Shown in pieces: positions 1 through 64,000 of a stretch of DNA of 64,000 nucleotides. Origin of the DNA: Pseudomonas sp. Tri1 (lineage in GTDB: Bacteria > Pseudomonadota > Gammaproteobacteria > Pseudomonadales > Pseudomonadaceae); NCBI RefSeq assembly GCF_017968885.1, contig NZ_CP072913.1:6178501-6242500 (forward strand), written 5' to 3'. The translations under genes were made by a program, and so were the position numbers. The notes beneath the pieces were generated by a model. It ran no database searches and had not been told where the DNA came from. It was given only the letters and a program-made list of their open reading frames with translations. The stretch's first letter is position 1. Each line of letters starts with the position of its first letter.

Positions 1-30
1 GCGAATGGGCTGCGAAGCGGCCCCAAAAAA

Positions 31-888
31 CTAAAGAACGACAGTTCTGTTGGCGTTGAGAAATACCCTTCGCTCGATGTGATACCCCACGGCCCGGGCC
101 AAGGTCAGCCCTTCGATGTCCCGCCCCTTGGCAATCAGATCCTCGGGATAGTGGCTGTGGTCCACCACTTCCACGCCCTGGGCGATGATCGGGCCTTCGT
201 CCAGGTCGTTGTTGATGTAGTGCGCCGTGGCACCGACCAGTTTCACGCCTTTGTTGTAGGCCTGGTGATACGGCTTGGCGCCCTTGAAGCCCGGCAGCAG
301 CGAGTGATGGATGTTGATCGCCTTGCCGTCGAGCTTGCGACACAGCTCCGGCGACAGCACTTGCATGTAGCGGGCAAGGATCACCAGCTCGGCGCCGGTG
401 TCTTCGATCACCTGCCACACCTGCCGCTCCTGGGAGGGTTTGTCGTTCGGGTCCAGGGGGAAATGGTAGTAGGGAATCTGGTGCCAGTCGGCCAGCGGCT
501 TGAGGTCGGGGTGGTTGGAGACCACGGCCACCACGTCCATGGACAACTGGCCGATGCGCTGGCGGTAGAGCAAGTCGTTGAGGCAGTGATCGGCCTTGGA
601 GACCATGATCACCACTTTGGGCCGGTAGTTGGGCGGCGTCAGTTCGAAGACCATGCCGAAGGCTTGCGCACGTTCGGCCAGGCCGGCCCTGAAACTTTGC
701 TCGTCAAAACCATCGGGCTGGCGGAACTCCACACGAATGAAGAAACGCGCCGAGAGCCGGTCGTCGAAGGAATGGTGCTCGGTGACGTAGCAGCCCTGCT
801 CGAACAGAAAGCGGGTCACCGCGTCCACCGTGCCGAGCACGCTGGGGCAGTCGGCAGTCAAGATCCATGTGTCTGGGGCGCGGCTCAT
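31..888 (-). CDS. purU: Formyltetrahydrofolate deformylase
   Basis: Hydrolyses 10-formyl-tetrahydrofolate to formate and tetrahydrofolate in the cytoplasm, disposing of one-carbon units released by demethylation of betaine, dimethylglycine and sarcosine. The protein (285 aa from the ATG at 888) has an N-terminal ACT-type regulatory region (about residues 1-85) and a C-terminal formyltransferase fold with the INIHHSLLPGFKGAKPY segment. An upstream in-frame Met at 915 would add nine poorly conserved residues, and the family starts at MSRAPDTW. It is the last gene of the glyA-soxBDAG-purU series, 127 bp downstream of soxG with a palindromic repeat between. A TAG stop lies at 31-33. A second housekeeping purU elsewhere in the genome would be usual for Pseudomonas. 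Confidence 0.95.
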   Translation of the reverse strand: MSRAPDTWILTADCPSVLGTVDAVTRFLFEQGCYVTEHHSFDDRLSARFFIRVEFRQPDGFDEQSFRAGLAERAQAFGMVFELTPPNYRPKVVIMVSKADHCLNDLLYRQRIGQLSMDVVAVVSNHPDLKPLADWHQIPYYHFPLDPNDKPSQERQVWQVIEDTGAELVILARYMQVLSPELCRKLDGKAINIHHSLLPGFKGAKPYHQAYNKGVKLVGATAHYINNDLDEGPIIAQGVEVVDHSHYPEDLIAKGRDIEGLTLARAVGYHIERRVFLNANRTVVL

Positions 889-903
889 TCGTGATACTCC
901 TCT

Positions 904-1011
904 GATCGTTCCCATGTACTGCGTGGGAATGCCGCCATGGACGCTCTGCGTCCGCTTTTTGGAACGCAGAGCGTCCCGGGATGCATTCCCACGCAGAGCG
1001 TGGGAACGATC
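904..1011. repeat. Large REP palindrome (GATCGTTCCCA family)
   Basis: An imperfect dyad of about 108 bp that begins GATCGTTCCCA and ends TGGGAACGATC, with an inner pair around ACGCTCTGCGT/ACGCAGAGCGT. Related copies sit at 9956-10066, 10088-10140 and 36428-36538. It lies between soxG and purU and would fold into a long hairpin in the operon transcript. Confidence 0.85.
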
Positions 1012-1015
1012 ATGG

Positions 1016-1648
1016 TTATGCCTGCACGCTCAAGCCATACTCAGCCGCCGCATCTTGCAACCACAACCACCAGTAATCGGAGAAGCTGCGGCGGATCACC
1101 AGTTCCCAGGTGTCTTCGCCCGTGTGGCGGATCACCAGTTGCGACTTGGCGAATACCGTGCCCACGGCCTTGCCCACCGGGAAGTTGCTTGGGTGTACAT
1201 CGTAGCTGGTGGACTTCATCAGCACGTCGCGCACGTTCGGGCCGGACAGTTCGAGGATCTGCTGGCCGCCGCTGACGTTGACGATCTGGATATGCAGGTC
1301 GCCCAGGGCTTCACGCAGTTTTTTCTCGGCGGCGAACTCTTCGCCACTCGGCACCACCAGCAGCCACTCGTCCGGGCCAAGCCATTGCAGGCTGGTTTCA
1401 CCCTTGACGATGACGGTCAGCGCACCGGGCAATTCCAGGCCCAGGGCCTTGTGCACGCCGGCGGCGAACGCCGGGTCGTGGCCATCGCCACGAATGGTCA
1501 GGTGACCCAGGAGTTTTTTCTCGCGCACGGTCACGCCGGCGTTCTTGCGGCCCTTGCCCACCAGGCTGGCGAGGTCGGCATGGTGCAGCGACGACTCGGC
1601 CTTGGCCCCGGTGGTTGGGCGTTGTTGGTACACGTTGACTGCGGTCAT
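1016..1648 (-). CDS. soxG: Sarcosine oxidase gamma subunit
   Basis: Small structural subunit of the heterotetrameric sarcosine oxidase, which converts sarcosine, tetrahydrofolate and O2 to glycine, 5,10-methylene-THF and H2O2. The protein (210 aa) is of the usual gamma-subunit length and has the GPNVRDVLMKSTSYDVHP stretch typical of these GcvT-related proteins. The chosen start gives MTAVNVYQQRP; an ATG three codons upstream is possible. It follows soxA after a 167-bp gap occupied by an inverted pair of REP sequences, unlike the tight coupling of soxB, soxD and soxA, so its level may be set separately by that structured gap. Confidence 0.95.
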   Translation of the reverse strand: MTAVNVYQQRPTTGAKAESSLHHADLASLVGKGRKNAGVTVREKKLLGHLTIRGDGHDPAFAAGVHKALGLELPGALTVIVKGETSLQWLGPDEWLLVVPSGEEFAAEKKLREALGDLHIQIVNVSGGQQILELSGPNVRDVLMKSTSYDVHPSNFPVGKAVGTVFAKSQLVIRHTGEDTWELVIRRSFSDYWWLWLQDAAAEYGLSVQA

Positions 1649-1705
1649 ATGGAGCACCTGTCTGAATACTGTTGAGTCAAACCCTTGTGGTGGCTGTCAG
1701 GCCTT

Positions 1706-1772
1706 CATCGCGAGCAAGCTCGCTCCCACAAGGGTTACGCGATCTACTGTGGGAGCGAGCTTGCTCGCGATG
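1706..1772. repeat. REP inverted pair inside the sox operon
   Basis: Two head-to-head copies of the common Pseudomonas REP: ATCGCGAGCAAGCTCGCTCC on one side and its complement about 20 bp further on. It lies between soxA and soxG. Confidence 0.9.
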
Positions 1773-1815
1773 ATGCCGACGCGGTATCGCCGGTCTCCCA
1801 CAGGACCTCAAGCCA

Positions 1816-4800
1816 CTAGATATTCTGCCGATCGCCTTTCGGATCGAAGAACACCGAAGAAACAATCTCTGCCTCGATCACGCTGCCGTCGGCCAATGGC
1901 GCGAACACTCGTTCACCCAGGCGCTTGAGGCCGCCCTTGACCACGCCCATGGCAAACGAATAGCCGAGGGAGTTGTGCGCGTAACTGGAAGTCACGTGGC
2001 CGACCATGGTCATCGGGATCGCCTGCTTGGTGTTGAACACCAGTTGCGCGCCTTCCGGCAGCCAGACATTCGGGTCGATCGGCTTGAGGCCCACCAGTTG
2101 CTTGCGGTCCTCGCGCACACAGTCTTCGCGATTCATACCACGCCAGCCGATCCACGAGAACGGTTTGGTCCGGCCAACGCACCAGCCCATGTTCAGGTCA
2201 TCCGGGGTCATCGAGCCATCGGTGTCCTGGCCGACGATGATGAAGCCCTTCTCGGCCCGCAGCACGTGCATGGTTTCGGTGCCGTACGGGGTCAGGTTGT
2301 ATTTCTTGCCGGCCTCGACGATCTGCTCGAGCACGCCCATGGCGTAGTCGGCCTGCACGTTGATTTCGTACGACAGCTCACCGGTGAACGAGATCCGGAA
2401 CACCCGCGCCGGCACGCCGCCGACGGAGCCTTCTTTCCAGGTCATGAACGGGAAGCCGTCCTTGTCCAGGTCGATGTCGGTGACTTCGCTCAGCAGCTTG
2501 CGGCTGTTGGGCCCCGACAGGGTCATGGTCGCCCAGTGGTCGGTCACTGAGGTGAAGTACACCTTCAGGTCCGGCCATTCGGTCTGCTGGTAGATCTCCA
2601 GCCATTGCAGCACGCGGGCCGCACCGCCGGTGGTGGTGGTCATCAGGAAGTGGTTGTCCGCCAGACAGGCTGTCACGCCGTCGTCGAAGACCATGCCGTC
2701 TTCCTTGCACATCAAACCGTAGCGGGCCTTGCCCACGTCGAGCTTGGTCCAGGCGTTGGTGTAGATGCGGTTGAGGAACTCTCGTGCGTCCGGGCCCTGG
2801 ATGTCGATCTTGCCCAGGGTCGAGGCGTCCAGCAGGCCGACGCTGTCGCGCACGGCTTTGCATTCGCGCTTCACGGCGGCATGCATGTCTTCGCCGTTCT
2901 TCGGGAAGTACCAAGGGCGTTTCCACTGGCCGACGTCTTCGAATTCGGCACCGTTCTTCACATGCCAGGCATGCAGCGCGGTGAAACGCACCGGCTCGAA
3001 GATGTGCCCGCAGTGCCGGCCGGCTACCGCGCCGAAAGTCACCGGCGTGTAGTTCGGGCGGAACATGGTGGTGCCCATCTGCGGGATGCTCACGTTCAGC
3101 GAGCGGGCCGCGATGGCCAGGCCGTTGACGTTGCCCAGCTTGCCCTGGTCAGTACCGAAGCCCAGTGCGGTGTAGCGCTTGACGTGTTCCACCGACTCGA
3201 AACCTTCGCGGGTGGCGAGTTCGATGGCGGCGGCCGTGACGTCGTTCTGCAGGTCGACGAACTGCTTCGGCGCCCGTGCGGTGGCTTTTTCGTGGGGCAC
3301 CTGGAACAGCGCCAGGGTCGGCTCTTCGTGACGGCTCAGGGCTTTGGGCAACACACCCTCGACGGTTTTGAAGCCGGCTTCGCTGGCCGCGCGCACGCCG
3401 CCTTCAAAACCATCGGCCAAGCTATCGCCGAGGCTGTAGACGCCATTCACGCCGCCGACACACACACGCTTCTGCGGTGCTTCGCCCGGTACGAAACCGA
3501 GGATGTCTTCGCGCCAGATCGGCTTGCCACCCAGGTGCGAAGCCAGGTGAACCACTGGGCTGTAGCCGCCGGAGCTGGCCACCAGGTCGCAGTCCAACCA
3601 CTCGCCGGGGCTGGTGACTTTGTGGGCGCGGACGTCGATCGCGGCAACACGTGCAGCCGTGACGCGCTTGCTGCCGCGGGCCTCGATCACGGCACTGCCG
3701 GTGAGAATGCGGATGCCCTTGGCACGCGCCTCTTCCACCAGCGCACCACGTGGGTTGCTGCGGGCATCGGCGACGGCCACCACTTGCAGGCCAGCGTCGA
3801 ACCAGTCCAGGGCCACGCGGTAAGCGTGGTCGTTGTTGGTGCTCAGCACCAGTTTCTTGCCCGGTGCCACGCCGTAGCGGCGCACGTAGGTGGAAACCGC
3901 GCCGGCCAGCATGTTGCCCGGCACGTCGTTGTTGCCGTAGACCAGTGGCCGCTCGCAAGCACCGGTGGCCAGCACCACGCGCTTGGCGCGGACGCGGTTG
4001 ATGCGCTGGCGGACCTGGCCAATCGGCGCACGGTCACCCAGGTGGTCGGTGAGGCGCTCGTGAATGGTCAGGAAGTTATGGTCGTGGTAGCCGTTGACCG
4101 TGGCGCGCGGCAGCAGCACCACGTCCGGCATCGACTTGAGTTCAGCGACAACAGCGGCGACCCATTCGGTCGCTGGCTTGCCGTCCAGGCTTTCGCGGGA
4201 ATCGAGCAGGCTACCGCCGAACTCTTCCTGCTCGTCGGCCAGGATCACTCGCGCACCGCTGCGGGCCGCAGCCAATGCCGCAGCCAGGCCAGCTGGGCCG
4301 GCGCCGACAATCAGCACGTCGCAGTGACGGTTCATGTAGTCGTAGGTGTCCGGATCGTTCTCGGTCGGCGAGCGACCTAACCCTGCAGCCTTGCGGATGT
4401 ACTTCTCGTAAGTCATCCAGAACGATTGCGGATACATGAAGGTTTTGTAGTAGAAACCCGGCGGCATCAGCTTGCCGCCGACCTTGCCGAGAATGCCCAT
4501 CATGTCGTTGTTCACGTTCGGCCAGCCGTTGGTGCTGGTGGCGACCAAACCTTGGTACAGCGCCTGTTGTGTGGCGCGTACGTTAGGGATTTGTGTGGCT
4601 TCGGTGGCGCCGATCTGCAGCACCGCGTTCGGCTCTTCGGCGCCGGCGGCGAAGATGCCGCGCGGACGGGAATACTTGAAGCTGCGACCGATGATGTCGA
4701 CGCCGTTGGCCAGCAGTGCAGCGGCCAGGGAGTCGCCTTCGAAACCTTTGTAGACCTGGCCGTTGAAGGTGAAGCTCAGCACTTTGTTGCGGTCGATCCG

Positions 4801-4833
4801 TCCGCCGTTGGACAGGCGATTGATCTGGCTCAT
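1816..4833 (-). CDS. soxA: Sarcosine oxidase alpha subunit
   Basis: Large catalytic subunit (1005 aa) of tetrameric sarcosine oxidase, cytoplasmic. The order is an N-terminal ferredoxin-like region (about 15-100), an FAD/NAD-binding region with VLIVGAGPAGLAAALAAARSG near residue 175, and a C-terminal GcvT-like folate-binding half (about 610-1005) that captures the methyl carbon as methylene-THF. The start codon overlaps the soxD stop by four bases (ATGA), a sign of translational coupling. Length and domain order are normal and I see no damage. Confidence 0.97.
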   Translation of the reverse strand: MSQINRLSNGGRIDRNKVLSFTFNGQVYKGFEGDSLAAALLANGVDIIGRSFKYSRPRGIFAAGAEEPNAVLQIGATEATQIPNVRATQQALYQGLVATSTNGWPNVNNDMMGILGKVGGKLMPPGFYYKTFMYPQSFWMTYEKYIRKAAGLGRSPTENDPDTYDYMNRHCDVLIVGAGPAGLAAALAAARSGARVILADEQEEFGGSLLDSRESLDGKPATEWVAAVVAELKSMPDVVLLPRATVNGYHDHNFLTIHERLTDHLGDRAPIGQVRQRINRVRAKRVVLATGACERPLVYGNNDVPGNMLAGAVSTYVRRYGVAPGKKLVLSTNNDHAYRVALDWFDAGLQVVAVADARSNPRGALVEEARAKGIRILTGSAVIEARGSKRVTAARVAAIDVRAHKVTSPGEWLDCDLVASSGGYSPVVHLASHLGGKPIWREDILGFVPGEAPQKRVCVGGVNGVYSLGDSLADGFEGGVRAASEAGFKTVEGVLPKALSRHEEPTLALFQVPHEKATARAPKQFVDLQNDVTAAAIELATREGFESVEHVKRYTALGFGTDQGKLGNVNGLAIAARSLNVSIPQMGTTMFRPNYTPVTFGAVAGRHCGHIFEPVRFTALHAWHVKNGAEFEDVGQWKRPWYFPKNGEDMHAAVKRECKAVRDSVGLLDASTLGKIDIQGPDAREFLNRIYTNAWTKLDVGKARYGLMCKEDGMVFDDGVTACLADNHFLMTTTTGGAARVLQWLEIYQQTEWPDLKVYFTSVTDHWATMTLSGPNSRKLLSEVTDIDLDKDGFPFMTWKEGSVGGVPARVFRISFTGELSYEINVQADYAMGVLEQIVEAGKKYNLTPYGTETMHVLRAEKGFIIVGQDTDGSMTPDDLNMGWCVGRTKPFSWIGWRGMNREDCVREDRKQLVGLKPIDPNVWLPEGAQLVFNTKQAIPMTMVGHVTSSYAHNSLGYSFAMGVVKGGLKRLGERVFAPLADGSVIEAEIVSSVFFDPKGDRQNI

Positions 4834-5159
4834 ACCTTCTCTCCCAGAGCCTGTGCGGCCGCTTTCGGACTGTCAGCCTTGTCGGTGAATTGCGGCTTTT
4901 GGCCGATCTTGTAAGTTTCGAGAATCTCGTAGGTCACGGTGTCGCGGGTCGCGTTGAAGTACTGGCGGCAACCGGCCGCGTGGATCCACAGCTCGTGGTG
5001 CAGGCCGCGAGGGTTATCGCGGAAGAACATGTAGTCGCCCCACTGCTCGTCGGTGCAGGCATTCGGGTCCAGCGGACGCGGGATGTGCGCCTGGCCGGAT
5101 GCATGAAATTCCTCTTCGGAGCGCAGTTCGCCGCAGTGAGGACAGAAGATGTGCAACAT
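4830..5159 (-). CDS. soxD: Sarcosine oxidase delta subunit
   Basis: Zinc-binding small subunit (109 aa) of sarcosine oxidase. The N-terminal FCPHCG pair (Cys6, Cys9) with a downstream His and the Cys of the AAGCRQYF segment can make the single structural zinc site known for this subunit. It sits between soxB (14 bp upstream) and soxA (4-bp overlap), the standard B-D-A-G order. Confidence 0.96.
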   Translation of the reverse strand: MLHIFCPHCGELRSEEEFHASGQAHIPRPLDPNACTDEQWGDYMFFRDNPRGLHHELWIHAAGCRQYFNATRDTVTYEILETYKIGQKPQFTDKADSPKAAAQALGEKV

Positions 5160-5173
5160 AGGGATTTCTCCTG

Positions 5174-6424
5174 TTAGTGGGCGACGGCAGCAGCGCCGTG
5201 TTCGTCGATCAGTGCACCGTTGTGGAAACGGTCGATGGAAAACGGCGCGGCCAGTGGGTGCATTTCACCCTTGGCCAGGCTGGCAGCGAATACGTTGCCC
5301 GAGCCCGGGGTGGCCTTGAAGCCGCCGGTACCCCAACCGCAGTTGAAGAACATGTTCGGCACCGGGGTCTTGGAGATGATCGGGCAGGCATCCGGCGTTG
5401 TGTCGACGATGCCGCCCCACTGGCGGTTCATGCGCACCCGCGACAGCACCGGGAACATCTCGACGATGGCCTGGATGGTGTGTTCGATCACCGGGTACGA
5501 ACCACGCTGGCCGTAGCCGTTGTAGCCGTCGATACCGGCACCGATCACCAGGTCGCCCTTGTCGGACTGGCTGATGTAGCCGTGCACGGCGTTGGACATG
5601 ATTACGCTGTCGATAATTGGCTTGATCGGCTCCGACACCAACGCTTGCAGCGGGTGGGATTCGATCGGCAGGCGGAAGCCCGCGAGCTTGGCCATATGCC
5701 CGGAGTTACCGGCGGTCACCACGCCGACGCGCTTGGCGCCGATGAAGCCTTTGTTGGTTTCCACACCGATGCACACACCGTTTTCCTTGCGGAAACCGAT
5801 CACTTCGGTCTGCTGGATCAGGTCCACGCCCAACGCGTCCGCCGCCCGGGCAAAGCCCCAGGCCACGGCATCGTGACGGGCCACGCCGCCGCGACGCTGG
5901 ACGGTGGCACCCATCACCGGGTAGCGGGTGTTTTTCGAGCAATCCAGGTACGGGATCTCGTCGGCCACTTGCTTGGCGGTGAGCAGTTCGCCGTCCACGC
6001 CGTTGAGGCGGTTGGCACTGACCCGGCGCTCGGAATCACGGATGTCCTGCAGGGTGTGGCACAGGTTGTAGACGCCACGCTGGGAGAACATCACGTTGTA
6101 GTTCAGGTCCTGGGACAGGCCTTCCCAGAGTTTCATCGCGTGCTCATACAGGTGGGCCGATTCGTCCCACAGGTAGTTGGAGCGCACGATGGTGGTGTTG
6201 CGCGCGGTGTTACCGCCGCCCAGCCAGCCTTTCTCGACCACGGCGACATTGGTGATGCCGTGCTCTTTAGCCAAGTAGTAGGCGGTCGCCAGGCCATGCC
6301 CGCCACCGCCGACAATGACCACGTCGTAGACTTTTTTCGGGGTCGGCGTGCGCCACATCCGCTGCCAGTTTTCGTGATGGCTGAGAGAGTGTTTGAAGAG
6401 GCCGAAGCCCGAATAGCGTTGCAT
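5174..6424 (-). CDS. soxB: Sarcosine oxidase beta subunit
   Basis: Flavin-carrying catalytic subunit (416 aa) that oxidises sarcosine; in this family FMN is covalently held and FAD bound non-covalently at the alpha/beta interface. The dinucleotide-binding motif [18 protein letters not shown] lies near residue 36, and the C-terminal [15 protein letters not shown] segment is typical of the D-amino-acid-oxidase fold. Start choice: a GGAG sits 8 nt before the ATG at 6424 but only about 2 nt before the ATG at 6430, so the inner ATG is preferred. glyA ends 21 bp upstream. Confidence 0.95.
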
Positions 6425-6445
6425 AGTCATTACTCCAAAACCGAC

Positions 6446-7699
6446 TCAGCGATAAACCGGGAAGTCCGCGCACAGGGCCGCCACTTGCTGCGCGACATTG
6501 GCCTCGACATCGGCATCGCCGAGATTGTCGAGGATGTCGCAGATCCAGCCGGCCAACGTGACGCACTGGGTAACCTTGAAGCCGCGAGTGGTCACCGCCG
6601 GGGTGCCGATGCGCAGGCCCGAGGTCACGAACGGCGACTGCGGGTCGTTCGGCACGGCGTTCTTGTTGACGGTGATGTGGGCGCGGCCCAGGGCAGCATC
6701 GGCGTCCTTGCCGGTCAGGCCCTGACGGATCAGGCTGACCAGGAACAGGTGGTTATCGGTGCCGCCGGACACTACATCGTAGCCGCGCTTGATGAACACG
6801 CCAGCCATGGCCTGGGCGTTATCGATCACTTGCTGCTGATAAGCCTTGAAACCAGGCTCCGCCGCTTCCTTGAAGCACACCGCCTTGCCGGCGATCACAT
6901 GCATCAGCGGACCGCCCTGGGCGCCAGGGAATACAGCGGCGTTGAGTTTTTTCTCGATCTCTTCGTTGGCCTTGGCCAGGATCAGGCCGCCACGTGGACC
7001 GCGCAGGGTCTTGTGGGTGGTGGTGGTGACCACGTCGGCGTACGGCAGTGGGTTCGGGTACAGACCGGCAGCGACCAGGCCAGCCACGTGAGCCATGTCG
7101 ACGAACAGCAGCGCACCAACTTTGTCGGCGATCTGACGGAAGCGTGGGAAGTCGAGGGTCTTGGAATAGGCAGAGAAGCCGGCCACGATCATTTTCGGCT
7201 TGTGCTCCACCGCCAGGCGCTCGACTTCGTCGTAGTCGATCAGGCCGGTGGTGGTGTCGATGCCGTATTGCACCGCGTTGTAGAGCTTGCCCGAGGACGA
7301 CACCTTGGCGCCGTGGGTCAGGTGACCGCCGTGGGCCAGGCTCATGCCCAGGATGGTGTCACCGGCCTGCAGCAAGGCCAGGTACACGGCACTGTTGGCC
7401 GAAGAACCGGAGTGCGGCTGGACGTTGGCGTAATCGGCACCGAACAGTTGCTTGGCGCGCTCGATGGCCAGGGCTTCGACTTTATCGACATGCTCGCAGC
7501 CGCCGTAGTAGCGCTTGCCTGGATAACCTTCGGCGTACTTGTTGGTCAGGCCACTGCCCTGGGCCTGCATCACGCGCTTGCTGGTGTAGTTCTCTGACGC
7601 GATCAGCTCGATGTGATCTTCCTGGCGTTGCTCTTCGGCATTCATCGCCGCCAGCAGTGCATCGTCATAACCTTGAATCTGGTCTTGCTTGCTGAACAT
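6446..7699 (-). CDS. glyA: Serine hydroxymethyltransferase
   Basis: PLP enzyme (417 aa) that joins glycine and methylene-THF into serine. Here it takes up both products of sarcosine oxidation. The [10 protein letters not shown] segment carries the PLP lysine (about residue 229), and the N-terminal [11 protein letters not shown] motif is intact. GGGAG lies 7 nt upstream of the ATG at 7699, ruling out a 16-residue extension. First gene of the glyA-soxBDAG-purU operon. The adjacent upstream 275 bp (7700-7974) must hold the operon promoter and any SouR/GbdR-type site; I could not pin these down. Confidence 0.96.
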
Positions 7700-7883
7700 C
7701 GCATCTCTCCCAGCGGCGGCGGTGCGCCTTTCGTCTCGGTGAGGCACTGACCACCGTTCGGTCGTGCCCTTTGGATGCGATGGTATGGCTGGCGCAGGCA
7801 GGTCAAATGCCTATGGACGCCACGCAAAGGTGCGTTTACGACATGTGTTCAAAGAGTCGGGGAGCAAGGCCTGTGGGATAGCA

Positions 7884-7974
7884 CTGTGGGAGCAAAGCTT
7901 GCTCGCGATCCAGGCACCTCGGTTCATGGGAGACCGCGTCGCTTTCATCGCGGGCAAGCCTTGCTCACACAGGG
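7884..7974. repeat. Degenerate REP inverted pair
   Basis: A variant pair with an extra base in each core (GGGAGCAAAGCTTGCTCGCG and CGCGGGCAAGCCTTGCTCAC), between the glyA promoter region and the end of the TraX-like gene. Confidence 0.8.
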
Positions 7975-8679
7975 TTATGCGGCGACTTGGCGAACCGCGA
8001 GCAAGATCAGAAAGTGCGCGGGATACAGCGCATACGCCCAACGCCGCATCGCAGGCGGATGAATGCGACCCGCCTGGCGCAAAAGCACAAGCCCAAGCCA
8101 TGGCGCAAACAGACACGCCAGTAAGCCGCCGATCGCCACCGCATCCCCCAGCCACGCCGCGCCATACAGCACCTGCCATTGATTGGCCGCCAGGCACACC
8201 AACCCCGGCAACACCGCGAAATACCAGGGCCGACGAAACACCAGCAGCAACACCAGCGGCAGCAGCACACCAAAGAAACCGAACATCAGCCGCGACGAAA
8301 ACAGCGCCGCCAGCAGCAACGCCCCCACCGCCAGGCACCGCGCCTGCCATGTCGGCGTCTGCCAACTGCGCGCCACCAACAACCCCAGGACCAGGGTCGG
8401 CAACACATTCAGGGTGGCTGGATCGGGAAAGAACAGCCGGTAGGGTATTTCGCTCACGGCGCTGAACAGCAGCAACCAGCCCAGGTACCGCCACGGGCTC
8501 GCACCGGCCCCGGTGCGCGCCAGGTTCGCCGCCATCGCCAGGCAGAACCAGGGGAACGCCAGGCGTCCCGGCACGTACAACCAGTCGATGGAGAAACCGA
8601 CATATCGCAGATGATCGAGCACCATCGCCAGCAATGCCGACCATTTGAGCAGATCCAAAGCACCGTCACGCCGACTCAC
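7975..8679 (-). CDS. TraX-family integral membrane protein
   Basis: Polytopic inner-membrane protein (234 aa) with about seven hydrophobic segments and the TraX-type N-terminal signature GALDLLKWSALLAMVLDHLRY. Plasmid TraX acetylates F pilin. Chromosomal members are probably acyltransferases on other targets, so the function here is inferred only at family level. The start appears to be GTG (VSRRDGALD). It is transcribed toward glyA and divergently from ltaE, and the same neighbours occur in P. aeruginosa. Confidence 0.75.
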   Translation of the reverse strand: MSRRDGALDLLKWSALLAMVLDHLRYVGFSIDWLYVPGRLAFPWFCLAMAANLARTGAGASPWRYLGWLLLFSAVSEIPYRLFFPDPATLNVLPTLVLGLLVARSWQTPTWQARCLAVGALLLAALFSSRLMFGFFGVLLPLVLLLVFRRPWYFAVLPGLVCLAANQWQVLYGAAWLGDAVAIGGLLACLFAPWLGLVLLRQAGRIHPPAMRRWAYALYPAHFLILLAVRQVAA

Positions 8680-8913
8680 GTGTACAGCGACCTGATGACT
8701 TTATGATTTTCTGACAGAAACATCCGGTGTGTTCCCCCGCTAATCTTGGGTAAAGTGCGCACCAACATGGCCACGGCGATGCGCCCCCAAGCGCGCCGAA
8801 CCATGATCGACCACGGCGCTGTGGACTCAAGCACGCCGAAAACCAGGGAACGCCCCACCCGGGAATTCCGCCAGGGATCTTTACCCAGGACTCTCTATCT
8901 CAGGAGCAAGGCC

Positions 8914-9954
8914 ATGACCGACAAGAGTCAACAGTTTGCCAGCGACAACTATTCCGGCATTTGCCCCGAAGCCTGGGCGGCCATGGAAGAAGCCAATCAG
9001 GGCCACCAGCGCGCCTACGGCGATGATGAGTGGACTCACCGCGCGGCGGATGATTTCCGAGCCTTGTTCGAAACCGACTGCGAGGTGTTCTTTGCCTTCA
9101 ACGGCACGGCAGCCAACTCCCTGGCGCTGTCCTCGCTGTGCCAGAGTTACCACAGCGTGATCTGTTCGGAAACCGCCCACGTCGAAACCGACGAATGTGG
9201 CGCGCCGGAGTTCTTCTCCAACGGTTCCAAGCTGCTGCTGGCACGTACTGAAAACGGCAAGCTGACCCCCGAGGCGATCCGCGAGATCGCCCTCAAGCGC
9301 CAGGACATCCATTACCCCAAGCCACGGGTCGTGACCCTGACCCAGGCGACGGAAGTCGGCAGCGTCTACACCCCGGATGAAATCCGCGCCATCAGCGTCA
9401 CCTGCAAGGAACTGGGGTTGAACCTGCACATGGACGGCGCGCGGTTCTCCAACGCCTGCGCCTTCCTCGGCTGTTCACCGGCAGACCTGACCTGGAAGGT
9501 CGGTGTGGACGTGTTGTGCTTCGGCGGCACGAAAAACGGTATGGCGGTGGGTGAGGCAATCCTGTTCTTCAACCACGACCTGGCCGTGGACTTCGACTAC
9601 CGCTGCAAACAGGCCGGGCAACTGGCCTCGAAGATGCGCTTCCTCTCCGCCCCCTGGGTCGGCCTGCTGCAAAACGACGCCTGGCTCAAGCACGCCCGCC
9701 ACGCCAACCACTGCGCCCAATTGCTGGCGCAACTGGTCAGCGACATTCCCGGCGTGGAACTGATGTTCCCGGTCCAGGCCAACGGCGTGTTCCTGCAACT
9801 CTCGGAACCGGCCATCGCTGCCCTCACCGCCCGGGGCTGGCGTTTCTACACCTTCATCGGCAAGGGCGGCGCACGGTTCATGTGCTCGTGGGATACGGAA
9901 GAGGCGCGAGCAAGGGAATTGGCGGCGGATATTCGGGAAGTGATGTCCATCTGA
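8914..9954 (+). CDS. ltaE: Low-specificity L-threonine aldolase
   Basis: PLP-dependent cytoplasmic enzyme (346 aa) that cleaves threonine/allo-threonine to glycine and acetaldehyde. The PLP lysine lies in CFGGTKNGM (near residue 205), and the LHMDGARFSNA segment is typical of beta-eliminating aldolases. AGGAG at 8902-8906 sits upstream of the ATG at 8914, so the long in-frame upstream extension is not used. It is placed among glycine-producing genes, which fits a role in glycine/threonine balance. Confidence 0.93.
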   Translation: MTDKSQQFASDNYSGICPEAWAAMEEANQGHQRAYGDDEWTHRAADDFRALFETDCEVFFAFNGTAANSLALSSLCQSYHSVICSETAHVETDECGAPEFFSNGSKLLLARTENGKLTPEAIREIALKRQDIHYPKPRVVTLTQATEVGSVYTPDEIRAISVTCKELGLNLHMDGARFSNACAFLGCSPADLTWKVGVDVLCFGGTKNGMAVGEAILFFNHDLAVDFDYRCKQAGQLASKMRFLSAPWVGLLQNDAWLKHARHANHCAQLLAQLVSDIPGVELMFPVQANGVFLQLSEPAIAALTARGWRFYTFIGKGGARFMCSWDTEEARARELAADIREVMSI

Positions 9955-9955
9955 C

Positions 9956-10066
9956 GATCGTTCCCACGCTCCGCGTGGGAACGCCTCCACGGACGCTCCG
10001 CGTTCGGCTCTTGGGGACGCAGAGCGTCCCGGGCTGCATTCCCACGCAGAGCGTGAGGAACGATCG
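9956..10066. repeat. Large REP palindrome (GATCGTTCCCA family)
   Basis: A 111-bp dyad of the same family as 904-1011, directly after the ltaE stop and between the convergent ends of ltaE and gbcB. Confidence 0.85.
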
Positions 10067-10087
10067 ATTTCACAGCTCTCGCGACCT

Positions 10088-10140
10088 GATCGTTCCCACG
10101 CTCCTGCGTGGGAATGCCTCCACGGACGCTCCGCGTTCCC
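10088..10140. repeat. Partial copy of the GATCGTTCCCA-family palindrome
   Basis: The left half only of the element at 9956-10066, 22 bp further on. It stops at the CCGCGTTCC position without the right arm. Confidence 0.75.
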
Positions 10141-10157
10141 CCTGCACCAAGCAGGTG

Positions 10158-11258
10158 TCAGAACTCGATCCGCACATCCCCTTTCGGCACGCTGCAGCAC
10201 GACAGGATGTAGCCCTCGGCTTCGTCGTCCTCGGTGATCCCGCCGTTGTGATCCATCTCCACTTCCCCGCCCAGCTTCAACACCTTGCAGGTGCCGCAGA
10301 TACCCATGCCGCAGGCCTTGGGGATCATCATGCCGAGCTTGGCGGCAGCGGCGTGTACGGTTTCTCCCGGCCCCACGCGAATGCTCTTGCCAGAAGCCGT
10401 GAATTCCACCAGATGCAGGTCCGCGACATCGACTTCCGGTGCGTCGGCGGCCTGTTCGGCCTGCTCCACGGCATCGGCTCGGGCTTCCGGTGGCGTGGCG
10501 CCGAAGGACTCCTCGTGATAACGCTTCATGTCGAAGCCAGCGGCTTCCAGCAGACGCTTGACCGCATTCATGTACGGCGTCGGGCCACAGCAGAACACTT
10601 CGCGCTCCAGGAAGTCCGGTGCCATCAGCTCCAGCATCTTATGGTTCAGGTAGCCGCGATAACCGGCCCAAGGCTCGCCCAGGCCATGCTTTTCACAGAT
10701 CAGGTGCAAGCTGAAGTTGTCGATCCGCGACGCCATGTGTTCCAGCTCGCGGTGGTAGATGATGTCCTTGGGCGAGCGGGCGCTGTGGATAAAGGTCATG
10801 TCGACATTGGCGTTGGTGTCGTAGAACCAGCGCGCCATGGACATGCACGGCGTGATCCCCACACCACCGCTCAGGTACAGAACTTTCGGGCTCGGGAAGT
10901 CGATAGCGTTGAACAACCCCACCGGCCCGTGCACCGCCAGCTCCTGGCCTTCGTGCAGGGTATCGTGCAGCCAATTGGAAACCTTGCCCCCCGGCACACG
11001 CTTGATGGTCACCGAGAAACTGTAGGGCACCGACGGCGAACTGGAGATGGTGTAGGAGCGCATGACCGGTTGGCCTTCGATTTCCAGCTCCAGGGTGACA
11101 AACTGCCCCGGCTTGAAAAAGAACAGGATCGGCTGGTCGGCCATGAAGCAGAAGGTGCGCACATCCCAGGTTTCCTGGATGACTTTGACGCAACGTACGA
11201 TATGTCGGCCATTGGCCCAGGTCTGGGTGGTGACCGGGTTCAGGAAGTTATTGGACAT
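10158..11258 (-). CDS. gbcB: Glycine betaine demethylase, reductase subunit
   Basis: Reductase (366 aa) that passes electrons from NAD(P)H through flavin and a C-terminal [2Fe-2S] ferredoxin domain to GbcA. The FAD/NAD reductase region covers about residues 15-250 (RSYTISSSPS flavin motif, GGVGITPCMSMARW nucleotide motif). The ferredoxin ligands are in PKACGMGICGTC and the final LSCC. The Met at 11258 (MSNNFLNPV) matches the known 366-residue length; an upstream Met at 11324 is unlikely. Divergent from gbcA with 284 bp between. In P. aeruginosa both are activated by GbdR. Confidence 0.95.
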   Translation of the reverse strand: MSNNFLNPVTTQTWANGRHIVRCVKVIQETWDVRTFCFMADQPILFFFKPGQFVTLELEIEGQPVMRSYTISSSPSVPYSFSVTIKRVPGGKVSNWLHDTLHEGQELAVHGPVGLFNAIDFPSPKVLYLSGGVGITPCMSMARWFYDTNANVDMTFIHSARSPKDIIYHRELEHMASRIDNFSLHLICEKHGLGEPWAGYRGYLNHKMLELMAPDFLEREVFCCGPTPYMNAVKRLLEAAGFDMKRYHEESFGATPPEARADAVEQAEQAADAPEVDVADLHLVEFTASGKSIRVGPGETVHAAAAKLGMMIPKACGMGICGTCKVLKLGGEVEMDHNGGITEDDEAEGYILSCCSVPKGDVRIEF

Positions 11259-11542
11259 GCTGATCTCCACGGCCGACTGTCGGCCTTCATGAGGGCGATT
11301 GTGCGCAGGCGCCTGGGCGACCATTTACCTATCTGCGACATTCACATACTTATCGCGACCAGCCCCCAACTACCGGGGCTTGCGCGTCGGGAACAGATTG
11401 GGCCATGTCGCCCATGGATAAGGTTCGGCCCCTGCGCGGCCCCACACTCGCCTCAACAGATAAACAAAGTTTTCTGCCTTGCGTAGCACAACCGATTAGT
11501 CATTTTCACCGGCTCCGCTTAGAGGGCCACGAGGATAAAACG
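11259..11542. promoter_or_regulatory. Divergent gbcB/gbcA control region
   Basis: A 284-bp gap that must carry both promoters. ATCTGCGACA at 11331-11340 is followed by a second GCGAC about 20 bp later (within 11351-11360). The same decamer recurs upstream of the dimethylglycine operon at 29630-29639. AraC-family activators such as GbdR bind paired half-sites about two helical turns apart, so this is a candidate activator site. I could not assign -35/-10 boxes with confidence. Confidence 0.45.
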
Positions 11543-12835
11543 ATGGACACCACTACCCTGAGCCTGGGCGATCCGCTGGAACCCGCACGCAAGGCCACCG
11601 CGCAAATGCTGCAAGAGCGCGAGCGCACCTTTTCGCTACCGCAGCCGTTCTACTCCGATGAGCGTCTGTTTGATATCGACATGCAGGAAATCTTCCAGAA
11701 AGAGTGGTTGATCGCCGGCATGACCTGCGAAATCCCGGCCAAGGGCAACTACCTGACCCTGCAAGTCGGCAAGAATCCGATCATCGTGATTCGCGGCGCC
11801 GATGGCGTGGTGCATGCCTTCCATAACGTCTGCCGTCACCGTGGTTCGCGGCTGTGCACCAGCGACAAAGGCAAGGTCGCCAAGCTGGTTTGCCATTACC
11901 ATCAGTGGACCTACGAGCTGGACGGTCGCTTACTGTTCGCCGGCACCGAGATGGGCGCCGACTTCGACATGAAACAGTACGGCCTCAAGCCTGTGAACGT
12001 GAAGACCGCCGGTGGCTACATCTTCATCAGCCTGGCGGAAAACCCGCCAGCCATTGACGATTTCCTGTCGACCCTGTCCCATTACATGGAACCCTACGAC
12101 ATGGAAAACACCAAGGTGGCGGTGCAAACCACCTTGATGGAAAAAGCCAACTGGAAGCTGGTACTGGAAAACAACCGCGAGTGCTACCACTGTGGTGGTT
12201 CGCACCCGGAATTGCTCAAGACCCTGCTGGAGTGGGACGACGTCACCGACCCGCGCGCCGACCAGGCGTTCAAGGACCACGTGGCCGCCTCCGCCGCCGC
12301 CTGGGAAGCCGAGAAGATCCCTTACGCCCACGCCAGTTTCGGCCTGCGTAACCGTATCGTGCGCATGCCGCTGCTCAAGGGCACCGTGTCGATGACCATG
12401 GACGGCAAGCAGGGCTGCGCCAAGCTGATGGGCCGCATCAAGAACCCAGACCTGGGCTCGATGCGCATCCTGCACCTGCCGCACTCGTGGAACCACTGCA
12501 TGGGCGACCACATCATCGTGTTCACCGTGTGGCCGATCAGCGCCCAGGAAACCATGGTCACCACCAAGTGGCTGGTGCACAAGGACGCAGTCGAAGGGGT
12601 GGACTACGACGTCGAACGCATGCGCCAGGTCTGGGACGCCACCAACGACCAGGACCGTCGCCTGGCCGAAGAAAACCAGCGCGGTATCAACTCCACCGCC
12701 TACCAGCCTGGCCCATACTCCAAGACCTATGAGTTCGGCGTGGTGAACTTCGTCGACTGGTACAGCGAGCGCATGCTCAACAACCTGGGGGCCGAGCCGG
12801 CACCGTACCTCAAGGGCGTTCCGGTCCAGGGCTAG
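11543..12835 (+). CDS. gbcA: Glycine betaine demethylase, Rieske oxygenase subunit
   Basis: Oxygenase (430 aa) that removes one methyl of glycine betaine as formaldehyde, giving dimethylglycine. Rieske [2Fe-2S] ligands are Cys97/His99 and Cys117/His120 (HNVCRHRG, VCHYHQW). The mononuclear iron site is in ENNRECYHCGGSHPE (His216, His221). The ATG at 11543 after GAGGATAAAACG gives the expected MDTTTLSL start; a longer in-frame extension upstream has no support. Divergent partner of gbcB. Confidence 0.96.
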   Translation: MDTTTLSLGDPLEPARKATAQMLQERERTFSLPQPFYSDERLFDIDMQEIFQKEWLIAGMTCEIPAKGNYLTLQVGKNPIIVIRGADGVVHAFHNVCRHRGSRLCTSDKGKVAKLVCHYHQWTYELDGRLLFAGTEMGADFDMKQYGLKPVNVKTAGGYIFISLAENPPAIDDFLSTLSHYMEPYDMENTKVAVQTTLMEKANWKLVLENNRECYHCGGSHPELLKTLLEWDDVTDPRADQAFKDHVAASAAAWEAEKIPYAHASFGLRNRIVRMPLLKGTVSMTMDGKQGCAKLMGRIKNPDLGSMRILHLPHSWNHCMGDHIIVFTVWPISAQETMVTTKWLVHKDAVEGVDYDVERMRQVWDATNDQDRRLAEENQRGINSTAYQPGPYSKTYEFGVVNFVDWYSERMLNNLGAEPAPYLKGVPVQG

Positions 12836-12844
12836 GATCAAAAG

Positions 12845-12926
12845 CATCGCGAGCAAGCTCGCTCCCACAAGGGATCTTCTGCGCACCGAAGACCCAATGT
12901 GGGAGCGAGCTTGCTCGCGATAGCGG
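12845..12926. repeat. REP inverted pair
   Basis: Head-to-head REP copies directly after the gbcA stop, between the convergent ends of gbcA and the metallophosphoesterase gene. Confidence 0.9.
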
Positions 12927-12941
12927 TCTAATATTCACCTA

Positions 12942-14186
12942 CTACTTGGAAGACCACCGCACACTGCCATCCTCCCCATAAAACGTCTCGACAATCTCCT
13001 CCCCCTTCAACTGCACCTTCACATAACCGTTCAATACCCGCTCCGGATACGCCTCGTCCCCCGCCAACTGAGTCTCCGACCACAACACCCGGGCATGCCC
13101 GTTCAGCTCACTGGTGGTGCCATAGGGAATCGCCCCGTGCCCGGCGCAGCGCGCGTGCAATCCGCCTTGCGGCGCGTAGCAGATACCGTTGTGCAAATGC
13201 CCCCAATACCAGTAATCCGGCTCACGCCCAAGGGCATCGCACACCGGTTGGTAAAGCGCGGTCTTGTTGTGCCCGGAAATGTCGAAGCCCTGGTGATGAC
13301 TGAGCACCATGAGCTTCTTGCGCTTGGGCAGGGTTTTCATCCACTCGATCTGCTGTGTATTGAGGGTGCCGTCCATGTACAGGTTCATGGCATCCGAGGC
13401 ATAGGCGCTGTCCAGGCCGACCACCAGCCAGTCATCGTTGTACAAGGCAAAGTAACTGGTGCCTTGCTGCACCGGGAAACGCTTGGCCAGCTCCTTGAAA
13501 TAGCCATGGGCGCCACTGTACATCTCGTGGTTGGAATTGAGGGTGAACGAGCCACGCTTGCCCTGGGGCCAGCCGACCATGTCGACGTCTTCCTGGGAAT
13601 GGGTCCCGGCGTAATACACATCGCCCAGATGGATGGTGAAATCGGCCTGGGCCAATTGCATCTGATTGGCCACGGCCACCGCCGGTGCATGGCTGTCGAA
13701 TGGCCCGGTGCCCCAGTCGCCGGCGATGGCCAGCACCACGTCGCTGTCCATCTTCACCAATGCAGGGTTGGTGGCGAACGTCGCGTGGTGACGCAGGTTC
13801 TCGATCCACTTGAGCAGCGCCTCGCTCCACAGCAGGTCCAGCAGTTCCCATTTGCGGCAGCCGAGCAAGGTGCCGTCCTTGAGTACCCGGGTCGGCAGTT
13901 CGTCCTCGCTTTGTGGCAAGGGCGTGGCGTTGCCGATCTTCAGGATCGACAGACCGTGGGCCAGTTCCCAGGGCACGGCGGGCTCGTCGTCCGGCAAATC
14001 GCCGTGTTCAATGACGTGCCGGGCTTGATCGTGGCCTCGCTGCAGCAGCTTGACGATGGCCTGGAATTCCTCGGGCTCCAAGTCATTGACCAGTTTTTTC
14101 CAGGACATCTCCAGCCGCGTGACCAACCCGTGCAGGCGGACTTTGACCTTGTCGAACTCATGTTCCCAATGGTGCAGTAATGACAT
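12942..14186 (-). CDS. Metallophosphoesterase, purple-acid-phosphatase-like
   Basis: 414 aa from MSLLHHWEHE. A helical N-terminal region of about 150 residues of unknown role precedes a calcineurin-type phosphoesterase fold. Metal-site motifs are GDWGTG (Asp157), GDVYYAG (Asp189), NSNHE (Asn219, His220), SHHQ (His297/298) and GHLH (His330, His332). The GDWG and GDxxY forms resemble purple acid phosphatases rather than the DxH type. No signal peptide is visible. It follows the cytochrome c gene by 27 bp and so is probably co-transcribed with it. Substrate unknown. The cluster is absent from the equivalent place in the P. aeruginosa map as I remember it, suggesting accessory status. Confidence 0.8.
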   Translation of the reverse strand: MSLLHHWEHEFDKVKVRLHGLVTRLEMSWKKLVNDLEPEEFQAIVKLLQRGHDQARHVIEHGDLPDDEPAVPWELAHGLSILKIGNATPLPQSEDELPTRVLKDGTLLGCRKWELLDLLWSEALLKWIENLRHHATFATNPALVKMDSDVVLAIAGDWGTGPFDSHAPAVAVANQMQLAQADFTIHLGDVYYAGTHSQEDVDMVGWPQGKRGSFTLNSNHEMYSGAHGYFKELAKRFPVQQGTSYFALYNDDWLVVGLDSAYASDAMNLYMDGTLNTQQIEWMKTLPKRKKLMVLSHHQGFDISGHNKTALYQPVCDALGREPDYWYWGHLHNGICYAPQGGLHARCAGHGAIPYGTTSELNGHARVLWSETQLAGDEAYPERVLNGYVKVQLKGEEIVETFYGEDGSVRWSSK

Positions 14187-14213
14187 GTGAACGCTCCTTC
14201 GCAATGCCCTGGG

Positions 14214-16082
14214 CTACAGGGTTTTCATGAATTCGATCAGGGCCCGTTTGTCGACGTCCGACAGCTGGGTGCCATACAGGTGGCCGCCGTTGTGGTTGCC
14301 TTCCAGGCGGGTGTCGTATTTGAAATCCGCCGACGCCTTCATCTGCGCGCCGCTGGTGATGAAGCCGACCTTCTCCGGGTCGTAGATGTCGGAGCCGGTG
14401 TAGAACACCTGCGGACGTTGCTCCGGCGGTTGCAGCAAATCCCACAGGGTCGGCACCGAACCGTTGTGCAGGTATGGCGCGCGCAGCCAGACGCCGTCGG
14501 TGGGCGTGTTGCTGTAACTCTGGGTCTTGCGGTAGGCGCCGAAGTCGAACGGTGGTTTCTTGAAGCCGTGGAACGCCGTCACCAGGCCCGTGGTAAAGGA
14601 GTTCAGGCGATGAGGGTCGGTGCCCAACTGGTCGATGTTGGTGGTGACCTGGCCAGTGTCGCTGCGGCCGAAGTCATGGCAACCGGCGCAGTTCTTCTCC
14701 CAGATCGGTTTGCCCTGGGCGACTTTCGCCTGGTCCAGGGCGAACGGCCAGGCGGGTGCCTTGTGGCCCAACAGCCAATTGGTCACCCGATTGAAACTCG
14801 GCGGCAGCACCGATTGCGGGGTCGCGCCCACGGCCATGGCCGCGGCGTAATTGCGCTCGTGGATCTTGTTGTTATTGCCGTCCCAATGCAGATACATCGA
14901 CTCGCGAGGTTTCTGGTTCCAGACCTGCGGCAGATCCACGGTGCCGATGGTGGAGTCATCCGGGAAGCCGAACACCACCATTTTGGTCGGATTGAAGGTA
15001 TCGGTCCGCCCAGGCCCCTGGGCCGGACGCAGTTTTTGCCAGGCGTACGCCTGCTTCTGCTTGAGCAGCGCACTCTTGGCCATCGGGATGATCAGGTAAC
15101 GGTTGTACAGCTTTTCGAAAAAGCCCAGTTGGAACTTGCTGTTGATCGCCGCCATCACCGCATCTGGAGTGAATTTCGGGTCGCTGGCGCAATCGTAGGC
15201 AAACCACTGGAAGGCTTGCAGTTGCAAGGTATTGGCCGGCGCGGTGGCGACCGGAATCGCTACGTCGCTGGCATTGGCCCGGTAGGAGCCGGTGTGACAC
15301 AGGGCACAGTTGGGCTCCACGGTGGGGTAACCGAGCTGCCGCTTGGCCATGCCGATGGGCAGGTCGTTACCATTCTCATAGAGGAACCCGAACACCTCGT
15401 AGCCGCCCGGCTTGGGCAGCTTTTCCGGGCACATCTGCGGCAGTACGGCGAACAGGTAATAGGGGATTCGCGCCTCGATGCCCAGGCCAATGGCGGCATA
15501 TTTGTAATGGTCCTCGTCGGAGGCGAAGTCCGGCTGCGGCACTTCCCGGATCATCTGGTACCAGGTCTGGTAGCCGATGAAGCCCAACAGCAACAGCACC
15601 ACCAACGTGCCGACCTTGAAAGCGTGGCTCTGCCAGCGCCGTGCCCAACCGGCGCGCCATTCCCGCCACCCGGCGCAGAGCAAGGCCAGCGGACGATTGG
15701 CCACCGGGCTGCCCAGGTATAGCAACACGCCCAGGATCAGGAACATGCTCAGGTCGCCCATCAACATCGGCACGAACAATGGGCCCTGGTTGTTGGTGTT
15801 GATCAAGTAGATCCAGAACACCACCGCCACCAGCCGTGACAGCACGCACAACCACGAATGCACCACGAAACGCGGCGCGTTGAACCCCGAGGGCATGTAG
15901 AACAGGCTGATCCCCACCAGCAACATGCCGGTGTTTTCCAGCCAGGGATCGGACAGCACGGGGGGCAGGCCGAGCATGGACGTCAGCAACGCCGGCGCGA
16001 ACAGCGCCGGGATCGCGAAGAACATGTTCATGACAATCCCGATCCAGATGACGCGTTGGAACCAGCGGATGTAAGTATTCAT
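14214..16082 (-). CDS. Membrane-anchored dihaem cytochrome c (RoxA/CCP-like C-terminal half)
   Basis: 622 aa from the ATG at 16082, which has AAGGA 5 nt upstream; the ATG at 16088 overlaps that site. Residues 1-180 hold about five hydrophobic segments and no cleavable signal. Residues 190-622 are a soluble region, presumably periplasmic, with two haem-attachment sites, CALCH (259-263) and CAGCH (465-469). The LRAPYLHNGSVPTLWDLL stretch is seen in cytochrome c peroxidase/MauG/RoxA-type dihaem proteins. Likely an electron acceptor for, or oxygenase partner of, the oxidoreductase encoded just upstream; this is inferred from synteny only. Confidence 0.75.
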   Translation of the reverse strand: MNTYIRWFQRVIWIGIVMNMFFAIPALFAPALLTSMLGLPPVLSDPWLENTGMLLVGISLFYMPSGFNAPRFVVHSWLCVLSRLVAVVFWIYLINTNNQGPLFVPMLMGDLSMFLILGVLLYLGSPVANRPLALLCAGWREWRAGWARRWQSHAFKVGTLVVLLLLGFIGYQTWYQMIREVPQPDFASDEDHYKYAAIGLGIEARIPYYLFAVLPQMCPEKLPKPGGYEVFGFLYENGNDLPIGMAKRQLGYPTVEPNCALCHTGSYRANASDVAIPVATAPANTLQLQAFQWFAYDCASDPKFTPDAVMAAINSKFQLGFFEKLYNRYLIIPMAKSALLKQKQAYAWQKLRPAQGPGRTDTFNPTKMVVFGFPDDSTIGTVDLPQVWNQKPRESMYLHWDGNNNKIHERNYAAAMAVGATPQSVLPPSFNRVTNWLLGHKAPAWPFALDQAKVAQGKPIWEKNCAGCHDFGRSDTGQVTTNIDQLGTDPHRLNSFTTGLVTAFHGFKKPPFDFGAYRKTQSYSNTPTDGVWLRAPYLHNGSVPTLWDLLQPPEQRPQVFYTGSDIYDPEKVGFITSGAQMKASADFKYDTRLEGNHNGGHLYGTQLSDVDKRALIEFMKTL

Positions 16083-16136
16083 GGGCATCCTTTTTCCTTA
16101 TTCCTGACTCACGAGATACGGCGTTCTGGTGATTGC

Positions 16137-16227
16137 CATCGCGAGCAAGCTCGCTCCCACACTGGATGTGTGGCGTGCCAAATTCAGCGGCACATACCCC
16201 CCTGTGGGAGCGAGCTTGCTCGCGATG
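16137..16227. repeat. REP inverted pair
   Basis: Head-to-head REP copies filling most of the gap between the GMC-hydrolase gene and the cytochrome gene of the same strand. Confidence 0.9.
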
Positions 16228-16246
16228 CAGTCGACTCGGTCTTGAG

Positions 16247-19200
16247 TCAACCGAGCGCCGTCTTCTCCAGGTGTTCAAGGATGAGCGGATACACATCCAC
16301 CACCGCATCCTTGCCGAAGATGCAGTCGATGTGGCCGTAGCCCGGCACCTCGTGGCGGCTGAACAACTGCGGGCCGTGCATATCGCAGAGTCGCTCGTAG
16401 GTCTTGAGGGTGCTTTGCGGCAGGTAGCACTGGTTGTCGGCGCCGCTGATGAAGCAGATCGGCAACTTCAGCCGATCGAAATGCGGCATGTAGACGTCGT
16501 TGCCCTTGAAGTCCACCAGGTGCCCCTTGCGCACGATCAGCGCCAGGTGTTCGAAGGTGTGCATGTTCGACTCGCCGAACAATTCATGAAGGTTGTCGTG
16601 CAGGGTTTCATTGAGGGTGTCGTGGCGATACAGCGAGGCATACATGAACGTGATGCGGTGGCAGACCGGGTTGGTGCAGTAGCCCTGGGCCTCGATCCGG
16701 GCATACCCATTGAGAGCCTTGTCGTAGAGCTTGTTGAACCAGTTTTCCTTGGTGTCGGCGTACGCCGTGAGGGATTTGATGCCGATGGCGTCGAGCATTC
16801 CTGGCAAGTGCAGGCCGGCTTTCAAACCGGTCGCCGTGGCGACCACCGTATCGGCGGCGATCTGTGAGCAGACCACCGAGCGTACCCCTTGCAACCCCGC
16901 CAGCATCGACATGAAGAAGGTCGTCGCGCCATAGCAATGCACCACGCACTGCACGTCACGGGCCAGGGTCGCTTGCTGGATCTGCTCGATGGCTGCCTTG
17001 AAGTCGTACTGGGCCACCTGGTCGCCGTTCCATTCATGCTTGCTGGCCGGCAGCAGGATGCTCACCCGCAGGTCCAGCAACCAGACGTCGTACTCGTGCT
17101 TGCACAGGTACTCCAGCAAGTTGGTCTGGATAGTGTCGGTGGAGAAGATATTCGACCCCACGCCCAAGCCGTGAACCAACATCACCGGGCCCTTGGTGCC
17201 CGCCTGGTACCGGGTCAGGCGCAGCTCGACGTTGTCTTCGGTCTGGAAAAAATGCACGGTCGGCGCCGGTGCGTCCAGCGGCCGTTTGAGCCGCGGTGGC
17301 GCGTCGGGGTTGAAGTAGATATCGCCAGCGAACACCCCGCCATAGCTCTCCCACAAGATCCCGGCGAAGAACTTGCCGAACCGCGCCAGTGCTTCCACGC
17401 GCTCGCGCTCGTTGCGGGCGTTGAGCACTTTCATGGTGGTCATCTGCTTGGCGAAGTCGGCCGGCAGGATGTGCATCACCCCCGAGCCGATCACCGCACC
17501 GCTCTTGTCCGGCCCGCGATACAGCGTGACATACAGGGTGCTGGTGTCAGGCCAGATGTTCAGCACGCCGTCATCCTCGGGCACGGTCTTGAAGGCGCTG
17601 AAGTAGTAGTCGCTGCCGTCTTCGGCGGTCAGTTTCATGTCGTAGTTCATGTGCCGCACGCCGACCTGTTCCTGGTATTGCTCGAACAGGTTGAACACCC
17701 CATTGCTGGCGACCAGCGGCTTGGGCGAAAGCAGTGGCGCATCCAGCGTGCCCACCAGGGTCGCGGCGTGTTCCGGCTCCTTGATCAGGCGATTGAGGTC
17801 GGCGGCAGTAATGGTCAGGGTGAACTCGATGGACGAGTTGTCGGCCTTGCCGCGCTTGGCCGCCGCTTCATAGACCTTGAGGTCGGTGCCCTGGGGCTGG
17901 GTGAAGGCTGTGGAAAAGTAGCCCTTCATGGTTTCGGTGAACTGCACGCCGAGGGTCGGTGCCGCCACTGGTTTGCGCGGGGCCGAAGGCAGCGTGTAGT
18001 CGATGATCCAGCCCCGGTCAGCCGCCAGCAGCCCCATGTTGCGCTCGCTCACCGCCGAGATGGTCAACAACGGATTGACCGCCAGGGACGTCGGGATCAC
18101 CGCACCGTCGGACACATACAGGCCGGGGTAGACATCCGTACCGCTGGCGCCGCTGAACACCTGGCCTTTGTGGTTGACCACGCCTTGCGTCGCGTCTTCA
18201 CCCATCACGCAGCCGCCCAGTGGGTGCACCGATACAATGCTGTGCTTGAGCAGCTTGGTCCAGATCGGGTTCTCGACCCAGATCCCGCCCAGGGCCTTGG
18301 TGCATTGGTGCAGGCGCTCATTGCCGAGGGTAACGTTTTCCTGTTCGCCGACGCCGGGCCAGTCGATGCGCAATTGGTCCTTGTTGTCGAGCACCATGCG
18401 CCCCTCGCCGTTGTCATGGCTCATGATCAGGTAGGTCTGCATGTTATGCAGCGCGCCGTGATAGGGCCCACGCAGGAAGCTTTCGGCCTCCCGGCCTTTG
18501 TATTTGAGGCTGGCCCCGAAACCGGTGTCGGTGGGCACGCCGATCATCTCGGCGAACGCTGCCATGCTCGGCACCATGGGCCGGCCGAGCGCGCCGGGGA
18601 TCGAGCCTTCCTCGATGACCATGCGGCTGCGCCGGTCGCCCTCGGTGCGCATGTCGATGATCGACGTGATGCAGGGCCCCACTGGCTCCAGTTCCTTGGC
18701 CGAGTGAGCGCCGAAGCCAATACCGTTGATGGTCTGGTCGCAGTTGTGGCCGAAGCCGAGAATGTCGCCGTTGCCACTCATGTTCTCGCCCAATTGGCTG
18801 GACATCGCCAGCCCTTTATCCCGGGAACGCAACATGATCTCGGTGGAACCCAGAGTTCCGGCGGACACCACCACGATGTCGGCCCGCACGAACAACGTCG
18901 GCGCCGAGAACATCTCGCGACCGCTGTCCAGGTACTGGAAGTGCACGATCCAGCCGTCACCGTCACGCTCCAGGTGCCGCACCTCGGCCTGGCAGAAAAT
19001 TTCCGCACCGTGGTTCCAGGCATCTGGCAGGTAATTCATCAACGTGGTGTTCTTGGCCTTGTTGTTACAGCCCGAGACGCAATCACCACAGCCGTTGCAC
19101 GGCAACTGCTCGACACCAACGTGGTTGAGGTTGTTGGGCAGCTTGTCGAAGGTCACGTTGATCGGCGGCTTGTAGAAATGCGCGCCTTGCTTGAGGTAAT

Positions 19201-19699
19201 CGGCCGACTTCTTGTGGGCGTCGAGCTTGGGCAACTTCGGCGACGAATCCGGATACGGATTGGGCTTGAGCATCTCCCGGGCCCGCGCATAGCCCTCCTT
19301 GAGCAACGTATCGCGGTGTTCACGCACCGCCAACGGCCAGCGCGGATCATCGAACACACCAGGTTCCGGCTCCAGCGAAACGTTGGCGTTGATCAGCGAA
19401 GTGCCGCCCAGGCCACAACCGACCACCACGTTCTGCTGGGCGTTGACGTGCAGGTCGAACAGCCCGGTGCGCGAACCGATATGACCCTCCGGATCATGCA
19501 CCTGCAGCTCCTCAGTAGCCGCAAGCATGGTGTTGGGGTATTCGCCGGGCTGGATCTCCCGGCCACGCTCCAGCAGGCACACCTTGCGCCCCGCTCGGGA
19601 CAGGCGTGAGGCGGCAATACCGCCGCCATAGCCCGAACCAATGACGATAACGTCGTAATGCTCCTGGATGTCGCTGATGGGGGTCGAGATTCGTGTCAT
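16247..19699 (-). CDS. GMC oxidoreductase fused to an alpha/beta hydrolase
   Basis: 1150 aa. GAGAGGA lies 7 nt before the ATG at 19699, so the in-frame TTG at 19705 is rejected. Residues 15-570 are a cholesterol-oxidase-type GMC flavoenzyme: FAD motif GSGYGGG (21-27), HPLGGC with His492, and NPLLTIS with Asn542. A Cys-x2-Cys-x2-Cys-x3-Cys motif (201, 204, 207, 211) resembles an iron-sulfur ligand set. Residues 570-800 are a linker domain I do not recognise. Residues 810-1150 are an alpha/beta hydrolase: HGLG oxyanion motif (843-846), nucleophile elbow VVHCYGA with Cys922 in place of Ser, acid near Asp1088, and His1123 in GYGHIDC. No signal peptide is visible. It likely hydrolyses an ester or lactone and oxidises the alcohol; the substrate is unknown. 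Confidence 0.82.
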   Translation of the reverse strand: MTRISTPISDIQEHYDVIVIGSGYGGGIAASRLSRAGRKVCLLERGREIQPGEYPNTMLAATEELQVHDPEGHIGSRTGLFDLHVNAQQNVVVGCGLGGTSLINANVSLEPEPGVFDDPRWPLAVREHRDTLLKEGYARAREMLKPNPYPDSSPKLPKLDAHKKSADYLKQGAHFYKPPINVTFDKLPNNLNHVGVEQLPCNGCGDCVSGCNNKAKNTTLMNYLPDAWNHGAEIFCQAEVRHLERDGDGWIVHFQYLDSGREMFSAPTLFVRADIVVVSAGTLGSTEIMLRSRDKGLAMSSQLGENMSGNGDILGFGHNCDQTINGIGFGAHSAKELEPVGPCITSIIDMRTEGDRRSRMVIEEGSIPGALGRPMVPSMAAFAEMIGVPTDTGFGASLKYKGREAESFLRGPYHGALHNMQTYLIMSHDNGEGRMVLDNKDQLRIDWPGVGEQENVTLGNERLHQCTKALGGIWVENPIWTKLLKHSIVSVHPLGGCVMGEDATQGVVNHKGQVFSGASGTDVYPGLYVSDGAVIPTSLAVNPLLTISAVSERNMGLLAADRGWIIDYTLPSAPRKPVAAPTLGVQFTETMKGYFSTAFTQPQGTDLKVYEAAAKRGKADNSSIEFTLTITAADLNRLIKEPEHAATLVGTLDAPLLSPKPLVASNGVFNLFEQYQEQVGVRHMNYDMKLTAEDGSDYYFSAFKTVPEDDGVLNIWPDTSTLYVTLYRGPDKSGAVIGSGVMHILPADFAKQMTTMKVLNARNERERVEALARFGKFFAGILWESYGGVFAGDIYFNPDAPPRLKRPLDAPAPTVHFFQTEDNVELRLTRYQAGTKGPVMLVHGLGVGSNIFSTDTIQTNLLEYLCKHEYDVWLLDLRVSILLPASKHEWNGDQVAQYDFKAAIEQIQQATLARDVQCVVHCYGATTFFMSMLAGLQGVRSVVCSQIAADTVVATATGLKAGLHLPGMLDAIGIKSLTAYADTKENWFNKLYDKALNGYARIEAQGYCTNPVCHRITFMYASLYRHDTLNETLHDNLHELFGESNMHTFEHLALIVRKGHLVDFKGNDVYMPHFDRLKLPICFISGADNQCYLPQSTLKTYERLCDMHGPQLFSRHEVPGYGHIDCIFGKDAVVDVYPLILEHLEKTALG

Positions 19700-19838
19700 G
19701 TTCAAGTCCTCTCAGGCAGATGGGGCAACTCTGCGGTTGCCTGCAAATTGACAGGCGCACGAACGCCTGGCCGCTATCCCTCGGGGGCGAGCGGCAGTAA
19801 GCGGTATTACGGAGGAAACTCAGGTATTGATCAGGGCG

Positions 19839-19961
19839 CTATAGCCGCGCACGCTGGTTGACGGCGCGTCGGCGAGGGCGCTTGGGCAGCGAGGTGGGAC
19901 GCGTCGGAACGCACGTCATAGGAGAAAACAAATAGGTGCGGGGGGGCTGGCTATCCATCAT
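19839..19961 (-). CDS. Possible small Arg/Pro-rich ORF (40 codons)
   Basis: The frame starts ATGATG at 19961 with AGGGAGA about 6 nt upstream and stops at TAG. The product (MMDSQPPRTYLFSPMTC...) is basic, with a PKRPRRRAVNQRARL tail. It sits 140 bp upstream of the GMC-hydrolase gene on the same strand and could be a leader peptide or chance. I recognise no family; the ribosome-binding site is the only positive evidence. Confidence 0.2.
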   Translation of the reverse strand: MMDSQPPRTYLFSPMTCVPTRPTSLPKRPRRRAVNQRARL

Positions 19962-20117
19962 GCGTTCTCCCTGAACCTGATATGGATAAAATCGCGTTGT
20001 GTCCTTGTGCCATGAGTGAAGACAGGTGACAGACCCACGTCAAGGCAGCTACTTAGAAGTGTATGAAATTTGATCTATCGCGTTTTGAACTAAGCCCGCC
20101 GGGGCCTACAGCCTTTC

Positions 20118-20163
20118 GCAAACAAGTTATCCACATGGCCACCCACAGCAAATGGGGACAAGT
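20118..20163 (+). repeat. DnaA-box repeat, most diverged copy
   Basis: CAAACAAG followed by TTATCCACA (20127-20135) and then CCCACAGCAAATGGGGACAA. Same layout as the better-conserved copies: AACA, box, CACAG, TGxGG, AA. Confidence 0.55.
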
Positions 20164-20294
20164 GCCTCGACCGTCGGATTTTTCTTTCGATAAAGCCAAG
20201 AAAAACCGTGACTTATGAACAATGACGGTTTTTACGGCGCGCAGGTCAATTATTGATCAGATGCCTGAAAGGCTTGCCAGGCCTGGGGTGTGGA

Positions 20295-20343
20295 GGACAG
20301 CGAACACCTTATCCACAGAAGCGCCAACAGTGTTTGGGGGTAA
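20295..20343 (+). repeat. DnaA-box repeat, copy A
   Basis: Contains a perfect TTATCCACA at 20309-20317. Its first 36 bp match copy B at 35 positions; the similarity is weaker further upstream, which starts near a TGATCA. Confidence 0.75.
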
Positions 20344-20476
20344 TTCTGATGATTCTGTGGAAAACCTCTTTAACGGCTTATAAATCGGGGTTCCGCTGGG
20401 ATTTATCGGGTAAAAACAAGGAACTGATCATTTAATGATCAATTCATTGAAAGCCTCGCTCCGTATGGCTTGTAGA

Positions 20477-20526
20477 GGACAGCGAACATCTTATCCACAG
20501 AAGCGCCAACAGAGATTGGGGGCAAG
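20477..20526 (+). repeat. DnaA-box repeat, copy B
   Basis: Perfect TTATCCACA at 20491-20499, exactly 182 bp after the box of copy A. Nearly identical to copy A over GGACAGCGAACA, the box, and AAGCGCCAACAG. Confidence 0.75.
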
Positions 20527-20637
20527 TATGGGGCTGCGCCCAAGCTTATTCACAAATAAAACCCAGTAAAAACCGTGGGTTAGGCTGGTTGTTTTTTAAG
20601 CGCTCGCTTGGAGGGCCTGATCTGCGTGGGGTGTGGC

Positions 20638-20685
20638 GAGGGGCGAACAGGTTATCCACAGAGGCGCACACAGGGAATGTGGGTA
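20638..20685 (+). repeat. DnaA-box repeat, copy C
   Basis: Perfect TTATCCACA at 20652-20660. Its CGAACAGG, box and GAGGCGC/CACAG core is identical to copy D at 29 of 30 positions. Confidence 0.75.
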
Positions 20686-20696
20686 AACGCATAACC

Positions 20697-20790
20697 CCTG
20701 TGGGAGCGAGCTTGCTCGCGATGATCGACTAGCCGTCACCCTCATCGTTACCTGACAGACCGCTATGGCGAGCAAGCTCGCTCCCACAGG
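20697..20790. repeat. REP inverted pair
   Basis: Tail-to-tail REP copies (CTGTGGGAGCGAGCTTGCTC, then GAGCAAGCTCGCTCCCACAG) between DnaA-box copy C and the acetyltransferase gene. Confidence 0.9.
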
Positions 20791-20824
20791 AGTCTCTTGG
20801 CTTCAGAACAACCCGCCGTGACGG

Positions 20825-21391
20825 TTAAGGCCGATGCATCAGATACGCCTCCCCCGTCACCCGAATCATCGGATGCGGGACAACCTGGCAGGTTTTGACG
20901 ATGCCAAAGCCATGGCGCTCATAAAAGCGTCGGGCACCGGTGTTCGCGGCATAGTCGATCAGGCTCAGGCCATTGAGTGCCAGTTGATCGGCACGCTGTT
21001 GCGCCCGCTCGAGAAAGCGCACGCCGAGCCCCTTGTTACGCCAGCCTTCATGCAGGGCCAGGCTCGATATATAGAGGGTATCGGGGACCTCCATGTCGGC
21101 GTAGGGCGCCAGGATCGGATCAGTGACGGGAGCCGCCAGCGGATCCTCACGCGTCACGTAACAGTGCATCATGCCGATGACCCGGCCATCGGCCTGGGCA
21201 ACAAGACAATTCTGGTAGGAAAAATCGACATTTTCTCGGGCGTAACGAGCAGCCCCCACCTCCAGGAGGTCCTGCCCCGGCTCCGCCAACTGGCTCCAGA
21301 TGTAATCCGACGCGCCCTCTGAGGAAATCCGGAATAGACGAGCGATCTCGCGGGTATCCGTGGGCAAGGCCGGGCGAAATTCAACTTCCAT
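20825..21391 (-). CDS. GNAT-family N-acetyltransferase
   Basis: 188 aa from MEVEFRPALP. The GNAT acetyl-CoA site is in ISSLALHEGWRNKGLGVRFLERA (about residues 116-138), and the C-terminal ANTGARRFYERHGF segment is typical of the fold. An upstream in-frame Met would add 21 residues with no family support. It stands alone between the DnaA-box repeats, with copy C downstream and copy D upstream. Acceptor unknown. Confidence 0.85.
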   Translation of the reverse strand: MEVEFRPALPTDTREIARLFRISSEGASDYIWSQLAEPGQDLLEVGAARYARENVDFSYQNCLVAQADGRVIGMMHCYVTREDPLAAPVTDPILAPYADMEVPDTLYISSLALHEGWRNKGLGVRFLERAQQRADQLALNGLSLIDYAANTGARRFYERHGFGIVKTCQVVPHPMIRVTGEAYLMHRP

Positions 21392-21547
21392 CGATGTAGC
21401 TCCGTTAGCGATCAAAGGCATTTTTTCACGCGCAGATCTGAGGCCCGACAACACGCCGGACCAGCGGTTTTATGGCCGGATGTTGCAGCAGGTCAGACTG
21501 ATCATTTTTTGAACGCGGCCTTGAAAGGCCTGATTGGCGCGGTGTCC

Positions 21548-21599
21548 GGACAGGGCCGAACAGGTTATCCACAGAGGCGCGCACAGCGATTGTGAATAA
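21548..21599 (+). repeat. DnaA-box repeat, copy D
   Basis: Perfect TTATCCACA at 21565-21573 within GGACAGGGCCGAACAGG and GAGGCGCGCACAG. It is preceded by TGATCA and the TTTTTTGAACGC and GGCCTGATTGG stretches, also seen in diverged form upstream of copy C. Confidence 0.75.
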
Positions 21600-21610
21600 A
21601 CCTGAATGCC

Positions 21611-21705
21611 CCTGTGGGGGCAAGCTTGCTCGCGATGACGGACCAGCAGTCGCCATCATCGCCAGCCGACAGACCGCTATCGCGAGCAAGCTCGCCCCCA
21701 CAGGG
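21611..21705. repeat. REP inverted pair
   Basis: Tail-to-tail REP copies with a G-for-A variant (GTGGGGGCAAGCTTGCTCGC), between DnaA-box copy D and the ETF beta gene. Confidence 0.88.
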
Positions 21706-21724
21706 ATTCAAGGTGATTCTGGAC

Positions 21725-22495
21725 TCAGCGAACCACCCCTTCCTCAACCAGCAACTTGAGAATCGCCTCGGCGCCCGCCTCCGGGCTCAGGCCCTTGAGC
21801 ACTTGCCCGCCTCCACCGCTGGCCTTGGCCGTGGCGGCCTTCATGCGGTCCGCGCCGCTCTTGGCCTTGATCACTTTCAGGCGTTTGGGACGTGGCTTGG
21901 CCGGTTGCAGGGTCGCCACTGCCAACAAGGTGTCATCGACAACCTCAACCTCTTCAGCGTGCAAGGCGCCGCGCCGCGCCGGGCCGTAGGCACTTTGCCG
22001 AGGTTTCGGTGCGGCGTTATCCACAGTGGCCAGGAATGGCAGGCGTACTTTGAGACGGCGCCGTTGGCCACGGGGCAAGGCTTGCAGCACCAAGGCCACG
22101 CCGTTGTCGATGGATTCGACCTGAGCCAACCCCACCACCAGCGGCCAGCCAAGGTTTTCCGCCAACAGAAATGGGAGCATGCCCGAGCCTTCACCGGTTT
22201 CCGCCTGGCTGCCGGTGAGCACCACTTGGGCGCCAACGTCGCGCAGGTAATCGGTCAGGGCCGGCAGTGCGTCGGCGCCCGCAGGGTTTTCCAACACATG
22301 GAGTTCGTCCAGGCCCATGCCCAAATAGGCGCGCAGGGCCGGTTCGGCCACGTCGCCGGCGTGCAGCACTTGCAGGTCATTGCCGGCCAGTTGCAGGCCC
22401 AGTTCCACAGCCCGGGCATCCTGCTCGGCACGGCGGGGCCGACCGGAGGTGGGGTGGGCGCCGATGGATACGAGGCTGATCACTTGGGTACTCAT
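21725..22495 (-). CDS. etfB: Electron transfer flavoprotein beta subunit (dimethylglycine type)
   Basis: 256 aa from MSTQVISLVSIGAHP. ETF beta family: adenine-nucleotide-binding N-terminal fold, the TGSQAETGEGSGMLPFLLAE segment, and a C-terminal tail that pairs with ETF alpha. With ETF alpha it should carry electrons from dimethylglycine dehydrogenase to the quinone pool. Last gene of the operon, overlapping etfA by a few bases around 22495-22509 or nearly so. A perfect DnaA box lies inside the gene at 22017-22025. Confidence 0.85.
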   Translation of the reverse strand: MSTQVISLVSIGAHPTSGRPRRAEQDARAVELGLQLAGNDLQVLHAGDVAEPALRAYLGMGLDELHVLENPAGADALPALTDYLRDVGAQVVLTGSQAETGEGSGMLPFLLAENLGWPLVVGLAQVESIDNGVALVLQALPRGQRRRLKVRLPFLATVDNAAPKPRQSAYGPARRGALHAEEVEVVDDTLLAVATLQPAKPRPKRLKVIKAKSGADRMKAATAKASGGGGQVLKGLSPEAGAEAILKLLVEEGVVR

Positions 22496-22508
22496 CAACT
22501 TGTCCTTC

Positions 22509-23729
22509 TTAAGCCGCATCGCGCTTGGCTTCGTTGCGGTAAGCCTCTACCGCCGCGATCAAGGCCTGGAGAATCGCCGCACTGTCGCCGATCACCGACA
22601 GGTCTGCCCGTTTGATCATGTCGCAGCCCGGGTCGAGGTTGATCGCCACCACCTTGTCGCAGGCACCGATGCCTTGCAGGTGCTGGATCGCCCCGGAAAT
22701 CCCTACGGCCACGTAGACCCGCGCCGTGACCCAGGTGCCGGACGCGCCGACCTGACGGTCGCGGGCCATGAAACCATCGTCCACCGCCACCCGCGAGGCG
22801 CCTTCGGTGGCGCCCAGGGCCGCAGCGGTTTTGTGGAAAAGATCCCAGTCCTTGACCCCGTTACCGCCGGAGAAAATGAATTCGGCTTCGGCCATCGGGA
22901 TCGCCCCCGGGTCCACCGCCACCGCGCCAAGATCCTCAATGCGCGACAAACTGCGCGCCACACTTGTGGATAACTCCACCGGCAGGGCTTCGTGACGGGT
23001 TTCGCTGACCGGCTCGGCACATTCGGCCGCCGCCAGGATCAAGCGCGCCAATGGCCGGGCCAGGTCTTGCAGGCCGGCACCGGCACGGCCAATGCACTCC
23101 TCGCCCTTGACCTGCCAGACCCGCGTCGCCGGGCGTTCGCCCAGAGCCGCAGCCAGACGCCGGCCCAGCTCACCGCCACCGGTGCGGCTGTCGGGCAGCA
23201 GCCAATGGCGTGGATTGAATTGGTTATCCACAGCCCGCAGGCCCTGCACCCGTTGTTCCGGCGCATAACCGCTGAATTGCTCGCCCGCCAATACCAGCAA
23301 GCGGTCGACACCGGCGGTGGCGAAAGCGTTTTCCTTGTGCTCACCGAAGACCACTGCCAGGACCGCACCGTCGGCACCGGCCAATTGATGGGCCAGGCCT
23401 AGCAGATCGCGGTCGTGACTGCTGAGGCGGCCACCAACCATGTCCGGCACCACACTGATGTAGAACGCTGGTTGTGGCACTTGATGCAGTGGCAGTTGCA
23501 CCTCTGCGGCGGCGGTACGCTTGCTCGCGCCACCCTGCTGGGCACCGCTGCGGTCGATGCGTTTGATGCCGTTGGGGCCGATGAAACCCACACCGTGGAC
23601 ATTCTTGCGGATGACGCCGTTGGGCCCCATCCAGCTGTGTTGCACCGGCTGCATGGCTGCGTGCAGCGGGTGCAGGCGGTTGCGGGCGATCCACTCGGCG
23701 CGAGGGTCGCGGCGGATGATGTCGCTCAT
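22509..23729 (-). CDS. etfA: Electron transfer flavoprotein alpha subunit (dimethylglycine type)
   Basis: 406 aa, longer than housekeeping ETF alpha (about 310) because of an N-terminal region of about 80 residues rich in Gly/Asn/His (HSWMGPNGVIRKNVHG). The FAD domain is at the C terminus: GASGTWVTARVYVAVGISGA, then INLDPGCDMIKRAD in place of the usual acidic loop. The start ATG shares one base with the dgcB stop (TAATG), so translation is coupled. It contains perfect DnaA boxes at 22965-22973 (reverse) and 23224-23232. Probable dedicated partner of DgcAB. Confidence 0.87.
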   Translation of the reverse strand: MSDIIRRDPRAEWIARNRLHPLHAAMQPVQHSWMGPNGVIRKNVHGVGFIGPNGIKRIDRSGAQQGGASKRTAAAEVQLPLHQVPQPAFYISVVPDMVGGRLSSHDRDLLGLAHQLAGADGAVLAVVFGEHKENAFATAGVDRLLVLAGEQFSGYAPEQRVQGLRAVDNQFNPRHWLLPDSRTGGGELGRRLAAALGERPATRVWQVKGEECIGRAGAGLQDLARPLARLILAAAECAEPVSETRHEALPVELSTSVARSLSRIEDLGAVAVDPGAIPMAEAEFIFSGGNGVKDWDLFHKTAAALGATEGASRVAVDDGFMARDRQVGASGTWVTARVYVAVGISGAIQHLQGIGACDKVVAINLDPGCDMIKRADLSVIGDSAAILQALIAAVEAYRNEAKRDAA

Positions 23730-25678
23730 TAATGCACCTCCGCAGGTTCACGTTTGGCCGGGGTCACGGGCTTGCTCGGTGGCGCGTCTTCGAGCAGGGC
23801 GTCGGCCACCAGTTCGGCGATGTCCTTGATCATCGGTCGTGGCTCGACCACGCCTTCGAGCATCGCGGTGCATTGTGGACAACCCACGGCCACCAGCTCG
23901 GCGCCGGTTTCGCGGATGTCTTCCATGCGCATGTCGGGAATCCGCTGCTTGCCCGGGATGTCGGTGATCGGCGCACCGCCGCCACCGCCGCAGCAACGCG
24001 AGCGGAAACCGGAACGCTGCATTTCCTTGACCTCGATACCCAGCGCACGCAGCACTTGGCGTGGCGCCTCGTATTCGCCGTTGTAGCGGCCCAGGTAGCA
24101 CGGGTCGTGATAGGTCACGCTGTCGCCCTTGTGCTGGCCGAGGCTGAGGGCACCAGCGTCGATGATCTCCGCCAGGTAGGTGCTGTGGTGCTGCACCAGG
24201 TAGTTGCCATCGAAAGCGCCGTATTCGTTTTTCAGCACGTGGAAGCTATGGGGGTCGCAGGTGACGATGCGATTGAAACTGTACTTGGCCAGGGTCTGGA
24301 TGTTGCGTTTGGCCAACAGCTGGAAGGTCGCTTCATCGCCCAGGCGCCGGGCCACATCGCCGCTGTCGCGCTCTTCGAGACCGAGCACGGCGAAGTCGAC
24401 TTTTGCGGCCTTGAGCACTTTGACGAAGGCACGCAGGGTGCGTTGGTTGCGCATGTCGAAAGCACCGTCGCCAACCCAGAACAGCACGTCGGTAGACTTC
24501 TTCTCGCTGAGCAGATTGAGGTTCAGGTCCGCCGCCCAGTTCATCCGCCCACCCGGGGCGAAACCACCCGGGTTGTCGGTGGCGATGAGGTTTTCCAGGA
24601 CCTCGGCGCCCTTGTTCGGCGTGGCGCCCTTTTCCAGGGTCAGGTGCCTGCGCATGTCGACGATGGCATCGACGTGCTCGATCATCATCGGGCATTCCTC
24701 GACACAGGCCCGGCAAGTGGTGCACGACCATAGTGTCTCGGCGTCCACCAGGCCGTTGACGATTGGCTGATGGGGATTACCAGCGTGTTCGCCCACCGGT
24801 TTACCGGGGTACGGGCTACCGGCGAATTTCGCATCGGTGCCGCCGGCCAGGCCGACGACCATGTCCTGGATGAGTTTCTTCGGGTTCAGCGGCTGACCGG
24901 CGGCAAAGGCCGGGCAGGCGGCTTCGCACTTGCCGCATTGCACGCAGGCATCGAAACCGAGCAATTGATTCCAAGTGAAATCCTTGGGTTTCTCGACGCC
25001 CAGCGGCGCAGCGGGGTCGCTCAGGTCCAGCGGCTTGAGGCCGGTGGAACGGCCACCGCCAAAGCGCTCGGCACGACGGTGCCAGGCCAGGTGTAGCGCA
25101 CCGGCGAAGGCGTGTTTCATCGGCCCGCCCCAGGTCATGCCGAAGAACATCTCCGACACGCCCCAAAGCACGCCCAGGCCCAGCAATACCACCAACACCC
25201 AGCCACCGAAGTCCGCTGGCAGGATCCCGGCCACCGGCAAGGTCACCAGGAAGAAGCTGATGGAAAATGCGAACAGGCTTTTCGGCAGGCGCATCCATGG
25301 GCCTTTCGACAGCCGTGACGGCGGGTTGCGCCGGCGCAGGGCGACGAAAATCGCGCCGCTGAACATCAGCAGCGTGGCGAACAGCAAGGCATAGCCAAGG
25401 ATGCGGCTTTGCAGGCCGAAGCCGTGCACCAGAATCGCCAGTACCGCCGCCAGCACAAAGCCGCCCGCCGTGGCGACGTGGGTGTTGGCGATGTATTTGT
25501 CCCGCGCCACTACGTGGTGCAAGTCCACCATGTAGCGCTTGGGCATGGCGAAGAGACCGCCGATCAGGTCGACCTTGGACGGTCGGCCCCGGCGCCACAT
25601 GTTCACCCGCCGCAAGGCGCCAAGGACCGCGAGGCCCAGGGCAGCGAACAGCAGGATGGGGAGAAGGGTGTTCAACAT
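23729..25678 (-). CDS. dgcB: Dimethylglycine demethylase, iron-sulfur subunit
   Basis: 649 aa from MLNTLLPILL. Residues 1-190 have about five membrane segments (GlpC/NarI-like anchor). Two [4Fe-4S] ligand sets follow: CVQCGKCEAACP (Cys245, 248, 251, 255) and CTTCRACVEECP (Cys319, 322, 325, 329). The C-terminal half has CCG-type cysteine domains (YHDPCYLGR, SRCCGGGGG). It likely relays electrons from DgcA toward ETF or quinone at the inner membrane. It is separated from dgcA by a REP pair and couples directly to etfA. Confidence 0.92.
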   Translation of the reverse strand: MLNTLLPILLFAALGLAVLGALRRVNMWRRGRPSKVDLIGGLFAMPKRYMVDLHHVVARDKYIANTHVATAGGFVLAAVLAILVHGFGLQSRILGYALLFATLLMFSGAIFVALRRRNPPSRLSKGPWMRLPKSLFAFSISFFLVTLPVAGILPADFGGWVLVVLLGLGVLWGVSEMFFGMTWGGPMKHAFAGALHLAWHRRAERFGGGRSTGLKPLDLSDPAAPLGVEKPKDFTWNQLLGFDACVQCGKCEAACPAFAAGQPLNPKKLIQDMVVGLAGGTDAKFAGSPYPGKPVGEHAGNPHQPIVNGLVDAETLWSCTTCRACVEECPMMIEHVDAIVDMRRHLTLEKGATPNKGAEVLENLIATDNPGGFAPGGRMNWAADLNLNLLSEKKSTDVLFWVGDGAFDMRNQRTLRAFVKVLKAAKVDFAVLGLEERDSGDVARRLGDEATFQLLAKRNIQTLAKYSFNRIVTCDPHSFHVLKNEYGAFDGNYLVQHHSTYLAEIIDAGALSLGQHKGDSVTYHDPCYLGRYNGEYEAPRQVLRALGIEVKEMQRSGFRSRCCGGGGGAPITDIPGKQRIPDMRMEDIRETGAELVAVGCPQCTAMLEGVVEPRPMIKDIAELVADALLEDAPPSKPVTPAKREPAEVH

Positions 25679-25733
25679 AGGTGTTGCTCCCAAAGACCTC
25701 AGGGTCTTGCAGGTCGAGATGCCTTACTCGGTG

Positions 25734-25826
25734 CCTGTGGGAGCGAGCTTGCTCGCGATTGCATTCTGTCAGTCCCATTTGCATTGACTGACCCACCGCT
25801 TTCGCGAGCAAGCTCGCTCCCACAGG
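25734..25826. repeat. REP inverted pair inside the dgc operon
   Basis: Tail-to-tail REP copies occupying the dgcA-dgcB gap, the only large gap between dgcA and the end of the operon. Confidence 0.9.
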
Positions 25827-25841
25827 ATCATGTGCAAGCCG

Positions 25842-27902
25842 TTAGAAATCCTTGCACAGCCGCAAAGCGTCGTAGATGGCGGCGTGGGTATTACGCTGGG
25901 CCACACAGTCGCCGATGCGGAACAGCAGGTAGCCCTCGCCGCTCTGCTCCAGGCACGGTTGCGGCTTGATCGCGAACAGGGCTTCGACGTCGATCTGGCC
26001 CTTGTTGCGCGAACCTTCCTTGAGCGCGTAGTAGATTTCCTCGTCCGGCCGCACGCCGTTTTCCACCACCACCTGGTCCACCACGCGCTCTTCCTTGGCA
26101 CCGGTGTATTCGTTCTCCAGCACCGCCACCAGCTTGTCGCCTTCGCGGTAGACCTTCTCCAGCATCATGTCCCCGGTCATGATCACTTCCTTGGGGTACA
26201 TGCTGCGGTAGTAGGTAGGGAACGACGTCCCGCCAATCGCCACGCCCGGCTTGATGTCGTCGGTGACGATCTCGACCTGGCTGCCCTTGTCGGCGAGGAA
26301 GTCGGCCACCGACATGCCGGTGAATTCGCAAATGGTGTCGTAGACCAGCACGTTCTTGCCCGGTGCAACCTTGCCGTCGAGCACGTCCCAGCTGCTGACC
26401 ACCAACCCTTCGGCGGCGCCCCAATGCTCGTTCTGCTCCAGGTTCGGATGCCCGCCGACGGCCAGCACCACCACGTCCGGACGCAAGTCCATGATGGTCG
26501 CCGCATCAGCCGCCACGCCCAGGCGCAAGTCGACTTTCAGCCGCGCCAGTTCCAGTTGGAACCAGCGGGTGATACCGGCGATCTGGTCCCGTTGCGGGGC
26601 TTTCGAAGCGGTGGTGATCTGTCCACCGATGAATTCCTTCTTCTCGAACAGGGTCACGTCATGCCCGCGCTCGGCGGCGACACGCGCCGCTTCCATCCCG
26701 GCCGGGCCGGCACCGACCACCACCACCTTGCGTTTCGGCCCGGTGGACTTCTCGATGATGTGCGGCACGCCCATGTATTCACGGGAGGTCGCGGCGTTCT
26801 GGATACACAGCACATCCAGGCCCTGGTACTGACGGTCGATGCAGTAGTTGGCACCGACGCATTGCTTGATCTGATCGATCTGGCCCATCTTGATCTTGGC
26901 GATCAGGTGCGGGTCGGCGATATGGGCGCGGGTCATGCCGACCATGTCGACGTAACCGCCCTCCAGAATCCGCGTGGCCTGGTTCGGGTCCTTGATGTTC
27001 TGTGCGTGCAGCACCGGGACCTTGACCACTTCCTTGATACCGGCGGCCAGGTGCAGGAACGGCTCCGGTGGATAACTCATGTTCGGGATGACGTTGGCCA
27101 GGGTGTTGTGGGTGTCGCAGCCCGAGCCCACCACGCCGATGAAGTCCAGCATGCCGGTGTCATCGTAGTACTTGGCGATTTGCTTCATGTCCTCATGGGA
27201 CAGACCGTCCGGGTGGAATTCGTCACCGCAGATACGCATGCCCACGCAGAAGTCGTCACCGACCTCGGCGCGCACGGCTTTCAACACTTCCAGGCCGAAC
27301 TTCATCCGGCCTTCGAAAGTGCCGCCCCATTCGTCGGTACGCTTGTTGACCCGTGGGCTCCAGAACTGGTCGATCATGTGCTGGTGCACGGCCGACAGCT
27401 CGACGCCGTCCAGGCCACCGGCCTTGGCGCGCTTGGCGGCGCTGGCGTAGTTGCCGATCACCCGCCAGATTTCTTCCGGCTCAATGGTCTTGCAGGTGGC
27501 GCGGTGCACCGGCTCACGTACGCCGGACGGCGACATCAGGGTCGGCCAGTTGAAACCGTCCCAGCGCGAGCGCCGGCCCATGTGGGTAATCTGGATCATG
27601 ATCTTGGCGCCATGCTTGTGCATGGCGTCGGCCAGGTTCTGGAAATGCGGGATGATGCGGTCGGTGGACAGGTTCACCGAACTCCACCATTCCTGCGGGC
27701 TGTCGATGGCAACCACCGAGGAGCCCCCGCAGATCGCCAGGCCGATACCGCCCTTGGCCTTCTCTTCGTAATACTTCACGTACCGATCGGTGGTCATGCC
27801 GCCGTCGGTGGCGTAGACCTCGGCGTGGGCGGTGCTGAGCACGCGGTTGCGGATGGTCAGTTTGCCGATCTGGATCGGCTGGAACATTGCTTCAAAGGCC
27901 AT
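25842..27902 (-). CDS. dgcA: Dimethylglycine demethylase, flavin subunit
   Basis: 686 aa, trimethylamine-dehydrogenase/old-yellow-enzyme family. It has an N-terminal TIM barrel (about 1-345, FMN), a linker normally holding a [4Fe-4S] cluster, and C-terminal FAD/NAD domains (VVVGAGPAGMEAARVAAERG near 395). It oxidatively demethylates dimethylglycine to sarcosine. The linker reads Cys348-V-G-Ala351-N-Y-Cys354 with Cys366 later; trimethylamine dehydrogenase has Cys where Ala351 stands. 15 bp upstream is the DUF5943 gene. Confidence 0.93.
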   Translation of the reverse strand: MAFEAMFQPIQIGKLTIRNRVLSTAHAEVYATDGGMTTDRYVKYYEEKAKGGIGLAICGGSSVVAIDSPQEWWSSVNLSTDRIIPHFQNLADAMHKHGAKIMIQITHMGRRSRWDGFNWPTLMSPSGVREPVHRATCKTIEPEEIWRVIGNYASAAKRAKAGGLDGVELSAVHQHMIDQFWSPRVNKRTDEWGGTFEGRMKFGLEVLKAVRAEVGDDFCVGMRICGDEFHPDGLSHEDMKQIAKYYDDTGMLDFIGVVGSGCDTHNTLANVIPNMSYPPEPFLHLAAGIKEVVKVPVLHAQNIKDPNQATRILEGGYVDMVGMTRAHIADPHLIAKIKMGQIDQIKQCVGANYCIDRQYQGLDVLCIQNAATSREYMGVPHIIEKSTGPKRKVVVVGAGPAGMEAARVAAERGHDVTLFEKKEFIGGQITTASKAPQRDQIAGITRWFQLELARLKVDLRLGVAADAATIMDLRPDVVVLAVGGHPNLEQNEHWGAAEGLVVSSWDVLDGKVAPGKNVLVYDTICEFTGMSVADFLADKGSQVEIVTDDIKPGVAIGGTSFPTYYRSMYPKEVIMTGDMMLEKVYREGDKLVAVLENEYTGAKEERVVDQVVVENGVRPDEEIYYALKEGSRNKGQIDVEALFAIKPQPCLEQSGEGYLLFRIGDCVAQRNTHAAIYDALRLCKDF

Positions 27903-27917
27903 GGTGCGATCCTCGAC

Positions 27918-28448
27918 TTACAACGGCTTGACGATGAACAGGCCGTCGTCGTGGCCTTCTTCGGAACCGCCGTAGACCTGCTCGGCCACGGTGCGGATCG
28001 AACTGCCACGGGCGGCGAGGATCTGGTCCATGGCGCCGGCGAACCAGCCGGTGAACATGTAGTCGACCTTGCGTCCGACCTTGCCGTACACATAGACGAA
28101 CGCCGAGTGTTCGAGCTTGACGCTAGCGGTGCCTTTGTCGAGGTCGATGTCCTGGATCTTGAACAGGCCCCAACCACGCTGGGACAAGCGCTTCATGTAG
28201 TGCTCGAATACCGCGACGCCTTCCAGGCCGTGGCATTCGGCTTCTTTTTCACACCAATGCCAGGCGGACTTGTAGCCGGCCTTGTAGAGAATCTCGGCGT
28301 AGGCTTCGGCACCCAGCACTTCTTCGATGCCCATGTGGTTATTGACGAAGAAGTGACGCGGCACGTAGAGCATCGGCAGGGCGTCGGAGGTCCAGACACC
28401 GGTTTCACTGTCGACTTCGATAGGCAGTTGGGGGGCGATTTTGGCCAT
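27918..28448 (-). CDS. DUF5943 protein of the dimethylglycine operon
   Basis: 176-aa soluble protein conserved beside dgcA in Pseudomonas. It resembles the V4R (4-vinyl reductase-type) small-ligand-binding fold in its C-terminal part. No catalytic motif is apparent. Position 15 bp upstream of dgcA and 79 bp downstream of the M19-like gene suggests a structural, ligand-sensing or assembly role in dimethylglycine oxidation. The function is not established to my knowledge. Confidence 0.8.
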   Translation of the reverse strand: MAKIAPQLPIEVDSETGVWTSDALPMLYVPRHFFVNNHMGIEEVLGAEAYAEILYKAGYKSAWHWCEKEAECHGLEGVAVFEHYMKRLSQRGWGLFKIQDIDLDKGTASVKLEHSAFVYVYGKVGRKVDYMFTGWFAGAMDQILAARGSSIRTVAEQVYGGSEEGHDDGLFIVKPL

Positions 28449-28527
28449 GAAAACTTGACTCCGGAAATGCGTGGTGTGCCTGCGGCGCTGAGGGCCGCAG
28501 GTAAAGGATTCGGCGGTGCGGTGGCGG

Positions 28528-29505
28528 TTATTCGCCCCAGACGTCCTTCAGGACGTTGACCCAGTTCTCGCCCATGATCTTGCGTACCACCCGCTCAGGA
28601 TGGCCGCGCTTGAGCAGCGTCTCGGTGAGGTTCGGGAACTCGCCCACGGTACGGATACCCAGCGGGTTGATGATCTTGCCGAAGCTGGTCAGACGACGGG
28701 CGTAGCCCTTGTCGTGGGTCAGCATTTCGAAGAAGTCCTGGCCATGGCCCTGAGTGAAGTCGGTGCCGATGCCGATGGCGTCTTCGCCGACGATGTTCAT
28801 GGTGTATTCGATGGCTTCGGCGTAGTCGTCGATGGTCGAATCGATGCCTTTGGCCAGGAACGGCGCGAACATGGTTACGCCAACGAAGCCGCCGTGGTCG
28901 GCGATGAACTTCAGTTCTTCATCGGACTTGTTGCGCGGGTGCTCTTTCAGGCCGGACGGCAGGCAGTGGGAATAGCACACTGGCTTCTTCGATTCGAGGA
29001 TGACTTCCTCGGAAGTCTTGGAACCGACGTGGGACAGGTCACACATGATGCCGACCCGGTTCATCTCGGCGACGATTTCGCGACCGAAGCCCGACAGGCC
29101 GCCGTCACGCTCGTAGCAGCCAGTGCCGACCAGGTTCTGGGTGTTGTAGCACATCTGCACCACACCCACGCCCAGCTGCTTGAAGATCTCGACGTAGCCG
29201 AGCTGGTCTTCGAAAGCGTGTGCGTTCTGGAAACCGAAGATGATGCCGGTCTTGCCTTGCTCCTTGGCGCGACGGATGTCGGCGGTGGTTTTCACCGGGA
29301 TCACCAGGTCGCTGTTCTCGCGGATCAGTTTCTGGCTGGCGACGATGTTGTTGATGGTGGCCTGGAAACCTTCCCACACCGACACGGTGCAGTTGGCCGC
29401 GGTCAGGCCGCCCTTGCGCATGTCTTCGAACAGGTCGCGGTTCCACTTGGCAATGATCAGCCCGTCGATAACGATGCTGTCGGCGTGCAATTCGGCTGGG
29501 CTCAT
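28528..29505 (-). CDS. M19 dipeptidase-like protein with altered metal site
   Basis: 325 aa from MSPAELHADS; GGGGACT lies upstream of this ATG. Overall similarity is to renal-dipeptidase family M19 (DLSHVG with His159, CYSHCLPSG with His180). The first zinc motif, normally His-x-Asp after DG, reads DGLII (Leu16, Ile18), and the usual bridging Glu appears as Gln93 in FGFQNAH. It may bind one metal or act on a non-peptide substrate. First gene of the dimethylglycine operon, so possibly linked to methylated glycine turnover. Confidence 0.82.
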   Translation of the reverse strand: MSPAELHADSIVIDGLIIAKWNRDLFEDMRKGGLTAANCTVSVWEGFQATINNIVASQKLIRENSDLVIPVKTTADIRRAKEQGKTGIIFGFQNAHAFEDQLGYVEIFKQLGVGVVQMCYNTQNLVGTGCYERDGGLSGFGREIVAEMNRVGIMCDLSHVGSKTSEEVILESKKPVCYSHCLPSGLKEHPRNKSDEELKFIADHGGFVGVTMFAPFLAKGIDSTIDDYAEAIEYTMNIVGEDAIGIGTDFTQGHGQDFFEMLTHDKGYARRLTSFGKIINPLGIRTVGEFPNLTETLLKRGHPERVVRKIMGENWVNVLKDVWGE

Positions 29506-29740
29506 CAGGCAGTCCCCTTTTGTCAGCGATTCATGCGCCGAATCGTGTGCCGGCGCTTTGGGGCCAGCATATGCCTGAGGGCCGTGGCGACCGGGTGCAA
29601 AAACGACAGGGGAATTGCCGAAAGCGTCAATCTGCGACAAAGGGCTATGACCGACCCACCCTGCCCGTCTGTTCTTTACCCGAGGCTTACGCCAGAATCC
29701 GCTGCATCACTGGCTTTCACTGGACTCGAGCGGCGACGCA
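29506..29740. promoter_or_regulatory. Divergent promoter region of the dimethylglycine operon
   Basis: A 235-bp gap upstream of the M19-like gene (minus) and the LprI-like gene (plus). It contains ATCTGCGACA at 29630-29639, shared with the gbcA/gbcB gap, plus further CGAC copies near 29588 and 29603. Candidate GbdR control region; no -35/-10 assigned. Confidence 0.4.
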
Positions 29741-30142
29741 ATGAAATCAATCTTTCTGGCTTTGGCACTGATCAGCACCGTCGCACACGCGACCGAAGAC
29801 ACCGAACCAAACCCCTGCGACGCCGTGGAAAACGACGTCCAGACCCTGGCCTGTTCGGCCTACGGCAAGACCGCCGCCGAACAACTGCTCAATGAAAACC
29901 TGCAGGGCCTCTTTGAGCGTCTGCAAACCCGCTACGCCAGCGACAAGGCCCAGCTCAGCGACATCACCGCCAAGATCAAGGCCGCCCAACAGCTGTGGCA
30001 AAAACAGCGCGACGCCGACTGCGCCATCGCCGCCTTTCCAGCCAAACCCGGCAGCGAAGCGTACAAAATCGCCGAAAACGACTGCATGGCCCAGGTGAGC
30101 GATGATCGGTCGGAGTTTTTGGAGTCGATTGGGCAGGAGTAA
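29741..30142 (+). CDS. LprI-like secreted protein
   Basis: 133 aa. A clear signal peptide (MKSIFLALALISTVAHA, cleavage after Ala17) precedes a helical domain of the LprI/DUF1311 family with conserved Cys, probably disulfide-bonded in the periplasm. Some family members inhibit lysozyme; that role here is only a family-level guess. First of a short plus-strand run with the XRE and DUF3010 genes, 21 bp before the XRE start. Confidence 0.75.
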   Translation: MKSIFLALALISTVAHATEDTEPNPCDAVENDVQTLACSAYGKTAAEQLLNENLQGLFERLQTRYASDKAQLSDITAKIKAAQQLWQKQRDADCAIAAFPAKPGSEAYKIAENDCMAQVSDDRSEFLESIGQE

Positions 30143-30163
30143 GGGGTTATCCACGGAGCAATT

Positions 30164-30430
30164 GTGGTCGTCCCCTATGCACAATACGTTGCGCAGAAGC
30201 TGGAACCCGATCTGATTCCCCATGAAGTGGTCAGCCGTATCGTCGACGGCGCCACGCCCATCCGCGCCTGGCGCGAACATCTGAGCCTGACCCAGGATGA
30301 GGTCGCCAGACGCCTGGGCATCTCTCAACCGGCGTTTGCGCAGCAGGAATCAGTCGCCAGACCTCGCCGGGCGACACGCGAAAAAATTGCCGCGGCCTTT
30401 GGTATCCATCCCGATCAGCTGGAGCTGTAG
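30164..30430 (+). CDS. XRE-family antitoxin-like regulator
   Basis: 88 aa with a GTG start; an in-frame TAA at 30140-30142 bounds any extension. The helix-turn-helix is at residues 33-70 (RAWREHLSLTQDEVARRLGI, SQPAFAQQE). The layout (an N-terminal PVRAWRE-type region before the HTH) matches antitoxins usually paired with a RelE/HigB toxin, but no toxin gene is adjacent. A TTATCCACG near-DnaA-box at 30147 lies in its leader. Confidence 0.75.
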   Translation: MVVPYAQYVAQKLEPDLIPHEVVSRIVDGATPIRAWREHLSLTQDEVARRLGISQPAFAQQESVARPRRATREKIAAAFGIHPDQLEL

Positions 30431-30462
30431 GCTGCACCTCACCACCTGGTAAAAGGACTCCC

Positions 30463-30879
30463 ATGAAAACCTGCGGCATCGAAATCAAAGGCAGCGAAGC
30501 GATCATCGCCGTTGCCTCGCTGGATCAACAGACGCTGACCCATATCGCCCTCAACACCAAGAAAATCGCCCTGGACGACGATGACGAAGCCGCCAACGTC
30601 AAGGCCTTCGCCGCTCAGGTGCGGGCGTTCGTGGTGGATAACGGTATCGAACGCATCGCCATCAAGAAGCGCAGCAAGAAAGGTGAGTTCGCCGGAGGGC
30701 CGACGACGTTCAAGATCGAAGGAGTGTTCCAGTTGCTGGAAGGTTGCGAGGTGACACTACTGTCGCCGCAGACCATCAATGCGCAGAGCAAAAAGCATGA
30801 CTTCGCCCTGCCGGCGACGCTGAACAAGTATCAGCATGAGGCTTATAAGGCGGCGTGTTCGGCGTTGGTGAAGAAATAG
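30463..30879 (+). CDS. DUF3010 family protein
   Basis: 138 aa. Starts MKTCGIEIKGSEAIIAV, resembling the first strand of an RNase H-like fold, with an acidic patch DDDDEA near residue 40. Family function unknown. It follows the XRE gene by 32 bp with CAGGTAAAAGGACTCCC as a probable ribosome-binding region. Convergent with the ATPase gene, with a small palindrome between. Confidence 0.8.
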   Translation: MKTCGIEIKGSEAIIAVASLDQQTLTHIALNTKKIALDDDDEAANVKAFAAQVRAFVVDNGIERIAIKKRSKKGEFAGGPTTFKIEGVFQLLEGCEVTLLSPQTINAQSKKHDFALPATLNKYQHEAYKAACSALVKK

Positions 30880-30911
30880 ACTTTCTACCGATGCCCAACC
30901 AGACACCGCCG

Positions 30912-30943
30912 CTGTGGCGAGGGGATTTATCCCCTTGCCACAG
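30912..30943. repeat. Short palindrome of the TGTGGCGAGGGGAT family
   Basis: A 32-bp hairpin (CTGTGGCGAGGGGATTTATC, then CCCTTGCCACAG) between convergent genes. Similar ones occur at 40488, 52775 and 54303. It may serve as a terminator-like structure for both sides. Confidence 0.85.
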
Positions 30944-30973
30944 GTTCTTTGCGTGGCAGTTTGCCGGGCAGGA

Positions 30974-32152
30974 TTAGCCATGCCGCTTGCGATAGCCCTT
31001 CAACCAATCCGCAAACGCCTTGTCCTCCAGCGCATAACCACCCCGATTGGATTTCCACACCAGTTCCTTGTCACGCAAAGCGTCGATGCAGGATTGGATG
31101 GTCTGGGTGCCGGGCACGACCTCGCTTCCCATGGTTTTGAGCACTTTGCCCACAGCTTCCAGCGTTGAATCCGTGAAGGGCGCAAAAGGTTCGTTGTTTT
31201 GCGAGCGTTCGGCCATGACCTGCAACACTGCCCGTTGTGGCACCGTCAGGGCATTCCAGGCGCTTTCAAACTCAGTCCAGACGCCGGCGCGCAACATCTC
31301 GGCGCTGTTACGCAGCAATTCGCCCAGGTGGCTCGCCTCACCCAGCTCCAAGGCAATTTCGCCGATGACGCTGCGCAACATTTCAGGGCGGCGCCCTACC
31401 AGCTCGAATGCCTGGTCGAGGTCATCGGCATTGAACTGGTTGGTTTGGGCCAGATGCGCGTTCAAATGAGTGGCATAAGCCTTGGTGAACTCTTTGCCCA
31501 GCAAGGGGAACGGCGTGATGCTGGATCCATAGAAAGGCTGGTTGCGGCTGAGCACCAAGTGCGCGAGTTTGTCTCGGTTGGAGCCGGTAAACACCAGGCG
31601 CAGGCCGCTGGTAGCGTCTTCCCGCCCCTGGTTGAGCTGATCGCGGGCGGCCTTGAGGGCGAACATTGCGTTGACCCCGGCCTCAGTGGTCAACGCATGC
31701 TGGGCTTCGTCGATCACCAGCACCACGGTTTTAGCGGCAGCGCTGTGCAACAACTCCAGCGCTTGGGTCAGCGTCGCCCCTTCGGGCAATTGCGGCACGC
31801 TGAAATCCCATGACAGCGTGCGCAAGAAGCTGAGTTTGTCGATCCCCATGGACTTGGCAAGCTTGCGGATGCCCTTTTCATAAGGTACCAATGCCGCGGC
31901 GATGGCCGAGGCGATCAACTCGGCGGGATCTTTTTCCTTGTTGGCCCACAGGTCGACGTAAACCGCGAGCCAGCCACGGCTTTCACATTCGGGAATCAAG
32001 TCTTCGCGCAGGAACGTACTTTTCCCGGTACGTCTCGGAGCGGCCAGGAACAGGCCTGAGGTGTAATCCTGAATCCCGGCGCCCACCAGCCCATCGACAA
32101 TATTGCGGGCCAGATCGGGGCGCCGGAAGACAAAACCTTGGTGCTTGGACAT
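30974..32152 (-). CDS. Orphan AAA/ATPase_2-type ATP-binding protein
   Basis: 392 aa. Walker A is APRRTGKST (about residues 38-46), Walker B is VVLVIDEAQHA (about 143-153), and a sensor-like LVFTGSNRDKL follows. The C-terminal 130 residues look like winged-helix modules (LTVPQRAVLQVMAERS; VVPGTQTIQSCIDALRDKELV). This layout resembles archaeal-type ATPase_2/STAND proteins. No partner gene is adjacent. Only 5 bp separate its start from an AT-rich dyad. Role unknown: regulator, stress switch or defence ATPase are all possible. Confidence 0.75.
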   Translation of the reverse strand: MSKHQGFVFRRPDLARNIVDGLVGAGIQDYTSGLFLAAPRRTGKSTFLREDLIPECESRGWLAVYVDLWANKEKDPAELIASAIAAALVPYEKGIRKLAKSMGIDKLSFLRTLSWDFSVPQLPEGATLTQALELLHSAAAKTVVLVIDEAQHALTTEAGVNAMFALKAARDQLNQGREDATSGLRLVFTGSNRDKLAHLVLSRNQPFYGSSITPFPLLGKEFTKAYATHLNAHLAQTNQFNADDLDQAFELVGRRPEMLRSVIGEIALELGEASHLGELLRNSAEMLRAGVWTEFESAWNALTVPQRAVLQVMAERSQNNEPFAPFTDSTLEAVGKVLKTMGSEVVPGTQTIQSCIDALRDKELVWKSNRGGYALEDKAFADWLKGYRKRHG

Positions 32153-32157
32153 GGTTT

Positions 32158-32212
32158 TATACTCAATTATGGCGACAGGTATAATTTATAGTCGCGAGTA
32201 TAATTGGGTATA
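32158..32212. promoter_or_regulatory. AT-rich operator/promoter dyad of the ATPase gene
   Basis: Arms TATACTCAATTATG (32158-32171) and TATAATTGGGTATA (32199-32212) match as an inverted repeat at 12 of 14 positions, with a third GGTATAATTTATA between them. It lies just upstream of the ATPase start and overlaps its likely -10/-35 region. Strikingly AT-rich for this genome. Confidence 0.6.
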
Positions 32213-32220
32213 AAAGCCTG

Positions 32221-33180
32221 TCAAACCAGCTCCCGCCCATCCCCCTGGCGCCGCCGATCCTCCCGCGGACAGCGGGCAAACCGTGCCCGGTAGCTGCGAG
32301 TGAAGTACGACGGTGATTCAAAACCGCAGGCAATGCTCACTTCCAGCACGCTCATGTCGGTCTGGCGCAGCAATTGCCGGGCCTTTTCCAGGCGCAAGCG
32401 CAGGTAGAAGTTGCTCGGGGTGTCGTTCAGGTGCAGGCGGAACAGGCGCTCGAGCTGGCGGCGGGTAACGCCAATGGACTCGGCCAGTTCAAGGGTGCTC
32501 AAGGGCGGTTCGCTATGGGTCTCCATCTCACCGATGACGTGCACCAGCTTCTTGTTGCGAATGCCGTAGCGGCTGGCGATCTCCATGCGCTGGTGGTCTT
32601 TGCGCGGGCGGATGCGCCCGAGTACGAACTGTTCGCTGACCTGAATCGCCAACTCGGCGCCGTGGGCCTGGCCGATCAGATCCAGCATCAGATCGATGGA
32701 AGCGGTACCGCCGGCGCAGGTGATGCGACGACGGTCGATTTCGAACAGTTCCTGGGTCACGCTGAGCTGTGGATAAGACTCCTTGAACGCCTCGATCGCT
32801 TCCCAGTGCAGGGTCACGCGATGCCCTTCCAGCAGGCCCGCCTCGGCCAGGACCACGCTACCGGTGTCGATGCCGCCCAGGGTCACGCCTTCGCTGTCCA
32901 GCCGATGCAGCCAGCGCTCCAACGCCGGCGTCACGAACTTGAGCGGTTCGAACCCGGCCACCACCCAAAGGGTCGCGCCCTTCTTCAGCGGCTCCAGCGC
33001 GGCATCGGCGTTGACCGACATGCCATTGCTCGCCAGCACCGCTCCACCATCGACACTCAACACATGCCAGCGATACAGCTCGCCCCGAAAACGATTGGCG
33101 ACCCGCAACGGCTCGATGGCCGAAATGAAACCGATGGCCGAGAAACCCGGCATCAGCAAGAAATAGAAATCCTGGGACAT
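32221..33180 (-). CDS. cdhR: AraC-family carnitine regulator
   Basis: 319 aa from MSQDFYFLLMPGFSAIG; a long upstream in-frame extension has no family support. N-terminal DJ-1/PfpI-like (GATase-1) ligand domain (about 1-190) and C-terminal double HTH (about 215-310: LAESIGVTRRQLERLF and IACGFESPSYFTRSYR). Divergent from caiX, as in P. aeruginosa where CdhR activates carnitine catabolism. A reverse DnaA-box match occurs at 32768-32776. Confidence 0.9.
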   Translation of the reverse strand: MSQDFYFLLMPGFSAIGFISAIEPLRVANRFRGELYRWHVLSVDGGAVLASNGMSVNADAALEPLKKGATLWVVAGFEPLKFVTPALERWLHRLDSEGVTLGGIDTGSVVLAEAGLLEGHRVTLHWEAIEAFKESYPQLSVTQELFEIDRRRITCAGGTASIDLMLDLIGQAHGAELAIQVSEQFVLGRIRPRKDHQRMEIASRYGIRNKKLVHVIGEMETHSEPPLSTLELAESIGVTRRQLERLFRLHLNDTPSNFYLRLRLEKARQLLRQTDMSVLEVSIACGFESPSYFTRSYRARFARCPREDRRRQGDGRELV

Positions 33181-33400
33181 GGCGCGCACTCGGTTGGCGG
33201 GTAGCGTGCGGATCTTGATACGCCAGTTGCAAGGGCTGTTCAAGCGCTGGAGCCCCCTATTCGTGAAACAGGACACCAGGTCGCCGCAGTGCAAGTGCAC
33301 GTCGCCGCTGTGCGTTTTGCCGGGCGTGGGGCTGCGTAACTTGGCATCACCGGCGCGCAGATGCCGGGCCCCATAACAATAAGCTGCCGAGGAACCCGAC
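33181..33400. promoter_or_regulatory. cdhR/caiX control region with tandem 21-bp repeat
   Basis: GTCGCCGCAGTGC at 33280-33292 and GTCGCCGCTGTGC at 33301-33313 match at 12 of 13 positions with a period of exactly 21 bp, the spacing expected for two half-sites of an AraC-type activator on one DNA face. Best candidate for the CdhR operator of caiX. Confidence 0.6.
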
Positions 33401-34345
33401 ATGAAACGACTGATCAGCTCCTGCGTTCTTGCACTTTGCGGTACCACCATCCTCAATGGCGCCGCCATGGCGGCCGAGCCCGCCGCGTGCCAGAACGTGC
33501 GCCTGGGCGTGGTCAATTGGACCGACGTCATCGCCACCAGCGCCCTGACCCAGGTGATGCTCGACGGCCTCGGCTACAAGACCAAGCAAACCAGCGCCTC
33601 CCAGCAAATCATCTTCGCCGGCATCCGCGACCAGCGCCTGGACCTGTTCCTGGGCTACTGGAACCCGCTGATGACTCAGACCATCACCCCGTTCGTCGAG
33701 GCCAAGCAGGTCAAGGTGCTGGAGCAACCCAGCCTCAAGGACGCCCGCGCGACCCTGGCCGTGCCGACGTATCTGGCCGACAAGGGCCTGAAAACCTTCG
33801 CCGACATCGCCAAGTTCGAGAAGGAGCTGGGCGGCAAGATCTACGGCATCGAACCGGGCTCCGGCGCCAATACCCAGATCAAGGCCATGATCACCAAGAA
33901 CCAGTTCGGCCTGGGCAAATTCCAATTGGTCGAGTCCAGCGAAGCCGGCATGCTCGCCGCCGTGGATCGCGCCGTACGACGCAAGGAAGCCGTGGTGTTC
34001 TTTGGCTGGGCGCCGCACCCGATGAACGTCAACGTGCAAATGACCTACCTCACCGGCAGCGACGACGCCCTCGGCCCGAACGAAGGCATGGCCACCGTGT
34101 GGACCGTCACCGCGCCGGACTACGCCCAGCAATGCCCGAACGTCGGACGCTTGCTGAGCAACCTGACATTCACTGCCGAGGATGAGAGCCGGATGATGCA
34201 GCCGCTGCTGGACCACAAGGATCCGCTCGAATCGGCCCGGCAATGGCTCAAGGATCACCCGCAAGACAAGCAACGCTGGCTCGAAGGCGTGACCACCTTC
34301 GACGGCAAGCCCGCTGCCGACAACCTGAAACTGACCAGCAACTGA
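33401..34345 (+). CDS. caiX: Carnitine-binding periplasmic protein
   Basis: 314 aa with a signal peptide ending near NGAAMA/AEPAAC. Glycine-betaine/proline-binding fold (OpuAC/ChoX family): WTDVIATSAL, GYWNPLM, FFGWAPHPMN. In P. aeruginosa CaiX feeds carnitine to the CbcWV core transporter. It is a paralogue of cbcX at 42325 in this window. A 9-bp-stem hairpin follows the gene before cdhC. GAGGAA sits before the ATG. Confidence 0.92.
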   Translation: MKRLISSCVLALCGTTILNGAAMAAEPAACQNVRLGVVNWTDVIATSALTQVMLDGLGYKTKQTSASQQIIFAGIRDQRLDLFLGYWNPLMTQTITPFVEAKQVKVLEQPSLKDARATLAVPTYLADKGLKTFADIAKFEKELGGKIYGIEPGSGANTQIKAMITKNQFGLGKFQLVESSEAGMLAAVDRAVRRKEAVVFFGWAPHPMNVNVQMTYLTGSDDALGPNEGMATVWTVTAPDYAQQCPNVGRLLSNLTFTAEDESRMMQPLLDHKDPLESARQWLKDHPQDKQRWLEGVTTFDGKPAADNLKLTSN

Positions 34346-34360
34346 ATAACCGCTATCCAT

Positions 34361-34386
34361 CTGCGCAGCACCAAGCGGCTGCGCAG
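34361..34386 (+). terminator. Intercistronic hairpin after caiX
   Basis: CTGCGCAGC and GCTGCGCAG form a perfect 9-bp stem with an 8-nt loop. No T-run follows, so it is more likely a 3'-end stabiliser or partial attenuator than a full terminator. Confidence 0.5.
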
Positions 34387-34416
34387 TGACTTACCACGCC
34401 TGAAGGAATCCGCATC

Positions 34417-35304
34417 ATGAACCACGACGTCATCATCACCTGCGCACTCACCGGTGCTGGCGACACGACCGCCAAGAGCCCTCACGTACCGGTCACCCCG
34501 AAACAGATCGCTGCCGCCGCCGTCGAGGCGGCGAAGGCCGGGGCCACGGTGGTCCACTGCCACGTTCGCGACCCACAGACCGGCAAGTTCAGCCGTGACG
34601 TGGCGCTGTACCGTGAAGTGATGGAGCGCATCCGTGAAGCGGACGTCGACATCATCGTCAACCTCACCGCCGGCATGGGCGGCGACCTGGAAATCGGCGC
34701 AGGTGAGCGGCCGATGGAGTTCGGTCCCAACACCGACCTGGTGGGCCCACTGACCCGCCTGGCCCACGTCGAGGAGCTGTTGCCGGAAATCTGCACCCTG
34801 GATTGCGGCACCCTGAACTTCGGCGACGGTGACACCATTTACGTCTCCACCCCAGCGCAACTGCGGGCCGGAGCCAAACGCATCACCGAGCTGGGGGTCA
34901 AGGCCGAGCTGGAAATCTTCGACACCGGCCACCTGTGGTTCGCCAAGCAACTGATCAAGGAAGGCCTGCTGGACAACCCGCTGTTCCAGCTCTGCCTGGG
35001 CATCCCGTGGGGGGCGCCGGCCGACACCACCACCATGAAAGCCATGGTCGACAACCTGCCGGCAGACGCCGTGTGGGCCGGCTTCGGCATCGGCCGCATG
35101 CAAATGCCGATGGCGGCCCAGGCCGTACTGCTGGGCGGTAACGTGCGGGTCGGACTGGAAGACAACCTCTGGCTGGACAAAGGCGTACTCGCCACCAACG
35201 GCCAACTGGTGGAGCGCGCCGGCGAAATCCTCAGCCGCCTCGGGGCGCGCGTGCTCACGCCGGCTGAGGGACGCAAGAAGATGGGCTTGACCCAACGCGG
35301 CTAA
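34417..35304 (+). CDS. cdhC: Dehydrocarnitine cleavage enzyme (BKACE family)
   Basis: 295 aa, DUF849/beta-keto acid cleavage enzyme family: condenses 3-dehydrocarnitine with acetyl-CoA to give acetoacetate and betainyl-CoA. Zinc ligands in [11 protein letters not shown] (His46, His48); NLTAGMGG and the LGIPWGAP segment are typical. Second gene after caiX. A REP pair separates it from cdhA. Confidence 0.93.
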
Positions 35305-35332
35305 GCCGACACCTCCTCCTTTTGGAAAAAGG

Positions 35333-35427
35333 CCTGTGGGAGTAAGGCTTGCCCGCGATGACGGTGTGTCAGTCGACATCAACGTTGAATGCAACGCCGC
35401 CATCGCGGGCGAGCCTTGCTCCCACAA
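35333..35427. repeat. REP inverted pair inside the cdh operon
   Basis: Tail-to-tail degenerate REP copies (GGGAGTAAGGCTTGCCCGCG and GCGGGCGAGCCTTGCTCCCA) between cdhC and cdhA. Confidence 0.85.
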
Positions 35428-35459
35428 GTGATCAGCGATCTCTTTTCAGGAAATCACCC

Positions 35460-36425
35460 ATGAGTTTCATCACCGACATCAAAACCTTCGCCGCCCTGGG
35501 CAGCGGTGTGATCGGCAGCGGCTGGGTCAGCCGCGCCCTGGCCCACGGCCTGGACGTCGTCGCCTGGGACCCGGCCCCCGGTGCCGAAGCGGCGCTGCGC
35601 AAACGCGTCGCCAACGCCTGGGGCGCGCTGGAAAAACAGGGCCTGGCGCCCGGTGCCTCGCAAGATCGGCTGCGCTTTGTCGCGACCATCGAAGAATGCG
35701 TGCGCGACGCCGACTTCATCCAGGAAAGCGCTCCCGAACGCCTGGAATTGAAACTCGAACTGCACGCTCGGATCAGTGCCGCCGCCAAGCCGAACGCGCT
35801 GATCGGCTCCAGCACTTCGGGGCTGCTGCCAAGTGAATTCTACGAAGGCTCCACCCACCCGGAACGCTGCGTGGTCGGGCACCCGTTCAACCCGGTCTAC
35901 CTGTTGCCACTGGTAGAAGTGGTCGGCGGCAAAAACACTGCACCCGAAGCGGTACAGGCGGCGATGCAGGTGTATGAATCCCTCGGCATGCGGCCACTGC
36001 ATGTGCGTAAGGAAGTACCCGGTTTCATCGCCGACCGCCTGCTCGAAGCGCTGTGGCGCGAAGCCCTGCACCTGGTCAACGACGGTGTGGCCACCACCGG
36101 GGAAATCGATGACGCGATCCGTTTCGGTGCCGGGTTGCGCTGGTCGTTCATGGGCACGTTCCTGACCTACACCCTGGCCGGCGGCGATGCCGGAATGCGC
36201 CATTTCATGGCCCAGTTCGGCCCGGCATTGCAGTTGCCGTGGACTTACCTGCCGGCACCGGAACTGACGGAAAAGCTGATCGACGATGTGGTGGACGGGA
36301 CCAGCGCGCAACTGGGCAGCCACAGCATTTCGGCCCTGGAGCGCTATCGTGATGATTGCCTGCTGGCGGTACTGGAGGCGGTGAAAACCACCAAGGCCAA
36401 GCATGGCATGGCCTTCACCGAGTAA
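35460..36425 (+). CDS. cdhA: L-carnitine dehydrogenase
   Basis: 321 aa from [13 protein letters not shown]-dependent oxidation of carnitine to 3-dehydrocarnitine. 3-hydroxyacyl-CoA dehydrogenase fold: Rossmann motif [19 protein letters not shown], then [18 protein letters not shown] with the catalytic His. C-terminal helical dimer domain present. The Met at 35460 is chosen; extension into the REP upstream is rejected. Confidence 0.93.
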
Positions 36426-36427
36426 CT

Positions 36428-36538
36428 GATCATTCCCACGCTCTGCGTGGGAATGCAGCCTGGGACGCCCCGCGTTCCGAAAGAAGCGTGACGCAGAGCG
36501 TCACAAGAGACGTTCCCACGCAGAGCGTGGGAGCGATC
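36428..36538. repeat. Large REP palindrome (GATCGTTCCCA family)
   Basis: A 111-bp dyad with arms GATCATTCCCACGCTCTGCG and CGCAGAGCGTGGGAGCGATC, between cdhA and cdhB. The third full copy of the element at 904 and 9956. Confidence 0.85.
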
Positions 36539-36554
36539 ATGCTCGGAGACAACC

Positions 36555-37031
36555 ATGCCCACCCTCACCACCTACCAAACCCGCATCCTCCCGGAATGGG
36601 TCGATTACAACGGCCACCTGCGCGATGCCTTCTATCTGCTGATTTTCAGCTACGCCACCGACGCGCTGATGGACAGCCTCGGCATGGACAGCCAGAACCG
36701 CGAGGCCAGTGGCCACTCGCTGTTCACCCTGGAACTGCACCTCAATTACCTGCACGAAGTGAAACTCGATGCCGAGGTGCAGGTGCGCACGCAAATCATC
36801 GGCCACGACGCCAAGCGCCTGCACCTCTACCACAGCCTGCACCTGGCCGGCGGCGACAAAGAGCTGGCCGGCAATGAGCAAATGCTGCTGCACGTCGACC
36901 TGGCCGGACCGCGCTCGGCGCCCTTCACGGAACCGACGCTGGACCGTCTCAAAGCCCTGCTCGACCAACAATCGGACCTGCCACCTCCCGCGTACATCGG
37001 CCGGGTCATCGCACTGCCGCCCGCCCGATAG
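36555..37031 (+). CDS. cdhB: Betainyl-CoA thioesterase
   Basis: 158 aa, hot-dog-fold (4HBT) thioesterase with the EWVDYNGHLRDAFYL active-site loop. Cleaves betainyl-CoA to glycine betaine and CoA, closing the carnitine-to-betaine route. It precedes the gamma-butyrobetaine hydroxylase gene by 19 bp, so the two are probably co-translated. Confidence 0.92.
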   Translation: MPTLTTYQTRILPEWVDYNGHLRDAFYLLIFSYATDALMDSLGMDSQNREASGHSLFTLELHLNYLHEVKLDAEVQVRTQIIGHDAKRLHLYHSLHLAGGDKELAGNEQMLLHVDLAGPRSAPFTEPTLDRLKALLDQQSDLPPPAYIGRVIALPPAR

Positions 37032-37050
37032 CCTCGAACAGGAGACCGCC

Positions 37051-38214
37051 ATGAACACCGCCGCCGCTTTTGCCGATTTCCGCCGTTATCCCCTGGTCTG
37101 CGCGCTGAGTGCTGTAACGTCCCTGGCCGACCGATTGCAAGTGACCTGGGCCGATGGTCGAATCAGCCCCTTTCATCACCCGTGGCTGCGGGACAACTGC
37201 CCTTGCCCGCAGTGCGTCTACACCGTCACCCGCGAACAAGTGCTGGAAATCATCGACGTACCTGAAGACCTGGCGCCTCGCGCAACCTACCTCGACGAAG
37301 AAGGCTGCCTGTGCGTGGATTGGCAGGACGGCCACAACAGTCGTTTCGACCCGGGCTGGTTGCGCGCCCATGCCTACGACGACCAATCCCGGGCCGAACG
37401 CTTGGCGAACAAGCCCAAAAGCCAACTATGGCGCCACGATCTGCAATTACCGGTGTTCGATTACCAGGCGCTGATGGACGATGCCGATGCGCTGCTGCAA
37501 TGGCTGCTGGCGGTACGCGACATCGGCTTGACCCAGGTGCGCGGCGTTCCCACCGAGCCGGGCTCGCTGAAACAGATTGCCCAGCGCATTTCCTTCATTC
37601 GCGAGAGCAACTTTGGCGTGCTGTTCAACGTGCAATCCAAAGCCGATGCCGATAGCAACGCCTACACCGCGTTCAACTTGCCGTTGCACACCGACTTGCC
37701 GACTCGGGAGCTGCAACCGGGGCTGCAGTTCCTGCATTGCCTGGTGAACGACGCCGACGGTGGCGAGAGCATTTTTGTCGACGGCTTCGCCATCGCCGAA
37801 GCGCTGCGCCAGGAAGATCCCGAGGCCTTTGCCGCGCTGTGTGAAATCCCGGTGGAATTTCGCAACAAGGACCGCCACAGCGATTACCGCTGCCTGGCGC
37901 CGATCATCGCCCTGGATGCCCTGGGACAGGTCGCGGAAATTCGCCTGGCAAACTTTCTGCGCGGGCCATTCGACACCTCGGTCGAGCAGATGCCCAGGCT
38001 TTACCGCGCCTACCGGCGCTTCATCGCCTTGACCCGCGAGCCACAGTTGCGCCTGATGCAGCGACTCGAACCCGGCCAACTCTGGTGCTTCGACAACCGC
38101 CGCACCCTCCACGCCCGCAATGCCTTCGACCCGGCCACCGGGGCCCGGCATTTCCAGGGATGCTATGTGGATCGGGATGAGTTGTTGTCGCGAATTCTGG
38201 TGTTACAGCGTTAG
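37051..38214 (+). CDS. Gamma-butyrobetaine hydroxylase
   Basis: 387 aa from MNTAAAFADF (AGGAG upstream). 2-oxoglutarate/Fe(II) dioxygenase converting gamma-butyrobetaine to carnitine. N-terminal zinc domain (LRDNCPCPQC, about residues 45-54). TauD/TfdA-type catalytic domain with PLHTDLPT (His-x-Asp iron ligands) and a C-terminal NRRTLHARNAF segment (His and oxoglutarate Arg). Its place at the end of the cdh genes lets the cell feed gamma-butyrobetaine into the carnitine route. Confidence 0.9.
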   Translation: MNTAAAFADFRRYPLVCALSAVTSLADRLQVTWADGRISPFHHPWLRDNCPCPQCVYTVTREQVLEIIDVPEDLAPRATYLDEEGCLCVDWQDGHNSRFDPGWLRAHAYDDQSRAERLANKPKSQLWRHDLQLPVFDYQALMDDADALLQWLLAVRDIGLTQVRGVPTEPGSLKQIAQRISFIRESNFGVLFNVQSKADADSNAYTAFNLPLHTDLPTRELQPGLQFLHCLVNDADGGESIFVDGFAIAEALRQEDPEAFAALCEIPVEFRNKDRHSDYRCLAPIIALDALGQVAEIRLANFLRGPFDTSVEQMPRLYRAYRRFIALTREPQLRLMQRLEPGQLWCFDNRRTLHARNAFDPATGARHFQGCYVDRDELLSRILVLQR

Positions 38215-38228
38215 ACCGCGTCATCGTT

Positions 38229-38303
38229 CATCGCGAGCAAGCTCGCTCCCACAGTGGTTCTGTGTCGTTCACAAAACCTGTGGGAGCGAGCTTGCTCGCG
38301 ATA
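38229..38303. repeat. REP inverted pair, left flank of the 87-aa gene
   Basis: Head-to-head REP copies whose spacer (TTCTGTGTCGTTCACAAAAC) is nearly identical to that of the pair at 38868-38940. Confidence 0.9.
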
Positions 38304-38343
38304 GCGGTCTGCCCAACACCCCATCGCCACCGGATTCACCCAG

Positions 38344-38381
38344 GCAAAAAAATCCCCGATCAAGCCGTGACAGGATCGGGG
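38344..38381 (-). terminator. Intrinsic terminator on the minus strand
   Basis: Read on the minus strand: CCCCGATC, a 12-nt loop, GATCGGGG, then ATTTTTTTGCC. A perfect 8-bp stem plus a T-run is a textbook rho-independent terminator. No minus-strand gene ends here; the nearest (gbdR) ends at 38955 beyond the 87-aa gene. Confidence 0.75.
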
Positions 38382-38594
38382 CAGGTTGCGTTACTGGAGG
38401 AGCTGTCGCGCGAGGGTGACCAAACCATCGTGATTCAGCTTGGGATCAGTGTGCCCAGTCCAGACCCGTGCAAGTTAGCCGAAAACGACGCCTCCATAGT
38501 CATTCATGACATAGCGACCATTTGCCCTTGCCGCCGCTTCGGGCGGCTACCAGAATCGAGTCACGACCCCAATCCCTGAATAAGGAAAAGCGTC

Positions 38595-38858
38595 ATGATG
38601 CACGCCGATTTGATCGACCAGGAAGACCTGCTGGGCCAGCTCAAGGCCCTGGGACTGCAAATACCCAGCGGCTCCACCGCCGAACAAGCGTGCGAGTGCG
38701 CGGTACGTGGACTGGACAGGGCCCGCGCCAATGAACTGCGCAAGATGGTCAAGGACATGTATACCAGCGGCGCCACCGTCCTGCCGGCCGTGCGCCAGGC
38801 GATCAATGAGCAGCTGTTGCCGGCGTTGACGCAATATCAGCAGACCCATAGCGGCTGA
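38595..38858 (+). CDS. Conserved small hypothetical protein
   Basis: 87 aa, soluble and helical; AAGGAAAA lies 7 nt before ATGATG. Contains two Cys in QACECAVRG and a KDMYTSGATVLPAVRQAINEQLLP segment. I recognise no named family and no signal peptide. It is bracketed by two near-identical REP pairs in the same orientation and sits between the carnitine genes and gbdR. Confidence 0.6.
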   Translation: MMHADLIDQEDLLGQLKALGLQIPSGSTAEQACECAVRGLDRARANELRKMVKDMYTSGATVLPAVRQAINEQLLPALTQYQQTHSG

Positions 38859-38867
38859 TAAAACCAA

Positions 38868-38940
38868 ATCGCGAACAAGCTCGCTCCCACAAGGGTTCTG
38901 TGTCGATCACAAAACCTGTGGGAGCGAGCCTGCTCGCGAT
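38868..38940. repeat. REP inverted pair, right flank of the 87-aa gene
   Basis: Same orientation and nearly the same spacer (TTCTGTGTCGATCACAAAAC) as 38229-38303. Lies between the 87-aa gene and the end of gbdR. Confidence 0.9.
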
Positions 38941-38954
38941 GAAGGCGCCTAGGT

Positions 38955-40058
38955 CTAGAGCCTTACACTGGCAAACGTCGACTCATTGCGCGCCTGGCTC
39001 AACGCCGACAGCGGGCCGGACAGTGGCGACAGCACCAGCGCCTGGGGCAGCGGCATCATCGCCACCTGTTGCGTGGTGTTGGAGCCTACGCGCTCGTCGC
39101 GCGGTGGAATGCCGAAGTATTCGCGGTAGCACTTGGAGAAGTGCGGGGTGGAGACGAAACCGCACACCGAGGCCACCTCGATGATCGACATCGGCGTCTG
39201 CTTGAGCAGTTGCCGGGCACGAATCAGCCGCAGCTTGAGGTAATAGCGCGACGGCGAGCAGTGCAGGTATTTCTGGAACAACCGCTCCAACTGCCGGCGG
39301 GATACGGCGACGTACACCGCCAGTTCATCCAGGTCGATCGGCTCTTCGAGGTTGGCCTCCATCAGCGCGACGATTTCCTGCAACTTCGGCTGGTTGGTGC
39401 CGAGCATGTGCTTGAGCGGCACACGCTGGTGATCCTGCTCGTTGCGGATGCGCTCGTAGACAAACATTTCCGAGATCGCGGCCGACAATTCACGACCGTG
39501 ATCGCGGCTGATCAGGTGCAGCATCATGTCCAGCGGCGCGGTGCCGCCAGAGCTGGTGAAGCGGTTGCGGTCGAGGGTGAACAGGCGGGTGCTCATCGAC
39601 ACCCGCGGGAAAGCTTCCTGCATCGCGGCCAGGCATTCCCAGTGCACGCTGCAATCGAACCCGTCGAGCAGGCCGGCGCACGCCAGGGCCCAGCTGCCGG
39701 TGCAGACCGCACCGAGGCGACGGGATTGACGGGCCTGGCCTTGCAGCCAGGATACGTGTTCACGGGTGACGGTGCGCTGGATGCCGATGCCGCCACAAAC
39801 GATGACGGTGTCCAGTGCCGGCGCTTTGTGCATGGAAGCATCCGGGGTGATCTGCAAACCGTCACTGGCCCAGACTTGCCCGCCATCGACGGTGAGCGTG
39901 GTCCAGCGATACAGCTCGCGACCGGACAGCTGGTTGGCCATGCGCAGCGGTTCTACCGCGGACGCCAGGGAAATCAGCGTGAAATTGTCCAGCAGCAAAA
40001 AGCCGATGGATTGAGGCGCACGGTTCTGGGGTTGGGCCCCTGAGTTGGACGTCGTCAT
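38955..40058 (-). CDS. gbdR: AraC-family betaine/dimethylglycine regulator
   Basis: 367 aa, the same length as P. aeruginosa GbdR. DJ-1/PfpI-like ligand domain (about 17-210: FLLLDNFTLISLASAVEPLR, GAVCTGSWALACAGLL) and C-terminal double HTH (LAVYVAVSRRQLERLF, ASVCGFVSTPHFSKCYR). GbdR activates gbcA, gbcB, dgc, sox, sdaB and cbc genes in response to glycine betaine and dimethylglycine. A C-terminal Ser/Leu-rich tail follows the HTH. Confidence 0.94.
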   Translation of the reverse strand: MTTSNSGAQPQNRAPQSIGFLLLDNFTLISLASAVEPLRMANQLSGRELYRWTTLTVDGGQVWASDGLQITPDASMHKAPALDTVIVCGGIGIQRTVTREHVSWLQGQARQSRRLGAVCTGSWALACAGLLDGFDCSVHWECLAAMQEAFPRVSMSTRLFTLDRNRFTSSGGTAPLDMMLHLISRDHGRELSAAISEMFVYERIRNEQDHQRVPLKHMLGTNQPKLQEIVALMEANLEEPIDLDELAVYVAVSRRQLERLFQKYLHCSPSRYYLKLRLIRARQLLKQTPMSIIEVASVCGFVSTPHFSKCYREYFGIPPRDERVGSNTTQQVAMMPLPQALVLSPLSGPLSALSQARNESTFASVRL

Positions 40059-40179
40059 CGCGGTATCTCCTCACACAAAGCGGGTGATGGCCTCAGGCGG
40101 AGGCTCTTTTTATTGGTTATTGCCATCGTTCTCACGAGGGAGACGGGCTTTACAGCGATAGAGCAATTGCCATGCCTAA

Positions 40180-40197
40180 ATTGAATGCGCGTTCAAT
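40180..40197. promoter_or_regulatory. TetR-type dyad upstream of gbdR
   Basis: ATTGAA and TTCAAT arms around TGCGCG. The half-site TTGAA is the same as in the BetI palindrome at 45619-45638 but with a wider centre (6 bp rather than 2). Confidence 0.4.
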
Positions 40198-40487
40198 AAA
40201 TCCTGAAAACGACATCGCGGCCTGTCTATATAAGGCGCGCGGCGAGTGCGGTTATAAGCGCCATCAATGGCGGCAGACACCTGCCACAGCGAGCTGTGAG
40301 CAGATCGGTAGCACTTGTGGGAACAGGGCTGCGGGGCTTGCGCAACGGGTATCACCACAGGCGCGGATGACGGACGGTCGAGCGGCATGCCGAGGCGAAC
40401 GCGACAATAGGCGTCTTATCTGTTTGCGACGCGCTAAAAGGTGGCGCGTTTACGGACCGGTGTGCATTTTATGAGCAATATGCGAGC

Positions 40488-40523
40488 CCTTGTGGCGAGG
40501 GAATTTATCCCCTCGCCACAAGG
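40488..40523. repeat. Short palindrome of the TGTGGCGAGGGGAT family
   Basis: CCTTGTGGCGAGG and CCTCGCCACAAGG arms around GAATTTATCC, just after the sdaB stop codon. Confidence 0.85.
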
Positions 40524-40524
40524 A

Positions 40525-41901
40525 TCAGCATTCCACCGCACTGACCGCCAAGCCACCGCGCGAAGTCTCTTTATATTTGTCATGCATATCGGCACCGGTA
40601 TCGCGCATGGTACGAATCACCCGGTCCAGGGAGATGAAATGCTGGCCATCACCGCGCAGCGCCATTTGCGCAGCATTGATGGCTTTCACCGCGGCAATCG
40701 CGTTACGTTCGATGCAGGGCACCTGCACCAGGCCGCCTACCGGGTCGCAGGTCAGGCCGAGGTTGTGTTCCAGGCCGATTTCCGCCGCGTTGCACAGTTG
40801 CTCCGGCGTGGCGCCGAGGATTTCCGCCAAGCCCGCCGCCGCCATGGCGCAAGCCGAACCCACCTCGCCCTGGCAACCGACTTCGGCACCGGAGATCGAA
40901 GCGTTCTTCTTGCACAGGATCCCCACCGCCGCCGCACCAAGGAAATAATCCACGACGTTGGCGTCGGTGACCGCCTCGCTGAATTTCATGAAGTAATGCA
41001 GCACCGCCGGAATGATCCCCGCCGCGCCGTTGGTCGGCGCCGTGACCATGCGCCCGCCGGCGGCGTTTTCTTCATTGACCGCCAGGGCATACAGGTTGAC
41101 CCACTCCATGGCGCTGAGGGTCGAGCCGATGACATTCGGCTTGTTCAACTCCTGCAGGCTGCGGTGCAATTTGGCCGCACGCCGACGTACATTCAAACCG
41201 CCAGGCAGGATGCCTTCGTGCTTGAGGCCCTGCTCGACGCAATCCTGCATGGCCCGCCAGAGCTTCATCAGGCCGCTGCGAATCTCGTCTTCCGAACGCC
41301 AGACCTTTTCGTTGGCCATCATCAACTCGGCCACCCGCAGGTTGTGGCTGCGGCACAGCTCAAGCAGTTCTTCGGCGCTGGAAAAATCGTAGGGCAGCTC
41401 GGTGCGGTCCAGGTCTACCACGCCGCTGGAGGCCTGGGCCTGGTCGACGACGAAACCACCGCCGACTGAATAATAGGTATCACGGTGCAGCTCGCCGCTG
41501 GCGCCCTCAGCCACCAGCGTCATGGCGTTGGGGTGGAACGGCAGGTTTTCGTCGATCAGGCGCATGTCCCGGGACCAGACGAAAGGCACCGGCAAGCGAC
41601 CGTCCAGCAGCAGGGTCTGGCTCTCACGCAGTTGTTCGATGCGCGAACCGATCTGCGACGGATCGATAGCGTCCGGCCACTCGCCCATCAAGCCCATGAT
41701 CACCGCATTGTCACTGCCATGGCCGATGCCTGTGGCCGACAGTGAGCCGAACAATTGCACCTCGACTCGCCGCACGTCGTGCAGCAGTGCTTTGGCACGC
41801 AACGCTTCAACAAACAGCGCCGCGGCGCGCATGGGCCCCACGGTGTGGGAACTGGACGGACCGATACCGATTTTGAACAGGTCGAACACGCTGATTGCCA
41901 T
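40525..41901 (-). CDS. sdaB: L-serine ammonia-lyase
   Basis: 458 aa, single-chain iron-sulfur serine dehydratase: serine to pyruvate and ammonia. N-terminal beta domain ([16 protein letters not shown]) and C-terminal alpha domain with cluster cysteines ([38 protein letters not shown]). The Met at 41901 ([12 protein letters not shown]) is chosen over one 9 codons upstream. In P. aeruginosa it belongs to the GbdR regulon, draining the serine made by GlyA. Divergent from cbcX. Confidence 0.93.
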
Positions 41902-42324
41902 TGCCGAAAATCTCCAGAACGAGCACATCCGGGCGCAGGAGCGCCCGGTGACGGAGCTGCTACGCTCAACGCCGGGATGGCCGCATCATCCGGCTTTTAC
42001 CTTGGGGGGCGACGTCTGACACCGACGCAATCATGCCCAGCAACGTCGCCCAGCTTTTGCCCAGGTTTTACGCCGTTTTTTTGCAGATCAGGGGCCTGCC
42101 GAGGGCGGAAAAAATCTATAAACGACGTCACCGACACTGGATGCGACCCTCCCTGTACTGGATACGACTCACCCTGTAGGCGTCAGATTTGCACTGGTAC
42201 ATGATCGGTTACGGCTCGTTTGCAAGGCCGCGTGTCTGAGAGTGCCCACGCGCCACCAACCGCAACATCCATAAGCGCGGTTGTCCCGACCGGACACTGC
42301 CAATAAAACACCAGGAGTCCACCC
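41902..42324. promoter_or_regulatory. Divergent sdaB/cbcX control region
   Basis: A 423-bp gap. Two tandem 21-bp units at 42136-42156 and 42157-42177 (ACTGGATGCGACC.., ACTGGATACGACT..) match at 18 of 21 positions, the arrangement expected for an AraC-type activator (GbdR) dimer site. A T-rich TTTTTTTGCAGA lies near 42073. No gene seen. Confidence 0.55.
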
Positions 42325-43272
42325 ATGAAAGGTTCCACGCCGTTGTTGTTGGCCGCCATGCTGAGTCTTCCAATGCTGGCCAACGCTGCAGAACCCGCAC
42401 AATGCAGCACCGTTAACTTCTCCGACGTCGGCTGGACCGACATCACCGTGACCACCGCCACCACCAGCGTGGTACTCGACGCCCTGGGCTACAAGACCAA
42501 GACCACGATGATTTCCGTGCCGGTGACCTACAAGTCCCTGGCCGACGGCAAGAACATGGACGTGTTCCTCGGCAACTGGATGCCGACCATGGAAAACGAC
42601 ATCAAAGCCTACCGTGAGGCTGGCACCGTGGAGACCGTGCGTACCAACCTCAAGGGCGCCAAGTACACCCTCGCGGTGCCTCAGGCCCTGTACGACAAAG
42701 GCCTGCACGACTTCGCCGACATCCCCAAATTCAAGAAAGAACTGGACGGCAAGATCTACGGGATCGAGCCCGGCAACGACGGCAACCGCCTGATCCAGAG
42801 CATGATCGAAAAGAACGCCTTCGGCCTGAAGGACGCCGGCTTCAAGGTCGTCGAGTCGAGTGAAGCGGGCATGCTCTCGCAGGTCGATCGCGCAGCGAAA
42901 CGCGGCACCGACGTGGTGTTCCTCGGCTGGGCGCCACACCCAATGAATACCCGTTTCAAGATTCAGTACCTGACCGGCGGCGACGACTTCTTCGGCCCGG
43001 ACTTCGGCGCTGCAACCGTGGCCACCAACACCCGCAAGGGCTACAGCCAGGAATGCAGCAACGTCGGCCAACTGTTGAAAAACCTTGAGTTCACCGTCGA
43101 CATGGAAAGCTCGCTGATGGGTAACGTGCTCGACGACAAGATGAAACCTGAAGCCGCCGCCAAGGCCTGGCTGAAGAAGAACCCACAGGTGCTCGATACC
43201 TGGCTCGCTGGCGTGACCACCATTGACGGTAAACCAGGCCTGGAGGCCGTGAAAGCCAAGCTCGCGCAATAA
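42325..43272 (+). CDS. cbcX: Choline-binding periplasmic protein of the Cbc transporter
   Basis: 315 aa with a signal peptide (ends ANA/AEPAQC). ChoX/OpuAC-type substrate-binding protein: FSDVGWTDIT, GNWMPTMEND, FLGWAPHPMN, and Trp residues of the aromatic cage. Delivers choline to CbcWV. Paralogue of CaiX at 33401 (shared KIYGIEPG, VVESSEAGML and WAPHPMN stretches). Followed by an intercistronic hairpin before cbcW. Confidence 0.94.
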   Translation: MKGSTPLLLAAMLSLPMLANAAEPAQCSTVNFSDVGWTDITVTTATTSVVLDALGYKTKTTMISVPVTYKSLADGKNMDVFLGNWMPTMENDIKAYREAGTVETVRTNLKGAKYTLAVPQALYDKGLHDFADIPKFKKELDGKIYGIEPGNDGNRLIQSMIEKNAFGLKDAGFKVVESSEAGMLSQVDRAAKRGTDVVFLGWAPHPMNTRFKIQYLTGGDDFFGPDFGAATVATNTRKGYSQECSNVGQLLKNLEFTVDMESSLMGNVLDDKMKPEAAAKAWLKKNPQVLDTWLAGVTTIDGKPGLEAVKAKLAQ

Positions 43273-43286
43273 CTGCTTATGTTATG

Positions 43287-43308
43287 CCGGGCGGGTTCGC
43301 TCGCCCGG
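43287..43308 (+). terminator. Intercistronic hairpin after cbcX
   Basis: CCGGGCG and CGCCCGG stem with loop GGTTCGCT, followed by a weak TGTTTATCC. Probably a partial terminator or 3'-end stabiliser that lets the binding protein be made in excess over the permease. Confidence 0.55.
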
Positions 43309-43342
43309 GCTGTTTATCCCTTGCATGCGGACGTTCACTACC

Positions 43343-44188
43343 ATGCTCATTGATCAGAAAATACCCTTGGGCCAGTACATCGCGGGCTTCGTCGAATGGT
43401 TGACGCAACACGGCGCCAACACCTTCGATGCAATCGCGCTGTTTCTGGAAACGATGATTCACGGCGTGACGTTTGCGCTGACCTGGTTCAACCCGCTGGC
43501 CTTGATCGGCCTCATCGCCTTGCTGGCGCACTTCATCCAGCGCAAATGGGGCCTGACCATATTCGTCATCGCGTCCTTCCTGCTGATCCTTAACCTGGGT
43601 TACTGGCAGGAAACCATGGAAACCCTGGCCCAGGTGCTGTTCGCGACCCTGGTTTGCGTACTGATCGGCGTGCCGCTGGGCATTGTTGCCGCGCACAAGC
43701 CGATGTTCTACACCCTGATGCGTCCGGTACTCGATCTGATGCAGACCGTACCGACCTTCGTGTACCTCATTCCTACCCTGACCCTTTTCGGTCTGGGTGT
43801 GGTCCCAGGCCTGATCTCCACGGTGGTGTTCGCGATTGCCGCGCCCATCCGCCTGACTTACCTGGGCATCCGCGACGTTCCGGACGAACTGATGGACGCT
43901 GGCAAAGCCTTCGGCTGCTCCCGTCGCCAGCTCCTGTCGCGCATTGAACTGCCCCATGCGATGCCGAGCATCGCGGCCGGTATCACCCAGTGCATCATGC
44001 TGTCGTTGTCGATGGTGGTGATCGCCGCACTGGTGGGTGCCGATGGCCTGGGCAAACCCGTGGTCAACGCACTGAACACCGCCGATATCGCCCTGGGCTT
44101 CGAAGCTGGCCTGGCAATCGTACTGCTGGCGATCATGCTCGACCGAATCTGCAAGCAACCCGACGCCAAAGTAGGGGGTGACGCATGA
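43343..44188 (+). CDS. cbcW: Cbc transporter permease
   Basis: 281 aa from MLIDQKIPLG (an ATG six codons upstream at 43325 is possible). About six membrane segments and the ABC permease EAA-like loop IPDELMDAGKAFGCSRRQLL. ProW/OpuAB type. Core permease for choline, betaine and carnitine import, shared by several binding proteins. Its stop overlaps the cbcV start by four bases (ATGA). Confidence 0.94.
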   Translation: MLIDQKIPLGQYIAGFVEWLTQHGANTFDAIALFLETMIHGVTFALTWFNPLALIGLIALLAHFIQRKWGLTIFVIASFLLILNLGYWQETMETLAQVLFATLVCVLIGVPLGIVAAHKPMFYTLMRPVLDLMQTVPTFVYLIPTLTLFGLGVVPGLISTVVFAIAAPIRLTYLGIRDVPDELMDAGKAFGCSRRQLLSRIELPHAMPSIAAGITQCIMLSLSMVVIAALVGADGLGKPVVNALNTADIALGFEAGLAIVLLAIMLDRICKQPDAKVGGDA

Positions 44189-45363
44189 GCATAATCCGCT
44201 TCGACCAGGTCGACGTGATCTTCTCCAGGGATCCACGTGAGGCCCTCAAACTGCTCGACCAGGGCATGACCCGCAACGAAATCCTGAAGAAGACCGGGCA
44301 AATCGTCGGCGTTGAAAAAGCCAGCCTGGACATCGAAAAAGGCGAAATCTGCGTGTTGATGGGCCTGTCCGGCTCCGGCAAATCCAGCCTGCTGCGTTGC
44401 ATCAACGGTTTGAACACCGTGAGTCGCGGCAAGCTGTTCGTCGAGCACGACGGCCGGCAGATCGACATCGCCTCTTGCACCCCCGCCGAACTGAAGATGA
44501 TGCGCACCAAACGCATCGCCATGGTGTTCCAGAAGTTCGCCCTGATGCCTTGGCTGACGGTGCGCGAGAACATCAGCTTCGGCCTGGAAATGCAGGGTCG
44601 ACCGGAAAAGGAACGCCGCAAGCTGGTGGACGAAAAGCTTGAGTTGGTGGGCCTGACCCAATGGCGCAACAAGAAACCCGACGAGTTGTCCGGCGGCATG
44701 CAACAACGGGTCGGCCTGGCCCGCGCCCTGGCGATGGACGCCGACATCCTGCTGATGGACGAACCCTTCTCGGCCCTCGACCCGCTGATCCGCCAGGGCC
44801 TGCAAGACGAACTGCTGGAGCTGCAACGCAAACTGAGCAAGACCATCGTGTTCGTCAGCCATGACCTGGACGAAGCCCTGAAGCTGGGCAGCCGCATCGC
44901 GATCATGAAAGACGGCCGGATCATCCAGTACAGCAAGCCGGAAGAAATCGTATTGAACCCGGCGGACGATTACGTGCGTACCTTCGTCGCCCACACCAAC
45001 CCGCTCAACGTCCTCTGCGGTCGCAGCCTGATGCGCACCCTGGACAACTGCAAGCGCATCAACGGTTCGGTGTGCCTGGACCCAGGCGGCGATTCCTGGC
45101 TCGACCTGGCCGAAGGCAACACCATCAAGGGCGCCCGGCAGAACGGCGCGGCGCTGGACCTGCAAAACTGGGTACCGGGCCAAGCCGTCGAAGACCTGGG
45201 CCGCCGCCCGACCTTGGTGGACTCCAACATCGGCATGCGCGACGCCTTGCAGATCCGCTACCAGACCGGCAACAAACTGGTGCTTCACGATAACCAGAAA
45301 GTCGTCGGGATCCTGGGCGACAGCGAGCTGTACCACGCATTGCTCGGCAAGAACCTGGGCTGA
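44185..45363 (+). CDS. cbcV: Cbc transporter ATPase
   Basis: 392 aa. Walker A GLSGSGKSS (near residue 59), signature LSGGMQQRVGLARAL, Walker B ILLMDEPFSALDP, and switch His in FVSHDLDEA. An N-terminal MTRNEILKKTGQIVGVEKAS segment is typical of the ProV/OpuAA type. The last 100 residues are a diverged CBS-like regulatory region. Followed by a strong terminator. Confidence 0.95.
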   Translation: MSIIRFDQVDVIFSRDPREALKLLDQGMTRNEILKKTGQIVGVEKASLDIEKGEICVLMGLSGSGKSSLLRCINGLNTVSRGKLFVEHDGRQIDIASCTPAELKMMRTKRIAMVFQKFALMPWLTVRENISFGLEMQGRPEKERRKLVDEKLELVGLTQWRNKKPDELSGGMQQRVGLARALAMDADILLMDEPFSALDPLIRQGLQDELLELQRKLSKTIVFVSHDLDEALKLGSRIAIMKDGRIIQYSKPEEIVLNPADDYVRTFVAHTNPLNVLCGRSLMRTLDNCKRINGSVCLDPGGDSWLDLAEGNTIKGARQNGAALDLQNWVPGQAVEDLGRRPTLVDSNIGMRDALQIRYQTGNKLVLHDNQKVVGILGDSELYHALLGKNLG

Positions 45364-45375
45364 GCCAACACCAGC

Positions 45376-45410
45376 AAAAACGCCGCGAGATGAACGCGGC
45401 GTTTTTGTTT
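45376..45410 (+). terminator. Intrinsic terminator after cbcV
   Basis: AAAACGCCGCG and CGCGGCGTTTTT form an 11-bp stem with a 7-nt loop, ending in TTTTTGTTT. The A-run on the other side would also allow termination of minus-strand transcripts. Confidence 0.9.
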
Positions 45411-45708
45411 GGGCCTATCTCAAGCCCATAAAGCCCCCGTGGCACCTCGCCCCATTTCAGTCAATCGATCAGTGGGCATCCCATCAACGGGTGTTATAAA
45501 GACATCCCGAAAAACCTCGCCCTACGCAGCGAGGTCACGCTTTCTCAGGTGCCACATGCCCATTTGCGCATAGGAGTTTCGGCAAACAGCGACGAGTCGT
45601 CGCAGAACTTATTTTTTGTTGATTGAACGTTCAATCAAAACAAAATAGACTGGCTTTCGTTCCGGCAGACGACATTCGTGCGCCGGATGGCCTAAGGAGA
45701 TGTGCTAG
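45411..45708. promoter_or_regulatory. bet operon upstream region
   Basis: 298 bp (345 bp from the cbcV stop) holding the bet promoter and BetI operator and no gene. Unlike P. aeruginosa, no betT-type choline transporter gene lies between cbcV and betI. Confidence 0.7.
45619..45651 (+). promoter_or_regulatory. BetI operator overlapping the bet promoter
   Basis: TTGATTGAACGTTCAATCAA (45619-45638) is a perfect 20-bp palindrome. Inside it TTGAAC (45623-45628) can be a -35, with TAGACT (45646-45651) as a -10 at 17-bp spacing, so BetI bound here would block RNA polymerase. Choline relieves BetI repression in known systems. Confidence 0.8.
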
Positions 45709-46329
45709 ATGCCCAAGGTCGGTATGCAACCCATCCGCCGCCAACAACTGATCGAAGCCACGTTGCAAGCGGTCGATCAGGTCGGAATGGGGGACGCCAG
45801 CATTGCGCTGATCGCCCGTTTGGCCGGTGTCTCCAACGGCATCATCAGTCACTACTTTCAGGACAAGAACGGCCTGATCGCGGCCACGGCCCAGTACCTG
45901 ATGACTGTCCTGAGCGAGAACGTCACCGCTCGCCGCCAGGCGCTCGAGGATTCGAGCCCACGGGCTCACCTCAAGGTGATCATCGAAGGCAACTTCGACG
46001 CCAGCCAGGTCAATGGCCCGGCAATGAAAACCTGGCTGGCCTTCTGGGCCACCAGCATGCACCACCCGTCACTGCACAGGTTGCAGCGGATCAACGATCA
46101 CCGTCTGTATTCCAACCTGTGTTGCCAGTTCCGCCGCGTGCTGCCCCTCGATGAGGCCCGCAGCGCAGCTCGGGGCCTGGCCGCTCTGATTGACGGTTTA
46201 TGGTTGCGCGGGGCGCTGTCGGGAGACGCGTTCGATACCGCCCAGGCGCACCGGATCGCTTACGAATACATGGATTTCCAACTGGCTAAAGCAGGGGTAC
46301 CAGAGCCCACAGAACCGCTCGATTCCTGA
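45709..46329 (+). CDS. betI: TetR-family choline-responsive repressor
   Basis: 206 aa. N-terminal HTH ([25 protein letters not shown], residues 28-52) and a TetR_C-type choline-binding half with conserved Trp ([14 protein letters not shown]). Autogenous repressor of betIBA through the palindrome upstream. First gene of the operon, 79 bp before betB. Confidence 0.95.
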
Positions 46330-46408
46330 ACCGCCGCCGAACCGCGTAGTCAGCTATAGACGACACGCCCGGTGGTCAGCCAACCACTTATGCACTTGCG
46401 AGGACTTT

Positions 46409-47881
46409 ATGGCCCGTTTCGAACTGCAAAAACTCTACATCGATGGCGCGTACAGCGATGCCAGCGGCGACGCCACTTTCGAAGCCATCAACCCTGCCAA
46501 CGGTGAAGTTCTTGCCCAAGTGCAGCGTGCAACGTTCGAGGACGTCGAGCGTGCCGTGGTCAGCGCCGAGAAGGGCCAGAAAGTCTGGGCCGCCATGACC
46601 GCCATGCAGCGCTCGCGCATCCTGCGCCGTGCCGTGGAGATCCTGCGCGAGCGCAACGATGAGCTGGCTGCCCTGGAAACCCTCGACACCGGCAAGGCCT
46701 ACTCCGAAACCCGCTACGTCGACATCGTCACCGGTGCCGACGTGCTGGAATACTACGCCGGCCTGGTGCCGGCCATCGAAGGCGAACAGGTTCCGCTGCG
46801 CACCACTTCGTTCGTCTATACCCGCCGCGAGCCGCTGGGCGTGGTGGCCGGTATCGGCGCGTGGAACTACCCGATCCAGATCGCCCTATGGAAATCCGCC
46901 CCGGCCCTGGCAGCCGGTAACGCGATGATCTTCAAGCCGAGCGAAGTCACCTCGCTGACCACCTTGAAACTGGCCGAGATCTATACCGAGGCCGGCGTCC
47001 CGGCAGGTGTGTTCAACGTACTGACCGGCAGTGGCCGCGAAGTCGGCACCTGGCTGACCGAGCACCCGCGCATCGAGAAAATTTCCTTCACCGGTGGCAC
47101 CGACACCGGCAAGAAAGTCATGGCCAGCGCCTCGAGTTCTTCGCTCAAAGACGTGACCATGGAACTGGGCGGCAAGTCGCCGCTGATCATCTTCGATGAC
47201 GCCGACCTGGATCGCGCCGCCGACACCGCGATGATGGCCAACTTCTACAGCTCCGGCCAGGTCTGCACCAACGGCACCCGCGTGTTCGTACCGAGCCATC
47301 TCAAGGCGGCGTTCGAAGCCAAGATCGCCGAACGCGTGGCGCGCATCCGCATCGGAAATCCAGAAGACGAAAACACCAACTTCGGCCCACTGGTGAGCTT
47401 CGCCCACATGGAAAGCGTGTTGGGCTACATCGAGAAAGGCAAGGCCGAGGGCGCGCGCCTGCTGTGCGGCGGCGGGCGCTTGACCGACGGCGAATTGGCC
47501 AAGGGCGCGTTCGTCGCCCCGACCGTGTTCACCGACTGCACCGACGAGATGACCATCGTGCGTGAGGAAATCTTCGGCCCGGTAATGAGCATCCTCACCT
47601 ACGAAACCGAAGAAGAGGTGATCCGCCGCGCCAACGATACCGACTTCGGCCTGGCCGCCGGCGTCGTCACCCGCGACCTGAACCGCGCCCACCGCGTGAT
47701 CCACCAGCTCGAGGCCGGCATCTGCTGGATCAATGCCTGGGGTGAATCCGCCGCTGAAATGCCAGTCGGCGGCTACAAGCAATCGGGCGTAGGCCGTGAG
47801 AACGGGATCAGCTCGCTGAACAACTTCACACGCATCAAATCGGTGCAGGTCGAACTGGGCGATTACGCGTCGGTGTTCTGA
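46409..47881 (+). CDS. betB: Betaine aldehyde dehydrogenase
   Basis: 490 aa from [10 protein letters not shown], the standard length. NAD(P)-dependent [15 protein letters not shown] coenzyme motif, catalytic Glu in MELGGKSPL (near 252) and Cys in [10 protein letters not shown] (near 286). Oxidises betaine aldehyde to glycine betaine. A much longer in-frame extension upstream into betI is rejected. A REP pair separates it from betA. Confidence 0.96.
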
Positions 47882-47910
47882 TCTGGCATTTGCTTCGCCC
47901 GCCAGGCCGC

Positions 47911-47974
47911 CATCGCGAGCAAGCTCGCTCCCACATTGGACTGAGTCTCCTGTGGGAGCGAGCTTGCTCGCGAT
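47911..47974. repeat. REP inverted pair inside the bet operon
   Basis: Head-to-head REP copies in the 145-bp betB-betA gap. Confidence 0.9.
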
Positions 47975-48026
47975 CGAGTGCGAGCACTCGCCAACCTGAA
48001 CCCAATTCAACAAGAGGGTGCATTTC

Positions 48027-49730
48027 ATGTCCCAAGAATTCGATTACATCATCATCGGTGCCGGTTCGGCCGGTAACACCCTGGCCACTCGCCTGACCGA
48101 AGATGAAGGCGTCACCGTCCTGTTGCTCGAAGCCGGCGGTCCGGACTACCGCCTGGACTTCCGCACACAAATGCCCGCCGCCCTGGCGTTCCCGTTGCAG
48201 GGCCGGCGCTACAACTGGGCCTACGAGACCGACCCGGAGCCGCACATGAACGGCCGTCGCATGGAGTGCGGTCGCGGCAAGGGCCTGGGCGGCTCTTCGC
48301 TGATCAACGGCATGTGCTACATCCGCGGCAACGCCCTGGACTATGACAACTGGGCCAAGCTACCGGGCCTGGAAGACTGGACCTACCTGGACTGCCTGCC
48401 GTACTTCCGCAAAGCCGAAACCCGCGACATCGGCCCGAACGACTACCACGGCGGTGATGGCCCGGTCAGCGTGACCACACCCAAGGCTGGCAACAACCCG
48501 CTGTTCCACGCCATGGTCGAAGCCGGCGTGCAGGCCGGTTACCCACGTACCGAAGACCTCAACGGCTACCAGCAGGAAGGTTTTGGCCCGATGGACCGTA
48601 CCGTCACGCCGAACGGTCGTCGTGCCAGTACCGCGCGCGGTTACCTGGACATCGCCAAGAAGCGTTCGACACTGACCATCATCACCCACGCCCTGACCGA
48701 CAAGATCATCTTCGAAGGCAAACGGGCAGTGGGCGTGCGTTATCTGGTAGGCGCCGCCGAGGAGCGCGTCGAGGCCCGGGCGCGCAAGGAAGTGCTGCTG
48801 TGCTCTGGCGCCATCGCCTCGCCGCAGATCCTGCAACGTTCCGGCGTCGGTCCGGCCAAACTGCTGGAAAGCCTCGACATCCCAGTGGTCCATGATCTGC
48901 CGGGCGTTGGTGAAAACCTGCAGGATCACCTCGAGCTGTACCTGCAATACGCCTGCACTCAACCGGTTTCGCTGTACCCATCGCTGCTCTGGTACAACCA
49001 GCCGGCCATCGGCGCCGAATGGCTGTTCAACGGCACGGGCATCGGCGCCAGCAACCAATTCGAGGCCGGCGGTTTCATCCGCACCCGCCCGGATTTCGAT
49101 TGGCCGAATATTCAGTATCACTTCCTGCCGGTGGCGATTAACTACAACGGCAGCAACGGTGTGAAGGAGCACGGTTTCCAGGCACACATGGGCTCCATGC
49201 GTTCGCCAAGCCGTGGCCGGATCCAGGCCAAGTCCAAGGACCCGCGCCAGCACCCAAGCATCCTGTTCAACTACATGGCCACCGAGCAGGACTGGCAGGA
49301 GTTTCGCGACGGCATCCGCCTGACCCGAGAGATCATGCAGCAGCCGGCGCTGGACCAATTCCGCGGTCGCGAGATCAGCCCCGGCATCGACGTGCAGACC
49401 GACGAGCAACTGGACCAGTTCATCCGCGAACATGCCGAAACCGCATTCCACCCATCCTGCTCGTGCAAGATGGGCACTGACGACATGGCGGTGGTGGACG
49501 GCGAAGGTCGCGTGCATGGCATGCAAGGGCTGCGGGTGGTCGACGCCTCGATCATGCCAATCATCACCACTGGCAACCTGAACGCACCAACGATCATGAT
49601 CGCCGAGAAAATCGCCGACAAGATCCGCGGGCGCCAACCATTGCCACGCAGCACCGCGCCGTACTACGTGGCCGGTGACGCGCCGGTGCGTGGTAAGCCA
49701 ATGCGCGAAGTGGGGCCTATGGCGCAGTAA
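48027..49730 (+). CDS. betA: Choline dehydrogenase
   Basis: 567 aa. Membrane-associated GMC flavoenzyme oxidising choline to betaine aldehyde. FAD motif [16 protein letters not shown] at the N terminus, [15 protein letters not shown], and C-terminal HPSCSCKMG with catalytic His. The ATG at 48027 is 8 nt after AGAGGG; a GTG three codons upstream is less likely. Last gene of betIBA. Confidence 0.96.
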
Positions 49731-49741
49731 GACCTCTACCG

Positions 49742-49837
49742 CTATCGCGAGCAAGCTCGCTCCCACAGGGATCTGCGACGAGCACAGACTTTGGTGCCCG
49801 ACAGCCGTCAACTGCGGGAGCGAGCTTGCTCGCGATG
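49742..49837. repeat. REP inverted pair
   Basis: Head-to-head REP copies directly after the betA stop. Confidence 0.9.
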
Positions 49838-49961
49838 GCGTCCGACCTGACACCCTAAATCCTCATCTACCTTGATCCCGCCCCCGCCCCAGGCCTAATC
49901 TAGGGCCGCCGCGTCAACGCGCCGCACCTCGCTGCACCGCCACTCCAGACAAGGAGGTTCC

Positions 49962-51404
49962 ATGTTCGACTTCCACCCCCAGCTCAAGCAGCGCTTTGCT
50001 GCCTTGCGCACGGGCGCTGAATTTTTTTCCCTGCGTTATGTACGCGAGTCCGGCCAGCACTTGTCGGTGCGCAAGAACGTCGCCGAACCGCCCAGCCTGG
50101 CCCGCGATGAAGGCGCGATGCTCACTGCGCGAGTCAATGGTGTCGAGGCGTATGCCTCCACCAACGATCTGTCCCAGGCCGGCCTACAGGCAGCGCTGGA
50201 GCGGGCCGAGCAGCAAGCCCGCCAGCTCCAGCCCCACGCCCTGCTCGACCTGCGCGAGCAAGGGGTGTCCAGCGACCGCGCCGATTACCTCTCACCTGAT
50301 TTCGACCAAGCCTTCCCTTCCCTGAGCGACTGTTACCAATTGCTCAGTGACGAATCGGCCGCAGTGCCCGTGGACGAGCGCCTGGTGAACTGGCAAGTCA
50401 GCATCGGCCTGACCCAGGTCGAGCAGATTTACCTCAACAGCGCCGGCGCCGAACTGCGCCAGGCCCAGCGTTTTATCTATCCGGCCCTGGATGTCACCGC
50501 TTTCGACGGTCAAGACAGCCAGACCCGCACCCTGGGCCGCGAGAATTTCGGCCAGCAAGGCGGCTTCGATGTGATCAGCCGCTGCGGCCTGATCGGCGCC
50601 GCCCCCAGGATCGCCGACCAGGCCCTGCAACTGCTGATGGCGCCGAACACGCCGCAAGGCCCACGGGACCTGCTGCTGATGCCCGACCAGATGATGCTGC
50701 AAATCCACGAGTCCATCGGCCACCCACTGGAGCTGGACCGCATCCTGGGAGACGAGCGCAATTACGCCGGCACCAGCTTCGTCAAGACCAGCGACTTCGG
50801 ACACCTGCAATACGGCTCCAACCTGTTGAACGTGACCTTCGACCCGAACATTCCCGAGGAACTGGCCAGCTACAGCCATGACGACGACGGCACGGCCGCC
50901 AGCAAGCAGTTGCTGATTCGCGAAGGCCTGCTGCTGCGTCCGCTGGGCGGAGCACTCTCGCAGTTCCGTGCCGGCCTCGATGGTGTCGCCAACAGTCGCG
51001 CCTGCGGTTGGAACCGCCCACCCATCGATCGCATGGCGAACCTGAACATCGAGCCCGGCGACCAGTCCCTGGAACAACTGATCCAAGGCATCGAGCACGG
51101 TGTGCTGATGCGCACCAACCGCTCCTGGTCCATTGACGATGCCCGCAACAAATTCCAGTTCGGCTGCGAGTGGGGCCAATTGATCGAGAACGGCGAGCTC
51201 AAGGGCGTGGTGAAAAACCCCAACTACCGGGGCATTTCCGCACAGTTCTGGAAGAGCCTGCGCGCCGTGGGCGATGCCAGTACCTTCCAGGTCTTGGGCA
51301 CCCCGAACTGTGGCAAGGGCGAGCCGAACCAGGTCATCCGTGTCGGCCATGCGTCGCCGGCGTGCGTGTTCAGCAACGTTGATGTGTTTGGGGGAGATGC
51401 CTGA
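49962..51404 (+). CDS. TldD-like metallopeptidase subunit
   Basis: 480 aa. TldD/PmbA family with the zinc-site HESIGHPLE (His-Glu-x3-His, about residues 249-253), the mark of the catalytic TldD partner. Housekeeping TldD/TldE process peptides such as microcin B17 precursors and the CcdA antitoxin. This pair is the shorter, more diverged type, and its target is unknown. AAGGAGG lies just before the ATG. The stop overlaps the next start (TGATG). Confidence 0.85.
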   Translation: MFDFHPQLKQRFAALRTGAEFFSLRYVRESGQHLSVRKNVAEPPSLARDEGAMLTARVNGVEAYASTNDLSQAGLQAALERAEQQARQLQPHALLDLREQGVSSDRADYLSPDFDQAFPSLSDCYQLLSDESAAVPVDERLVNWQVSIGLTQVEQIYLNSAGAELRQAQRFIYPALDVTAFDGQDSQTRTLGRENFGQQGGFDVISRCGLIGAAPRIADQALQLLMAPNTPQGPRDLLLMPDQMMLQIHESIGHPLELDRILGDERNYAGTSFVKTSDFGHLQYGSNLLNVTFDPNIPEELASYSHDDDGTAASKQLLIREGLLLRPLGGALSQFRAGLDGVANSRACGWNRPPIDRMANLNIEPGDQSLEQLIQGIEHGVLMRTNRSWSIDDARNKFQFGCEWGQLIENGELKGVVKNPNYRGISAQFWKSLRAVGDASTFQVLGTPNCGKGEPNQVIRVGHASPACVFSNVDVFGGDA

Positions 51405-52741
51405 TGAGCACCGTCAATAATCAGGCCGTAGCGTTCAAGGCGTTGGTCGACTGGCTGGGCGATGCCCTGCGCGAGCCCGAACAGTTCACCCTCAGCTACG
51501 CCGCCGAATCCTCTGCCTTCGTGCGCTTCAACCACGGCAAGGTCCGCCAGGCCGGGCAGGTGCAACAAGCCAATGTCAGTTTCAAACTGATCGACGACGG
51601 GTGCCACGCCGACTTGCAGATCACCTTGTCCGGTGAAGCCAAGACGGATGTGCAACGCCTGGCCGAAGGCCTGCAACAACTGCGCGAAACCTTGCCGTTG
51701 CTGCCCCGTGATCCGTACCTGCTGCTCAACCACAACCACTGGCAGAGCAACAACGTGCAAGACCACCCGCTGCCGGAAACCGAGCAGGCCGTTGCTCAAA
51801 TCACCCGCGCCGCCGAAGGCCTGGACCTGGTCGGCTTCTACGCCGCCGGGCCCATCAGCCGTGGCTTCGCCAGCTCTTCAGGGGCGTTCGGTTGGCACCA
51901 GGCCAACAGCTTCAACTTCGATTTCAGCCTGTTTCATGAGAACGGCCAGGCGGTGAAGGCCAGTTACGCCGGGCATGAATGGAGCGACGAAGGGTTTGCC
52001 CAGCGCTTCGCGCAGGCCCGCGAGCAACTGGCGTTCCTCGGCCGGCCACTGCGCACGTTGCCGCCCGGCGAATACCGCGCCTACCTGGCACCGGCGGCCC
52101 TGGAAGAAATCATGGGCATGCTCAGCTGGGGCGGGTTCTCGGCCCGGGCAATTGCCAGCAAGCAGAGCCCGTTGCAGAAGTTCTACGCCAACGAAGCCAG
52201 TTTCAGCCCCAACGTATGGTTGAGCGAGCAGGTCAGTGGCTCCTTGAGCCCGGCGTTTTCCGACGAAGGTTATCCCCGTGACGACCTGGATCTGATCGCC
52301 AAGGGCACGGCCAATGCGCGGCTGGTCAATTCCCGCAGCGCCGCCGAATACGGCCTTACCGCCAATGGTGCCAGCAGCTACGAATACCCCACGGCACTGG
52401 ACATGAAGGGCGGACAACTGGAGCACAAAGACATCCTCGAACAACTGGGCACCGGGCTGTACATCAGCAACCTCTGGTACCTGAACTACTCGGACCAACC
52501 CGCCGCACGCCTGACCGGCATGACCCGCTTCGCCACGTTCTGGGTCGAGAACGGCCAGATCGTGGCGCCGGTCAGTACCATGCGCTTCGACGACAGCGTC
52601 TACAGCCTGCTCGGCTCGCAGCTCGAAGGCCTGACCCGGGAGCGCGAACTGCTGCTTTCGGCCAGCACCTACAGCCAGCGCGCCACGGCCTCGATGCTGT
52701 TGCCGGGGGCACTGGTCAAGCGGGTGACTTTAACGCTGTAA
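51404..52741 (+). CDS. TldE/PmbA-like partner subunit
   Basis: 445 aa. TldD/PmbA fold without the HExxxH motif, so the expected non-catalytic partner of the gene just upstream, with which it is translationally coupled by a one-base overlap. Typical AYLAPAALEEIMGMLSWGGFSA and SSYEYPTALDMKGG stretches. The pair would form a barrel-like heterodimer that threads peptides to the zinc site. Confidence 0.85.
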   Translation: MSTVNNQAVAFKALVDWLGDALREPEQFTLSYAAESSAFVRFNHGKVRQAGQVQQANVSFKLIDDGCHADLQITLSGEAKTDVQRLAEGLQQLRETLPLLPRDPYLLLNHNHWQSNNVQDHPLPETEQAVAQITRAAEGLDLVGFYAAGPISRGFASSSGAFGWHQANSFNFDFSLFHENGQAVKASYAGHEWSDEGFAQRFAQAREQLAFLGRPLRTLPPGEYRAYLAPAALEEIMGMLSWGGFSARAIASKQSPLQKFYANEASFSPNVWLSEQVSGSLSPAFSDEGYPRDDLDLIAKGTANARLVNSRSAAEYGLTANGASSYEYPTALDMKGGQLEHKDILEQLGTGLYISNLWYLNYSDQPAARLTGMTRFATFWVENGQIVAPVSTMRFDDSVYSLLGSQLEGLTRERELLLSASTYSQRATASMLLPGALVKRVTLTL

Positions 52742-52774
52742 ACCCAACCCTACGCACACCTGTAAAGGGGGTTA

Positions 52775-52807
52775 CTTGTGGCGAGGGGATAAATCCCCTC
52801 GCCACAA
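52775..52807. repeat. Short palindrome of the TGTGGCGAGGGGAT family
   Basis: CTTGTGGCGAGGGGATAAAT with CCCCTCGCCACAA, between the TldE-like gene and the MFS gene. Nearly identical to 54303-54333. Confidence 0.88.
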
Positions 52808-52847
52808 CGGCGTTCGCACTTGATCAACCTGTCATACAAGAGGCCCC

Positions 52848-54275
52848 ATGCCCAACCGCGCACCGCTCGATGCTGTCACCGCCCGCTGGCTCCCGTGGGT
52901 CGTGGCGATTGCCTTCTTCATGCAGTCCCTGGACGGGACCATCCTCAACACCGCCCTGCCCGCCATGGCCAGCGACCTGGCGGAAAACCCGCTGCGCATG
53001 CAGGGCGTGATCATTGCCTACATGCTCACCGTGGCGCTGCTGATCCCGGCCTCGGGCTGGATCGCCGACCGCTTCGGCACCAAGAAGATTTTCTTCGGCG
53101 CGATCCTGTTGTTCAGCTTCGGCTCGCTGCTGTGCGCCTTGTCCCACTCGCTGGGCATGCTGATCGGCGCGCGGGTGATCCAAGGCCTGGGGGGCGCGCT
53201 GATGATCCCGGTCGGTCGGCTGGTGGTACTGCGGGCCTACCCCCGCTCGGAGCTGGTGCGGATCATGGGCTTCATCACCATTCCCGGCCTGCTCGGCCCG
53301 CTGATCGGCCCGACCATGGGCGGCTGGATGGTGGAGTACCTGACCTGGCACTGGATCTTCCTGATCAACCTGCCGGTGGGCGTGATTGGCTGCTATGCGG
53401 TATGGAAGTTCATCCCCGACCTGCGCGGCAGCGAGCGCACCCGGTTCGATGGCCTGGGCTTTTTGCTGTTCGGCGCGGCAATGGTGTTGATCACCATTGC
53501 CATGGAAGGCCTGGGGGAACTGCACCTGCCGCACTTGCGGGTGATGTTGCTGTTGTTCGGTGGCATGGCCTGCCTGGCGGCTTATTGGCTGCGGGCCGGG
53601 CATGTCGAGAACCCGCTGTTCGCACCGTCGCTGTTCAAGACCCGGACCTTTGCCGTGGGCATCCTCGGTAACCTGTTCGCCCGTCTGGGCAGCGGCGCCC
53701 TGCCATTTTTGGTGCCGTTGCTGTTGCAAGTGGCCCTGGGCTACTCGCCGTCCCAGGCCGGCATGAGCATGCTGCCGCTGGCGGCGGCGGCCATGTTCGC
53801 CAAGTCCGTGGCCCGACCGTTGATCGAACGCCTGGGCTATCGCATCGTCCTGACCGGCAACACCCTGGCCCTGGGCCTGATGCTGGCGAGCATGGGCCTG
53901 GTCAGCGAGCAAACGCCATATTGGTTGCTGCTGGTACAACTGGCCGTGCTGGGGGCGATCAACTCGCTGCAATTCACCGCGATGAACACCGTGACCCTGA
54001 TCGACCTGGACGACGCCAGCGCCAGCAGCGGCAACAGCCTGCTGTCGGTGGTGGCACAACTGTCCCTGAGCCTCGGCGTGGCCTGCGCCGGTGCCCTGCT
54101 CGGCGGCTTCACAGCCCAGGTTGGCAACGATGGGGTCGAGACGGTGCTGGGAGCGTTCCAGTTGACGTTCGTCACGGTGGGGATCATGGCGATGCTGGCG
54201 GCGACGATTTTTTCCCAGTTGTCGAAGCAGGATGGACGGCGGGTCAAGCGGCCGGATGAGCATATCGAGCACTGA
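52848..54275 (+). CDS. MFS exporter, DHA2 (14-TM) family
   Basis: 475 aa, DHA2 drug:H+ antiporter type close to MdtD. Signature motifs are SLDGTILNTALPAMASDL (motif D1), WIADRFGTKKIFFGAI (motif A) and the GPLIGPTMGG motif C near residue 155. About 14 membrane segments predicted by eye. Substrate unknown. It is single, flanked on both sides by short palindromes. Confidence 0.85.
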   Translation: MPNRAPLDAVTARWLPWVVAIAFFMQSLDGTILNTALPAMASDLAENPLRMQGVIIAYMLTVALLIPASGWIADRFGTKKIFFGAILLFSFGSLLCALSHSLGMLIGARVIQGLGGALMIPVGRLVVLRAYPRSELVRIMGFITIPGLLGPLIGPTMGGWMVEYLTWHWIFLINLPVGVIGCYAVWKFIPDLRGSERTRFDGLGFLLFGAAMVLITIAMEGLGELHLPHLRVMLLLFGGMACLAAYWLRAGHVENPLFAPSLFKTRTFAVGILGNLFARLGSGALPFLVPLLLQVALGYSPSQAGMSMLPLAAAAMFAKSVARPLIERLGYRIVLTGNTLALGLMLASMGLVSEQTPYWLLLVQLAVLGAINSLQFTAMNTVTLIDLDDASASSGNSLLSVVAQLSLSLGVACAGALLGGFTAQVGNDGVETVLGAFQLTFVTVGIMAMLAATIFSQLSKQDGRRVKRPDEHIEH

Positions 54276-54302
54276 CCAGGCTCCAGTAGATTTGAGGAGC
54301 TA

Positions 54303-54333
54303 TTGTGGCGAGGGGATAAATCCCCTCGCCACA
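54303..54333. repeat. Short palindrome of the TGTGGCGAGGGGAT family
   Basis: TTGTGGCGAGGGGATAAATC with CCCTCGCCACA, between the MFS gene and dbpA. Likely terminator-like. Confidence 0.88.
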
Positions 54334-54433
54334 GATTGATCACCCCGAGAGCGCCACAGCTCGTCCAGAACTTTCGAAGAAAGTGGCACGAGGCTGCTAC
54401 ACTGCGCGACATTTTGTTTTGCAGGCCAGTCCC

Positions 54434-55819
54434 GTGACCACCATCGCCACCGCTTTTAATACTTTGCCGCTGTCCGCCGCCATGCTGGCTAACCTCGAAT
54501 CACTCGGTTATGCCCAGATGACGCCGATCCAGGCGCAAAGCTTGCCGGTGATCCTCAAGGGCATGGACCTGATCGCCCAGGCCAAGACCGGCAGCGGCAA
54601 GACTGCGGCTTTCGGCATTGGCCTGCTGAACCCGATCAACCCGCGCTTCTTCGGCTGCCAGGCACTGGTGATGTGCCCGACCCGCGAACTGGCCGACCAG
54701 GTCGCCAAGGAAATCCGTCGCCTGGCCCGCGCCGAAGACAACATCAAGGTCCTGACCCTGTGCGGTGGTGTGTCCTTCGGCCCGCAGATCGCCTCCCTTG
54801 AACACGGCGCCCACATCATCGTCGGCACGCCAGGGCGCATCCAGCAACACCTGCGCAAAGGCTCGCTGGTGCTCGATGGCCTCAACACGCTGATCCTCGA
54901 CGAAGCCGACCGCATGCTCGACATGGGCTTCTACGATGCCATCGAAGACATCATCCAGCAGACCCCGGAACGCCGCCAGACACTGCTGTTCTCCGCCACC
55001 TACCCGGTGGGCATCAAGCAGCTGTCGTCCAAGTTCATGCGCAACCCGCAGCAAGTCAAAGCCGAAGCGTTTCACTCCGACGCGCAGATCGAGCAGCGCT
55101 TCTACGAGATCTCTCCTGAAGAACGCATGGACGCGGTGGTCAAGGTGCTGGCGCACTTCCGCCCGGCCTCCTGCGTGGCGTTCTGCTTCACCAAGCAACA
55201 GGTCCAGGAAACCGTCGATCACCTGACATCCAAAGGCATCTCCGCCGTCGGCCTGCATGGCGACCTGGAACAGCGCGACCGTGACCAGGTGCTGGCGATG
55301 TTCGCCAACCGCAGCACCTCGGTGCTGGTGGCTACCGATGTAGCGGCACGCGGCCTGGACATCGATGCCCTGGACATGGTGATCAACGTCGAACTGGCCC
55401 GGGATTCGGAAATCCACATCCACCGCGTCGGCCGCACCGGCCGCGCCGGGGAAAAAGGCATCGCCATCAGCCTGGTGGCGCCGTCCGAAGCCCACCGCGC
55501 CCAGGCCATCGAGCAACTGCAGAAGTCGCCGTTGAGCTGGGACCAACTGGACAACCTCAAGTCCCAGGGCGGCGGCCCGCTGCTGCCGGCCATGAGCACG
55601 CTGTGCATCGGTGCCGGGCGCAAAGACAAAGTCCGCCCCGGCGACATCCTCGGCGCCCTGACCGGCGACGCTGGCATCCCCGGCGCCCAGGTTGGCAAGA
55701 TCGCGATTTTCGATTTCCAGGCCTATGTGGCCGTGGAGCGCGGCATTGCCAAACAGGCACTGCAACGCCTGAACGATGGCAAGATCAAGGGCCGGTCGTT
55801 GCGGGTGCGGATTCTGTAA
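54434..55819 (+). CDS. dbpA: ATP-dependent RNA helicase DbpA
   Basis: 461 aa with a GTG start (VTTIATAFNTLPLS), the usual DbpA length; an upstream ATG at 54383 would add 17 unrelated residues. DEAD-box motifs: Q motif (MTPIQAQSLP), AKTGSGKT, PTRELADQ, DEAD, SAT, HRVGRTGRAG. The C-terminal 75 residues form the DbpA RNA-binding domain (RPGDILGALTGDAGIPGAQV) that targets 23S rRNA hairpin 92 in ribosome assembly. Confidence 0.95.
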   Translation: MTTIATAFNTLPLSAAMLANLESLGYAQMTPIQAQSLPVILKGMDLIAQAKTGSGKTAAFGIGLLNPINPRFFGCQALVMCPTRELADQVAKEIRRLARAEDNIKVLTLCGGVSFGPQIASLEHGAHIIVGTPGRIQQHLRKGSLVLDGLNTLILDEADRMLDMGFYDAIEDIIQQTPERRQTLLFSATYPVGIKQLSSKFMRNPQQVKAEAFHSDAQIEQRFYEISPEERMDAVVKVLAHFRPASCVAFCFTKQQVQETVDHLTSKGISAVGLHGDLEQRDRDQVLAMFANRSTSVLVATDVAARGLDIDALDMVINVELARDSEIHIHRVGRTGRAGEKGIAISLVAPSEAHRAQAIEQLQKSPLSWDQLDNLKSQGGGPLLPAMSTLCIGAGRKDKVRPGDILGALTGDAGIPGAQVGKIAIFDFQAYVAVERGIAKQALQRLNDGKIKGRSLRVRIL

Positions 55820-55847
55820 TCCAATTGCCTGACAAACAGAGATCAAA

Positions 55848-55937
55848 CTGTGGGAGCGAGCTTGCTCGCGATAGCGGAGGATCAGCGGCATTGATGTCGA
55901 CTGACACACCGCAATCGCGAGCAAGCTCGCTCCCACA
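55848..55937. repeat. REP inverted pair
   Basis: Tail-to-tail REP copies between dbpA and the flavoprotein gene. Confidence 0.9.
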
Positions 55938-55971
55938 TTCAGTTATGTGGAAAAGCTGAGAGGACACCGTT

Positions 55972-57150
55972 TTGCGCTCTACCGAAGTCGTGATCATTGG
56001 CGCTGGCGCCGCAGGGTTGATGTGCGCACTGACCGCTGCCGCGCGCGGACGGCAGGTGATGTTGCTGGACCACGCCAACAAAGCCGGCAAGAAAATCCTC
56101 ATGTCGGGCGGTGGACGCTGCAATTTCACCAACATGTACACCGAGCCGGGCAATTTTCTCTCGCAGAACCCGCATTTCTGCAAATCGGCCCTGGCCCGCT
56201 ACACCCAATGGGATTTCATCGCCCTGGTGGCCAAGCACGGCGTGCCCTATCACGAGAAAAAACTCGGCCAGTTGTTCTGCGATAACAAGTCCAGCGACAT
56301 CCTCGGCCTGCTACTGGAGGAGTGTGACCAGGCTGGCGTCAAGCTGCACCTGGATACCTCGATCACACAGATCGAAAAAACCGACAGCGGCTACCTGCTG
56401 CAAACCACCCTTGGGGCCGTCAGTTGCCAATCCTTGGTGATCGCCACCGGCGGACTGTCGATCCCCACCCTGGGCGCTACCGGCTTCGGCTATCAGGTGG
56501 CGAAACAGTTTGGCCATCAACTGCTGCCAACCCGCGCCGGGCTGGTGCCGTTCACCATCACCGATCAACTCAAGACGCTGTGCACCGAACTCTCGGGCAC
56601 TTCGGTCGATTGCCTGGTGAGCTGCAACGAGCAGAGTTTTCGCGAGAACATCCTGTTCACCCACCGCGGCCTCAGCGGCCCGGCGATCTTGCAGATTTCG
56701 TCGTTCTGGGAACCGGGGGACACGGTGCAGATCAACCTGCTGCCCGACCACGACGTGCCGCAATGGCTGCAACAGCAACAGGCCGAACGCCCCAACAGCG
56801 AGCTGAAAACCCTGCTGGGCGAGCTGTTCACCAAGAAAATGGCCAACCTGCTGGCCGATACCTGGTTCGTCTCCAAACCCATGAAGCAATACACCCACGC
56901 GGAACTGGCGGACATTGCCGAGAAACTGGCGAGCTGGAATGTCGTCCCGGCCGGCACCGAAGGCTACCGCACCGCCGAAGTCACCCTGGGCGGCGTCGAC
57001 ACTCGGGAGGTCTCGTCCAAGACCATGGAATCGCTGAAAAGCCCCGGGCTGTATTTCATTGGCGAAGTGCTGGACGTCACTGGGCACCTGGGCGGGTTCA
57101 ACTTCCAGTGGGCCTGGGCGTCGGGTTATGCGGCGGCGCAATACGTCTGA
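55972..57150 (+). CDS. HI0933/BaiN-family flavoprotein
   Basis: 392 aa with a TTG start (LRSTEVVIIGAGAAGLM) after GAGAGGACACCG; I see no in-frame ATG/GTG that keeps the FAD motif. FAD-binding GAGAAGLMCALTAAARG, family-typical GGGRCNFTN and the C-terminal GEVLDVTGHLGGFNFQWAWASG. Predicted NAD(P)/FAD-dependent oxidoreductase of unknown substrate, common beside dbpA in Pseudomonas. Confidence 0.88.
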   Translation: MRSTEVVIIGAGAAGLMCALTAAARGRQVMLLDHANKAGKKILMSGGGRCNFTNMYTEPGNFLSQNPHFCKSALARYTQWDFIALVAKHGVPYHEKKLGQLFCDNKSSDILGLLLEECDQAGVKLHLDTSITQIEKTDSGYLLQTTLGAVSCQSLVIATGGLSIPTLGATGFGYQVAKQFGHQLLPTRAGLVPFTITDQLKTLCTELSGTSVDCLVSCNEQSFRENILFTHRGLSGPAILQISSFWEPGDTVQINLLPDHDVPQWLQQQQAERPNSELKTLLGELFTKKMANLLADTWFVSKPMKQYTHAELADIAEKLASWNVVPAGTEGYRTAEVTLGGVDTREVSSKTMESLKSPGLYFIGEVLDVTGHLGGFNFQWAWASGYAAAQYV

Positions 57151-57180
57151 CACAACAAAAATAAAAGGCAGGCAATGACC

Positions 57181-57271
57181 TTGTGGGAGCAAGCTTGCTC
57201 GCGATAGCGGTGGTTCAGTCAACATCAATGCGACCGACCTGACGCCATCGCGAGCAAGCTCGCTCCCACAG
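57181..57271. repeat. REP inverted pair
   Basis: Tail-to-tail REP copies between the flavoprotein gene and the YccS-type gene. Confidence 0.9.
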
Positions 57272-57405
57272 AGGGTCCATGGCGTTTTCTGAATCGCATT
57301 CACACGCGAAGGAACACTTTTTGCTGTCCGATGTGATCGCCGCCATTGCGTCGGCGTCATTACTGCCTCAATTTAGCGTCATTGCCCGTCAGGCCCGTGC
57401 ACTTC

Positions 57406-59589
57406 ATGTCATCGAACTCGTTTAGCCAGTCTTTGCGTCGCCTTTGGGCGTTGGATAAGTTCAGTTATAGCGTGCGGGTGTTCATCGCCCTGACCGGCAG
57501 CATGGGTCTGTGCTGGTATCTCGATGAGATGGCACTGCTGATTCCCCTGTTCCTGGGCATCATCGCCAGCGCCCTGGCCGAGACCGATGACACCTGGCAA
57601 GGCCGCCTCAATGCGCTGGCCGTGACCCTGGTGTGTTTCACCGTCGCGGCCCTGTCGGTGGAACTGCTGTTCCCCTATCCCGTGCTGTTCATCATCGCCC
57701 TGGCCCTGGCGAGCTTCGGCCTGACCATGCTCGGCGCCCTGGGTGAGCGCTATGGCGCAATTGCCTCGGCCACCTTGATTCTTTCGGTCTATACCATGAT
57801 CGGCGTGGACCAGCGCGGTGGCGCGGTCACCGATTTCTGGCACGAACCCCTGCTGCTGGTGGCTGGCGCTGCGTGGTACGGCTTGCTCTCAGTGCTGTGG
57901 CAAGCGCTGTTTTCCAATCAACCGGTGCAGCAAAGCCTGGCGCGGCTGTTTCGTGAGCTGGGCCGCTACCTGAAACTCAAATCTTCACTCCTGGAGCCGA
58001 TCCGCCAACTGGACGTCGAAGCCCGACGCCTGGAACTGGCCCAACAGAATGGCCGAGTGGTCGCGGCGCTGAACGCGGCGAAGGAGATCATCCTGCACCG
58101 CGTGGGCAATGGCCGGCCAGGCTCCAAAGTCAGCCGTTACCTGAAGCTGTATTTCCTCGCCCAAGACATCCATGAGCGCGCCAGTTCCTCCCATTACCCC
58201 TACAACGCACTGGCCGAGGCCTTCTTCCACAGCGACGTGATGTTCCGCTGCCAACGCCTGCTGCGCCAGCAGGGCAAGGCCTGCCAGGCGCTGGCCGAAT
58301 CGATCCAACTGCGCCAGCCGTTCGTCTACGACGCCAGCTTCGCCGAGGCCCTCAACGACCTGCATGCCTCCCTCGAACACCTGCGCATCCAGAGCAATCC
58401 GGCCTGGCGCGGCTTGTTGCGATCGTTACGCGCCCTTTCGGCCAACCTTGCCACCATGGATCGCCTGCTCAGCGATGCCAGCAACCCCGACGCCCTGGCC
58501 GACGCCACCGACAGCAGCCTGCTGGACCGCTCGCCGCGCAACCTCAAGGACGTCTGGCTACGCTTGCGCACGCAGCTCACGCCAACCTCGCTGCTGTTCC
58601 GTCATGCCCTGCGCCTGCCCTTGGCGCTGAGCGTGGGCTACGCCATGGTGCATCTGATCCACCCGTCCCAGGGTTATTGGATCATCCTCACCACGCTGTT
58701 CGTCTGCCAACCCAACTACGGCGCCACCCGGCGCAAGCTCGGCCAGCGAATCATCGGCACCGCCATTGGCCTGACAGTGGCCTGGGCGCTGTTCGATCTG
58801 TTTCCCAACCCGCTGGTGCAATCGAGCTTCGCCATTGCCGCCGGGGTGGTGTTCTTTACCAACCGCACGACCCGCTACACCCTGGCAACTGCTGGGATCA
58901 CCATCATGGTGCTGTTCTGCTTCAACCAGGTGGGCGACGGCTACGGGCTGCTGCTGCCGCGGCTATTCGATACCTTGCTCGGCAGCCTGATCGCCGGGCT
59001 GGCGGTGTTCCTGTTCCTGCCCGACTGGCAGGGCCGACGACTGAACAAGGTGCTGGCCAACACGCTGACCTGCAACAGCATTTACCTGCGTCAGATCATG
59101 CAGCAGTACGCCGCCGGTAAAAGCGACGACCTGGCCTATCGCCTGGCCCGACGCAACGCCCACAACGCCGACGCCGCGCTGTCCACCACGCTGGCCAACA
59201 TGCTGATGGAGCCGGGGCATTTCCGTAAGGAAGCCGACGTGGGGTTCCGCTTCCTGGTGTTGTCCCACACGCTGCTCAGTTACCTGTCAGGCCTGGGCGC
59301 CCACCGCGGCACCGAGCTGCCGGCGCAGGTGCGCGAACAATTGATCGATGGCGCGGGAGCGAAACTGGCGACGAGCATCGACGAAATCGCCCAGGGCCTG
59401 GCGAGCAAAACGCCGATTGTGGTGCAAAGCGACGAGGAGGAAGCCCTGGCCAATGAGCTCGAGCAGATGCCCGATGAAATTGACGAGGGGCAGCGGTTGG
59501 TGCAGACGCAATTGGGATTGATCTGTCGGCAACTGGGGCCGTTGCGGACCTTGGCGGCGCACTTGGTCAAGGACACCAGCGAGACTTGA
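57406..59589 (+). CDS. YccS-type FUSC-family membrane protein
   Basis: 727 aa from MSSNSFSQSL; a 20-residue upstream extension is rejected. Two membrane blocks (about 25-160 and 430-560) of the fusaric-acid-resistance-like (FUSC) fold, each followed by a soluble helical block. Length fits the YccS/YhfK type. Predicted inner-membrane efflux component with unknown substrate. The C terminus is acidic. Confidence 0.88.
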   Translation: MSSNSFSQSLRRLWALDKFSYSVRVFIALTGSMGLCWYLDEMALLIPLFLGIIASALAETDDTWQGRLNALAVTLVCFTVAALSVELLFPYPVLFIIALALASFGLTMLGALGERYGAIASATLILSVYTMIGVDQRGGAVTDFWHEPLLLVAGAAWYGLLSVLWQALFSNQPVQQSLARLFRELGRYLKLKSSLLEPIRQLDVEARRLELAQQNGRVVAALNAAKEIILHRVGNGRPGSKVSRYLKLYFLAQDIHERASSSHYPYNALAEAFFHSDVMFRCQRLLRQQGKACQALAESIQLRQPFVYDASFAEALNDLHASLEHLRIQSNPAWRGLLRSLRALSANLATMDRLLSDASNPDALADATDSSLLDRSPRNLKDVWLRLRTQLTPTSLLFRHALRLPLALSVGYAMVHLIHPSQGYWIILTTLFVCQPNYGATRRKLGQRIIGTAIGLTVAWALFDLFPNPLVQSSFAIAAGVVFFTNRTTRYTLATAGITIMVLFCFNQVGDGYGLLLPRLFDTLLGSLIAGLAVFLFLPDWQGRRLNKVLANTLTCNSIYLRQIMQQYAAGKSDDLAYRLARRNAHNADAALSTTLANMLMEPGHFRKEADVGFRFLVLSHTLLSYLSGLGAHRGTELPAQVREQLIDGAGAKLATSIDEIAQGLASKTPIVVQSDEEEALANELEQMPDEIDEGQRLVQTQLGLICRQLGPLRTLAAHLVKDTSET

Positions 59590-59613
59590 GGGCTATGGTG
59601 TTCATACTGGCCT

Positions 59614-59700
59614 CATCGCGAGCAGGCTCGCTCCCACAATGCGGTGCGCATGGACTTTGTGTAACAGCAGACCCACTGTGGGTGCGAGCTTGCTCGCGAT
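59614..59700. repeat. REP inverted pair
   Basis: Head-to-head REP copies, one with AGCAGGCTCGC and the other with GGGTGCGAGC variants, between convergent genes. Confidence 0.88.
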
Positions 59701-59719
59701 GGGGCCGGTCCAGGCAACC

Positions 59720-60457
59720 TTACATCCCATGCGCCTTCAACAACCGCGCATAACTGCCGTCCGCTTTCATCGCCGCAATCTCCCGATCGAAGCCCGCCAC
59801 GATCTCCTCATGCTGCGGATTCTTCAGGCTGACCAGGATGTGCAGGCTGTTTTCGCTCAACGGCTTGGGCAGGAACTCCACGGCGTTGCGCACCTTGGCC
59901 GACTCGCGGGCCAGGTAATAACGGGCGACGTATTCATCTTCCAGGGTCAGCTTCACACGGTCGGCTGCCAGCATGCGCACGGCCATCGCGAAGTTATGCA
60001 CAGGGACCTTCTGCATTTGCTGGTCTTCATCGAATTCCTTGGCGTAGGCGTAACCGCGCACCACGGCGATGGGATAGGCATACAACTGTTGCAGGTTGTC
60101 GAACTCGATCGGCGCGTCCTTGCGCTTGAGGAAGCGCACGCGGTTGAGCAGGTACTCGGCTGAGAACTGGCCGACATGGGTGCGTTCTTCGCTGTACCAG
60201 GCGTTGACCAGCACATCATAGCGGCCCTCGCCGATGCCCAGCATCGCCCGGGCCCAAGGCACCTGTTCGAAGTCCGTGGCATAGCCGGCCCGCGCCAGGG
60301 CCGTGCTGACGATATCGGTCGCCAGGCCACCATTGACCAGCGTGGAGTCGGTAAAGGGAGGCCAGCCATCGGCGACCAGACGCAACTTCTGCGCACAGGC
60401 GTTGTGGCTCAGCAACAGCAATCCGACTAAAGCAAGAGCTCGATGCAAACGCGGCAT
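59720..60457 (-). CDS. Periplasmic substrate-binding protein, amino-acid ABC type
   Basis: 245 aa from MPRLHRALAL; AAGGA lies 8 nt before this ATG, while the ATG at 60466 overlaps it. Signal peptide ends near NACA/QKLRLV. SBP_bac_3-like fold (DGWPPFTDSTLVNGGLATDI, DVLVNAWYSEER). No permease or ATPase is adjacent, so an orphan receptor or sensor role is possible. Confidence 0.82.
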   Translation of the reverse strand: MPRLHRALALVGLLLLSHNACAQKLRLVADGWPPFTDSTLVNGGLATDIVSTALARAGYATDFEQVPWARAMLGIGEGRYDVLVNAWYSEERTHVGQFSAEYLLNRVRFLKRKDAPIEFDNLQQLYAYPIAVVRGYAYAKEFDEDQQMQKVPVHNFAMAVRMLAADRVKLTLEDEYVARYYLARESAKVRNAVEFLPKPLSENSLHILVSLKNPQHEEIVAGFDREIAAMKADGSYARLLKAHGM

Positions 60458-60717
60458 GCCAAACATCCTTGACGGGTTCAAAGCCCGGTTTGTTTTTAGC
60501 CGATACTCAAGGGATATCCTCGGACATCCGGTCCTAACATTAGCTCATTGAAACCGCAGCACAGCTCTGGCTCGAAGATTACACAAAGAAGACAACGCTG
60601 CGACAAGGGAATGATGGCATTTTGGTATTTATCACAGTTTTTTTACCGGACCGAGCAAGAGACTTCCGAAGACAGCGCGCTTAATATCGGCATCAGGTTC
60701 TTAAGGAAATTCAAAAA

Positions 60718-61170
60718 ATGGACATCGACTGGGTCTGCAAACACCACAGTGACCTGAGCAAGGAGCAGCTGTACGCCATCCTCAAATTGCGCGCTGAAGT
60801 GTTCGTCGTCGAGCAGAACTGCGCCTACCCGGACGTCGACGGCCTGGACCTGGAGGGCGACACCTGCCATTTGATGGCTTGGCAGGGCAACCAACTGGTG
60901 GCCTACCTGCGCTTGCTCGACCCGCACTCGCAAAACAGCGACGTGGTGATCGGGCGCGTGGTCATCGCGCCACACGCACGGGGCAAGGGGCTGGGCCACG
61001 CCTTGATGGAACATGGCCTCAAGCACGCCGAGAAATACTGGCCCGGGACGTCGATCTCACTGTCGGCCCAGGCACATCTGCAGGGGTATTACGGGCGGTA
61101 TGGGTTTGAGGCGGTGGGCGTGGAATATCTGGAGGATGGGATTCCACACATTGGCATGCATCGGCCCTGA
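60718..61170 (+). CDS. ElaA-like GNAT acetyltransferase
   Basis: 150 aa. ElaA-type N terminus (LSKEQLYAILKLRAEVFVVEQNCAYPDVDGLD) and acetyl-CoA site VIAPHARGKGLGHALME. AAGGAAATTC precedes the ATG. Substrate unknown. The 260 bp upstream contain an A/T-rich TTTTTTTACC stretch but no other gene that I trust. Confidence 0.88.
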   Translation: MDIDWVCKHHSDLSKEQLYAILKLRAEVFVVEQNCAYPDVDGLDLEGDTCHLMAWQGNQLVAYLRLLDPHSQNSDVVIGRVVIAPHARGKGLGHALMEHGLKHAEKYWPGTSISLSAQAHLQGYYGRYGFEAVGVEYLEDGIPHIGMHRP

Positions 61171-61176
61171 TGACGC

Positions 61177-61249
61177 CATCGCGAGCAGGCTCGCTCCCAC
61201 AGTGGATCTTCAGTGAACGATCAAATGTGGGAGCGAGCTTGCTCGCGAT
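61177..61249. repeat. REP inverted pair
   Basis: Head-to-head REP copies between convergent ends of the ElaA-like gene and the winged-helix gene. Confidence 0.9.
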
Positions 61250-61275
61250 GAGGCCAGTCCAGACAAAGCCGAATT

Positions 61276-61572
61276 TCAGGGGTATTCAAGCACCGCCTTG
61301 ATCCGCTGCAGATTCCCCTCGATCCACCCCCGATCGATCGCCCCCCAATCGCGAATCCGATAACACCCGGCATGATTTCGGGCGCCCTGCTCCTGCTCGA
61401 ACTCACAAATGATATCCAGGTCCGCCAGCGCCGCGACGGTGTCCTGGGCGGTGCGCCGTGGCATGCCGGTGACTTCGGTGAGGGCGGGGACGTTGCTGGC
61501 CACGCCGCTGTCGATCAAGTACGCCACATACAAGCGACGGTAGAAGCTGGTCTTGGTCTTGCTGACGTCCAT
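61276..61572 (-). CDS. Small winged-helix DNA-binding protein
   Basis: 98 aa from MDVSKTKTSFYRRL. A compact winged helix (VPALTEVTGMPRRTAQDTVAALADLDI at about 30-56, then a wing and a tail). Conserved in Pseudomonas without a named role. It follows the YgjP-like gene by 4 bp, so the two form an operon. Confidence 0.72.
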   Translation of the reverse strand: MDVSKTKTSFYRRLYVAYLIDSGVASNVPALTEVTGMPRRTAQDTVAALADLDIICEFEQEQGARNHAGCYRIRDWGAIDRGWIEGNLQRIKAVLEYP

Positions 61573-61576
61573 CCGG

Positions 61577-62080
61577 TCATTCCTTGTGTTGTTGCAGATC
61601 ACGCCAGGTCAGGTACACCCGCAAGTCGAACTCCAACTGGTGATACCCCGGCAGCATGTGCTCGCAGAGTTGATAGAACGCCTTGTTGTGGTCCGACTCC
61701 TTGAAGTGGGCCAACTCATGCACCACGATCATTTTCAGAAACTCTGGCGCCGCTTCCTTGAACAGCGAAGCGATGCGGATTTCCTTCTTGGCCTTGAGCT
61801 TGCCGCCCTGCACCCGTGAGACCGCCGTATGCAAGCCGAGGGCGCGGTGGGTCAGGTCCAGGCGGTTGTCGAACAGCACCTTATCGATGGCCGGCGCGTT
61901 GCGCAGGTATTGTTGCTTGAGATCCAGCGCATAACCGTACAGGGCCTTGTCGCTCTGGACCGCATGCCGGTCGGGGTAACGCTGGCGCAGGTAATCGCCC
62001 AGCCGATCCTGAGCAATCATTTGCTGCACTTGTGCTTGCAGGGCGGCGGGATAGGCCTGGAGGTATTTGAGCGTGGTCAT
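61577..62080 (-). CDS. YgjP-like metallopeptidase
   Basis: 167 aa from MTTLKYLQAY. Zincin motif HELAHFKESDHNKAF: His-Glu-x2-His with the third His downstream, as in YgjP/DUF45 (M48-type) proteins. No membrane segments, so cytoplasmic and probably soluble. An ATG six codons upstream is possible. Substrate unknown. Pairs with the winged-helix gene. Confidence 0.82.
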   Translation of the reverse strand: MTTLKYLQAYPAALQAQVQQMIAQDRLGDYLRQRYPDRHAVQSDKALYGYALDLKQQYLRNAPAIDKVLFDNRLDLTHRALGLHTAVSRVQGGKLKAKKEIRIASLFKEAAPEFLKMIVVHELAHFKESDHNKAFYQLCEHMLPGYHQLEFDLRVYLTWRDLQQHKE

Positions 62081-62121
62081 CGGTGGCAACACAGTCACAA
62101 AAGGCCGCCAGTGTAGCGAAT

Positions 62122-64000
62122 TCAGGCCTGCACCGCGCTCCAGTCAAATGGCTTGGCAAAGGCATCGGTGTCTTCGGCCATCAACGGTCGCGCCACGAGG
62201 AACCCTTGCACATATTCGCAGCCATGGGCCTTGAGCCAGAGATATTGCTCCGGCGTCTCGACGCCCTCGGCGATTACCCGCAAGCCCAGTTGCATGCACA
62301 AATCGATCACCGAAGCAGCCAGCGCCGCATCCCGGGGCGAGTCCGGCAGGCGGGCGATCAAGTGCCGGTCGAGCTTGAGGGTATCGAGCTCAAGGTCGCG
62401 CAGATGCGCCAGCGAGCATGGCCCCGAACCGAAGTCATCCAGCGCCACCCGTACCCCGAGGTGACGCAGCAGCCGCAGTTGTTTGTGGGTTTCGTCAGGG
62501 TTGCGCATCAGCGCATCCTCGGTCACCTCCACCTCCAGTTGCCGGGGTTTCAAGGCATGGCGGTCCAGGACCTGGCGCAATTCGGTCACCAGGTTAGGCA
62601 TGCCGAACTGGGTGCTGCTCAGGCTCACCCCCAACACCAGGTCGTCGGCGAACATGCGCTCCCAGACTTTGCGCTGGGCCGCGCTGCGATGATAGATCCA
62701 ACTGCCCAGCCGACTGATCAACCGCGCCTCCTCCAGTAGCGGCAGGAACAACCCCGGCGGAACATCGCCGACGCTGGGGTGCTGCCAGCGCAACAACGCC
62801 TCGAACCCACGGATCCGTCCATCGGTGATGGACACCTGGGGCTGGTAGACCATATTGAAGTCACGGTTTTCGATGGCCGAACGCACGCTTTCCTCGAGCA
62901 TCAGCCGTGAACGGGCTCGACCGTTCATTTCGTGATCATAAAAACGATATTGCTGGCGGCCGGCACGCTTGGCTTCGTACATGGCAATGTCAGAGGCGCG
63001 CAGCAAACCGTCGAGATTGGACCCGCAATCCGGATACGTCGCAATGCCGATACTGGCGCCCAACGCCACGTCCATGCCTTCGATCTGCTGACAGATCGAC
63101 ACCCGTTCGATGAGTTTTTCCGCAATCTTGGCCGCGTGCTCCGGCAGCTCCAGGTCCAGCAGGGCCGTGAATTCGTCACCGCCCAGCCGCGCCAGGATGT
63201 CGAACGGGCGCAGGCACGCCTTCAATTGTTCCGACACCCAGCGCAACACCCGGTCACCGGCGTCATGGCCCAGGGAATCATTGACCCGCTTGAAACCGTC
63301 GAGATCCAGGTACAGCAACACCCAGTTGCTTTCCAGGCGCTCGCTGCGCATCAACAGGTTTTCCGCCGTCTGATAGAACCCCCTGCGGTTGAGCAAACCG
63401 GTCAGCGGGTCAGTGACGGCCTGGAATTCAAGCTGCTGGTGCAAGTGGCGAACCACCGACATGTCCTGCAGTGTCACCACCATCGCCTTCTGCTCCTCAG
63501 GCAGTGGCGCACAGGACAAGGCCACCGACACCTGCTGCCCAGGCGCGGTGCGCAGGACAGCATCGTGCGCGCGCCAGGTTTCACCACGGCTGTAGGCAAT
63601 ATGGATATCGGAGTCGACCCACTCGGGGATGTGCGGCTTTTGCAGGAAGTCCAGCAATGGCATGCCCTGCAATTGCTCGGCGGTGGCATTGAGCAGACGG
63701 CACGTAGACGGGTTGGCGAAGCGGATACAACCGCTCTCATCCACCACCAGAATCCCTTCGGCGGCGTTGTCCAGCACCGAGGCGTTGAACGCCCTGGCCG
63801 CTTCCAGATCCTGGCTCAGGCGCTGCAAGGCCCGGCGATTGCGCTGGTGTTCCAGCAACGCATGGACCTTGGGCTTGAGAATCTGCGGATCGAACGGTTT
63901 GAACAGGTAATCCACGGCACCACTGGCGTAACCCTTGATCACCGCATCCTGGGATTGTTCGTTGGCGGTCAGGAAAATGATCGGCGTGAGCCGCGTGCGC
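62122..64000 (-). CDS. Response-regulator GGDEF-EAL protein (5' end cut by window)
   Basis: At least 625 aa; the frame is open to position 64000, so the N terminus lies outside. Order: end of a receiver domain (LTPIIFLTANEQ, then GYASGAVDYLFKPFDP), a PAS domain (SVLDNAAEGILVVDESG), a GGDEF domain with intact RLGGDEF and an RPFD inhibitory site, then an EAL domain (FEALLRW, VTEDALM, DDFGSG, LKLD, AEGVET). In the EAL domain the usual metal-ligand Asn (VNLS) is replaced by Ser (VSLS). A c-di-GMP enzyme, with synthesis likely and hydrolysis uncertain. Confidence 0.88.
   Translation of the reverse strand, partial: RTRLTPIIFLTANEQSQDAVIKGYASGAVDYLFKPFDPQILKPKVHALLEHQRNRRALQRLSQDLEAARAFNASVLDNAAEGILVVDESGCIRFANPSTCRLLNATAEQLQGMPLLDFLQKPHIPEWVDSDIHIAYSRGETWRAHDAVLRTAPGQQVSVALSCAPLPEEQKAMVVTLQDMSVVRHLHQQLEFQAVTDPLTGLLNRRGFYQTAENLLMRSERLESNWVLLYLDLDGFKRVNDSLGHDAGDRVLRWVSEQLKACLRPFDILARLGGDEFTALLDLELPEHAAKIAEKLIERVSICQQIEGMDVALGASIGIATYPDCGSNLDGLLRASDIAMYEAKRAGRQQYRFYDHEMNGRARSRLMLEESVRSAIENRDFNMVYQPQVSITDGRIRGFEALLRWQHPSVGDVPPGLFLPLLEEARLISRLGSWIYHRSAAQRKVWERMFADDLVLGVSLSSTQFGMPNLVTELRQVLDRHALKPRQLEVEVTEDALMRNPDETHKQLRLLRHLGVRVALDDFGSGPCSLAHLRDLELDTLKLDRHLIARLPDSPRDAALAASVIDLCMQLGLRVIAEGVETPEQYLWLKAHGCEYVQGFLVARPLMAEDTDAFAKPFDWSAVQA

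What the first reader, a model, noticed from the sequence alone, without database searches (positions are those of the whole stretch)
20118..23232. Cluster of eight perfect DnaA boxes in 3.1 kb, five of them in a diverged repeat: a possible DnaA-titration locus
TTATCCACA occurs at 20127, 20309, 20491, 20652, 21565, 22017 and 23224, and in reverse at 22965. Chance predicts about 0.5 per 64 kb on both strands. I found only one more in the window (32768). The first five lie in a shared repeat of about 50 bp (AACA, box, GCGC..CACAG, TGxGG) in otherwise non-coding DNA. E. coli datA, a DnaA-titrating locus near the origin, holds five boxes in about 1 kb. In P. aeruginosa this gene region is not far from oriC. 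A role in replication timing is inferred.
Basis: partly seen in the sequence, partly recalled or inferred. Interest (0 to 1): 0.72.

Follow-up and report, generated by a model that had tools for sequence, protein, structure and literature searches.

The report
Helix-phased DnaA-box array in Pseudomonas
Half a megabase from the replication origin, this Pseudomonas chromosome carries a conserved non-coding array of recognition sequences for the replication starter protein DnaA, spaced by whole turns of the DNA helix in many species, which likely captures or switches off DnaA so that replication would not start again too early.

Summary
The eight perfect DnaA boxes are real and far above chance. 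The locus is the densest 3.1-kb box cluster in the genome, 510 kb from dnaA. Its core is a ~630-bp non-coding array of four same-strand boxes plus weaker ones. Comparison shows strong selection. (1) 76 of 77 related loci long enough carry at least three of the four boxes; a three-box search finds an array in 200 of 398 genus genomes, reversed control 0. (2) Box spacings fall at 150, 161, 172, 182 and 193 bp (294 of 297 within 1 bp; period ~10.65 bp), with at least 11 class changes on an array tree and 6 on an etfA tree: same-strand boxes stay on one face of the helix. (3) A box inside etfA keeps its nine bases in 80 of 80 loci, using an otherwise rare TTA codon. (4) Its distance from dnaA is 458-598 kb in the 33 genomes measured. 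A REP family, promoter or known RNA fits poorly. Most likely a DnaA-assembly control locus that works like E. coli datA; no IHF consensus is conserved, so I do not file it as datA. DnaA binding and function are untested.

The parts
20061..20692 (+). Core array: non-coding, four perfect same-strand DnaA boxes A-D (spacings 182, 182, 161 bp) with conserved flanks
   Evidence: Conservation over 98-99 arrays begins about 66 bp before box A and fades about 40 bp after box D; no ORF of 90 aa or more between 19706 and 20824
20127..20135 (+). DnaA box A, TTATCCACA
20213..20221 (+). Weak site A' (TTATGAACA here; commonest form elsewhere TTATCCAGA), 86 bp = 8.04 turns after box A
   Evidence: 7 or more of 9 bases in 90% of 67 arrays; own letters
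20309..20317 (+). DnaA box B, TTATCCACA
20356..20364 (-). Inverted consensus box TTTTCCACA, 47 bp after box B
   Evidence: present in 76 of 76 arrays with 182-bp B-C spacing
20491..20499 (+). DnaA box C, TTATCCACA
20546..20554 (+). Box C' TTATTCACA, 55 bp = 5.1 turns after C; degenerate in many relatives, perfect in a few
   Evidence: 7 or more of 9 bases in 60% of 57 arrays with 161-bp C-D spacing, perfect in 5
20652..20660 (+). DnaA box D, TTATCCACA
20695..20790 (.). REP-like inverted repeat next to box D
   Evidence: I3, D4
20825..21391 (-). GNAT acetyltransferase gene, a variable neighbour between array and etfB
   Evidence: Pfam PF00583; a relative found in 36 of 70 loci
21491..21601 (+). 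Unit E, second copy of unit D with perfect box at 21565-21573 and inverted TTATTCACA at 21591-21599
   Evidence: (D2, 77% to unit D)
21609..21704 (.). REP-like repeat next to unit E, 85% identical to the one next to D
   Evidence: D4, I1
22017..22025 (+). DnaA box inside etfB
   Evidence: same place in 68 of 80 loci
22965..22973 (-). DnaA box inside etfA, codons 253-255 TTA TCC ACA
   Evidence: 80 of 80 loci
23224..23232 (+). DnaA box inside etfA, codons 166-169
   Evidence: 79 of 80 loci
21725..22519 (-). etfB-like gene (electron transfer flavoprotein)
   Evidence: PF01012
22509..23729 (-). etfA-like gene
   Evidence: PF00766, PF01012
16247..19705 (-). GMC oxidoreductase-like gene beyond box A
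   Evidence: PF00732, PF05199; next to the array in 34 of 70 loci

Best explanation
This is a conserved non-coding array of DnaA-box sequences about 0.5 Mb from oriC, which likely assembles DnaA into an ordered complex on one face of the helix and would thereby restrain re-initiation soon after the fork has passed. Shown: the sequence, its uniqueness in the genome, its conservation, spacing in whole helical turns, its distance from dnaA where measured, and the selection on a box inside etfA. Inferred: DnaA binds; each strong box (TTATCCACA), with weaker neighbours (AACA ending 2 bp before it, ACAG at +18 to +21, and an inverted degenerate box at +26 such as TTGCCCCCA or TTACCCACA), nucleates a small DnaA oligomer; the four or more oligomers, 14-18 turns apart and facing the same way, touch each other by looping or wrapping the DNA. 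When the locus is copied early in the cycle, the number of these complexes doubles and DnaA is drawn from the new origins, either by holding it or by promoting ATP hydrolysis. Boxes in etfA and etfB would extend the sink. No SeqA was found in the genome, so sequestration as in E. coli is not expected and a DnaA sink may weigh more.
For: Eight perfect boxes in 3.1 kb; 0 of 20,000 random placements at the local box density reach eight. Extended module found 5 times in the genome, all here. Array in 200 of 398 genus genomes, reversed control 0; 76 of 77 long-enough loci with 3 or more boxes. Spacing quantised: 294 of 297 gaps within 1 bp of 150/161/172/182/193 (282 of 285 counting identical arrays once), expected 29% if uniform; best period 10.65 bp; at least 11 class changes on an array tree and 6 on an etfA tree. 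Same-strand sites at whole turns, inverted ones nearer half turns; inverted TTTTCCACA 76 of 76. TTA-TCC-ACA in etfA 80 of 80; TTA serves only 11 of the other 2632 leucines; 0 of 15 family etfA genes without the array beside etf have either box. Distance to dnaA 458-598 kb in 33 genomes, in one of them on the other arm. Distance to flanking genes varies while the array stays intact. A separate cluster in sister genus g12 also steps by 11 bp: 113 or 123/124 bp in 11 pairs from 8 of 18 genomes.
Against: No binding or functional data. 198 of 398 sampled genus genomes lack the exact three-box pattern and 8 of 19 lack the module altogether, so the locus is dispensable in the genus. No IHF consensus is enriched (72 hits against 57 in one shuffle per array). 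Titration and ATP hydrolysis cannot be told apart from sequence, nor a restraining from an activating (DARS-like) role. My limits on spacing (and the pattern, through which 30 of the 110 loci came) excluded some spacings by design. The genomes measured for distance were mostly picked for a high contig coordinate, and 18 of 20 others tried could not be measured. The 80 EtfA loci are the closest 80 of 559, which helps conservation.
Confidence: 0.55

Rival explanations
1. An activating DARS-like locus: DnaA-ADP assembles on the array and is recharged to DnaA-ATP, so the locus promotes the next initiation.
For: Opposed sites occur (strong box with inverted site 26 bp on; inverted TTTTCCACA 47 bp after B); DARS cores hold three boxes with I and II opposed (PMC8682772 passages).
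Against: Position close to oriC and the row of same-strand strong boxes resemble datA more; the geometry of DARS boxes I-III was not compared base by base.
Confidence: 0.17
2. A passive DnaA reservoir only: the boxes just add affinity near oriC, with no ordered complex.
For: Boxes are enriched toward oriC genome-wide (46, 26, 20, 18, 8, 12, 3, 1, 1, 1 per tenth of the arms), as reported for E. coli (PMC12371093 abstract and passages); boxes in etf genes are conserved too.
Against: Whole-turn spacing changes and conserved weak sites and flanks are not needed for passive binding.
Confidence: 0.13
3. A second replication origin or remnant of one; P. aeruginosa has two autonomously replicating fragments, of which only one is essential (passages of PMC4403523).
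For: Box array in AT-richer DNA (GC 38-54% in 100-bp steps over 20050-20649 against 62% in the window).
Against: No minus-to-plus GC-skew switch; dnaA is 510 kb away; spacing of 150-193 bp is unlike a compact origin. I could not learn where the second P. aeruginosa fragment lies (papers not held).
Confidence: 0.06
4. A DnaA-controlled promoter region of a neighbouring gene (GMC oxidoreductase, GNAT or etf operon).
For: Array lies upstream of the GMC gene; in the 34 loci that have it, box A is 375-433 bp from its start.
Against: No GMC relative was found in the other 36 of 70 loci; the gap to etfB varies from 67 to 4130 bp; conservation stops about 66 bp before box A.
Confidence: 0.05
5. A repeat family without function (REP-like or mobile).
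For: REP-like elements flank it (20695-20790, 21609-21704) and unit D plus REP is duplicated.
Against: Module occurs nowhere else in the genome; one array per matching genome in the table; box letters and phase are conserved while spacers drift.
Confidence: 0.02

Closest known systems
E. coli datA (DnaA-ATP hydrolysing and titrating locus)
   Same: Non-coding cluster of about five DnaA boxes, on an arm close to oriC, relative distance kept among strains; strong and weak boxes mixed (PMC4585315, PMC10950094 passages)
   Different: No enriched IHF consensus; other neighbours; boxes 150-193 bp apart in whole turns, with boxes also in nearby coding sequence; sequences of the two loci were not aligned
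E. coli DARS1 / DARS2
   Same: Non-coding DnaA-box loci with opposed boxes (PMC8682772 passages)
   Different: Here several strong same-strand boxes in a row, nearer to oriC; Fis sites not looked for, IHF consensus not enriched
DnaA-box clusters near oriC of Streptomyces coelicolor and Bacillus subtilis
   Same: Clusters close to oriC said to repress untimely initiation (named in PMC4585315, passage)
   Different: Other phyla; helical spacing and conservation not compared
Ori-proximal DnaA-box enrichment in E. coli and Salmonella
   Same: Genome-wide gradient of boxes toward oriC (PMC12371093, abstract and passages)
   Different: A gradient, not a discrete phased array; the word Pseudomonas does not occur in that main text

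Membership tests
datA | Non-coding cluster of DnaA boxes on an arm near oriC | tested here: met
   five perfect boxes at 20127-21573 outside genes, 510 kb from dnaA
datA | IHF-binding site between essential boxes | tested here: not met
   WATCAANNNNTTR with up to one mismatch: 72 hits in 99 arrays against 57 in one shuffle each; a perfect match in 1 array against 3 shuffles. Weak or non-consensus sites are not excluded
datA | Promotes DnaA-ATP hydrolysis | not testable with these tools
   needs biochemistry
datA | Loss gives untimely or asynchronous initiation | not testable with these tools
   needs a deletion strain
DARS | Core of three boxes with I and II opposed | tested here: inconclusive
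   Opposed sites exist, but the DARS core spacing was not compared
Second origin (ARS) | GC-skew switch from minus to plus | tested here: not met
Second origin (ARS) | Autonomous replication | not testable with these tools
   needs a plasmid assay
REP / mobile repeat family | Many dispersed copies | tested here: not met
   module 5 copies, all in this locus
DnaA-regulated promoter | Fixed place relative to one gene | tested here: not met
   within the 34 loci that have the GMC gene its distance is fairly constant
Known structured RNA | Match to an Rfam family | tested here: not met
   0 matches at gathering score in 19600-21800

The most novel reading that the evidence does not exclude
Pseudomonas times replication with its own class of control locus, unrelated by descent to datA or DARS: a helix-phased array in which DnaA oligomers on one face of 0.5 kb of DNA fold it into a multi-loop particle. 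The particle counts DnaA or switches it off, takes the place of SeqA sequestration, and has been built anew at another ori-proximal site in a sister genus with the same module and the same whole-turn rule.
Probability: 0.35. Interest if true: 0.85.

Novelty: new variant of a known kind. Interest (0 to 1): 0.72.

Why it matters
How bacteria without SeqA avoid re-firing the origin is not well understood, and DnaA control loci have been dissected mainly in E. coli (my general knowledge). This gives a short, unique, deletable element in a widely used genus, with sharp predictions about phase. It also shows selection reaching into protein-coding sequence to keep a DnaA box, and offers a natural experiment (spacing changes of one, two or three turns) on the geometry of DnaA complexes.

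Tried and rejected
IHF sites: no enrichment. Known RNA: none at gathering score. Promoter of a neighbour: distances vary. REP or mobile family: rejected, though REP-like repeats flank the array. Second origin: no skew switch. Box conservation merely by protein constraint: rejected for etfA codons 253-255, because codons as well as residues are fixed; for the box at codons 166-169 the case is weaker (codon 166 varies in two loci, codon 168 in one). Order-wide search for the module: 1 of 115 genomes, our own; the 111 outside the family have none. Ten paper searches, several with capped listings and all in an open-licence library only, listed no paper that by title or abstract start describes such an array in Pseudomonas; I saw listings, and passages of seven papers. 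The 1990 and 2006 papers on two P. aeruginosa origins are not held, so a relative of this locus may have been cloned then.

Rows dropped: of 110 loci (L059-L168) 99 gave a full four-box array under my limits (A-B 145-195, B-C 165-195, C-D 145-165 bp); 95 of the 99 are distinct sequences. Of the other 11, L094 and L118 have C-D of 171-172 bp (fits the series but outside my limit), L103, L114, L126 and L145 lack one box, L085 is cut by its contig end, L105, L136 and L137 end before the array, and L119 has none. Distance to dnaA: 30 of 38 apparently complete genus genomes that I picked from the list, mostly for a high coordinate on contig 1, plus our own; for the other 8 I had no exact contig length. 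As a check on that choice I took the first 3 kb of contig 1 of 20 further listed genomes; only 2 begin at dnaA, and both fit (500 and 522 kb). The remaining 18 are unmeasured. A list of spans typed by eye inside one search was not used.
Full report
Observation. The window is 6178501-6242500 of a single 6.71-Mb contig with dnaA at its start, so the cluster is 510 kb from dnaA. The genome has 136 perfect boxes against 19 for the reversed pattern, and they thin out away from the origin: 46, 26, 20, 18, 8, 12, 3, 1, 1, 1 per tenth of the two arms. In 3.1 kb the locus has 8; the best stretch elsewhere, next to oriC, has 6. With 26 boxes scattered over the 671 kb of the same tenth, 0 of 20,000 trials reach eight in 3.1 kb.

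Anatomy. Four perfect same-strand boxes A-D lie 182, 182 and 161 bp apart in DNA without an ORF of 90 aa, between a GMC oxidoreductase gene and a GNAT gene. A fifth (21565) lies in a second copy of unit D beyond the GNAT gene; D and this copy E are each followed by a REP-like repeat. Boxes also lie in etfB (22017) and etfA (22965, 23224). Over 99 arrays from related genomes units B-D read, with differences, T-tract and GATCAA, later GCGAACA, 2 bp, TTATCCACA, then ACAG at +18 to +21, then an inverted degenerate box at +26; unit A is more diverged. An inverted consensus box TTTTCCACA stands 47 bp after B in 76 of 76 arrays with 182-bp B-C spacing; a weaker same-strand box stands at A+86 (7 or more of 9 bases in 90% of 67) and, in arrays with 161-bp C-D spacing, at C+55 (60% of 57). 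Conservation begins about 66 bp before A.

Conservation. Eighty loci of other Pseudomonas were fetched by EtfA, the best 80 of 559. Of 77 whose DNA reaches far enough, 76 have at least three boxes of the array and one (L119) has none. A search for three boxes with loose spacing finds a match in 200 of 398 genus genomes, one each in the table, and none with the reversed pattern. The extended module AACANNTTATCCACANNNNNNNNMACAG occurs five times in our genome, all here; in a family sample 24 of 148 genomes have it, among them 11 of 19 of the genus with 3-5 copies each; in an order sample only our own of 115. The 8 genus members of that family sample without it have 4.1-5.4 Mb, the 11 with it 5.7-7.0 Mb; three complete ones without it have 16-41 perfect boxes.

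Helical phase. The 297 A-B, B-C and C-D gaps of the 99 arrays fall into five classes, 150, 161, 172, 182 and 193 bp; 294 are within 1 bp of one of these (282 of 285 with identical arrays counted once), where a uniform spread over 145-195 would give 29%. The best period is 10.65 bp. On a quick tree of etfA genes (70 loci) the classes changed at least 6 times, on a tree of the arrays themselves (99) at least 11 times, so the rule is not one inherited length. Weak same-strand sites keep the same face (8.0 and 5.1 turns) while inverted sites lie at 2.4, 3.4 and 4.4 turns. In sister genus g12 a different cluster, about 38-49 kb from dnaA in the three genomes whose dnaA was located, holds modules of the same build; in 8 of 18 genomes 11 pairs are 113 (3), 123 (1) or 124 (7) bp apart although 100-130 was allowed.

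Selection inside genes. EtfA codons 253-255 are TTA TCC ACA in 80 of 80 loci; TTA serves only 11 of the other 2632 leucine codons in those genes. Of 214 columns with fixed residue (79 of 80 or more) and at least four-fold degeneracy only 11 have a fixed codon, four of them in the two boxes; the boxes make two of the three runs of three or more fixed codons. A relative of another genus with boxes at the same place (G518) keeps TTA TCC ACA; 15 family etfA genes without the array beside etf have neither box (two of these 15 do have a single box near etfB).

Position and context. In 31 genomes (30 plus our own) the array lies 458-598 kb from dnaA, median 529 kb; in the 21 with exact length, 7.1-9.9% of the chromosome. 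These were mostly picked for a high contig coordinate; a later check of 20 other listed genomes gave 2 that could be measured, 500 kb (9.4%) and 522 kb (8.2%), the second on the other arm and in the other orientation, as after an inversion around the origin. Flanking genes change: the GMC gene is beside 34 of 70 arrays, the gap to etfB runs from 67 to 4130 bp. So the element seems to be kept for itself and near a fixed distance from the origin.

What it does. The boxes match the high-affinity box given for E. coli and P. putida (PMC4285127, passages). From this I infer DnaA binding; it is not shown. Phase argues for contacts among DnaA groups 14-18 turns apart. E. coli datA, at 94.7 min, has boxes and an IHF site in non-coding DNA near oriC, and its relative distance is kept among strains (PMC10950094, PMC4585315; passages); that oriC is at about 84.6 min is recalled. 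The likeness in place and build makes a restraining role the best guess. The IHF consensus is not enriched, so membership in datA is not claimed. SeqA was not found in the genome, while the control E. coli rang; a second DnaA-family protein of 243 aa is probably Hda (name recalled). Rivals and their tests are listed above; the main open question is sink, hydrolysis or recharging.

Limits. E. coli datA was not aligned with this array. The array tree is built from the arrays, so its count is less independent than that of the etfA tree. Thirty of the 110 loci came through the pattern, which itself limits B-C to 172-202 and C-D to 140-170 bp.

Noticed in passing
L215 8966-10623; L216 9168-10448; L217 9154-12053; L218 9388-11001: Sister genus g12 has another dense DnaA-box cluster (14-18 perfect boxes per 19 kb), in L215 between a thioesterase-like gene and a copper-chaperone-like gene (names guessed from the translations), with pairs 124 or 113 bp apart.
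   Followed up: partly
own genome C1:780850, 781052, 666047, 5833902: Four boxes elsewhere carry the same kind of neighbours (CACAG about 12 bp on, inverted degenerate box), as if lone modules of the same DnaA platform.
   Followed up: partly
20578-20790 and 21491-21704: Unit D plus its REP-like repeat is duplicated on both sides of the GNAT gene, 77-85% identical, which suggests how the gene came in between array and etfB.
   Followed up: partly
own genome C1:5042675-5042697: Two perfect boxes in opposed orientation only 14 bp apart (start to start), the closest pair among the 136.
   Followed up: no
G205 contig C1, array at 521974 (-), dnaA at about 197 (+): The array lies on the other arm and in the other orientation but still 522 kb from dnaA, as after an inversion around the origin.
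   Followed up: partly
whole genome: DnaA boxes fall from 46 to 1 per tenth of the arms from origin to terminus; the three complete genus genomes without the array that I counted have only 16-41 boxes.
   Followed up: partly
20192-20240 and 20559-20600: Between boxes A-B and C-D lie partly conserved AAAAACC...GGTT stretches that might form hairpins (by eye); function unknown.
   Followed up: no
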